Below are positions 1 to 35,159 of a stretch of DNA of 35,159 bases, piece after piece. Each line of letters begins with the position of its first letter. Position 1 is the stretch's first letter. This DNA is from an uncultured Bacteroidota bacterium (GTDB lineage Bacteria; Bacteroidota; Bacteroidia; Chitinophagales; Saprospiraceae): the NCBI GenBank assembly GCA_903933805.1, contig CAIZLM010000128.1, forward strand, positions 1 through 35,159, in the 5' to 3' direction. The position numbers were made by a program, and so were the translations under genes. The notes under the pieces are model-generated. The model saw nothing but the letters and a program-made list of their open reading frames with translations, was not told where the DNA came from and made no database searches.

Positions 1-803
1 ATCGCAGCCGTAGATTATTCGATAGACTGAGCGCTACACAATCGGCCACTTTAGACACTATGAAATCTTTTCAACTGGATAATTTCAGCCAAAAAGCCGC
101 TGATGCACTTCCTGTAATGTTGAATTTGCTCGATAAAAGCGCCCTCAACCAAGAAGAAATTAAACTGGTGGAAGTCATGCAAGCATGGCATTACAACTAT
201 GATGCTGATCAATTGGCGGCAACGTTGTTTGATTCTTGGTGTGATTCCTGTTACGTATTGACTTGGGATGAAATGGATGTGGTTCGAAAGGCCAAGAAGC
301 CCATACTGTATCCCGATGGTTGGCGCTGGATTGAAATGATGAAAAATGACAACAACAGTGCCTTTTTTGATATCTTAGATACCCCTGTCCGGGAAACAGC
401 CAAAGATGTTGTCTTGCAATCTTTCAAGAGAATGGTGGGTTATTTTCAGAAAAATCCTGACAAAAAAACTGCTTGGGGATCCTCCAGGCCATTCGCCATC
501 AAGCACCTCGCCATGATTGACGCCTTTAGTCGGCTTGACCTAAAACCGGGCGGCTGTAAATCGGCGCCGAATGCCGTTAGCAGGGCCAATGGCCCCTCTT
601 GGAGAATGGTGGTGTCTCTCGACGACCAGGTCACGGCCCAAGGGGTATTTCCGGGTGGACAATCTGGTAATCCAGGGAGTCATTGGTATGATAACATGGT
701 GGATACCTGGGCAAATGGCGAGTATTATGCGCTGTTGTTTTTGAAATCCCCGGAGGAAATTTCCGATAGAATTATGGCCAAACAAACTTTCTCTCCCCAT
801 TAA
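1..803 (+). CDS. Penicillin acylase family protein, C-terminal part (5' end outside window)
   Basis: This is the last 266 codons of an Ntn-hydrolase of the penicillin/acyl-homoserine-lactone acylase type (peptidase family S45), a periplasmic amidase that cleaves an N-acyl group from an amine. The frame is open back to base 3 with no stop, so the ATG at 60 is internal. The C-terminal signature of the beta chain is clear: GPSWRMVVSLDD followed by GVFPGGQSGNPGSHWYDNM and WANGEYYALLF. The upstream part, LDTMKSFQLDNFSQKAAD, matches the family pattern of a Met/Leu-Gln-Asp stretch ahead of the helical region. The signal peptide, spacer and nucleophile Ser lie outside the window, so substrate preference cannot be judged. 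A membrane-protein gene follows after 22 bp and is probably co-transcribed. Confidence 0.85.
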   Translation, partial: RSRRLFDRLSATQSATLDTMKSFQLDNFSQKAADALPVMLNLLDKSALNQEEIKLVEVMQAWHYNYDADQLAATLFDSWCDSCYVLTWDEMDVVRKAKKPILYPDGWRWIEMMKNDNNSAFFDILDTPVRETAKDVVLQSFKRMVGYFQKNPDKKTAWGSSRPFAIKHLAMIDAFSRLDLKPGGCKSAPNAVSRANGPSWRMVVSLDDQVTAQGVFPGGQSGNPGSHWYDNMVDTWANGEYYALLFLKSPEEISDRIMAKQTFSPH

Positions 804-825
804 CCAATCAATATCAACCTGTTCG

Positions 826-1227
826 ATGATGAAAAATTTCATTTTTTCTGCGCTGCTTATCTTCATATTGGGCAACCTTTGCGGTTTTGGATTGCCCTGG
901 TGGGCCATTGCACCCATTGCGGCTGTTGTTGTTTGGTTGTTTCCTCAGACTGGTTTGAGTGCGTTTTTAGCTGGATTTTTGGGCGGAATGCTGTTGTGGG
1001 GACTTCACGCCTTCCTGTTGAACAGTGCCAATGAGGGTGTGTTTTCTGCTAAAATTGGTCAGATATTCCAAGGATTAAGCAGCAACAACTTGCTCTTAAC
1101 AACGGCATTGATGGGTGGGGTTCTTGCTGGACTTGGTGCGCTAACAGGCCAGTGGGCCAATGATTTAAGGGCTAATACGGAACCTAAGGACTACTATACG
1201 CGTCGAAAAAAAGGCAGGTATAAGTGA
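826..1227 (+). CDS. Small hydrophobic membrane protein, function unknown
   Basis: This 133-residue protein has about four predicted membrane segments: roughly residues 4-20, 24-40, 43-65 and 90-108. It ends in a basic cytoplasmic tail (YYTRRKKGRYK), which by the positive-inside rule places the C-terminus in the cytoplasm. Gly/Leu/Ala-rich helices such as FLAGFLGGMLLWGLHAFLL dominate, and no catalytic or binding motif is visible. It starts 22 bp after the acylase gene, so the two probably share a transcript. Two adjacent ATGs (826 and 829) could serve as start. I do not recognise a named family; similar short membrane proteins are common as hypothetical genes in Bacteroidota. The gene is believable because it is compact, co-directional and strongly hydrophobic throughout. 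Confidence 0.6.
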   Translation: MMKNFIFSALLIFILGNLCGFGLPWWAIAPIAAVVVWLFPQTGLSAFLAGFLGGMLLWGLHAFLLNSANEGVFSAKIGQIFQGLSSNNLLLTTALMGGVLAGLGALTGQWANDLRANTEPKDYYTRRKKGRYK

Positions 1228-1259
1228 TGCAGTGTACATCATTGGGTCAAATTTTGCAG

Positions 1260-1336
1260 GAAACTGGTTTGGTGGTCGCGTCTGAGACAAAAAAGTAGCC
1301 ATTTTTTGCCATACAGCGTACCACCTAACCAGTTAC
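1260..1336. mobile_element. Palindromic MITE-like element, copy 1 (77 bp)
   Basis: This is an imperfect inverted repeat. The left end is GAAACTGGTTTGGTGGTCGC; the right end read in reverse is GTAACTGGTTAGGTGGTACG. The left arm carries GGTCGCGTCTGAGAC (arm A) and the right arm, in reverse, ACGCTGTATGGC (arm B). The flanking 8-mers TTTTGCAG (1252-1259) and TTTTATAG (1337-1344) match at 6 of 8 positions and may be an eroded target duplication. It lies between the membrane-protein gene and the ferredoxin reductase gene, 59 bp before the reductase start. Confidence 0.75.
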
Positions 1337-1395
1337 TTTTATAGCAACCATACGCAACCAATTACAAGCATAAAAACATCTAGTTTTATCATTCC

Positions 1396-2424
1396 ATGGA
1401 CCAGATTCAGACAGTTGAAACAGATATCATCATAATTGGAGCGGGTCCAGTGGGGTTGTTTGCCGTATTTGAGGCTGGATTACTGAAACTGCGTTGCCAT
1501 ATTATCGATGTGCTTCCGCAACCTGGGGGACAACTCACGGAAATTTATCCCAAAAAGCCTATTTACGATATTCCAGGGTACCCCAGCGTTTTGGCGGGTG
1601 ATTTGATTCAAAATCTGCTCCGCCAAATTGAACCGTTTAAGCCCGGGTTTTCTCTGGCAGAACGCGTTGAATCACTTGATCAACAATCAGACGGTCGTTG
1701 GTGTGTCACCACCAACCGCGGCAAGCGGTACACAGCACCAGTTATTTTCATAGCAGGCGGATTGGGTTGTTTTGAACCACGAAAACCGCCCATTGACAAT
1801 ATCACGGCTTTTGAAGAAAATGGTGTGGAATATTTTGTCCGAAATCCTGAAATGTTTGCGGAGAAGCGGGTGGTGATTGCCGGAGGTGGTGATTCTGCAT
1901 TGGACTGGACCATTTACCTGGCCAATATCGCCAAAGAAATAACACTGATTCACCGGCGTACTGAATTTAGAGGCGCGCTCGACAGTGTTGAAAAGGTGCA
2001 ACAACTGGAACATTCCAAGAAAATTAGGGTGGTTACCAACGCACAAGTTGTTGGGTTAAAAGGTGACAAAAAACTTGAATTTGTTGATATTCAACATGAT
2101 ACAGAAGGCTTGTTTTCACTTGCCACGGATTTTTTCATTCCGCTATTCGGCCTGACACCCAAGCTTGGCCCCATTGCAAACTGGGGTTTGGCCATTAATA
2201 ACAACGCCGTGGAGGTCAATACATTTGATTATGCGACCTCTACACCGGGTATTTTTGCCATTGGCGATATCAATACCTATCCTGGAAAACTCAAGCTCAT
2301 CCTGTGCGGTTTCCATGAAGCAACCTTGGCCTGCCAATCCGCTTTTAAAATTGTGCACCCTGACAAAAAACTTTCTTTTAAGTACACGACGGTTACCGGT
2401 ATTGAAGGCATGGTCCCGTCATAA
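1396..2424 (+). CDS. Ferredoxin--NADP+ reductase, thioredoxin-reductase-like type
   Basis: This 342-residue flavoprotein transfers electrons between NADPH and ferredoxin (EC 1.18.1.2). The FAD-binding Rossmann motif GAGPVG is at residues 15-20 and is followed by PQPGGQL (41-47). The NADPH-binding motif GGGDSALDW is at 163-171, with the 2'-phosphate-binding HRR at 186-188. The C-terminal FAD contact AIGDINTYPGK is present. There is no CxxC redox pair, which separates it from true thioredoxin reductases and fits the homodimeric FNR class known from Chlorobium and from Bacillus YumC. The ferredoxin gene starts 9 bp downstream, so the likely partner is encoded in the same operon. The start ATG at 1396 gives a normal short leader before the first beta strand. 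Confidence 0.92.
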   Translation: MDQIQTVETDIIIIGAGPVGLFAVFEAGLLKLRCHIIDVLPQPGGQLTEIYPKKPIYDIPGYPSVLAGDLIQNLLRQIEPFKPGFSLAERVESLDQQSDGRWCVTTNRGKRYTAPVIFIAGGLGCFEPRKPPIDNITAFEENGVEYFVRNPEMFAEKRVVIAGGGDSALDWTIYLANIAKEITLIHRRTEFRGALDSVEKVQQLEHSKKIRVVTNAQVVGLKGDKKLEFVDIQHDTEGLFSLATDFFIPLFGLTPKLGPIANWGLAINNNAVEVNTFDYATSTPGIFAIGDINTYPGKLKLILCGFHEATLACQSAFKIVHPDKKLSFKYTTVTGIEGMVPS

Positions 2425-2433
2425 TGTTGTAGT

Positions 2434-2757
2434 ATGGATACGATTACCGTAACGGTTATTGACCGGGGAAATACCTCCAACACGCTGGAGGCTCCAACTG
2501 ATATTGGATTAAATATCATGGAGTTGTGTAAAGTGTATGAATTGCCGGTTGCAGGCACCTGCGGTGGTATGGCCCTCTGTGCCTCCTGCCATGTGTATGT
2601 GCTCAGTGAGCATGAACTCCCGCCTCCGACGGATGACGAATTGGCCATGTTGGACGCTGCTTTTTTTGTTCAATCCAACAGCCGCCTAGGATGCCAACTG
2701 AAAATTAAAGAGGAGATGAATGGGTTAATCTTACAATTAGCCCCAGTGGAGGCATAA
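2434..2757 (+). CDS. 2Fe-2S ferredoxin (adrenodoxin/plant-type fold)
   Basis: This 107-residue electron carrier has the four cluster ligands of an adrenodoxin-like ferredoxin: Cys43, Cys49 and Cys52 in GTCGGMALCASC (C-x5-C-x2-C), and Cys87 in SRLGCQL. Cys32 is extra. It follows the ferredoxin reductase gene by 9 bp and is almost certainly reduced by that enzyme. The final acceptor is not encoded nearby; Fe-S assembly, a monooxygenase or biosynthetic enzymes are all possible. A small hairpin, AGCGT-ttt-ACGCT (2763-2775), lies just after the stop, ahead of the palindromic element at 2809. Together these may end transcription. Confidence 0.95.
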   Translation: MDTITVTVIDRGNTSNTLEAPTDIGLNIMELCKVYELPVAGTCGGMALCASCHVYVLSEHELPPPTDDELAMLDAAFFVQSNSRLGCQLKIKEEMNGLILQLAPVEA

Positions 2758-2808
2758 AACCCAGCGTTTTACGCTAAGAAGTAAGTAGTGCTGTAAATTA
2801 CACTTCAA

Positions 2809-2971
2809 GTAACTGGTTAGGGTGGTCGCGTCCAAGGCAAAAAAGAGGCTATTTTTTGCCAGACAAGGCGTATTTTTGTAGTCCGTAGCAGCGCTACGGT
2901 CAAAAAAATACGCAAAGAATGGCGGAAAATGGGCCTTTTTTGGCCAGACAGCGTGCCACCTAACCAGTTAC
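2809..2971. mobile_element. Palindromic MITE-like element, copy 2 (163 bp), with perfect 8-bp target duplication
   Basis: The ends are GTAACTGGTTAG (2809-2820) and CTAACCAGTTAC (2960-2971). The element is flanked by exact direct repeats CACTTCAA at 2801-2808 and 2972-2979. The left arm has GGTCGCGTCCAAGGC (arm A) and the right arm in reverse ACGCTGTCTGGC (arm B). The centre holds a further palindrome, CCGTAGC-agc-GCTACGG, inside near-complementary GCGTATTTTT stretches, so the whole unit could fold into one hairpin about 80 bp long. It sits between the converging ferredoxin and nuclease genes. Its right end supplies the last codons and the TAG stop of the nuclease gene. Confidence 0.88.
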
Positions 2972-5587
2972 CACTTCAATAAGTGTTCGGTAATCGTCCC
3001 AGCGGGCATCTTCTGTCTTCATTTCCAACAAATCAAACAATTGGCCTTCATAAAGCGCTTCCAATGCGGGGGCTGTGCGTGTCGTTCGCAGTTCAACCAT
3101 GCCATTTTCAATTTGCGACATTCGCCAGGCATGTGTTTTTCCCATTTTATCAAAAATTGCGTCACAAGCAGCGCCATGCTCAGCGCTGTTGCCGGATACA
3201 GTTGCTTCACGGAATGCATTGTTGTTTCGGGCGACAATCTTACCATCTTCCAACACAAAGTAAGCGGTATGCGGCCAGATATCAGTTTCGGAGAGCATTT
3301 TTGCATACAACACCAATTGTAAGTCTTCTCCATTGACAATCAATTCTTTGCGCCATCGGCTCCCGCCCCATTTTAGGTCGACAATGGCTTGTTCATTACC
3401 TCTGGTAAGTACAAGGTCGGCTTTCCCACGCACTGGCATGGCGCCAATAAAGCCTTGCAGCACTTTTTCTGTTTGAGCTACTGTCCATCCGTTTGAATGA
3501 ATAATGGTAACCAAACTCCAGGCAGCATTTTTGACGCGGTTTAAAAAAGCCGTACGTTCTTGCTCCATACCGTACATCAACAGGGTTGCACCTTCCCTTG
3601 GAAGCAATATTTCAGCTTGATTGTTCACCCACTGATGAACTGTTTCTCGGGTATGTTCGCTGATGTTTTCTTGTAAAATTTTTTCAAAAAAACGGTGTGA
3701 CAGGTTGCCAAGGAGGGTTGTTTCTCCGGAAATTCGGAGTAAGTATGGCGGAAACAACCTGAGTTTTTGCCTAAAAAACCACCGATGGGGATAATAAAAC
3801 AAGCTTTCTAGATTTGTGGGTGTTTCGTACTCCGATGGCGTTACGTAGCTTGGTTCGGTGAGCTGCAGGTGTGTGCGGGGAAGCTGGTCGTTTCGGGTGG
3901 ATAGTAATTGTCTTGCAGGGATACGCAGCTTCGAAGCCAGTCTGTCAAGATCCTGCTTTTTGTTCAGGTTGAATACCGTGGCGCCAAATTTGGCTCCCAA
4001 GGACGCCTCTAGATCAGGCATCAACAAGCTGGGCTGAACTTCCGCACCATCAACTTGCTCCGGCACCACCACGATGAGCCGCTTATTTGTCCATTGAAAT
4101 GGTCGTCGTTGTAACAACTGTATCAATTGACTCTGAACACGGGGCGACTGAACAAAGACGGCTTGTTCTTCCAGCCATTGACGTTCTTCTTTGCGCCATT
4201 TATCCGGTGGTGGTGTTTCATTTTGCTCGATGAAGTTCCACCAAATCAGGGTATCGATGGGGGCTGCAATCGCGCCGGGTTTGTGAAAAAAATCAAAACT
4301 TCCCTTTTCTGCAGGAGCCAACTGGACAGATGATGCTTCAAAAATTGTTCGCACAATGCGTTCAAGTTCTAGGAATGTTATTCTTTGCTCGGGCAGTTCC
4401 TCTAATAGTGCATGAATACGTCGGGCTTGTTCCGCCATAGCCAACAGCGAGTGGTTGGTTCCACCGGTTTCCTCAAAATGGGATTTGGCCCATTCCTGAA
4501 GAAAAAAATACAGCATCATCGCGTCGCGTTTCGGGGCTGATTTATCGATAGGGTAGCGCTTTCTATCAAACCAAAAGTTGTATTGCCTGCGTGATTCCTC
4601 CGGAACTTCAGCCTTTTCCAAGTAGCCAAAAACAGCGGCAAACCAGTTATCACTAAAAAAACCGGGTTTTTCTGCCATAATACGGGCTATTTCACTGGCC
4701 AATTCTGGGTCAAGGGGTATATTGGGCAGGGTCAAAAATTCCATGATCTTATACACGTCCACGGGCTCCCAAATAAACGCGGGCGCCAGTTTTAACACCT
4801 GCAAGGAAGGTCTTGCCAAAGAGGCAGATTGAATACCCATCGCTGAAAAACCCTCACTGATCAACGATTGTTCTAGTGCAAGACTTGGCTGAGGAGCCAA
4901 AAAAGTCGGTTTTAGGGGTTGGTTGTCCCGCAACAGTTGGGCAATAAAGGTCGCAGCATCGCTGTCGCGACGACCGTGTAAACATACGATGTCAATATTG
5001 GGGGCAAAGTCAGGATGGGGCGGTTCAACGGTTTCAATACTTTGATGCGGCTTCGAGTGTTTCAACAGTGCCAACAGTCGTTGAATGTGCGGCTTTTGTA
5101 GGTGCTCCGGTTCGTACAGCAACAGCTTTTTAATCGGTACCGGTAGCTGCTTCATTCGATGGAGTACTTGCTCAAACCGATCAGCATAACCGAAAGCTGA
5201 GGCAGACAACGACGCATTCAATATTTTCTTGCGAAAAAGCACTTCTACCTCGGCGAGCGTGCGAAGTCGTGCCGGCATCTGGTCAAATAGCTCGAAATTC
5301 CAGCCTGCCAGCAACAGTTCATCCCGCCAGCCCAGCAAAAACTCGGCGGTAGCAAAACGATCAGCTTCAAACGATTGCCCATAAAAAGTATCACTGAATT
5401 GTCCAAGCGACTGACGATAAAGCTCAATGCGCAGAAAATCCGGGTTAATTGGATACCCGCTTAGCCCCAATTGTTCCTCCAGCCAAAGCAATAGTTTGTT
5501 CGGACCGGCGAATAAAACACCAATATTGGCTGCTTCTTGGCTGTGATAAACGTGGCCGTCAAAATCGTTTCCAAAATGAATCGTCAT
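2960..5587 (-). CDS. PD-(D/E)XK nuclease family protein, AddB/RecB-nuclease-like
   Basis: This 875-residue protein carries a C-terminal RecB-family nuclease domain. Visible parts are GNLSHRFFEKIL (the His/Glu helix), the metal-binding Asp in GKAD (D724), the D-x-K pair in VDLKWGG (D737, K739), and QLVLY (Q757, Y761). The N-terminal two-thirds resembles an inactivated helicase of the AddB kind, without a recognisable Walker A motif. AddB proteins normally bind a 4Fe-4S cluster through four Cys. Here the position before the nuclease reads YYPHRWFF with no Cys, and very few Cys occur in the whole protein, so the cluster is probably absent. No AddA-like helicase is next to it. The last residues and stop codon come from the palindromic element at 2809-2971. 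It is likely a DNA repair or recombination protein; the exact complex is uncertain. Confidence 0.75.
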   Translation of the reverse strand: MTIHFGNDFDGHVYHSQEAANIGVLFAGPNKLLLWLEEQLGLSGYPINPDFLRIELYRQSLGQFSDTFYGQSFEADRFATAEFLLGWRDELLLAGWNFELFDQMPARLRTLAEVEVLFRKKILNASLSASAFGYADRFEQVLHRMKQLPVPIKKLLLYEPEHLQKPHIQRLLALLKHSKPHQSIETVEPPHPDFAPNIDIVCLHGRRDSDAATFIAQLLRDNQPLKPTFLAPQPSLALEQSLISEGFSAMGIQSASLARPSLQVLKLAPAFIWEPVDVYKIMEFLTLPNIPLDPELASEIARIMAEKPGFFSDNWFAAVFGYLEKAEVPEESRRQYNFWFDRKRYPIDKSAPKRDAMMLYFFLQEWAKSHFEETGGTNHSLLAMAEQARRIHALLEELPEQRITFLELERIVRTIFEASSVQLAPAEKGSFDFFHKPGAIAAPIDTLIWWNFIEQNETPPPDKWRKEERQWLEEQAVFVQSPRVQSQLIQLLQRRPFQWTNKRLIVVVPEQVDGAEVQPSLLMPDLEASLGAKFGATVFNLNKKQDLDRLASKLRIPARQLLSTRNDQLPRTHLQLTEPSYVTPSEYETPTNLESLFYYPHRWFFRQKLRLFPPYLLRISGETTLLGNLSHRFFEKILQENISEHTRETVHQWVNNQAEILLPREGATLLMYGMEQERTAFLNRVKNAAWSLVTIIHSNGWTVAQTEKVLQGFIGAMPVRGKADLVLTRGNEQAIVDLKWGGSRWRKELIVNGEDLQLVLYAKMLSETDIWPHTAYFVLEDGKIVARNNNAFREATVSGNSAEHGAACDAIFDKMGKTHAWRMSQIENGMVELRTTRTAPALEALYEGQLFDLLEMKTEDARWDDYRTLIEVVTG

Positions 5588-5594
5588 GGTATGA

Positions 5595-5602
5595 CAAAAG
5601 TA
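5595..5602 (-). promoter_or_regulatory. Putative -7 box (TACTTTTG) 7 nt before the nuclease start
   Basis: On the minus strand TACTTTTG fits the Bacteroidota -7 consensus TAnnTTTG and is followed after 7 nt by the ATG at 5587. If used, the transcript would be almost leaderless. No convincing -33 TTTG was found at the expected distance. Confidence 0.35.
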
Positions 5603-5613
5603 ATCTTACAACT

Positions 5614-5621
5614 TACCTTTG
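5614..5621 (+). promoter_or_regulatory. Putative -7 box (TACCTTTG) for gldC
   Basis: TACCTTTG matches the TAnnTTTG consensus and lies 27 nt before the preferred gldC start at 5649. It argues against the longer reading from 5619, whose ATG overlaps the box. The -33 element is not clear. Confidence 0.35.
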
Positions 5622-5648
5622 TCGCACTTTTTCCAAACAATTTTTGAA

Positions 5649-6008
5649 ATGGACAACAACGAAGTAGTGAAAAGCAGCGATATCACCCTGCGGGTGGGGC
5701 TCAACGCGGAACAAGTTCCTGTACGCATCGAATGGGGTGCGAGCGACCGCAATGGCGGGGCACTCGAGGAATGTAAAGCCATTGCGGTGGCACTTTTCGA
5801 CAAGGAACACCGGGATACACTTCGGATAGACCTTTGGACAAAAGAGATGCAGGTGCTGGAAATGGATCGATTTGTATATCAAACATTGCGTTCGTTGAGC
5901 CAAACGTATTTGAAGGCAACACAGAACAAGGAATTGGCAGAAGAAATGGCCAAATTCGCCCATTTTTTTGGCCAAAAAACGGAAATTATTCCTGCGGATG
6001 AAAAATAG
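5649..6008 (+). CDS. gldC: Gliding motility protein GldC
   Basis: This protein of about 119 residues belongs to the small soluble GldC family, which is restricted to Bacteroidota and helps gliding in Flavobacterium johnsoniae. The family pattern is clear: SDITLRVGLNAEQVPVRIEW near the N-terminus, ECKAIAVALFD, then TLRIDLWTKEMQVLEMDRF, and FAHFFGQKTEI at the end. I prefer the ATG at 5649 because homologues begin a few residues before the KS-S/D-I strand; a longer reading from 5619 is possible. It is divergent from the nuclease gene. No other gld genes are in the window, but two T9SS cargo proteins are, so the secretion machinery must be encoded elsewhere. Confidence 0.9.
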   Translation: MDNNEVVKSSDITLRVGLNAEQVPVRIEWGASDRNGGALEECKAIAVALFDKEHRDTLRIDLWTKEMQVLEMDRFVYQTLRSLSQTYLKATQNKELAEEMAKFAHFFGQKTEIIPADEK

Positions 6009-6093
6009 TAACCGACAGGGTTGGGCGCTGTGCCGGCCCCAAAAGGTCCATTTTTTGTTTTAGAAATAATTAGCAACCTTCATGTGGGTACTT

Positions 6094-7245
6094 TTATTGG
6101 ATGATTTTTTCCACTTCGTAAATGGAATTTATTTTTCCAGCAAACAGGCAATAAAAGGTCGGCTTTTGGTGCAGTAAGGCGATTTCTGTTGGGCGACCAT
6201 CGTCTATGTGGCTGGACTTTAGCTTAGATTTTATGGTAAAATAGGAAAAAAGGTGCTCAAATCGAACCGAATCTGAAAAATATTGCTGCATTTGCGACAA
6301 CATTTTTCTGGCATTGGTGGTAGGTTTTCGGATACATTCGGTACAAATTCCTGGTGCTTCCGGTCTGCAATTGCTGTCTTCGGGAATTTGACAGTCGAAA
6401 TGCGGTGTATCCTCGTATGATATTTTGTGGTGGGTGTAGGCAACCGACGACAACGATAAAAGCCCGCTTAGCCCATACGGCATGATGGATCCAAAAGGGC
6501 CATCCATGACGGTCAGTCCTTTTTCTGTGAATAGATTCGATGAAACAAAGGCGATTTCAGCGATCTCATGGGTCAGGGCAAGATGTTCAAGTCCGAAAAT
6601 TTTATTGATGCCATTTGTTGCCGCATACGTGGCATTGATAACAATGGGAGCCGTTATACTGTGTGTGTGGAACTTATCCGCATTATTGCCCAGTTTTTTT
6701 TCGCAAGCCAACACTTCCCAGCAGTTCCCGTTCTCCGTGGATTGAATGATTTGCGTGTTGGTAAACAACTGGATAGCGGAAACGGCATTGATCTTTTCTC
6801 GATAATAATGCCCCAGTAAAATTGGATCAAAAGAGTGCTCGGATGTTTTATACAGGGCTTCCAATCGGTTGAAATTGAATAGGGGATGTTTTTCAACCCG
6901 TTCGCAAGCAATATGAAGATAGTCACAAAAACGCTCAAACTGACTTGGGTCGGTGAACGATCCATACCGGTCTATCGCGTAGTATTTCTCGAAAGAAACG
7001 TTGACGAAGGGCCTGTGTTCTGATAAGAAACGTTCGTTGTAATCGGCGCTCATCGCAGCGGTAGCAATGCTGCGGGGGTAATGGTAGCCACTGTGAAGTC
7101 TCGCTTGATTTACCAGCGATGCCTTTTGGAAAAGCCTGTCTTCTTTCTCCACCAAGGCAACTTTTGCGCCTTTTCCAGCGAGAAAAAGCGCAGCATAGCA
7201 TCCAAAAATACCACCTCCAATAACCAAATAATCGAATTTTTGCAT
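6094..7245 (-). CDS. FAD-dependent oxidoreductase (D-amino-acid-oxidase fold)
   Basis: This flavoenzyme of about 383 residues opens with the dinucleotide-binding motif VIGGGIFGCYAALFLA, followed by VALVEKE, the FAD ribose-binding acidic end of the second strand. The downstream NQARLHSGYHYPRS is the DAO-superfamily segment that contacts the flavin. The C-terminus (CLFAGKINSIYEVE) holds the last FAD-binding loop. The substrate cannot be told; relatives act on amino acids, glycerol-3-phosphate or 2-hydroxy acids. I prefer the ATG at 7245 (MQKFDYLVIGGG) because it puts the Rossmann motif at the usual distance; starts at 7275 or 7296 are also open. It lies downstream of bactofilin in the same direction, but a terminator-like hairpin separates them. 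It ends tail to tail with gldC. Confidence 0.82.
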   Translation of the reverse strand: MQKFDYLVIGGGIFGCYAALFLAGKGAKVALVEKEDRLFQKASLVNQARLHSGYHYPRSIATAAMSADYNERFLSEHRPFVNVSFEKYYAIDRYGSFTDPSQFERFCDYLHIACERVEKHPLFNFNRLEALYKTSEHSFDPILLGHYYREKINAVSAIQLFTNTQIIQSTENGNCWEVLACEKKLGNNADKFHTHSITAPIVINATYAATNGINKIFGLEHLALTHEIAEIAFVSSNLFTEKGLTVMDGPFGSIMPYGLSGLLSLSSVAYTHHKISYEDTPHFDCQIPEDSNCRPEAPGICTECIRKPTTNARKMLSQMQQYFSDSVRFEHLFSYFTIKSKLKSSHIDDGRPTEIALLHQKPTFYCLFAGKINSIYEVEKIIQ

Positions 7246-7320
7246 CAATTGGGGCGCGTTTGACGGATTCAGCATACTGCATTGGTGGAAGCACACAAGA
7301 CGGTACGCATTGTGGGGCTA

Positions 7321-7350
7321 ATATAAAAGGGCGACCATGGCCGCCCTTCT
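7321..7350 (-). terminator. Terminator-like hairpin after bactofilin
   Basis: The inverted repeat AAGGGCG (7327-7333) / CGCCCTT (7342-7348) with an 8-nt loop is followed on the minus strand by a T-rich run (TTTATAT). It lies 25 bp beyond the bactofilin stop and just upstream of the oxidoreductase start, so it probably separates the two transcripts. Confidence 0.65.
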
Positions 7351-7373
7351 AAAAGATATCTTGGAAAACGGAC

Positions 7374-7796
7374 TTAATTTTTGGCAGTTGGTGTAGCAAC
7401 CGGCGTATTCAACATCTCCCCGATTTTGCAAGCTCCATTGTAACGAGCACCTTCTTCAACGATCATCGTCTTTGCGGTGATATTACCTTCAATGACGGCT
7501 GAATCCAACAAGTGCAAGGCCTCTTTTACGTGTACATCACCTTTAATTTTACCCTTAATCGATGCATCACGAGCGCTAATGTTCCCTTGAACAGAACTGC
7601 CATCGCCCATTACAAATCGTTTGTCCACTTTGACTTCACCTATGATGGCGCCATCCAAGCGTACATTTTCTGTACATTTAAATTTCCCTTCGATGGTTGT
7701 GCCTTTGGCGATGACCGTCGTTGCGCCACCATCTTTATCGTTTATACCGAAATTAGATGCCGCAGCATTTTTTTCTTTTGAACTTGAACCGAACAT
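7374..7796 (-). CDS. Bactofilin (polymer-forming cytoskeletal protein)
   Basis: This 140-residue protein is made almost wholly of the bactofilin right-handed beta-helix (former DUF583), at residues 27-127. The repeating pattern of hydrophobic strands and Gly turns is seen in TTIEGKFKCTENVRLDGAI, IGEVKVDKRFVMGDGSSV, QGNISARDASIKGKIKGDV and AVIEGNITAKTMIVEEGA. The flanking N-terminal (MFGSSSKEKNAA) and Thr/Pro-Ala C-terminal tails are disordered, as usual. Bactofilins polymerise without nucleotide, often at the membrane, and scaffold cell-wall enzymes or shape. No M23 peptidase partner gene is adjacent here. It is divergent from tsaD across a 189-bp gap. Confidence 0.93.
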   Translation of the reverse strand: MFGSSSKEKNAAASNFGINDKDGGATTVIAKGTTIEGKFKCTENVRLDGAIIGEVKVDKRFVMGDGSSVQGNISARDASIKGKIKGDVHVKEALHLLDSAVIEGNITAKTMIVEEGARYNGACKIGEMLNTPVATPTAKN

Positions 7797-7985
7797 ATCG
7801 TAGCTAAATTATTGATGTTCTAAATGAAATTATTTGGCAAAAATTGCACACAACACACTTGGACAAAAGTAGAATAGCAGATAAAAACTAATTTTGCACG
7901 AGGTATTTAGGCAAATGATGTTGCAAATATCGGTTTTTTTCTTCAAATAAAAGCCATTAAAGGCATTTTTCCAATTTTTTCAACT
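7797..7985. other. Divergent intergenic region between bactofilin and tsaD
   Basis: This AT-rich 189-bp gap should hold promoters in both directions. TACTTTTG on the minus strand (7871-7864) and TAATTTTG on the plus strand (7889-7896) both fit the TAnnTTTG -7 consensus. Neither has a clean -33 box. No RNA gene or repeat was seen. Confidence 0.4.
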
Positions 7986-8978
7986 ATGTCTATCACTATT
8001 CTTGCCATTGAGTCGTCTTGTGATGACACATCTGCTGCCATCATCCGCGATGGCGTGGTGCTTTCGAACTGTGTTGCAAATCAGGATGCCCACGCTCAGT
8101 ATGGTGGTGTGGTACCGGAAGTTGCTTCTAGGGCGCATCAGGTTAATATTGTGCCAGTGGTTGATTTGGCACTAAAGAAAGCGGGGGTCAATAAGGAACA
8201 GATTACGGCTGTGGGTTTTACCCGTGGCCCAGGGTTGTTGGGTTCGCTCATCGTAGGCACATCTTTTGCAAAATCTTTTGCATTAGCCCTAGGGTTACCG
8301 CTGGTGGAGGTTAACCACATGCACGCCCACGTGTTGGCGCATTTTGCCGAGGATCCCAAGCCAAAATTCCCATTTCTTTGCCTCACCGTCAGCGGTGGGC
8401 ATACTCAAATTGTGTTGGTACGTGATTTTATGACCATGGAAGTCATCGGCCACACCATGGATGATGCCGCAGGCGAGGCTTTTGACAAGAGCGGAAAATT
8501 GATGGGACTTGGCTATCCGGCGGGTCCGATGGTTGACAAATTGGCCCAAAAAGGCACGGCGCGATTTTCTTTTCCTGAACCCTCCATGGAGGGTTTGAAT
8601 TTTAGTTTCAGCGGGCTAAAAACTGCTATTTTATATTTTTTAAAAAAGCAGACTGCTCAAAATGAACATTTTATCGAGGAAAATATCTGTGATATTTGTG
8701 CGTCTATACAGGACACGATTGTTGCGATTTTGCTCAAAAAGCTCCGCAAAGCAGCCCGGGAAACTGGTATCAATGAAATTGCCATCGCTGGCGGTGTCAG
8801 TGCCAATTCAGGTCTGCGAAAAGCTTTTTTAGAACTGGGAGAAAAAGAAAAATGGACTACCTACATCCCAGCATTTCAATTCTGTACCGACAATGCCGGA
8901 ATGATCGGTGTCACAGCGTACTACAAATATTTGGCAGGGGTGTTTTGTGAACAAGATGCTGCGCCATTTGCACGTTAA
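7986..8978 (+). CDS. tsaD: tRNA N6-adenosine threonylcarbamoyltransferase TsaD
   Basis: This 330-residue ASKHA-fold enzyme transfers the threonylcarbamoyl group to A37 of ANN-reading tRNAs, acting with TsaB and TsaE. It opens with ILAIESSCDDTSAAI. The metal-binding histidines are His111 and His115 in NHMHAHVLAHF. The nucleotide-binding loops are TVSGGHTQIVLV (134-145) and AIAGGVSANSGLR (266-278), and a metal-binding Asp302 lies in FCTDNAGM. Length and all motifs are normal for bacteria. The partner genes tsaB, tsaC and tsaE are not in the window. It ends 25 bp from the end of the converging exonuclease gene. Confidence 0.98.
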   Translation: MSITILAIESSCDDTSAAIIRDGVVLSNCVANQDAHAQYGGVVPEVASRAHQVNIVPVVDLALKKAGVNKEQITAVGFTRGPGLLGSLIVGTSFAKSFALALGLPLVEVNHMHAHVLAHFAEDPKPKFPFLCLTVSGGHTQIVLVRDFMTMEVIGHTMDDAAGEAFDKSGKLMGLGYPAGPMVDKLAQKGTARFSFPEPSMEGLNFSFSGLKTAILYFLKKQTAQNEHFIEENICDICASIQDTIVAILLKKLRKAARETGINEIAIAGGVSANSGLRKAFLELGEKEKWTTYIPAFQFCTDNAGMIGVTAYYKYLAGVFCEQDAAPFAR

Positions 8979-9003
8979 AGCAACTACCTTACCATTTACA
9001 CGT

Positions 9004-10389
9004 TTAAAAGCCAATCATCTTGAGTCCTTTTTTGCCTTCCATAAAATAGTGGATGATTCGTCCGGCGTCCGGGTCGTGTGTAGGAGGTTGTTTAAGTTGT
9101 TCTAGCAGTGCCGCGGCTGTGGAATCTCCTGCTTGGGCTTCTACATACCCAAAACCACGGTAAATGCCATCTTCAACCCCCACAATGGCCATTTCACCTT
9201 CTGTTCTACCTCTGTCGATTAAAAAATAGTTGCCCGAAAGCCGTTTATCAATTTGCGTTATGGCGCCATCCACACGCGCATTGTAGTCTGTACTAGATTC
9301 TTCACCCACGCAGGCGCCAAAGCATTTTTTGATCGAATAATGAAAGCAGGCACGTTCGGAACTGTCGAGGTTGGAGAGCCTAAAACAAAGTTCCCATTGA
9401 CGCACGATACTTTGAAGGTGCATGCGCGCGTTGTCTAGCTTTGGGTATTCTCCCACAAGGTTAAGCTGTCGCGTGTTTTTGTCTGTACGTTTTCCGATGG
9501 TCAGGCATTTATATCCGTTTTGGTCGGTATAAGCGTAAATAGCCCCTGCAAAATTTCGTGTTCTTTGGGCTCGGTTGATCGCTGGCTGAAGGCGTTTTAT
9601 TTCGGCGCTTTCAAACAGCAACGCCACCAGTTCACTGCCGGTGACTTCCCAACTGATATCGGAAACGCCCATGCGGAGTTTTTCCCCTTTGGCGGTCATG
9701 TCTGCGAAATGTTCAAACAGTCGTTTGCGGATATTGAGGCTTTTTCCGACGTAAATGACCACACCTTTGTCGTTGTGCAAGTAGTATACGCCACAACTTT
9801 CGGGTACGGCATGCAGTCTCTCTAGGGTAATATTTTGCGGGAGTTTGGTTTCTTTCACCCCTAGATTGACGAGTGCACGAAGGTTGCTGCTGCCTTCGTG
9901 CTCGGCGAGGATTCTTTCGAAAAGCTGTGCTGTGGCAAGGGTGTCATCCAACGCTCGGTGGCTTTTTTCGGCATAGATACCAAAGTGTTTTTTGAGGTTG
10001 CTGAGACTGTAACTCGGCAGGCCTGGAAACACTTTCCGTGCCAACCGGACCGTACACAGCTGTTTTCGAGAAAAATCAAAGCCGAGTCGCGCAAATTCTT
10101 CCCGAACAAAATTATAATCGAACGTAACATTGTGGGCTACAAAAATACAACCCTCCGTCATTTGAACGATCTGCTTGGCTACTTCATAAAAACGGGGCGC
10201 ATGAGCAACCATGTCGTCAGTAATGCCCGTTATTTGCGTGATGTTCCAAGGAATACTTCGGTCTGGATTGAGTAACGTGGAAAATGTATCCACCACTTTT
10301 TCACCATCGTGCAACACAATGGCAATTTCTGTAATCCGTTCCCAGCGCGCAGTGCCGCCAGTAGTTTCAACGTCAATTATGGCGTACAT
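9004..10389 (-). CDS. DnaQ-like 3'-5' exonuclease fused to a GIY-YIG (UvrC/Cho-like) nuclease domain
   Basis: This 461-residue two-nuclease fusion has an N-terminal DEDDh exonuclease domain (1-165) with every acidic residue: Asp6 and Glu8 in DVETTGG, Asp91 in VTFDYNF, and His144/Asp149 in HRALDD. A GIY-YIG domain follows (195-290): GVYYL (200-204), YVGKS (213-217), Arg221, and a Glu in LLFESAEIKRLQP. The tail (CFGACVGEES) resembles the part after GIY-YIG in UvrC/Cho. Such fusions are known in Bacteroidota and Actinobacteria and are thought to act in DNA repair; a combined nick-and-resect role is inference. I chose the ATG at 10389 because MYAIIDVETT is the domain start. The open frame reaches 10542, but that would run into the divergent gene at 10487. 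Confidence 0.92.
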   Translation of the reverse strand: MYAIIDVETTGGTARWERITEIAIVLHDGEKVVDTFSTLLNPDRSIPWNITQITGITDDMVAHAPRFYEVAKQIVQMTEGCIFVAHNVTFDYNFVREEFARLGFDFSRKQLCTVRLARKVFPGLPSYSLSNLKKHFGIYAEKSHRALDDTLATAQLFERILAEHEGSSNLRALVNLGVKETKLPQNITLERLHAVPESCGVYYLHNDKGVVIYVGKSLNIRKRLFEHFADMTAKGEKLRMGVSDISWEVTGSELVALLFESAEIKRLQPAINRAQRTRNFAGAIYAYTDQNGYKCLTIGKRTDKNTRQLNLVGEYPKLDNARMHLQSIVRQWELCFRLSNLDSSERACFHYSIKKCFGACVGEESSTDYNARVDGAITQIDKRLSGNYFLIDRGRTEGEMAIVGVEDGIYRGFGYVEAQAGDSTAAALLEQLKQPPTHDPDAGRIIHYFMEGKKGLKMIGF

Positions 10390-10425
10390 TTGTATGAATG
10401 GCAAAACTCCAGTTTCACCCTTTTT

Positions 10426-10444
10426 GCCGGATACATCATCCGGC
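10426..10444. repeat. Perfect 7-bp hairpin in the exonuclease 5' leader
   Basis: GCCGGAT (10426-10432) and ATCCGGC (10438-10444) enclose a 5-nt loop. The hairpin lies between a putative minus-strand -7 box (TATGTTTG, 10464-10457) and the exonuclease start at 10389, so it would be in that mRNA's leader. No T-run follows on either strand, so it is not a standard terminator. Confidence 0.5.
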
Positions 10445-10486
10445 CTGTTTGAACAGCAAACATAAAACACTATTTGTTTTGAAAAG

Positions 10487-11719
10487 ATGTGTTTATACAA
10501 TTTTTGTGTGAAAAATATTAATTGCGTGTTTAATGCCCCCAAATGGCGCTTATTTACCCTGCTTATTTTTACAGTGGTGGTATTAAACAGTCCCCTGCGT
10601 TCTCAAACTTACCCGCCAGTCATCGTGGGTGCGGAACGCATAGAGCAGTATTTGCCTTTCTTGGAAGGAAAGCAGGTGGGATTTGTGGTCAATCAGACTT
10701 CACGGGTTGGCGCCTGTCACTTGATAGATACCTTAAATAATCGCGGGGTTTGTGTCGCGAGGATTTTTGCACCGGAACACGGTTTTCGGGGGAATGCAGA
10801 TGCTGGTGAAAACATTGGAGAAACATTTGACGACCGCACAGGCGCTGTTGTTGCATCCATTTATGGGAAAAAGCGCAAGCCTACCAAAGAGGATTTGGAA
10901 GGGCTTGATGTCGTGGTATTTGATATTCAGGATGTTGGCGCGCGTTTTTATACCTATATCAGCACGCTATTTTATGTGATGGAAGCTTGTGCAGAAGCTG
11001 GTATTGTAGTGGTTGTACTGGATCGCCCCAACCCAAACGGCCACTTGGTGGATGGTCCTGTGCTTGATACCCGCTATACTTCATTTGTTGGCATCGCCCC
11101 CTTGCCGATTGCACACGGTTGTACCGTGGGTGAATTGGCACAATTGTTCAAAGGTGAGTGCTGGATCAATCAGGGTTATGATCTGAACCTCACCGTCGTG
11201 GCCTGCGAAAATTACACCCACCACACACCGTATGATTTGCCGATAAAACCATCTCCCAATTTACCCACCATGCGTTCTGTACTGCTGTACCCCTCCCTTT
11301 GTTTGTTTGAGGGCAGTACATGCAGCGTAGGGCGCGGAACGGAATGGCCTTTTGAAGTCGTGGGGCATCCTGATTTTGGATTGGACTCATTTTGTTTTAC
11401 GCCTGTTCCAAACAACGGAAACAAACATCCAATTTTTCAAGAATCTATTTGCTACGGTTGGGATTTTCACCAACTATCCATTGACAGCCTTAGAAATAGT
11501 AATCAATTGAATATCAGCTGGTTAATTGATTTTTACCGAAGTTTTCCAAACAAGTCCGTGTTCTTTCGCCGAGATAATTTTTTGGACTTGCTGTCGGGGT
11601 CCAATAAACTCAGGCAGCAAGTCCAAGCTGGAATGTCGGAGGCTGAAATTCGAGCAACTTGGTCGGAAGACCTTGCCGTTTTCCTATCGATTCGCAAGCG
11701 TTATTTGTTGTATGAATAG
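10487..11719 (+). CDS. Exo-beta-N-acetylmuramidase NamZ family protein (DUF1343)
   Basis: This 410-residue exported protein belongs to the DUF1343 family, now typified by Bacillus NamZ (glycoside hydrolase family 171), which removes terminal MurNAc from peptidoglycan fragments. Residues 21-40 (LFTLLIFTVVVLNSPLRSQ) form a signal peptide, although the part before it is unusually long. Family hallmarks are VGFVVNQTSRVG (64-75), APEHGFRGNADAGE (95-108, with the conserved Glu97), VVFDIQDVGARFYTYIST and LDRPNPNG. Length is normal. It points to recycling of wall material or scavenging of MurNAc, as in Bacteroidota that take up peptidoglycan pieces. The gene stands alone on this strand and ends 23 bp from the converging lysyl oxidase gene. 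Confidence 0.9.
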   Translation: MCLYNFCVKNINCVFNAPKWRLFTLLIFTVVVLNSPLRSQTYPPVIVGAERIEQYLPFLEGKQVGFVVNQTSRVGACHLIDTLNNRGVCVARIFAPEHGFRGNADAGENIGETFDDRTGAVVASIYGKKRKPTKEDLEGLDVVVFDIQDVGARFYTYISTLFYVMEACAEAGIVVVVLDRPNPNGHLVDGPVLDTRYTSFVGIAPLPIAHGCTVGELAQLFKGECWINQGYDLNLTVVACENYTHHTPYDLPIKPSPNLPTMRSVLLYPSLCLFEGSTCSVGRGTEWPFEVVGHPDFGLDSFCFTPVPNNGNKHPIFQESICYGWDFHQLSIDSLRNSNQLNISWLIDFYRSFPNKSVFFRRDNFLDLLSGSNKLRQQVQAGMSEAEIRATWSEDLAVFLSIRKRYLLYE

Positions 11720-11742
11720 TTTGTATGGTTAGTGCCGTACTT

Positions 11743-14139
11743 TTATTGTGCAATAATTTTCGCATTGATGCGGCCATTGCTTCCACTCACCGTAATAAAA
11801 TAGGTGCCTTCAGCCAGTGTTTGGCGTTCAATGATAACAAAATTACTCCTTACGCCTTCAAAAGAACGCAGCACTTTTCCAGTTACATCCGTGAGGTTGA
11901 TGTTCATAGGCTCTGCGGCGTCATTGAGAAAGTAGATGGTTGTTTTTTCAACAAAAGGGTTGGGCTGTACAAACAACCCTGGTGGGTTACCGGTGGCATT
12001 GGTCACACTGCTGGTTTCGATACTTATACAAGAAGGGTTGGAAATGGCGGCACTGCTGCGCTGGTATTTTGAATTGACAACAGCAGTAATATTGTCGATG
12101 CAGACGGCTGTTTCCGTGAGGTTGGAGTAATGAATTCGCAAAAAATTGCTGGGAAGCGCATTTTTATCGATGGCGCTTTCGTCCAACCCCAATGCGATAA
12201 TTTCGCCAAGACTGGGATTGAATCGAATATTTGGATTGAATTCAGCCGCTAGGTTTTCAACGGATGTTATGGTTAATCCACTGACAGAAAATTCATAGCC
12301 CATGATTTTATTGAAAGGATTCACGATTTCAATATCAAAAGTTTTTGCCACCGTGTCCAATATTCCTGGTTTGAGTGAAACAAGGTCTTGGGTATTGTTG
12401 AACCCTGTTGGAAACTGACAAGGAAAAGATTGAATCCAATATTGGGGGATGTTTTGGTAGATATTACACTCTTGTAGCAACGCAGCGTCATAGACATTGA
12501 TGGTACCATCGCCATCGAGATCCAAGCAGGTGCTGGCATCTCCGCCGTTGACATTGGCCGCAGCCAAATACCCCAGGGCATCGGCTTCATTTCTGAGGGT
12601 ATCTTGGTTCCAGTCGCCATGGAGTGCTTGTCCATTACAAACGCCATTGCAGTCGGGCTGTGCATTTCCGAACACTTCACCGGCGCAATCGGTGAAGGGC
12701 AGGCACTGTTCATTGTGAAAAATCACTTCCGGATTCTGACCATCATAGGTAAGCGTAAAACAAGATTGTGCCCAGTTGTTGTTGTAGTTTCTTTCAACTC
12801 TACCGGCGCCATCAGGGCTTTTATCCCAGTTTACCCGCATGACAAGCGTATAATCGCCGGCGGGTATGTCGGTAATATCGACCCATTGGCAAGGAAGTCC
12901 TGCGTCGTAGATGTCCGCACAACCGGCGGAGATGCCCATGTTAACGCAGTTATATTTTGCATCACCGGGAGGACAAACCAAGTCGAATACACAAAAACCT
13001 GTCTTCGACCCAATGGGTATCCGCAAACCATTGGCATCAAAAAGGATATAATCGGCATAGCCAAGATAGTGCCAGTGGTTGTGGCAAGGGTCCCAAACGA
13101 ACTGTGTGGATGGTTCGTTGATGTCGCTGGGAGCATTGCCAATATGGTAGTCTTGTTCACCAATATTTTCTATGTACGTCGTAAAATTGAGAATATGTCT
13201 GATTCCAAGTCCTCGAATGCAGCCTTCTTCTACAGCACATGCATCAGGGTTGTCAATGGTTGTCAGGCTTAGGGACGAACGGAAAACATCCTCTCTTGTT
13301 ACCAGATCAGGTGCCTTGGGGCATGCAGGATCGCCGGGATATATACAGTCAGCACTGACAGTTGCCAGTGGCTCGTAGTTGCAGGCAGTTGGATCCATAC
13401 AGCCAACCACAGGTCCCGTATAGGAGAGGGTAAAATGGAGTGGGGTGGTGTCACAGTTGGCGGGCTCATATCGAATTCTGATAAAATAGTCCTGTCCGCC
13501 AGCCAAAATAAGGGATGCCAGTGCGCCATTGGAGCAGCCGCCATCGGCATAAAAATCAGCTCCGGTGGGGTCATTGGAAATGACGACCCCCTGGCATTTG
13601 CTGTACACCCAGATTTTGGAACCACAGGCATTGGCGGAGTCGCAGGTGTTGATTTGGTAAGTGCCGGTATCTACTGGAACAAACTGGTACCAAATTTGAT
13701 TTCCATTTGTCGTTGTCCAAGCGCCGGTGTCAATGGGGATGGCGCTTTCACAAGACGTGCCGAGGGGGCAGCCAAAACTAATGGTTTCACCGCTAAGATA
13801 GGTGCCACCGATATTTACATGTTCAAGCACCCCATTGACATACAACTTGTAATATCCATCAGGGGTCATTCCATCCCCGTAATCATCGGTAATTCGAAAA
13901 GTAGCGCACCCATTGTCGGGAATACAGTACGTGAACGAGTGGAATGAGGAGTCCGTTAACTGACCAACAGCATACGTTGTTCCGTTTTCAGCATTTTGAA
14001 TTGTCCATTCTACTTCATACCAATATTCATCACTGTTTATTTCCAACTTAATTTCACGCTGATCGGGCGGGCATTGTGCGAGCAACCCATGGCAAAAAAA
14101 AATGGAGATTAGAACTGGGAGCAATTGACGAATTCGCAT
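11743..14139 (-). CDS. Secreted multidomain lysyl oxidase-like protein with T9SS type A sorting domain
   Basis: This 798-residue extracellular protein (numbering from the ATG at 14139) has these parts in order: a signal peptide (1-22, ending GLLAQ); a DYGDGM domain (about 70-125); a PPC-like beta domain (about 130-245); a Cys motif CMDPTACNYEP; a lysyl oxidase domain (about 277-470); a dockerin-like calcium region with LDLDGDGTINVYDAALL (about 505-560); a cohesin-like beta domain (about 585-710); and a type A sorting domain starting LFVQPNPF. The oxidase site looks complete. Copper ligands are His353, His355 and His357 in WDPCHNHWHY. The LTQ-cofactor Lys379 (GSKTGFC) and Tyr411 (CADIYDAG) align with human Lys320 and Tyr355. 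The family block CQWVDITDIPAGDY is intact. Lysyl oxidases deaminate peptidyl lysine or amines. The open frame extends to 14199, but the signal peptide fits the 14139 start. Confidence 0.88.
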   Translation of the reverse strand: MRIRQLLPVLISIFFCHGLLAQCPPDQREIKLEINSDEYWYEVEWTIQNAENGTTYAVGQLTDSSFHSFTYCIPDNGCATFRITDDYGDGMTPDGYYKLYVNGVLEHVNIGGTYLSGETISFGCPLGTSCESAIPIDTGAWTTTNGNQIWYQFVPVDTGTYQINTCDSANACGSKIWVYSKCQGVVISNDPTGADFYADGGCSNGALASLILAGGQDYFIRIRYEPANCDTTPLHFTLSYTGPVVGCMDPTACNYEPLATVSADCIYPGDPACPKAPDLVTREDVFRSSLSLTTIDNPDACAVEEGCIRGLGIRHILNFTTYIENIGEQDYHIGNAPSDINEPSTQFVWDPCHNHWHYLGYADYILFDANGLRIPIGSKTGFCVFDLVCPPGDAKYNCVNMGISAGCADIYDAGLPCQWVDITDIPAGDYTLVMRVNWDKSPDGAGRVERNYNNNWAQSCFTLTYDGQNPEVIFHNEQCLPFTDCAGEVFGNAQPDCNGVCNGQALHGDWNQDTLRNEADALGYLAAANVNGGDASTCLDLDGDGTINVYDAALLQECNIYQNIPQYWIQSFPCQFPTGFNNTQDLVSLKPGILDTVAKTFDIEIVNPFNKIMGYEFSVSGLTITSVENLAAEFNPNIRFNPSLGEIIALGLDESAIDKNALPSNFLRIHYSNLTETAVCIDNITAVVNSKYQRSSAAISNPSCISIETSSVTNATGNPPGLFVQPNPFVEKTTIYFLNDAAEPMNINLTDVTGKVLRSFEGVRSNFVIIERQTLAEGTYFITVSGSNGRINAKIIAQ

Positions 14140-14168
14140 GGTGATTTTATTTGTGTGAAAATGCAGGC

Positions 14169-14199
14169 CAAAGATAATGGCAGTGATATTTGTAAACAA
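14169..14199 (-). promoter_or_regulatory. Bacteroidota-type promoter for the lysyl oxidase gene
   Basis: On the minus strand TTG (14199-14197) is followed after exactly 20 nt by TATCTTTG (14176-14169). This fits the -33 TTG and -7 TAnnTTTG spacing of Bacteroidota housekeeping promoters. The expected mRNA start leaves a leader of roughly 20-25 nt before the ATG at 14139, which supports that start. Confidence 0.55.
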
Positions 14200-14322
14200 T
14201 TGAATTATTGTCGGCTTACCATGAATTGGGATGAAAACACCAAATTTGTCTTCTGTGAAAACAAGTTTCCAACTTCAGCGTTAGAATTGCAGTTCAACCA
14301 CTAACATGTTACATTAATAATC

Positions 14323-14973
14323 ATGCTAAAGACCAAGTACGCGATCATTTTCACCTTATTGAGTTGTTTTTTACGTGCTGCGAATGCGCAAAACGGTGGT
14401 GATTGGATTCTAAAAAATGAAAAAGAGGGTGTAAAGGTCTATTATCGAAAGACATCTGATGTATATGAGTTGAAATTGGTTACCTCCATTCAATCAAGTA
14501 TATCTGGTTTGATAAAATTGTTGTCGGAAGTGGAGCATTATCCTCAATGGGGATATAAAATTGCTGAATCAACATTGTTGTCACAAACTTCCAGAACAGA
14601 GGCTGTTTATTATTCGAGACTAGATTTTCCTTGGCCACTGGATGATCGAGACATTATTATGCGCAACCACGTTGTACAAGATGTGTCAACAGGAAAAATA
14701 ACGGCCTCCAGTGTTGCCGTTCCTGACTTTATTCCCGCCAAGAATGGTATTACGCGCATCAGAAATGCCAACACCACCTGGGAAATAACACCAGGCACAG
14801 CGGGTTGGTTGTATGTTGAATACAGTATTTACTCAGATCCAGGTGGAAGTTTGCCTGATTGGCTCATCAACATGGCCATTGACGTTGGTCCCCGTGAAAC
14901 CATGAACAACATTCGTAAATTTGTTCGACAGCCCACCTATCAAACTGCAAAACTGGCCCACATCAGAGAATAG
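14323..14973 (+). CDS. START-domain lipid-binding family protein, exported
   Basis: This 216-residue protein has a signal peptide (residues 1-22, cleaved near AANAQN) and one START/SRPBCC domain (about 25-205). Typical features are GGDWILKNEKEGVKVYYRK at the start, the helix-breaking VEHYPQWGYKIAESTLL, and the conserved strand pair YYSRLDFPWPLDDRDIIMR. START domains form a hydrophobic cavity for lipids or other nonpolar ligands. In Bacteroidota these exported single-domain versions have no firmly assigned ligand. The gene stands alone, divergent from the lysyl oxidase gene. Its last codons form one arm of a 17-bp inverted repeat shared with the region before the converging topA end. Confidence 0.8.
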   Translation: MLKTKYAIIFTLLSCFLRAANAQNGGDWILKNEKEGVKVYYRKTSDVYELKLVTSIQSSISGLIKLLSEVEHYPQWGYKIAESTLLSQTSRTEAVYYSRLDFPWPLDDRDIIMRNHVVQDVSTGKITASSVAVPDFIPAKNGITRIRNANTTWEITPGTAGWLYVEYSIYSDPGGSLPDWLINMAIDVGPRETMNNIRKFVRQPTYQTAKLAHIRE

Positions 14974-14989
14974 GGCTAGTTTTGCAGTT
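14943..14989. terminator. 17-bp inverted repeat across the START gene stop codon, possible convergent terminator
   Basis: AACTGCAAAACTGGCCC (14943-14959) pairs with GGGCTAGTTTTGCAGTT (14973-14989) over 17 positions with a single G-T wobble. The loop is 13 nt and includes the START gene stop. It lies between convergent genes. Neither strand has a proper T-run after it, so a role as terminator or 3'-end stabiliser is inference. Confidence 0.5.
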
Positions 14990-15003
14990 ATTGTGAATCA
15001 GTC

Positions 15004-17577
15004 TTATTTCTTCTTTTTCGGTGCTGCTTTTTTTGCAGCGCCTTTTTTTGCGGGTGTTTTCTTTTCATCAAAGGCGCCTGGCAATTCCGTCTCGATGATT
15101 TTCTTTACATCAATCAAGGTGAGGGTAAGAGCCTGATCTGCTGTCATTTTTACGCCATCCATTCTTGGAAGATTGACGACGGCTTTTCCAAACTTGACGA
15201 AAGGTCCCCAACGGCCATTTTCCACCGAGATGCCATCTTCCGGCCAATGGTGAATATAGCGGTTGGCTTCTTTTTCCAATTTTGCCTCGATCAATTCCAC
15301 GGCCTGCTGCGTTGTGAGGGTGTCGAAGCTGTAACGTGCGGGAATATTGATGTAGAGGTCGGCCCATTTGATGAAAGGCCCAAATTTTCCTTTACCCTTG
15401 GTGAAAGGTACACTTTGGAACTGCCCCAATGGGCGGTCGGCTTCCTGTCGGATTTTGACAAGTTCTACCGCTCGGTCGTAGGATGTCTCGAAAGGGTCTT
15501 CACCTTTTGAGAGTGAAATAAAGGTACTTCCAAATTTCACGTAAGGGCCGTAACGCCCTGTATTGACTTCCAGCACTTCCCCTTCGTATTCGCCGAGTGC
15601 CCTTGGTAGTTGAAAACTATTTAAGGCATCGGCCAGAGAGAGCGATTCAAGGCTTTGACCTGGACGAAGGTTTGCATAACGAGGTTTTTCTTTTTCAATC
15701 AGTTCGTCACCTGTACCAATTTGGATTACAGGTCTTCCGAGACTGCTCATACGAACCAGCACGGTGCGTCCTGATGCGGGATCGATACCGAGAATTCGTT
15801 CTCCGCTGGCCCGGTCGGCTTCTTTCAGGGTTTTTTCTACGTCTGTGTGAAAGGGTCTATAAAACCCGTCAATCATACTTGACCACTCGGTTTTTCCTTC
15901 TGCGATGTGGTCAAATTCTTGTTCAACGCTGGCTGTAAAGCCATAATCCATGACTTTTTTGAAATGCTCGTCTAGGAAGTCACTGACAATCATACCCATA
16001 TCAGAAGGGTAGAGTACTTGTTTGGTTGTTCCGGTGATTTCTTTCCCTGTTTTCTTGGTCAGTTGATTGTTTTTCAAGGTAATAATCTGAAAAACACGTT
16101 CTTCACCCTCGCGGCTTTCTTTCACGACATAGCCACGGTTGGCTTCCATGATTTTAGAAATTGTAGGCGCGTACGTACTGGGTCGACCGATGCCCAATTC
16201 TTCCAACTTTTTAACCAATCCCGCTTCTGTGAACCGCGCGGGAGGGCGGGTAAAGCGTTCTGTGGCGGTCATGTCATCCATTTCCAGCACCTGTCCTTTG
16301 ACGAAAGGGGGAAGCATAACTTGTGTTTCTTCCTCTTCATCGTCTGTACTTTCAAGGTATAGTTTCAGGAAGCCATCAAATTTTAGCACTTCCCCTTCTG
16401 CCACCAATTTGGCTTCCGGATGGGTGCTGATAGCGATGTCCACCGATGTTTTTTCCAGTTCGGCATCGGCCATTTGAGAGGCCATTGCGCGTTTCCAAAT
16501 GAGCTCGTATAGGCGTTGTTCGTCCCGATTTCCACTGATACTTTGACGTTCTACATAGGTTGGTCGGATGGCTTCGTGTGCTTCTTGAGCCGACTCGTTT
16601 TTGGTTTTGAACCTGCGTTCGTGGTGGTATTTTTCACCAAATTGTTTCACAATTTCAGCGCCCATGGCAAGAATAGCCGACTCAGACATGTTGGTGGAGT
16701 CGGTACGCATGTAGGTAATATAACCCTCTTCATAGAGTTTTTGGGCTATTGACATGGTTCTATTCACCGAATAACCAATTTTTCGACTGGCTTCCTGTTG
16801 AAGTGTTGAAGTGGTAAAAGGGGGTGCCGGTTTTCGGCGGGTTGGTCGAACGTCAATGTTGTTGACGGTATAATTGGCGTTGATACATTTTTTCAAGAAA
16901 CCTTCTGCGCCAGCTTCATCATCGAATCGGGTGGGGCTTTCTGCTTTGAAGGTAACCAGTTTTCCCTGTGTATTTTTGGCAAAAAACTGAGCAACAATTT
17001 TGAAATAAGGGGATATTTTGAAGTGTTGAATATCCCTTTCGCGCTCTACGACCAATTTCACGGTCACCGATTGTACACGACCAGCGGAAAGTTGTCCTTT
17101 TACTTTTTTCCACAAAAGCCCACTCAGTTCCCATCCGACGAGTCGATCGAGCACCCTGCGGGCTTGCTGGGCATTGACAACATTCATATCGACCGTTCGG
17201 GGGCTGAGCACTGCTTTTTGAATAGCCGGTTTGGTAATTTCGTGGAATACGATGCGTTTGGTGGTCCTTGGATCGAGGTTGAGTACCTCGCACAAGTGCC
17301 AACTGATGGCTTCTCCCTCGCGGTCTTCGTCCGTTGCGAGCCAAACCTCCCCTACCCGGGCGGCATTTTCCCTCAAATCTTTGACGGTCCTAAGCTTATC
17401 GGTGGGAATAACATAGTTTGGACGATAGCCGTTGTTGACATCCACGCCCAAATCATTTCCTTTTTCCAGGTCGCGAATGTGGCCGTAAGACGATTTTACG
17501 GTGAAGTCGTCGCCTAGGTATTTTTCAATGGTTTTCGCCTTGGCTGGCGATTCTACAATGAGTAATTTTTTTGACAT
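15004..17577 (-). CDS. topA: DNA topoisomerase I
   Basis: This 857-residue type IA topoisomerase relaxes negative supercoils. The TOPRIM domain has LLIVESPAKAKTIEKYLG with Glu9, and the acidic triad Asp83/Asp85/Glu87 in ATDEDREGEAI. The catalytic Tyr289 is in YITYMRTDSTNMSESA. The C-terminal part lacks the tetracysteine zinc fingers of the E. coli enzyme. It instead has TopA C-terminal repeats, each with a GRYGPYVKFG-type core (LEVNTGRYGPYVKFGSTF, GKGKFGPFIKWADLYI, ENGRWGPFVKFGKAVV), and ends in a Lys/Ala-rich tail (KKGAAKKAAPKKKK). I chose the ATG at 17577 because MSKKLLIVESPAKA is the canonical N-terminus; the frame is open to 17625. A TACTTTTG box lies about 86 nt upstream (17670-17663, minus). 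Confidence 0.98.
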   Translation of the reverse strand: MSKKLLIVESPAKAKTIEKYLGDDFTVKSSYGHIRDLEKGNDLGVDVNNGYRPNYVIPTDKLRTVKDLRENAARVGEVWLATDEDREGEAISWHLCEVLNLDPRTTKRIVFHEITKPAIQKAVLSPRTVDMNVVNAQQARRVLDRLVGWELSGLLWKKVKGQLSAGRVQSVTVKLVVERERDIQHFKISPYFKIVAQFFAKNTQGKLVTFKAESPTRFDDEAGAEGFLKKCINANYTVNNIDVRPTRRKPAPPFTTSTLQQEASRKIGYSVNRTMSIAQKLYEEGYITYMRTDSTNMSESAILAMGAEIVKQFGEKYHHERRFKTKNESAQEAHEAIRPTYVERQSISGNRDEQRLYELIWKRAMASQMADAELEKTSVDIAISTHPEAKLVAEGEVLKFDGFLKLYLESTDDEEEETQVMLPPFVKGQVLEMDDMTATERFTRPPARFTEAGLVKKLEELGIGRPSTYAPTISKIMEANRGYVVKESREGEERVFQIITLKNNQLTKKTGKEITGTTKQVLYPSDMGMIVSDFLDEHFKKVMDYGFTASVEQEFDHIAEGKTEWSSMIDGFYRPFHTDVEKTLKEADRASGERILGIDPASGRTVLVRMSSLGRPVIQIGTGDELIEKEKPRYANLRPGQSLESLSLADALNSFQLPRALGEYEGEVLEVNTGRYGPYVKFGSTFISLSKGEDPFETSYDRAVELVKIRQEADRPLGQFQSVPFTKGKGKFGPFIKWADLYINIPARYSFDTLTTQQAVELIEAKLEKEANRYIHHWPEDGISVENGRWGPFVKFGKAVVNLPRMDGVKMTADQALTLTLIDVKKIIETELPGAFDEKKTPAKKGAAKKAAPKKKK

Positions 17578-17926
17578 ATCGAGTAAGGGGGCTTTTTCAC
17601 AGCATAATACCGGAACTATCTGCAAAGCAATGATGTTGCGAATGACCGGTCGCTTTGAAGTGCAAAAGTAATCGGATTTTGAAGTTTGTACCTAAAAGCA
17701 ACTTGGGTGGCCTTAATAACTCCTACATTTTTCCCTTTTCGTACTGAAAACAGTCTAAAACGCGACAAAAAGTACTGTCTGGAAACGGTATTTAAAAACG
17801 ATGAAGCATTAAAAAGTACGTAATATGGCTACGTCATATACGAAGGGCTGCTTAAATTCAGACGCGAGTACTTATAAAGTTACAAAAAAAACATCAAAAG
17901 TCCTTTAAAAACCTGATTTTTGTGAC
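17578..17926. other. 349-bp divergent intergenic region between topA and yidD
   Basis: This AT-rich gap has no credible ORF or tRNA. It contains a putative topA -7 box (TACTTTTG, minus strand, 17670-17663), the palindromic unit listed at 17770-17873, and GATTTTTG four nt before the yidD ATG, one mismatch from the -7 consensus. Confidence 0.5.
17770..17873. repeat. Imperfect palindrome with AAGTACT ends, possibly related to the MITE-like family
   Basis: The left end is AAGTACTGTCTGGAA. The right end read in reverse is AAGTACTCGCGTCTGAATTT, which shares the CGCGTCTGA core of arm A of the GTAACTGG elements, and just outside it (17878-17883, in reverse) is GTAACT. The centre (cgtaatatggctacgtcata) is also near-palindromic. 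No target duplication was found, so a diverged or composite copy is only a suggestion. Confidence 0.4.
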
Positions 17927-18181
17927 ATGTTTTCAGCCTTGTTCAAACAATTGATTATTCTCCCCATCAGGCTTTATCAGCTGACACTTTCCCCAATTTT
18001 AGGGCCAAGTAAGTGCCGGTATAAACCAACTTGCTCCTATTACGCTGTTACGGCTATTCAGGAGTGGGGGGTGATAAAGGGCACCTACATGGCTGTAAAA
18101 AGGATATTGAGATGCCATCCGTGGAGTAATCACCCTATGTACGATCCAGTTCCCCTGAAAAATGATCATCCTGAGCAGTAG
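17927..18181 (+). CDS. yidD: Membrane protein insertion efficiency factor YidD
   Basis: This 84-residue protein matches the YidD family, small membrane-associated proteins that aid YidC-dependent insertion. An amphipathic N-terminal helix ([19 protein letters not shown]) precedes the signature [19 protein letters not shown] (residues 30-48). Then come [19 protein letters not shown] and the family-typical ending YDPVP. The Cys at 30, 36 and 62 are the conserved ones. In many bacteria yidD lies with rpmH, rnpA and yidC; here it is alone between topA and cca. It converges on cca with 8 bp between stops. Confidence 0.96.
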
Positions 18182-18182
18182 C

Positions 18183-18201
18183 ACCAATTTTAGGAATTGG
18201 T
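18183..18201. terminator. Small hairpin between converging yidD and cca ends
   Basis: ACCAATT (18183-18189) pairs with AATTGGT (18195-18201) around a 5-nt loop that overlaps the cca stop. It may be a weak bidirectional terminator; there is no long T-run. Confidence 0.35.
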
Positions 18202-19632
18202 CCAATCAGAGAACAACTTTTTGGGGGTGAGTCCAACCTTTGCTGCCTCTACTACCATACGGTCATATCCAGCTTCAAAATCATTGGGAATCAGACCGTC
18301 TAAAATAGCTTCTCTAACAGCGGTTTTAATGACTCCTACGATTTTAGAAGGTTGAATATCAAATGTTTGCATGATTACCTCCCCTGTGATGGGGGGTTGC
18401 CACAATCTAATTCTGTCGGCCTCATTTACCTCGGTCATTCGTTCTTTCAGGTACTCATAACCCTCGAGGTAGCGGGCCATTTTTCGCGGATTTTTGGTTG
18501 TGATGTCTGATTCACAAAGTTTCATCAGGTCTTCAACATCGGCGCCGGCATCAAACAGAAGCCTTCTCACGGCACTGTCAGTGACCTCCTCTTTGGTGAG
18601 AGAGATGGGGCGGAGGTGTAAGAGGACCAACTTTTTTACATAATCTAGTTTAGAATCGAGGGGTAGTCGAAGGTTGCGAAAAATACCCGGTATCATATTG
18701 GCGCCCTTCCATTCATGGCCGTGAAAAGTCCAACCGTGTTCTTTGTCAAAGCGCTTGGTGGCTGGTTTGGCGATATCGTGAAAAAGGGCTGCCCATCGGA
18801 GCCAGATATTGCTACTGCGTTGACAAACATTGTCCAAAACCTCTAAGGTGTGGAAGAAGTTGTCTTTGTGCGCACGTCCCTGTCGGTCTTCTACGCCCTG
18901 TAATGCTGTGAGTTCTGGCAAAAAAAGATGCAATAATCCGGTATCGAACAGTAAGTTGAAACCGATCGAGGGCTTATCTGTCTGAAGAATTTTTTCCAGT
19001 TCACCGGTGATTCGCTCTTTTGAAATGATAGAAAGTCGATTTTTGTGTTGTTTGATGCCTTCGAGGGTATTGGGTTCTATGGTAAAATCCAATTGATTGG
19101 CGAATCGTATGGCACGAAGCATGCGCAAGGGATCGTCGGAAAATGTTTTTCCCGGGTCAAGCGGCGTTTTAATTGTTTTGCTTTCTAGGTGTTTTAGCCC
19201 ATCAAAGGGATCAATTATTTCTCCGAAAGAATCTTTGGTAAGACTTACTGCCAGGGCATTGATGGTAAAATCTCGTCTGTTTTGGTCGTCTTCTAGCGTA
19301 CCCAGTTCAACATCTGGTTTTCGGCTTTCAGGGATATAGCTTTCACGGCGTGCGCCCACAAATTCCAGTTCTATCCCTTCGTATCGGAGCATAGCTGTTC
19401 CGAAGCGTTTAAAAACCGCAATTTTAGGTCGAGGAATCAGTTTTGATGCTACTTGCTCGGCCAATTTTATGCCTTCACCCACACATACCACATCAATATC
19501 TTTGGATGGTCTGCCGAGCAGCCGATCACGTACATATCCACCGACAACGTAGGCTGGTACCTGGAGTTCACTGGCACAGTTCCCAATCATTACAAATATC
19601 TTTCGTTCGTGGGGTTCGAGTGAGAAGAGCAT
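18190..19632 (-). CDS. cca: CCA tRNA nucleotidyltransferase (class II, with HD domain)
   Basis: This 480-residue enzyme adds or repairs the 3'-CCA of tRNA. The class II nucleotidyltransferase head has VVGGYVRDRLLGRPSKDIDV, with the GG-RD and metal-binding DID, followed by RRDFTINALAVS, DPLRMLRAIRFANQ and ERITGELEKIL. A C-terminal HD phosphohydrolase domain has WLRWAALFHDIAKP with histidines HGWTFHGHEW nearby. Family members can be CCA-adding enzymes or poly(A) polymerases. CCA addition is the likely role because Bacteroidota usually have one such gene, but sequence alone does not exclude the alternative. It is the last gene of a long minus-strand run, 65 bp after SGNH gene 1. Confidence 0.92.
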   Translation of the reverse strand: MLFSLEPHERKIFVMIGNCASELQVPAYVVGGYVRDRLLGRPSKDIDVVCVGEGIKLAEQVASKLIPRPKIAVFKRFGTAMLRYEGIELEFVGARRESYIPESRKPDVELGTLEDDQNRRDFTINALAVSLTKDSFGEIIDPFDGLKHLESKTIKTPLDPGKTFSDDPLRMLRAIRFANQLDFTIEPNTLEGIKQHKNRLSIISKERITGELEKILQTDKPSIGFNLLFDTGLLHLFLPELTALQGVEDRQGRAHKDNFFHTLEVLDNVCQRSSNIWLRWAALFHDIAKPATKRFDKEHGWTFHGHEWKGANMIPGIFRNLRLPLDSKLDYVKKLVLLHLRPISLTKEEVTDSAVRRLLFDAGADVEDLMKLCESDITTKNPRKMARYLEGYEYLKERMTEVNEADRIRLWQPPITGEVIMQTFDIQPSKIVGVIKTAVREAILDGLIPNDFEAGYDRMVVEAAKVGLTPKKLFSDWTNS

Positions 19633-19697
19633 GGAATTGTTAGTAAGCGGTTCGAAGAGAAAGAAGATATTGAATGACTGATTTTGCGCAACAAGTA

Positions 19698-20975
19698 TTA
19701 TTGTCCTGTTTCAACAAATCTGTTGTAGCTTTTTATGATGGATTGATACAGCAATTTACCTTGCACGATATAGCCCAATTTAGAGTAATGCACAGAATCT
19801 GAAGACATTAAGTTGTTTTGTTTCCAGTTGTCAGCAGAGTTAAGTCCACCGGTGAATTGGTGTAAGTCCCAAAGTGGGAATCCTTTTTCCAGGGCAAAGG
19901 TGCGAATTGCTGTACTTATGTCGTTAAGGTAGGGGTTATTTCCTTTTCCACGAAGGTAGGAATCTGCTGGAGTAGTCAGCATAATGAAGGTGGTTGGGCA
20001 ACTTTCGAGGATCTCTGAAGTAAGGTTGTCCATGGCTTGGCGCAAATAGTCAGGTTGTATTTTCCCCTGTCCTTCGTTTGTTCCAAAAGAAAGTATCACC
20101 AGATCAGGCTCAAGGTCGGCCACCTGCCTGGCGAAATGCTTGGCGCGGGAAAAATCCATGAATTTTGCACCGTTTACGCCAATAGCATGATAGACAACAC
20201 CGCTTTGATTATTTTCAAGGGAGACGCCATCCAAGGTTAGTTTTTTTTGAATTGCCTTAGTTTTTTTTGCTGCAATGGTCACCTGAGCAACAGGGTTGTC
20301 AAAGAAATAGGTGCTAGAAAAATCGTCTGAAATGAATGGAACTGCCGTTTGATTGGTGATGTCATCGCGTATTTCCAGGTCATATTCAGAGGTGTTTTTT
20401 TGTTGAAATACGGTGACTTTATTGAAAAGCAGCGTATCAGTTGGCGCAGTATTCCGCAGTTTGAAGGTCAATTTACTCTGAATATTTATTGTTTCAACTT
20501 TAAACCCCGACACACCAAAGTTCGTTTTTGGGGAGAGGTCTTTCTGACAACTCGAACCTACCCATCGGCAATTGGTTTCTACAAAAAAATCTTTTGGGCC
20601 ATTTGAATGCGCGAGTTTATAGGGGAAAATTAGCCCACGGCCAGCATTTCCAAATTCCCGTTGTAGTCTTTCACGCACTTCACGTGTTAAATAATCACCC
20701 AAAACATGAGAATCACCTAGGTGGACGATGCTTATTTTATGACATCCTACGGTGCGCTGTAAAAGCATTTTAGCAAACAATGGCGCCAATACGGCCCCAT
20801 TTTCCACTTCGTTTTCTGACTGATGGATAAAAGCATAGTCAACGGTGTCTGATGGCACTATGTCAACTTGTGGTGGTCGAAATTGAGCATTACATAGCCC
20901 CATGAAGGCAGTTAAAAAGACCAGGATCGCCTTGAATCGAAGAAGGCCTGTAGCCAATGGTATAAATAATTTCAT
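19698..20975 (-). CDS. Secreted SGNH/GDSL-fold hydrolase 1
   Basis: This 425-residue exported protein has a signal peptide (1-30, MGLCNA/Q). Catalytic blocks of the SGNH esterase superfamily are visible: Ser89 in IVHLGDSHVLGD (block I), Gly298 and Asn300 in LSFGTNEG (block III), and Asp393/His396 in SDSVHYSKLGY (block V). Between blocks I and III a beta-rich insert (about 150-265) resembles the non-catalytic module of bacterial peptidoglycan or polysaccharide O-acetyl-modifying SGNH proteins. A second SGNH gene and an acyltransferase gene lie just upstream, so an envelope-glycan ester is a reasonable substrate guess, but it is inference. A palindromic element separates it from SGNH gene 2. 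Confidence 0.78.
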   Translation of the reverse strand: MKLFIPLATGLLRFKAILVFLTAFMGLCNAQFRPPQVDIVPSDTVDYAFIHQSENEVENGAVLAPLFAKMLLQRTVGCHKISIVHLGDSHVLGDYLTREVRERLQREFGNAGRGLIFPYKLAHSNGPKDFFVETNCRWVGSSCQKDLSPKTNFGVSGFKVETINIQSKLTFKLRNTAPTDTLLFNKVTVFQQKNTSEYDLEIRDDITNQTAVPFISDDFSSTYFFDNPVAQVTIAAKKTKAIQKKLTLDGVSLENNQSGVVYHAIGVNGAKFMDFSRAKHFARQVADLEPDLVILSFGTNEGQGKIQPDYLRQAMDNLTSEILESCPTTFIMLTTPADSYLRGKGNNPYLNDISTAIRTFALEKGFPLWDLHQFTGGLNSADNWKQNNLMSSDSVHYSKLGYIVQGKLLYQSIIKSYNRFVETGQ

Positions 20976-21011
20976 AGGGCAAATATCCTTGAATGCAGTT
21001 TTTTTTTACTT

Positions 21012-21086
21012 GTAACTGGTTATGAGGCACGTTGTTATGCTCAAAATAGCCACTTTTTTTTCAGACGCGACCACATAACCAGTTAG
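21012..21086. mobile_element. Palindromic MITE-like element, copy 3 (75 bp)
   Basis: The left end is GTAACTGGTTATGAGGCACG (arm B type). The right end in reverse is CTAACTGGTTATGTGGTCGC followed by GTCTGA (arm A type), so it is inverted relative to copies 1 and 2. No target duplication is visible. It lies between the two SGNH hydrolase genes, 36 bp upstream of the SGNH 1 start. Confidence 0.75.
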
Positions 21087-21108
21087 GAATGGTCTAAAAT
21101 TAACGCAT

Positions 21109-22521
21109 TTACCGGGATGATTTATTTGAAGCCCATTTTTGCTGCTCCTCCAATAGAATAGCGGCCAATTTAAGTCCTACCACTTGGCCGCCCTCATGGG
21201 TTAGATGGGTATAATCTGTATTGGCAAGTCGTGGGTTTTGCATGGCAAATCGAACCATGGTGCCTTCTCCACCCATGCCATGAAAAAGATCGAAAAACAA
21301 AAAGCCATGTCGCATGGCTACTGTTCGTTGCATGGCTACGATGGCGGGCGCACTCGGCATGGTCACCAACTCGGTGCCATTTTTTCCTCCACGGTCACCA
21401 ACACTTATGATTAATATTGGCTGGTGGGGAAAGCAGTCACGTAAATGCTTCAAAGTACCTTCTAATTCATCCTCATACCACTGAATATTGTCAAGGCTGT
21501 TGGTGACTGCGTTTAGGCCGACTTGCAGCACAATTAAATCGTACTGTTGGAATTTGTTAAATTGCTGGATAAAATCGGTGTTTAACAGTTTTAATTGTCC
21601 ACCGCTGTTTCCCCGTATAGAAAAATTGTCGAGGTAAAATCCTGGCCCGCTTTCCAGCGCGGTACCGTAAATAGTTAAATCGTTTTCTGCGTTGAAACGC
21701 AGGTTTAGGTATTTACACCCAGGATACTTGCCATCCCATCGCCATAGGTTTACTTGATTGTTTTTAGGGGTCAATTGATCGTTTTGCACCATTTGATCGT
21801 CCAAATGCCAGTCAAAGTTACAAGGGGCTGATGCTGTGTAAAAAAGCCTGGCGTTGGTCCAACTGTGTGTATTTCGAAAATATCGGGTTCCTTCATAGGT
21901 CAATGATGCACCCTCCTGAGGTTGGTAAGCGTATCCATTGAGACCAAGTTTGGGGTGAACCAAAGATTTTTTAACAATGGAGTAGGTGTTCCAATGGCTG
22001 AATTGTTGCCGGATGGTTCTTCGAAACTGTGCTACTTCAGACGTAATCGGAACGAATCCAACACCCCGGCCACCCCATCGGGTCTGAAGGGTATCACGTA
22101 GGTCACCTATTAATACATCCCCTTCAACAAATGAATCGCCATACCATGCTACCCGTACTGTCCGCCCTTTTTTAATACCATCGATTGCGAAAAAGAAAGA
22201 GTCCAAGCCTTTTTTTTCAACGCTATAGTCTTCTATGATATTTCCAAAAAAAGCTGGATCAATGGCGGGAAATGGGCTATTTTCAGTATATATGTTCGGT
22301 GTTTGTGCATTCGAGACATTTTCAAAAGTATCTCGGGGGGGAGTTTTAAGATCCTGTAATGGTGTTGTGGAGGGTTTTATTACTCTTATTTCAGAAAAAA
22401 TATCCATCTCACGCAGCTGAAGCATAAAGAGGGTAGAACCTTTGGGCAGCAGGGATACGCCCGTCAGCAGGATTATCAATAGGGCGGTGAAAGCCAACGT
22501 TTGGTTGATATAATTTTTCAT
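21109..22521 (-). CDS. Membrane-anchored SGNH/GDSL-fold hydrolase 2
   Basis: This protein of about 470 residues has one N-terminal membrane segment or signal anchor (TLAFTALLIILLTGVSLL), then a linker and an SGNH domain. Catalytic residues are Ser130 in AWYGDSFVEGD, the Gly/Asn of VLQVGLNAV, and Asp436/His439 in DYTHLTHEGG. A jelly-roll-like insert lies between them, as in SGNH 1, and the two are distant paralogues. I chose the ATG at 22521 because it begins right before the membrane segment; the frame runs open to 22554. The GNAT gene lies 60 bp upstream, so the genes are probably co-transcribed. Action on an O-acyl group of a surface glycan or peptidoglycan is plausible but unproven. Confidence 0.77.
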   Translation of the reverse strand: MKNYINQTLAFTALLIILLTGVSLLPKGSTLFMLQLREMDIFSEIRVIKPSTTPLQDLKTPPRDTFENVSNAQTPNIYTENSPFPAIDPAFFGNIIEDYSVEKKGLDSFFFAIDGIKKGRTVRVAWYGDSFVEGDVLIGDLRDTLQTRWGGRGVGFVPITSEVAQFRRTIRQQFSHWNTYSIVKKSLVHPKLGLNGYAYQPQEGASLTYEGTRYFRNTHSWTNARLFYTASAPCNFDWHLDDQMVQNDQLTPKNNQVNLWRWDGKYPGCKYLNLRFNAENDLTIYGTALESGPGFYLDNFSIRGNSGGQLKLLNTDFIQQFNKFQQYDLIVLQVGLNAVTNSLDNIQWYEDELEGTLKHLRDCFPHQPILIISVGDRGGKNGTELVTMPSAPAIVAMQRTVAMRHGFLFFDLFHGMGGEGTMVRFAMQNPRLANTDYTHLTHEGGQVVGLKLAAILLEEQQKWASNKSSR

Positions 22522-22581
22522 CTGCGATGCGAAGGTAATGCGCATCCACCTCAACCGACGATGCAGTATTTATTTTCTCGG

Positions 22582-23865
22582 CTATTTTGTGTTGGGTCCA
22601 TGTACTTCCTCCTTAAAAGGATGCCTAGGAAGCCATTCTTCCACTGGTTTTAGATAGTCCAGCAGTGTTGCGGTAAATTTGTTGGCAATTGAATTTTGAT
22701 GCCGTACATAGCACCACAGTTCATGTGGCGTGGCGCCAATGGAACTCTTGATTTCGAGGGCTGTTCGTGCAAAAACAATACGTTCGCATCCTGTTTCGAT
22801 GCCAATTTTTACGATATCGTACAGGATATTCAAGTAGAGTTGAAAGTCGTGGTTCAGGGATTTCTCAAAGCCTAAAAAGTGGGCGTCCAGTTCACGGTCG
22901 TTGTGGAAAGTAGTATAAAATGCTACCAATCGATTGTCTAGGTAATAGCCAAAAACACGAAAAAAGTCACCCAACTGTTGCTTCATACCCAGGAAATACG
23001 CAGGGTTTAATTCAACCATATTGAACCCGGAATTCTTCGCGACTTCATGGTACAGGTTGTGAATGGTGGGGAGTTCCTGTTCGATTTCTAGCGCGGTTAA
23101 CGCTACTTTTTTAATTCCAAGCAGTTTTTTTTCAGCCCGATTTGCGCGTGTACGATATTTCGTTGACATGGCAGAAAGGTAGTCGTCATACCGTTTGAAA
23201 GGCAGCTCCAACACCATGTTAGGTTGAATATCAAATTCTTTGAATCCGTTTTTTGATAGGTAATTCCCTTGATTCCGATGTTTCGGTGCAATGTCTTTCA
23301 CCAAAAGAACAGGTATTTTGATGCCGTCTTGACTCTGCTGCTGCACGGCATGGTTCAGGGATTTTTCTAAGATATTGATGGCCTCTGTCTGACTAATTTT
23401 TTGATAATCAAAGTAATAACCATGCTCACCAGTCAGGAGAATATTACCACAAACGAGGATGTCTGCGGCAGTCATCCCAGCTACCAAACGTTTGAACCAA
23501 GCAGCCAATCCGTTGAAAAAACAAGGTTCTCGTCGGGGCACACCCAACTCAAGGATATTTTCATCGCCCTTAAAATGTTTTGTTTGACAGATCGCGACAC
23601 CGACGGGTACATCATTTTTGTAAAAAATCAAGTAACCAAAACGCATGCCAAGGGGCGGATAGGACTCTAACGTCTGCAAGAAAGCGCGCTGTAGAAAAAT
23701 ATCTGTTGACGGTGCGGCTATTTCCCAATCAGTTCCAACATCTACCATACTTCGGTAGAAACGAAAGTGAATGGCATTGACTGAAACATTGGTTTTTTCC
23801 AGCGTTTTAGAAATAAAGTTGGTTGGGTTCATCTTGGTCATATCCGATGAATCACAAAACATCAA
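22582..23865 (-). CDS. GNAT-fold acyltransferase (FemAB/Acetyltransf_6-like)
   Basis: This 427-residue protein resembles the double-GNAT proteins of the FemAB/BioF2-like acetyltransferase group. The C-terminal half has YLSAMSTKYRTRANRAEKK, a lysine-rich helix typical of this group, then FFRVFGYYLDNRLVAFYT and DAHFLGFEK. The last region (GCERIVFARTALEIKSSIGA) matches the acyl-CoA-binding GNAT core. There is no signal peptide, so it acts in the cytoplasm on an unknown acceptor; peptidoglycan precursors, lipids or amines are all possible. Starts at 23865, 23841 or 23832 are open. The start is 15 bp after the ppa stop, which suggests an operon. It lies upstream of the two SGNH genes. Confidence 0.75.
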   Translation of the reverse strand: MMFCDSSDMTKMNPTNFISKTLEKTNVSVNAIHFRFYRSMVDVGTDWEIAAPSTDIFLQRAFLQTLESYPPLGMRFGYLIFYKNDVPVGVAICQTKHFKGDENILELGVPRREPCFFNGLAAWFKRLVAGMTAADILVCGNILLTGEHGYYFDYQKISQTEAINILEKSLNHAVQQQSQDGIKIPVLLVKDIAPKHRNQGNYLSKNGFKEFDIQPNMVLELPFKRYDDYLSAMSTKYRTRANRAEKKLLGIKKVALTALEIEQELPTIHNLYHEVAKNSGFNMVELNPAYFLGMKQQLGDFFRVFGYYLDNRLVAFYTTFHNDRELDAHFLGFEKSLNHDFQLYLNILYDIVKIGIETGCERIVFARTALEIKSSIGATPHELWCYVRHQNSIANKFTATLLDYLKPVEEWLPRHPFKEEVHGPNTK

Positions 23866-23880
23866 AAAATATGAATGGTT

Positions 23881-24423
23881 TTATTTTTTGGTCAGTTTCC
23901 ATTTTTCCACCTCATGCATTGCCGCAATTTCGTCGGCCCACCCCATAAGGGTCATCGTACCCAAGCCATCGTAATACAGGAAAAAAAGCTCCAAAATATG
24001 CCTGATTGCGCTGTAATTCTGCTGGAATTCCGTCCAATTGGTGGACTTGACAATCCGCTTGTCGGTATCAACCGGTATCGCCAATATTTTGTGATCCAGT
24101 TCTCCCAAATCCTTGAGTTGGAGTAATCCGATGGGTATGATTTCAACCACGGAGCCTGTAGGTATATTTTCCGCCAGCAGCAACACATCCAATGGGTCGC
24201 CGTCCCCACCCCGCTCTTTGTCCATACAAGTGGAGGGGACAAAGCCATAATTGACCGGATAGGGCATGAAATCAATCTTGCGAACCTGCCCTGATCGGTT
24301 ATCGGGGATAAATTGATGCAGTTTTTTGTCGTATTCGAATTTCGTATTCGTTCCAGCGGGTATTTCAACAACTGCCTGAAGGTGGCCATTGGGGGAAAAC
24401 GAAGGCAATGAAAGGTGGTCCAT
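23881..24423 (-). CDS. ppa: Inorganic pyrophosphatase (family I)
   Basis: This 180-residue soluble enzyme hydrolyses pyrophosphate to two phosphates. Active-site residues are plain: VVEIPAGTNTKFEYD with the substrate-binding Glu and Lys, YPVNYGFVPST with its Tyr, and the metal-binding signature GDGDPLDVLLL. A further Asp/Lys set is in KILAIPVDTDKR. Length and order fit family I, group 1. It drives biosynthetic reactions and probably has no special link to the neighbours. The start is 24 bp from palindromic element copy 4, whose left target duplication begins 16 bp upstream of this ATG. The element probably contains or displaces the ppa promoter. Confidence 0.96.
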   Translation of the reverse strand: MDHLSLPSFSPNGHLQAVVEIPAGTNTKFEYDKKLHQFIPDNRSGQVRKIDFMPYPVNYGFVPSTCMDKERGGDGDPLDVLLLAENIPTGSVVEIIPIGLLQLKDLGELDHKILAIPVDTDKRIVKSTNWTEFQQNYSAIRHILELFFLYYDGLGTMTLMGWADEIAAMHEVEKWKLTKK

Positions 24424-24446
24424 ATTGTCTTAGGCTTACTTTGAAT

Positions 24447-24525
24447 ATAACTGGTTAGGGTGGTCGCGTCTGAGACAAAAAATTGGCCTTTTATTGTCTC
24501 AGAGGCGACCTCGCTAACCAGTTAC
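24447..24525. mobile_element. Palindromic MITE-like element, copy 4 (79 bp), with perfect 8-bp target duplication
   Basis: The ends are ATAACTGGTTAGGGTGGTCG and, in reverse, GTAACTGGTTAGCGAGGTCG. Exact direct repeats CTTTGAAT flank it at 24439-24446 and 24526-24533. Both arms are of type A (TCTGAGACAA on each side), so this copy is the most symmetrical and could form a nearly unbroken stem. It lies between the glycosyltransferase stop and the ppa start. Confidence 0.9.
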
Positions 24526-24567
24526 CTTTGAATATTGTATCCAGCAAATAGTCGGCACACCGATGGC

Positions 24568-25503
24568 CTACAGTTCTTTTTCAATGAGGTAGTTGTTTCG
24601 AATGGAGGCGTTTCGATTGATCATTTCGGCCAAAAACCCAGTTAAAAAAAGTTGAGAACCCACGATGAGTGCCAGTATGCCGAAATAAAACAAGGGGCGG
24701 TCAGCGATGCCAAACTCACTAAAAAACATCTTGGATACTGTGAGATAGGCTAGGATGCTGAACCCAATGAAAAAGAACAAGAGCCCGAGCGTTCCAAAAA
24801 AGTGCATGGGCCGTTTGCCAAATTTACCAACAAACGAGATACTCATCAGGTCCAGTGGACCATTGATAAAACGCTCCAAGCCACCAAATTTTGTGCTTCC
24901 ATATTGGCGCGCCCGGTGTTCTACAATTTTTTCGCCAATACTCGAAAATCCGGCCCATTTGGCAAGCACAGGAATATAGCGATGCATCTCACCATACACT
25001 TCAATGGCTTTCACCACCTCGCTACGATAGGCTTTCAAGCCGCAATTAAAATCATGCAATGCAATACCACTCATTTTCCGGGTGACTGCATTGAACAACT
25101 TGGTCGGAATGGTTTTGCTCGGTGGATCGTGTCGCACTTTTTTCCAACCACTGACCAAATCAAATTTGTCTTCCGTAATCATTCGGTACAATTCAGGAAT
25201 TTCATCCGGACTGTCCTGTAAATCTGCATCCATGGTAATGACGACATCTCCCTGTGTTACCTGAAATGCCGTGTGTAGTGCAGCCGATTTCCCATAATTC
25301 CTGCGAAATTTAATGCCCCTAACGGCAGGGTTGTCAGCATGTAGTCCCTCAATAACCTTCCAAGACCGGTCGGTACTCCCATCGTCAACCATGATTATTT
25401 CATAGGTCAATTTTGATTGTTCACAAACACGTTGAATCCAGGTCGCCAGTTCAGGTAAACTTTCATCTTCGTTCTTCAGGGGAATTACAATGGATACGTT
25501 CAT
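24568..25503 (-). CDS. Family 2 glycosyltransferase, polyprenyl-phosphate sugar synthase type
   Basis: This 311-residue enzyme has a GT-A domain (1-225): VSIVIPLKNEDESLPEL, MVDDGSTDRSW, RNYGKSAALHTAF and the metal-binding DADLQD. It is followed by two membrane helices (about 233-258 and 268-295). This layout matches GtrB/DPM1-like enzymes that load a sugar from a nucleotide donor onto polyprenyl phosphate at the inner membrane. The product would feed periplasmic glycosylation or lipid A/O-antigen modification. The motif HDFNCGLKAYR is typical of the group. trmH lies upstream with an 8-bp gap, an operon by distance only. Palindromic element copy 4 follows the stop. Confidence 0.92.
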   Translation of the reverse strand: MNVSIVIPLKNEDESLPELATWIQRVCEQSKLTYEIIMVDDGSTDRSWKVIEGLHADNPAVRGIKFRRNYGKSAALHTAFQVTQGDVVITMDADLQDSPDEIPELYRMITEDKFDLVSGWKKVRHDPPSKTIPTKLFNAVTRKMSGIALHDFNCGLKAYRSEVVKAIEVYGEMHRYIPVLAKWAGFSSIGEKIVEHRARQYGSTKFGGLERFINGPLDLMSISFVGKFGKRPMHFFGTLGLLFFFIGFSILAYLTVSKMFFSEFGIADRPLFYFGILALIVGSQLFLTGFLAEMINRNASIRNNYLIEKEL

Positions 25504-25511
25504 AGTCAGTA

Positions 25512-26249
25512 CTAAAGATCAAAATTGGTCAAAGGGATTGGGTTTCGGGGTGCTTTTTCGGGCACCAATGGGTCACGCGCTACATAAACAGGCCGAATCT
25601 CCTCAGACGCTGTTCCAATTTGATGGGCTTGTTGTTGATGCCAGCTTTTCTCTTTCAACATACCTGACCACCGATTGAACAGTTGAACTTGCTGTTCCGG
25701 ACTGAATTTTGGGTTCACGTCGTAGTAGCCTTTTGCAGCACGCTGGCGCCTAGCCTCGAACAGGGTAACCGCGCAGGCCACAGAAATATTGAGACTTTCA
25801 GCAAACCCAACCTGCGGAATGACAAAGTTCCCATCGGCCAAAGCAAGCGCTTCAGGGCTCACTCCATCGTCTTCATTGCCAAAAAGCAATGCGGTGGAAG
25901 TGGACAGATCAAGTTCATACAAGGAACTGCTTTCTTCCCCCAGACTGGTTGCAAGGATACGTCCATACCGAGCCCTTACACGCCTAAAACATTCTTCTAG
26001 GTTGTCAAAATGATACACATCTATCCATTTAAACGTCCCTCCTGATGTGCGCTTCCCCAAAACCAGCCCCCTCTTTTGTAGGTACTGTTTGGTGTAAACA
26101 ACGAATACTTCTCGCACACCCACAGCATCGCAGGAGCGCAACACAGCACTGATGTTGAGGGGATCAAAAATATTTTCTAAAACGACCGTCAGGTCAGGTT
26201 GTGACCGCCGGATAACGTCCCGAATTTTCTGTTCTCGTGATGGGTTCAT
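25512..26249 (-). CDS. trmH: TrmH-family tRNA/rRNA 2'-O-methyltransferase (SPOUT)
   Basis: This 245-residue SAM-dependent enzyme shows the SpoU/SPOUT motifs: LENIFDPLNISAVLRSCDAVGV (motif 1, with the catalytic Arg after the Asn), LLFGNEDDGVSPEAL (motif 2) and VIPQVGFAESLNISVACAVTL (motif 3). The N-terminal RRSQPDLTVVLEN resembles E. coli TrmH, which methylates G18 of tRNA. Assignment to tRNA Gm18 rather than an rRNA site is by similarity only. It lies 18 bp beyond the stop of the giant adhesin gene and 8 bp before the glycosyltransferase gene, all on the minus strand. Confidence 0.88.
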   Translation of the reverse strand: MNPSREQKIRDVIRRSQPDLTVVLENIFDPLNISAVLRSCDAVGVREVFVVYTKQYLQKRGLVLGKRTSGGTFKWIDVYHFDNLEECFRRVRARYGRILATSLGEESSSLYELDLSTSTALLFGNEDDGVSPEALALADGNFVIPQVGFAESLNISVACAVTLFEARRQRAAKGYYDVNPKFSPEQQVQLFNRWSGMLKEKSWHQQQAHQIGTASEEIRPVYVARDPLVPEKAPRNPIPLTNFDL

Positions 26250-26267
26250 AGTCTATTGTACGCTCAA

Positions 26268-29200
26268 TCATCGAATAACCGTGACATCGCCTTTGAAAAC
26301 CTCTACTTCACCGTTTATATATTCCACTTCCACGACATAAACAAAAACAGCAGGGTCAACGAATTTTCCTCCAACCGTGCCATTCCAGCCGCTATCAATG
26401 TCACCCGGCAAAAAATTATCGTTTTCAAAGACCAAATCTCCCCACCGATCAAAAATACGCATATACCGAATGTTGGAAACTTCTCCACCGCCCCATACGG
26501 TAATCACATTGTTGAATTCCGTCGACTGTGGATAAATGATGTTCGGTATATACACTCTTTTTCCCTTTTCAACCCTAACTAGGAGATCGTCACTTGCTTC
26601 ACATCCCAAAACATCGCGGAGATAAATCTTGTAAAGTTGCGATGACGAGGGCCTACACCATGTCTCTAGTCGCTCCGGTGTGGAGAGGTAATTCGTCGTA
26701 GACCATACAAACGTATCCAGCTGAACCGCATTGTGGATGGCTGAAATTAAAAGGCTGTCCCCAAAATTTACAGTGGTATCGGATCCCAAATCAACGGTAA
26801 ACTCAACGGGCGTTGGTACTGTTGTTGCTTGATAACTAATACAACCGTTTGCATTTTCAACGCCAATGGTGTATGTTCCACTGCCAAGCCTGTCCAGTGT
26901 TATGGGTAGTAGGTCCACAGAACCCTGTACGATATCATTCAAAAGCAGGCTAAAAGGCCCCGTTCCGCCTGTTATGTTTTGGATGGTAATGGACCCTGTT
27001 TCTTTTCCGTAACAAACCGGACCGATGGCGTCCAGTACAATATCAAGCGCAGTTGGGGCCTGCAAAATGACTGTTTGAGCCAAAGTACATCCTATTTGAT
27101 TGGTCAGAATGACTTGATAGGTTCCCGCACCAAGCCCACTGCGAATCAATCCCGTTGCACCATCTGTCCATAGGGCTGTAATGGGCATGTTGCCTGATAT
27201 TGGTGTAACGGTAATACTTCCGTCTGTATCATTGGGACAACTTACACTGTATCCATTGTAATTTGAAAGGGTTGTGGTAGCGTTTATTTGGTCAGTTTTT
27301 ACCACGGCGCTATTCCCAATAATGGGGATACAGCCATTTCCACTCGCAAGTAGGTTTGAAATGGAATAGGTGGTAGTGCTTGAAGGTGAAACAGGTACCA
27401 TGAAGCCATTTTGTACCGCGGAAAGCAAAATTGGTGTAGTGCCGCCTGTTATGATAACATCATACACCGTGGCGCCCGTTAGGATAAGCGTCAGCGACGT
27501 GGTGTCGCCCACACAAATGGTGGCATCGCCAACAAGGGAGGCGGTGGGCTGGGGCGTTATGTCAACGGTGACTTGGCCACTTACAGTTCCAGTACAGTTG
27601 GCATCCTGTACCGAAGTTAAGGTAAATATTTGGCTTTGCAGCACGTCGCTTGTCAGTATTGACATCGAATTCCCCACGGCGACCTGCGAAGGCTGCGGTG
27701 TTCCATTCAGGGCGTAAGAAAAAGTAAATGGCGCTTTTCCCGAAAACTGCACGGTAAAACTGGTGCTGCCCCCCGGACACACCAACAATGATCCGCCAAT
27801 GGTGGCCGTTGGAGCATTGTGAAAAACCACGGGCGAGCCAGTGGACAAAGAAAGGCATGGGTCGGAAAAGTCAAGTGTGCCATTGGGCAAGGCGTTGCCT
27901 ACGCCAATGACGATATAATAGGTAGTTTCCGCGGTCATTCCAGGCTGGAATCCAAATTGGGGGCTATTCTGCTCAGAAAAAAGCCCAGCAGGTAACTGAT
28001 TGGGGTTGCTGCAAAGAAAATAGTGGATGATATCGTCGGCATCGAGGTTGGAATTACCACTTGACTGGGCTGTAACTTGCCCGCCAGGGAGACAGGCATC
28101 CTGAACATTGGTGAGTGTGCCGGCACTGCTGGTACAAATGCACGATGGTTGTCCATTGATGGTCGTACTACAACCGGCATCATCACTGATGGTAACAGTG
28201 TATGGTTGCGTACCGGGAAAGGAAAGTGAAGTAAAGGTGGTATCAACTAGGTTGCCTGCCAGCCCACTGATGCTGTAACTGGCATTAGTGGCAGCTCCGT
28301 TGCTGATATCAAAACTCAATACATACGTTTCAGTGACTAAATCACAGCTTTCAAGCAAATGGACGGGTTGTGGAGGATTATTTACTTGAATCACAGCACT
28401 ACCCGCTACCGTACCCAAGCAGGTTCCTGCACCTGAAACACCGACCAGCGTATAAACCGAGGTTGCCTGAGGTGTTACAGCAATTGAGTAGGGATTTTGT
28501 ACAATATTACTCAGAACCTGATTGACTCCCCCAGTTGAATAGGTGAAAAAGTAAGGACCGTTGCCAGAAAAATTAACCTGTAACGATGCCGTATTTCCGA
28601 TACAAATGGTGTCCATTCCGGAAATAGTTGCTGTGATAGGTGTTCGCCACAATACCGAAGGACCGGTTACAACGGAAAGGCACGGGTCGTTGTAATTGAT
28701 AACACCAGCACTCGAATTACCCGCTGCCGCAACAATGAAGTAGGTTGTTTCGTACGACATGGTTGTCGGATTAAATGAAAACGAAGGCGTGGTGTTTGAG
28801 CCAATAATCGTCCAGGAAGTAGGTGACTGACTGGTAACCAGCAAATACAACAACGCGTCTTCTGGTTCTAGCACCACCCCTGTGGCAGGAGCTACAACAG
28901 CATTTTGTGTAGGACAAAGCGTTATTCCGCCACCAACCATGCTTCCTGCATCTGTAACACAACTGCACTCCACGGTTGAAGAAGCAGAGAAATTACCACA
29001 GCCCCAAGCATCCGTTACGATAAAACTGTAAGGTTGACCGAGCGCAATGGGATCACTGATAAAATGTCCGGTAACAGGATTAAAGTTGCCTGTAATATTT
29101 GCAATCGACACAGTTGAAAGATCCGCGTTGGTGACGTCAAATTCCAAGGTGTATGTCTGGTCGTTTATTTGGCAGTTCGGTGTCAAATTAACAACCATGG

Positions 29201-32200
29201 GCTTCGTGTGCACATTGACCTGCGCTTGTCCACTCACGGTGCCGACACAACCATTCGCGTCAGTAATGCTGGTTAATACCAAGGTTGCGCTCTGTTGAAG
29301 CTGTGCATTGACACTGAAAAGATTTTGAGATGGGAATACGGTAAATGGATTGCCATTGCTGGTGTAGGTCAAGGTGTATCCGGGTGTACCGGTTAAGGTA
29401 ACCAATAATGCTTGAGACTGACCAGGGCAAATATTGAATGTGCCCGATGATAGGCTAGCGGTTGGACTAGGATACCAGAGCACCGGTGTACCATTGGCGG
29501 TGGACAAACACGGGTCGTTCAGATTAATTTGGCCTGCACCATCCGGATTTCCTACAATCGCAGAGATATAGTAGGTGGTATTGGAAACCATGGAGCCGCC
29601 AAAAGCGAAAGATGGTGTACTGCTCCATGCCAATATGGTTCCCGGTGTGTTGCCTGAACTGGTGTGTAGGATGTATAGTAATATATCTCCAAGATCAGTT
29701 ACGGGAAAAAGGGCGTCTGAAACGGTTATGGTGGTGTTTTTACAGGCTTTTACTGGTGTAAGATCCATTTCACCGGCATCAGAGGTGCAACTACAAATAC
29801 CCATGCCGACAAGGGTGTCCTGCCCACACTGATCTGCATCTCCAATAAATGCTTGATAGGCAGTTCCAAAGGGTATCGGTAAACTGGTGAATATTGATCC
29901 GGAGAAACTGCCCAATAGTCCATTGATGTTAAAAGGCGGTGTCCCCGATACGGCAAATTCAATGCTGTAGGTGTTGCTGAGGTAGTCACAGGTAACAAAT
30001 GGGGATCCTACAACAGGTGGTGAGAATACACTGACATTGACTGTTCCAGAGGTTATTCCGGAAGGACAATATTTGTCTGAAATGTTGCTCAATGTCACAT
30101 CAACATCATTTGTAGGAAATATGACCCATGGCGCACTGCTGCCCAAGATACCACTGACCGTATTTTGGACTACGCCGTTCAACATTGGCGTGAATGAAAA
30201 AGGCGGAGTGCCGGAAAAAGCAACATTTATTTCCAAAGAGTCACCCAAGCATACAGATGGGCTACTCAATCCAATATCTCCGTTTGGCAACGCATGAAAA
30301 ATGACAGGTACGCCTTGGGAAACAGAAAGGCAGGGATCGTTCAAATCCACTTGGCCTGCACCGTCTTGGTTTCCTGCTATTGCAGAAATATAGTAGGTGA
30401 CCTCGGGTGTCATAGCCCCCTGAAATCCGAAACTTGGTGTGCTACTCCAAGCATATATGGTGCCCAACGGCAGTCCTGGACTGCTGTGAAGGATATACTG
30501 TAAAACATCGTCACCGTCATCTACAAAACCTCCGGTGAATGTGGCAGTGGCTGTTTGGCTTTGACACACTTGAATAGGATCAAGGAGCACACTGCCAGAC
30601 GCTGTCGTACAATTACACGTGGAAGCACCTGCAACGGTAATATTTCCACAGTTGTTGGCATCGTGAAATTGAAAATCATAGCCGGAACTCAGCGGTATGG
30701 CAGTACTGTTAAACTGGTTACCAGTAAAGCTGCCACTGCCTGATACTAAAGTCAATGGAAGTGTTGCATTTAGCACGGCAAAAGAAACGGTATAGTTGCT
30801 GAGTCCCAGGTTACAATTCAAATCCAGGTTTGCATACGTAGGTGGATGGTTCACAGTGATGGTGGCAACACCTGATGGTGTACCAATACAACCAGGAGAC
30901 TCCACGTTGGTAAGCTTGAAAACAGTGGTAGAATTAACACTAACGGGAATAAAATAGGGGTCTTCAGGCGTATAAACCAGTGGTTGAACAACGTCATTGA
31001 TGGTATATTCAATGGTAAATGGTCCGGAGCCATTGAAATCTACCATGATATTGGTAACAGCTGAGTCACAAAATGTCGCACTCCCAGAGAGGTTGGCGGA
31101 TGCTGGAACAAAAACAAAAACTTGGGCAATTCCACTGACTGTACCATCGCAGACAGCATCGTGCAGCGACACTAGCCTATACCCAGTACCAACTCCGGGG
31201 TTAACCGAAAAAGTATAGGTATTCAAGGAAGTCGTAATTGGTGCTTGGGGGATATTGTTCGTGGAATACACAAAGGTAAAAGGGGCAATTCCCGTGAAAT
31301 TTATGCTGACGGTGGTGCCAGAACCTCCTTGACAAATTTGTCCACCCCCGCTGATCAAGCCTGTCGGCGCAGGCGGTACGGCTATGCTGGCGTTGCCGGA
31401 AACGGTCCCCGTACAACTGCCACCCACCATGGATGTTAGTGTATAGGTGGTAGAAGTCGTCGGAAAAACCTGAAAAGTGTAAGGATCGTCTGTCGTCTGA
31501 ATGGGTGATTCTGCCATGTTATTGGCTGTATAAAACACCGTAAATGGCCCGGAGCCATTGAAATCAATCGTTAAATTGGCCGATTGCCCGGCACAAATGG
31601 TATCCATTCCAATTAGAAAAGCCGTTGGGGTAGGGGTTACCTCGATTCTGTAGATACCGCTGACAGCTCCGACACAAATGGAGTCTGTCACACTAGACAA
31701 GGTATAAACAGTTGATCCGCTCGTTGGTGATACGACGATCTTGTAGGGGGATATGTTGGTCGTGATCGGCGTTTGATTGACGCCGTTGATTCTGTACACA
31801 AAGCTGAAAGGAGCCGTACCAGTTAAACTAACCGATAATGTGTCACTTTCTCCAGCGCAAATAGTGGTGGTATCAGACGTTAAAATAGCTTTGGGAGCAG
31901 GTAATATCCGAACAAATGCGGATCCGGAAACTGTCCCTGTACAGCCATTGTCGTCAGTTACACTGACCAAGGTAATATTAGAATTGTTGAAGATCGTTAT
32001 CGGGAAAAGGAATGGATCTTGTGAAATATTGATTTGTGGCGTTTGCGGCGTCCCATTGATGTCATATACAAAATCAAACGGCGGTGTTCCGCCAGAAAAA
32101 TTCACAGAAATTAGGGTAGAACTTCCGGCACAAATGGTATCATTTCCTGCCAGTGACAACTCAGCTGACGGTGAAGTGTTCGATACCATGGCAATAATGG

Positions 32201-33650
32201 ACGTATTCGGACCCGTACATCCTGCCTCAGTAACAAGGTTTTGAATACTGTAGTTCGTATTGGAAAGTGGATTTACGGGTATCTCAAGCGGAGACTCCGT
32301 AACGGTATACGCGTTTAGCAATGAGCCGTTGGCAAACACGTTAAACGTCCAAGAAGGTGTTCCTGTCAGGTTTATTGTCAATATTGTTGTCCCACCGGCA
32401 CAGACCGGCTGAACAGGGTCAAAGGTCGCTTCAGGGGATCCAGAAACATTGATGACCGTGGTTGCCGGTGTTCCACAAGGGGAGGTTGGAGTAAACGTGA
32501 GTTCCACTGGGCCATCTAACCCGGTAGCATTGAAGATATTGCCCGTTACGCCGTCTCCAGACCAAGCTCCGTCAGGAACTTCGGGATCCTGTAGTTGAAC
32601 AAGATTGTAATTTGAGACGCTGGAACAAATACTAGCTGTTCCCAACACGGGAGTCGGGCAAGGAACATCGTATGAAAGGTAGTTGGTGAAAGTTTGGGGG
32701 CAACCGGCAGGTAAGGGCTCGTAAATTCCTACGATATAATAGGGGCCATTGTTGCATTGATCTTGGTCAACCACCACATTCAAGGGGGCAATATTCACCA
32801 CAGGATCTGTACCTGGCAAACCTGGAAAGCTAGGCCATGCACACCCTGCCTGACCATATATGGTACCCAAAATGGGTATGTCTGCTACAAATGCACCGTT
32901 CACATTGGTCACCTGAGCGAGGTTATAGGTAATGGTTTCACTCCAACACCCAATGGACACACCGGTTGTTGCAGAACCGCTTCCGGTGTTGGGAAACACT
33001 TCTGTCGCATGGGAGCAATCGCTTTGAAGTACATACACCGTACCACTCGTCGAGCACAATCCACTTAAATTATAATTGAAATCAGCGTCACTGCTGGTAA
33101 AAACTATGACCGGAACATTGCCAGGGACTGTTTCCCCGGCACCGACAAAAATTGCACCGGGACAATCATCACTGACCCCTGCTTGTAAGGCCGGAGAGGG
33201 CGTTTGCCATCCGCATCCGTTGTTGTTGGGATCATCGTAACTGACCATGAGGTCGCTTACATTGAAGCCTCCACCAGACCAAAGTCCTAAAAATTCGTTG
33301 TTTTCTTCTGTCCCACAGGCGTTCACGAACAGTCCTAGCAATATTGGATTCGGGTTGCAGGGGTCTGGAGGAGGGCTACTCAATTCGGAACATCCAAGGA
33401 GGGTTCCCTGACCATTGTAGGGGTTAAAATTTGGAACATCGTTGATGTACCAGTTGATACAATCTCCGGGGTGCAAATCATTGCCTGTAGGCGTTAAGGT
33501 GTAGGCATCTCCGGGGCAAAGCGCACACGGGTTACTGCCGGGTTGACAATCAGCTGACGTAAAAGTTGCATTTTGTCCAAGTGTTGGGCACTGGGATAAA
33601 CAAGTTGTACCGGTCAGGATTACCGTGATGCAAATGAAAGTGCACCGCAT
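26268..33650 (-). CDS. Giant T9SS-secreted surface protein (2460 residues) with Ig-like super-repeats, SprB repeats and type B sorting domain
   Basis: The signal peptide is MRCTFICITVILTGTTCLSQ. An N-terminal region follows with FVNACGTEENNEFLGLWSGG (lamin-tail-like, by inference). Next come six tandem modules of about 88 residues, each with the pattern ICxGxSxxLxVxFxGxxPFxFxY and a CxGTVSG end. After these are super-repeats of about 275 residues: three complete and one lacking its last third. Each super-repeat has a YxLxxS/TPSFxF/NDPCLS module, one Ig-like module and an xLxxxC linker module. One more Ig-like module and two SprB-type repeats (VSCPNDTDGSITVTP; GPVCYGKETGSITIQ) lead to a type B sorting domain (RIFDRWGDLVFEN, SGWNGTVGGKFV). 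Lysine is very rare. It is probably a cell-surface adhesin attached through T9SS. The frame is open to 33749, but the signal peptide sets the start at 33650. Confidence 0.92.
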   Translation of the reverse strand: MRCTFICITVILTGTTCLSQCPTLGQNATFTSADCQPGSNPCALCPGDAYTLTPTGNDLHPGDCINWYINDVPNFNPYNGQGTLLGCSELSSPPPDPCNPNPILLGLFVNACGTEENNEFLGLWSGGGFNVSDLMVSYDDPNNNGCGWQTPSPALQAGVSDDCPGAIFVGAGETVPGNVPVIVFTSSDADFNYNLSGLCSTSGTVYVLQSDCSHATEVFPNTGSGSATTGVSIGCWSETITYNLAQVTNVNGAFVADIPILGTIYGQAGCAWPSFPGLPGTDPVVNIAPLNVVVDQDQCNNGPYYIVGIYEPLPAGCPQTFTNYLSYDVPCPTPVLGTASICSSVSNYNLVQLQDPEVPDGAWSGDGVTGNIFNATGLDGPVELTFTPTSPCGTPATTVINVSGSPEATFDPVQPVCAGGTTILTINLTGTPSWTFNVFANGSLLNAYTVTESPLEIPVNPLSNTNYSIQNLVTEAGCTGPNTSIIAMVSNTSPSAELSLAGNDTICAGSSTLISVNFSGGTPPFDFVYDINGTPQTPQINISQDPFLFPITIFNNSNITLVSVTDDNGCTGTVSGSAFVRILPAPKAILTSDTTTICAGESDTLSVSLTGTAPFSFVYRINGVNQTPITTNISPYKIVVSPTSGSTVYTLSSVTDSICVGAVSGIYRIEVTPTPTAFLIGMDTICAGQSANLTIDFNGSGPFTVFYTANNMAESPIQTTDDPYTFQVFPTTSTTYTLTSMVGGSCTGTVSGNASIAVPPAPTGLISGGGQICQGGSGTTVSINFTGIAPFTFVYSTNNIPQAPITTSLNTYTFSVNPGVGTGYRLVSLHDAVCDGTVSGIAQVFVFVPASANLSGSATFCDSAVTNIMVDFNGSGPFTIEYTINDVVQPLVYTPEDPYFIPVSVNSTTVFKLTNVESPGCIGTPSGVATITVNHPPTYANLDLNCNLGLSNYTVSFAVLNATLPLTLVSGSGSFTGNQFNSTAIPLSSGYDFQFHDANNCGNITVAGASTCNCTTASGSVLLDPIQVCQSQTATATFTGGFVDDGDDVLQYILHSSPGLPLGTIYAWSSTPSFGFQGAMTPEVTYYISAIAGNQDGAGQVDLNDPCLSVSQGVPVIFHALPNGDIGLSSPSVCLGDSLEINVAFSGTPPFSFTPMLNGVVQNTVSGILGSSAPWVIFPTNDVDVTLSNISDKYCPSGITSGTVNVSVFSPPVVGSPFVTCDYLSNTYSIEFAVSGTPPFNINGLLGSFSGSIFTSLPIPFGTAYQAFIGDADQCGQDTLVGMGICSCTSDAGEMDLTPVKACKNTTITVSDALFPVTDLGDILLYILHTSSGNTPGTILAWSSTPSFAFGGSMVSNTTYYISAIVGNPDGAGQINLNDPCLSTANGTPVLWYPSPTASLSSGTFNICPGQSQALLVTLTGTPGYTLTYTSNGNPFTVFPSQNLFSVNAQLQQSATLVLTSITDANGCVGTVSGQAQVNVHTKPMVVNLTPNCQINDQTYTLEFDVTNADLSTVSIANITGNFNPVTGHFISDPIALGQPYSFIVTDAWGCGNFSASSTVECSCVTDAGSMVGGGITLCPTQNAVVAPATGVVLEPEDALLYLLVTSQSPTSWTIIGSNTTPSFSFNPTTMSYETTYFIVAAAGNSSAGVINYNDPCLSVVTGPSVLWRTPITATISGMDTICIGNTASLQVNFSGNGPYFFTYSTGGVNQVLSNIVQNPYSIAVTPQATSVYTLVGVSGAGTCLGTVAGSAVIQVNNPPQPVHLLESCDLVTETYVLSFDISNGAATNASYSISGLAGNLVDTTFTSLSFPGTQPYTVTISDDAGCSTTINGQPSCICTSSAGTLTNVQDACLPGGQVTAQSSGNSNLDADDIIHYFLCSNPNQLPAGLFSEQNSPQFGFQPGMTAETTYYIVIGVGNALPNGTLDFSDPCLSLSTGSPVVFHNAPTATIGGSLLVCPGGSTSFTVQFSGKAPFTFSYALNGTPQPSQVAVGNSMSILTSDVLQSQIFTLTSVQDANCTGTVSGQVTVDITPQPTASLVGDATICVGDTTSLTLILTGATVYDVIITGGTTPILLSAVQNGFMVPVSPSSTTTYSISNLLASGNGCIPIIGNSAVVKTDQINATTTLSNYNGYSVSCPNDTDGSITVTPISGNMPITALWTDGATGLIRSGLGAGTYQVILTNQIGCTLAQTVILQAPTALDIVLDAIGPVCYGKETGSITIQNITGGTGPFSLLLNDIVQGSVDLLPITLDRLGSGTYTIGVENANGCISYQATTVPTPVEFTVDLGSDTTVNFGDSLLISAIHNAVQLDTFVWSTTNYLSTPERLETWCRPSSSQLYKIYLRDVLGCEASDDLLVRVEKGKRVYIPNIIYPQSTEFNNVITVWGGGEVSNIRYMRIFDRWGDLVFENDNFLPGDIDSGWNGTVGGKFVDPAVFVYVVEVEYINGEVEVFKGDVTVIR
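27545..30620 (-). repeat. Super-repeats of about 825 bp within the giant adhesin gene
   Basis: Repeat starts, marked by a Cys-x-Cys-Thr motif, fall near 30620, 29797, 28969 and 28144 on the minus strand, giving steps of 823, 828 and 825 nt. The last unit is short, ending near 27545. DNA similarity persists: the 63 bases from 30337 and from 29515, 822 nt apart, match at about four-fifths of positions by eye. All units stay in frame. Confidence 0.85.
30850..32440 (-). repeat. Six tandem Ig-like modules of about 265 bp within the giant adhesin gene
   Basis: Six copies of the about 88-residue module precede the super-repeats. Openings include FDPVQPVCAGG, LAGNDTICAGS, TSDTTTICAGE, LIGMDTICAGQ, ISGGGQICQGG and LSGSATFCDSA. 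The same module recurs within each super-repeat and once more after the last, for about 11 in total. Confidence 0.8.
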
Positions 33651-33806
33651 CAGGGATAAATTAAATGTAGTAAAAAAGTTCAAAGCAAGGAGGGGAGAAA
33701 AATTATTATGGGAATATCCCGACTGTTTAGTGCTGCTAAGGTATGACAATGTATGGTTTTAAATATATAACATTTTTTGCTTGATGTGCTTAATTTTGCA
33801 CCCACC
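33651..33806. other. Divergent intergenic region between the giant adhesin and the yggS-family gene
   Basis: This 156-bp AT-rich gap holds TAATTTTG (33791-33798), a -7 match 8 nt before the yggS-family ATG. On the minus strand TACATTTA, near the adhesin start, is one base off the consensus. A 4-bp hairpin (GGGA-ata-TCCC) is unremarkable. Confidence 0.4.
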
Positions 33807-34475
33807 ATGATGGATGAATTGATTACAACGCTTAAAACGCATCAGGTCAAACTGGTTGCTGTTACCAAAAATCACGCTCCTGAAGAAATAATGGAGTTGT
33901 ACAGACGCGGTCTTCGTATTTTTGGAGAAAACCGCGTACAAGAGATGCTGTTGAAACAAGCAGCGCTGCCTACTGATATTGAGTGGCATCTCATTGGACA
34001 TTTACAGACAAATAAGGTAAAGTTAATTGCTCCTTTTGTCAAAATGATACATGCTGTTGATAGCCTTGCGCTGCTCCAAGAAATTAACAATCAGGCACGA
34101 AAAGCTGATCGAGTGGTTGACTGCCTTTTGCAATTTCACATCGCTTCAGAAGCAACAAAATTTGGCTTAGAAGTTGATGAAGCGCTAAAAATGCTGCAAA
34201 GTACTGTGTTCCAATCGCTGGATAATATTCGAATTTGCGGCGTTATGGGTATGGCAACTTTCACAGAAAATCAAGAACAGGTTCGGCTTGAGTTCAGGAC
34301 TTTGAAAACAATCTTTGACACCCTCAAAAACACTTTTTTTGAGGATAAACCCTATTTCAAGGAACGATCCATGGGCATGTCAGGTGACTGGCAACTTGCC
34401 GTCGAAGAAGGAAGCACCATGGTGCGTATCGGAAGCCTAATTTTTGATGCACTCACCAACGAAGGCCCTCCCTAA
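33807..34475 (+). CDS. YggS/PLPBP family pyridoxal-phosphate-binding protein
   Basis: This 222-residue protein is a single-domain alanine-racemase-fold protein that controls free PLP. The PLP lysine is Lys21 in KLVAVTKNHAPEEI. Other family motifs are IFGENRVQEML, WHLIGHLQTNKVK and AVDSLALL in the first half, GVMGMATF and the phosphate-binding SMGMSGDWQLAVEEGSTMVRIG near the end. The family has no known catalytic activity but affects amino acid and vitamin B6 balance. I chose the ATG at 33807 (33810 is also possible); an upstream TTG reading from 33777 would overlap the likely promoter box TAATTTTG. Its end overlaps the converging PAP2 gene by 23 bp. Confidence 0.95.
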   Translation: MMDELITTLKTHQVKLVAVTKNHAPEEIMELYRRGLRIFGENRVQEMLLKQAALPTDIEWHLIGHLQTNKVKLIAPFVKMIHAVDSLALLQEINNQARKADRVVDCLLQFHIASEATKFGLEVDEALKMLQSTVFQSLDNIRICGVMGMATFTENQEQVRLEFRTLKTIFDTLKNTFFEDKPYFKERSMGMSGDWQLAVEEGSTMVRIGSLIFDALTNEGPP

Positions 34476-35049
34476 AATGATCTGATCTCCGAAATACGCC
34501 AAGCAGGGCTTTTGCCATAAACCACCCCATTAAACTTCCCAACAAGGCCCCACAAACAACATCCAGTGGGTAATGTACTCCTACGTAAACCTGAGAAAAG
34601 GCGATGCTGCCGGACCATCCAAGCATCGCTTTTTGATGCCATTGCCCAGCCAAACCCAATACCACAATGAGGAATACCGCCACAGCAAAATGATTCGCTG
34701 CATGGCTGGAGGTGAAACTGAACCCGCCCCCACAAGGAACCCTGATATGAATATCTTCCTGTAGCGCTACAGCATTACAAGGGCGGATTCGATGCACATT
34801 TTTTTTAATGATCGTGCTGCTCGTAAAATCTGTAAGCCCCACCGTTACTACCAGCCCTATCAAGATGAGCCAACGCCTATTGCCCGTATTGAGGAGTGTG
34901 AATGCTACAATGAAAAGGTAAAATGGCGCCCAAAATAGTCTTTCCCGAAACCAAGGCAACAACAGATCAAAGAGCGAATTGCTCATACTGCTGTTGATGA
35001 CTTTAAACAGCCATTGATCTCCTTCCAAAAGTGCTTGTATCATACTCAT
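34453..35049 (-). CDS. PAP2 family phosphatase, integral membrane
   Basis: This 198-residue membrane protein has five or six hydrophobic segments and the three PAP2 motifs. C1 is KKNVHRIRP. C2 is SFTSSHAANHFA, with the usual Pro replaced by Thr. C3 is SQVYVGVHYPLD, where the usual Arg of SRxxxxxHxxxD is Gln. The catalytic His pair (SSH and VHYPLD) and the Asp are intact. PAP2 enzymes remove phosphate from lipids such as undecaprenyl pyrophosphate, phosphatidate or lipid A. The Arg loss could lower phosphate binding or alter substrate, so activity is not certain. The start ATG overlaps the stop of the upstream gene as ATGA, a sign of translational coupling, and supports this start. Confidence 0.9.
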   Translation of the reverse strand: MSMIQALLEGDQWLFKVINSSMSNSLFDLLLPWFRERLFWAPFYLFIVAFTLLNTGNRRWLILIGLVVTVGLTDFTSSTIIKKNVHRIRPCNAVALQEDIHIRVPCGGGFSFTSSHAANHFAVAVFLIVVLGLAGQWHQKAMLGWSGSIAFSQVYVGVHYPLDVVCGALLGSLMGWFMAKALLGVFRRSDHFREGLRW

Positions 35050-35159
35050 GCGGAAATTATTTTTTTCGCCACAATGATGAGTCGCCTAGAGTGATTATGA
35101 TCAAACACACTTAAGTCGTAGTCGCCGTAAGTTTTGACGATCTTTAGGTTGCAGGCAGC
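35046..35159 (-). CDS. C-terminal end of an upstream gene, possibly a class I methyltransferase (partial)
   Basis: The minus strand is open from the window edge to a TGA at 35048-35046 (37 codons). It ends with YGDYDLSVFDHNHSRRLI and IVAKK plus a short tail. A GDYxxxxF followed by S-R-LI-x-VA-K is typical of the last strands of SAM-dependent methyltransferases, so that is a tentative guess. The stop overlaps the PAP2 start (ATGA), so it is the upstream member of the same operon. The rest of the gene lies outside the window. Confidence 0.4.
   Translation of the reverse strand, partial: AACNLKIVKTYGDYDLSVFDHNHSRRLIIVAKKIISA

Follow-up and report, generated by a model that had tools for sequence, protein, structure and literature searches.

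A lysyl oxidase family protein with a T9SS sorting tail and a recurrent multi-domain architecture in Saprospiraceae and related bacteria

Known prokaryotic lysyl oxidases and the window protein

Lysyl oxidase (LOX) sequences were reported by Grau-Bove et al. 2015 from Bacteroidetes, Actinobacteria, Proteobacteria, Gemmatimonadetes, Deinococcus-Thermus and archaea (PMC4448552). In the part of that survey available to us, the histidine core and LTQ residues are described as widely kept in the prokaryotic homologues, all but three prokaryotic sequences consist of the LOX domain alone, with or without a signal peptide or transmembrane region, and bacterial, fungal and amoebozoan sequences lack the first histidine of the animal motif (LOX His289). 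The enzyme HTU-LOX of Haloterrigena turkmenica was, according to the available portion of its report (PMC6452851), an active amine oxidase after refolding, sensitive to beta-aminopropionitrile, with taurine, glycine, other simple amines, lysine polymers, aminoglycosides and polymyxin as substrates; the same text records no detectable amine oxidase activity in cultured host cells and calls the native role cryptic. Beyond these two papers, no bacterial or archaeal LOX paper was recognised among the titles inspected in a literature search. For the human enzyme LOXL2, an extract of the structural report (PMC9659206) gives a distance of 16.6 Å between the LTQ lysine and tyrosine in a zinc-bound precursor crystal, and states that mature LOXL2 carries LTQ.

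The window analysed here, a stretch of 35,159 nucleotides, is an entire contig from a 4.2-Mb, 336-contig genome of an uncultured member of the Saprospiraceae that is 97% complete. Translation of the window revealed the LOX gene as a single intact minus-strand ORF (Table 1), the sole PF01186 match found in its genome; the open frame extends upstream of the ATG, and a TTG start at 14199 is possible. The protein shares with LOXL2 the same fold, the HxHxH motif, the LTQ lysine and tyrosine and eight core cysteines in register, but it has no Pfam match to SRCR, and its additional modules are PPC-like, dockerin-like, cohesin-like and T9SS ones. At the position of LOX His289, 42 of the 49 full-length rows of the family (defined below) have Asp, which fits the loss described for bacteria in the available text of the 2015 survey (PMC4448552). 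Whereas nearly all prokaryotic sequences in that text are LOX-only, the family described here is a recurrent multi-domain T9SS cargo. HTU-LOX is likewise prokaryotic, but it is archaeal and its activity has been demonstrated (PMC6452851, available portion). The LOX protein of Gemmatirosa kalamazoonensis (NZ_CP007129.1, locus L114) has a LOX domain with 29% identity over 88% of the query, yet is a short protein of 356 aa as against 798 aa in the window. Bacterial LOX is thus already known, and the new part is the recurrent exported multi-domain form together with its frequency in the order. A literature search that did not extend to most subscription journals or to bioRxiv returned no paper on a T9SS-exported LOX, and such a protein may be among the three exceptions noted in the 2015 survey.

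Table 1. Coordinates of the predicted exported lysyl oxidase gene and its features in the window
Feature	Position	Strand	Details and basis
ORF of exported lysyl oxidase protein	11743..14139	minus	798 aa; ATG at 14139, TAA ending at 11743
N-terminal signal peptide	14074..14139	minus	residues 1-22; assigned by eye from the sequence, as was cleavage before C23, plus modelled helix 2-17
N-terminal beta domain without assigned family	13774..14073	minus	residues 23-122; conserved Cys23, 72, 78; model and alignment
PPC-like beta sandwich	13414..13773	minus	residues 123-242; fold comparison (4hpk Z 11.6, 5sv5 Z 10.8)
Lysyl oxidase domain	12721..13329	minus	residues 271-473; Pfam, phmmer, alignment, model fold
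Copper motif C352-H353-N-H355-W-H357	13069..13086	minus	sequence alignment
K379, predicted LTQ lysine (= LOXL2 Lys653)	13003..13005	minus	sequence alignment
Y411, predicted LTQ tyrosine (= LOXL2 Tyr689)	12907..12909	minus	sequence alignment
Cys-rich and dockerin-like segment	12415..12720	minus	residues 474-575; Asp-rich loops 509-520, 540-551; Pfam, alignment
Cohesin-like beta domain	12007..12399	minus	residues 581-711; model fold
T9SS type-A C-terminal sorting domain	11746..11982	minus	residues 720-798; Pfam, NCBIfam, model fold

Catalytic residues, fold and flanking modules

An earlier note on this DNA had read the ORF as a T9SS-exported lysyl oxidase with complete copper and LTQ residues, and profile and structure comparisons both agreed with the lysyl oxidase part of that reading; K379 and Y411 lie where the note had placed them. 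Residues 311-469 matched the Pfam family PF01186 (Lysyl_oxidase) at E 4.3e-28, with 98.8 bits against a curated cut-off of 20.4, and a phmmer search of solved structures matched human LOXL2 (5ze3) at 1.3e-22, in an alignment that placed the C-H-x-H-x-H motif and the LTQ lysine and tyrosine in register with LOXL2. The long conserved block that the note had pointed out, CQWVDITDIPAGDY, begins at residue 417. The LOX domain modelled alone (mean pLDDT 92.7) recovered the LOX catalytic-domain fold, with a Z of 20.9 to LOXL2 (rmsd 2.7, 192 aligned, 32% identity) and 8.0 to the next entry, and Foldseek gave E 2.4e-15 and a TM of 0.74 on the query; the Z ranking is a re-ranking of the Foldseek matches and hence no independent search, and the absence of other LOX structures or folds from these lists is uninformative. 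In the full-length model (mean pLDDT 86.7, pTM 0.59) the LOX fold was found at residues 251-489 (5ze3, Z 20.3). Every sequence and fold test applied places the domain in the lysyl oxidase family.

Conservation was assessed in relatives from a one-genome-per-species collection, in which two short motifs identified 474 stretches encoding them. The best-scoring 80 of these 474 confirmed stretches were retained as named loci, and residues were checked in those 80. Complete proteins with the same layout of about 800 aa, a C-terminal part of 318-345 residues and a usable start were encoded at 60 of the 80, while the other 20 were longer, cut by a contig end, masked or without a clear start. The 49 full-length rows comprise the window protein and 48 of the 60 complete relatives, the remaining 12 having been left out by hand, mainly as near-duplicates and in some cases for uncertain starts.

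The three copper-motif histidines (H353, H355, H357), K379 and Y411 were kept in all 81 sequences (window plus the 80 named loci), as were ten cysteines of the LOX domain, and an earlier alignment of 28 relatives had the same five catalytic residues. Residues within the search motifs (CQWVDITD and the N-x-G-x-x-D block) owe their conservation partly to selection, but the five catalytic columns lie outside the search patterns, even though the 80 loci were the best-scoring of the 474; the conservation of these five is not due to chance. Eight core cysteines, invariant in 81 of 81, align with LOXL2 Cys573, 579, 625, 657, 663, 673, 685 and 695 (numbering from the available part of PMC9180022); these are eight of the ten core cysteines of LOXL2, the fifth pair, Cys732-Cys746, lying beyond the aligned stretch. 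Across the 49 full-length rows, K379 is the only invariant lysine among the protein's 16, the other 15 being conserved in 1 to 41 rows, and of the 32 cysteines beyond the signal peptide, 31 are invariant and one is kept in 48 rows. Mean identity to the window protein was 57% for the LOX domain and 31-42% for the five other domains; a 25-residue linker just before LOX, at 63%, was the sole segment above it. This pattern suggests that the LOX domain has very probably been retained for catalysis, and supports the view that its sequence has the features expected of a functional Cu/LTQ enzyme.

The earlier note had also proposed that a structure model placing Lys379 and Tyr411 far apart would speak against the enzyme. 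That criterion is unsound, because the corresponding pair is 16.6 Å apart in the LOXL2 precursor and LTQ nevertheless forms (PMC9659206, extract); a distance taken from a precursor-like model cannot refute the enzyme.

Evidence for export came from both ends of the protein and from the genome. In addition to the signal peptide, a Por_Secre_tail (PF18962) was matched at residues 726-796 (E 1.8e-7), the T9SS type-A tail model TIGR04183 scored 33.8 bits against a cut-off of 23 (NCBIfam), and the fold of residues 720-798 matched solved T9SS tails, namely those of mirolase (Z 11.8), PorZ (Z 11.2) and NucA, so that the sorting module named in the earlier note is well founded. The genome also encodes SprA (2325 bits in a profile search) and has 121 Por_Secre_tail matches at E <= 0.001, some below the curated cut-off, and a T9SS export route thus exists. 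Taken together, these matches support the assignment of the LOX protein as a predicted T9SS cargo.

The two other modules proposed by the earlier note fared less evenly. Residues 581-710 resemble cohesin 6kgf_C in the model fold (Z 11.4, rmsd 2.8, 123 aligned, 14% identity), but no Pfam cohesin profile matched the protein at E <= 1, and the domain is therefore called cohesin-like only. For the dockerin-like module, the loop-end Asp509, 520, 540 and 551 are invariant in the 49 rows while the inner loop positions vary; the Pfam dockerin type I score of 14.4 bits falls under the cut-off of 22.9, a match at E <= 0.01 was obtained in 5 of the 49 rows, and the assignment of residues 474-575 as dockerin-like is not secure. 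The sandwich at 124-240 gave no match to the Pfam PPC profile; its fold matches are collagen-binding and PPC domains of clostridial and Bacillus collagenases at 11-12% identity, the ColG collagen-binding domain (4hpk) tying with a plain collagenase PPC domain (5sv5). When the flanking modules were searched for elsewhere in the same genome, the N-terminal query gave a single weak match, over 78 of its residues, and the C-terminal part gave none.

Distribution, descent and gene neighbourhood

The LOX protein is not a lone oddity, and the same fixed multi-domain arrangement of a T9SS cargo is found repeatedly: all 49 rows scanned had both the LOX domain and the T9SS tail (PF18962, E <= 0.01). Within the genus, a PF01186 match was found in 26 of 42 genomes, the window's own included and always as a single copy, and in 18 of the 29 genomes of good quality. 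Since the remaining 16 of 42 (11 of 29 of good quality) gave no LOX match, the gene is probably dispensable. Across the order, PF01186 was matched in 99 of 396 genomes; by manual count, the match reached E 1e-15 or better in 70 of these, and the other 29 had weaker matches only; the two weakly matching loci that were read (L030 and L032) represent a second, divergent LOX class. Four of 395 genomes in a sample of the phylum matched, again including the window's own, with a strong match in this genome and one other only. Strong LOX matches are thus frequent in the order and infrequent in the sample of the phylum.

A quick tree of the LOX sequences was rooted by choice on LOXL2, the sole animal sequence, and the Gemmatirosa protein, both of which have very long branches. 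Rows with an order label clustered by order (13 changes as against a mean of 25.6, beyond all 200 shuffles); the orders are not clean clades, and Saprospirales alone needs 7 changes. The window LOX lies among the Saprospiraceae, which also supply its nearest named relatives, and the branch separating LOXL2 and Gemmatirosa from the 81 Bacteroidota-type rows had an SH-aLRT of 86 and was not starred. There was no sign of a recent transfer from animals in this tree, which includes one animal sequence with the root placed on it. With two long-branch outgroup rows and a chosen root, the tree dates nothing and is a weak test of origin.

Spread by phages or plasmids was considered and set aside. Phages gave no LOX match, a pattern scan of viral contigs gave no relative, and plasmids yielded one distant relative, the Gemmatirosa protein on a 1.1-Mb replicon, which found only itself when used as a query.

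The flanking genes with Pfam names, among them those for a NamZ muramidase, a divergently transcribed START-domain protein, a DNA topoisomerase and a poly(A) polymerase-type enzyme, seem to serve housekeeping or unrelated roles. Neighbouring ORFs of at least 110 aa within 10 kb were counted at the 81 loci, many of which are cut by contig ends. The commonest neighbour family, to which the START gene of the window belongs, was present at 12 of the 81 loci, window included, and the three other families found in at least 5 loci reached 5 or 6. With no neighbour family beyond 12 of 81, an operon or partner gene was rejected, and the LOX gene appears to stand alone.

Proposed function and substrate

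From the sequence features above, the window protein is most likely an extracellular Cu/LTQ amine oxidase. The signal peptide would take it out of the cytoplasm and the T9SS would carry it across the outer membrane. As a rule, T9SS cargo loses its C-terminal signal during anchoring or release. Outside the cell, His353, His355 and His357 would bind Cu2+, and Tyr411 would be oxidised, whereupon Lys379 would capture it and the LTQ cofactor would form. The mature enzyme would oxidise primary amines, most likely those on lysines of exposed proteins, and the reaction would yield aldehydes, H2O2 and ammonia. Its likeliest use would be to harden or cross-link surface proteins, sheath or floc matrix belonging to the cell itself, and the PPC-like, dockerin-like and cohesin-like modules would position the enzyme. 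The analysis establishes the family, the residues, the modelled domain fold, the export signal and the conservation of the architecture; we infer metal binding, LTQ formation and activity, the substrate and purpose are guessed, and the matrix cross-linking role is a plausible best guess. As a whole, the reading of a LOX-family extracellular enzyme, exported by the T9SS, that oxidises lysines of exposed proteins and is used chiefly to cross-link its own surface or matrix is one that we consider probable, with odds somewhat better than even. The broader proposal, that Saprospiraceae and their kin have their own collagen-independent, T9SS-delivered LOX cross-linking of extracellular proteins that has been overlooked so far, is offered more tentatively, as a possibility on which we would not yet rely.

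The search for a substrate returned no candidate among operon partners, the neighbouring giant adhesin or the genome's own collagen-like protein. As the earlier note had remarked, the adhesin is strikingly poor in lysine (16 Lys in 2493 aa, 0.6%). Lysine in other T9SS cargo averaged 3.1% (range 0.7-5.2%), based on pieces of up to about 585 residues from 29 of the 30 best-scoring of the 121 tail matches, one of the 30 loci being without a usable frame; the adhesin is therefore the low end of a low-lysine class. Collagen was considered as a substrate across the 42 genomes of the genus. Matches to PF01391 at E <= 0.001 occurred in 20 of them, 18 over the cut-off, and many of those in two genomes (G453 and G455) appear spurious, lying in reading frames that are short or interrupted. 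Collagen-like matches were present in 15 of 26 LOX-positive and 5 of 16 LOX-negative genomes (Fisher p 0.12), and a stricter set, picked by hand as over the cut-off in an open frame of at least 300 aa, gave 11 of 26 and 5 of 16 (p 0.53). The counts lean the expected way, though weakly, and the GXY stretch of the collagen-like protein in the window's own genome is free of lysine. A collagen-like substrate is not supported by co-occurrence in these genomes, but may apply in other genomes.

The low lysine content of the sampled cargo and the absence of a partner substrate gene nearby would also suit an active extracellular Cu/LTQ amine oxidase directed at small amines or foreign material, used for nutrient oxidation or to deliver H2O2 against neighbours or prey, and HTU-LOX oxidises simple amines besides lysine polymers (PMC6452851, available portion). 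We judge this reading unlikely, though it deserves to be taken seriously: no evident amine-catabolism gene was seen among the Pfam-named neighbours in the window, although one of them is a DAO-type FAD oxidoreductase (6094-7296), and the fusion of putative binding modules to a T9SS tail suggests a localised task more than bulk nutrition. It is very improbable that the LOX fold is catalytically dead and retained for structure or binding. PPC-like and cohesin-like modules, which stand alongside LOX here, are of kinds frequent in binding proteins, and no activity, copper or LTQ data were found for any family member, but a module serving binding alone would not be expected to hold the Lys, Tyr and three His unchanged in 81 of 81 sequences, with K379 as the sole invariant lysine of 16. 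Least credible of all is the reading that the gene came from an animal and that its enzyme acts on animal collagen or elastin, since the ColG collagen-binding domains among the best fold matches of the PPC-like domain tie with a plain collagenase PPC domain at 11-12% identity, the rows cluster by bacterial order (a weak test, with one animal sequence and a chosen root), and the family is common in a bacterial order, with relatives in 474 stretches of the one-genome-per-species collection; the link to animal material suggested in the earlier note is not supported, given how widespread the LOX family is in its bacterial order.

If the cross-linking reading is true, T9SS-delivered LOX would parallel, in a sizeable share of this bacterial order, the maturation of the animal matrix. 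In wastewater flocs, where Saprospiraceae are common, covalent cross-linking of matrix proteins would be of practical importance. A family with a fixed architecture, a single copy in the genus, an export signal and kept catalytic residues also offers a tractable case for LOX without animal collagen, and one relative comes from the named strain Phaeodactylibacter luteus KCTC 42180 (locus L060), which is presumably available in culture.

Domain and neighbours of the LOX gene

In the predicted structure of the LOX protein, the top fold matches of the PPC-like domain were collagenase collagen-binding and PPC domains. At 12 of 81 loci (the window and 80 named relatives), a member of the START-domain gene's family lies close to the LOX gene.

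Coordinates of features in the window and at locus L120 of its own genome
Feature	Location	Strand	Basis or arrangement
PPC-like domain of LOX protein	window 13414-13773	minus	fold comparison
START-domain gene	window 14323-14973	plus	divergent from LOX gene
NamZ exo-muramidase gene	window 10487-11719	plus	convergent with LOX gene
Giant surface protein, 2493 aa	window 26268-33749	minus	Pfam
Collagen-like protein, 347 aa	L120:591-1634		own genome; short GXY stretch

Second class of PF01186 proteins

A divergent second class of PF01186 proteins was observed at two loci from the window's order (L030 and L032) and at one from its taxonomic class (L033), carrying PGHxHxH or THGHIH without a Cys before the motif, followed by K-x-S-Y/F-C and a D-x-Y. 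Among the 396 order genomes sampled, 29 of the 99 with matches had weak PF01186 matches alone (weaker than E 1e-15), and these may encode only this second class.

Collagen-like and giant surface proteins

Collagen-like matches were present in 20 of 42 genus genomes; the L120 gene lies directly after that of a T9SS-tail protein. The giant surface protein contains Ig-like repeats, matched by Pfam to nucleoporin POM152 models (1e-42), along with an SprB repeat and a CHU_C tail, and its composition includes 0.6% Lys and 0.7% Arg.
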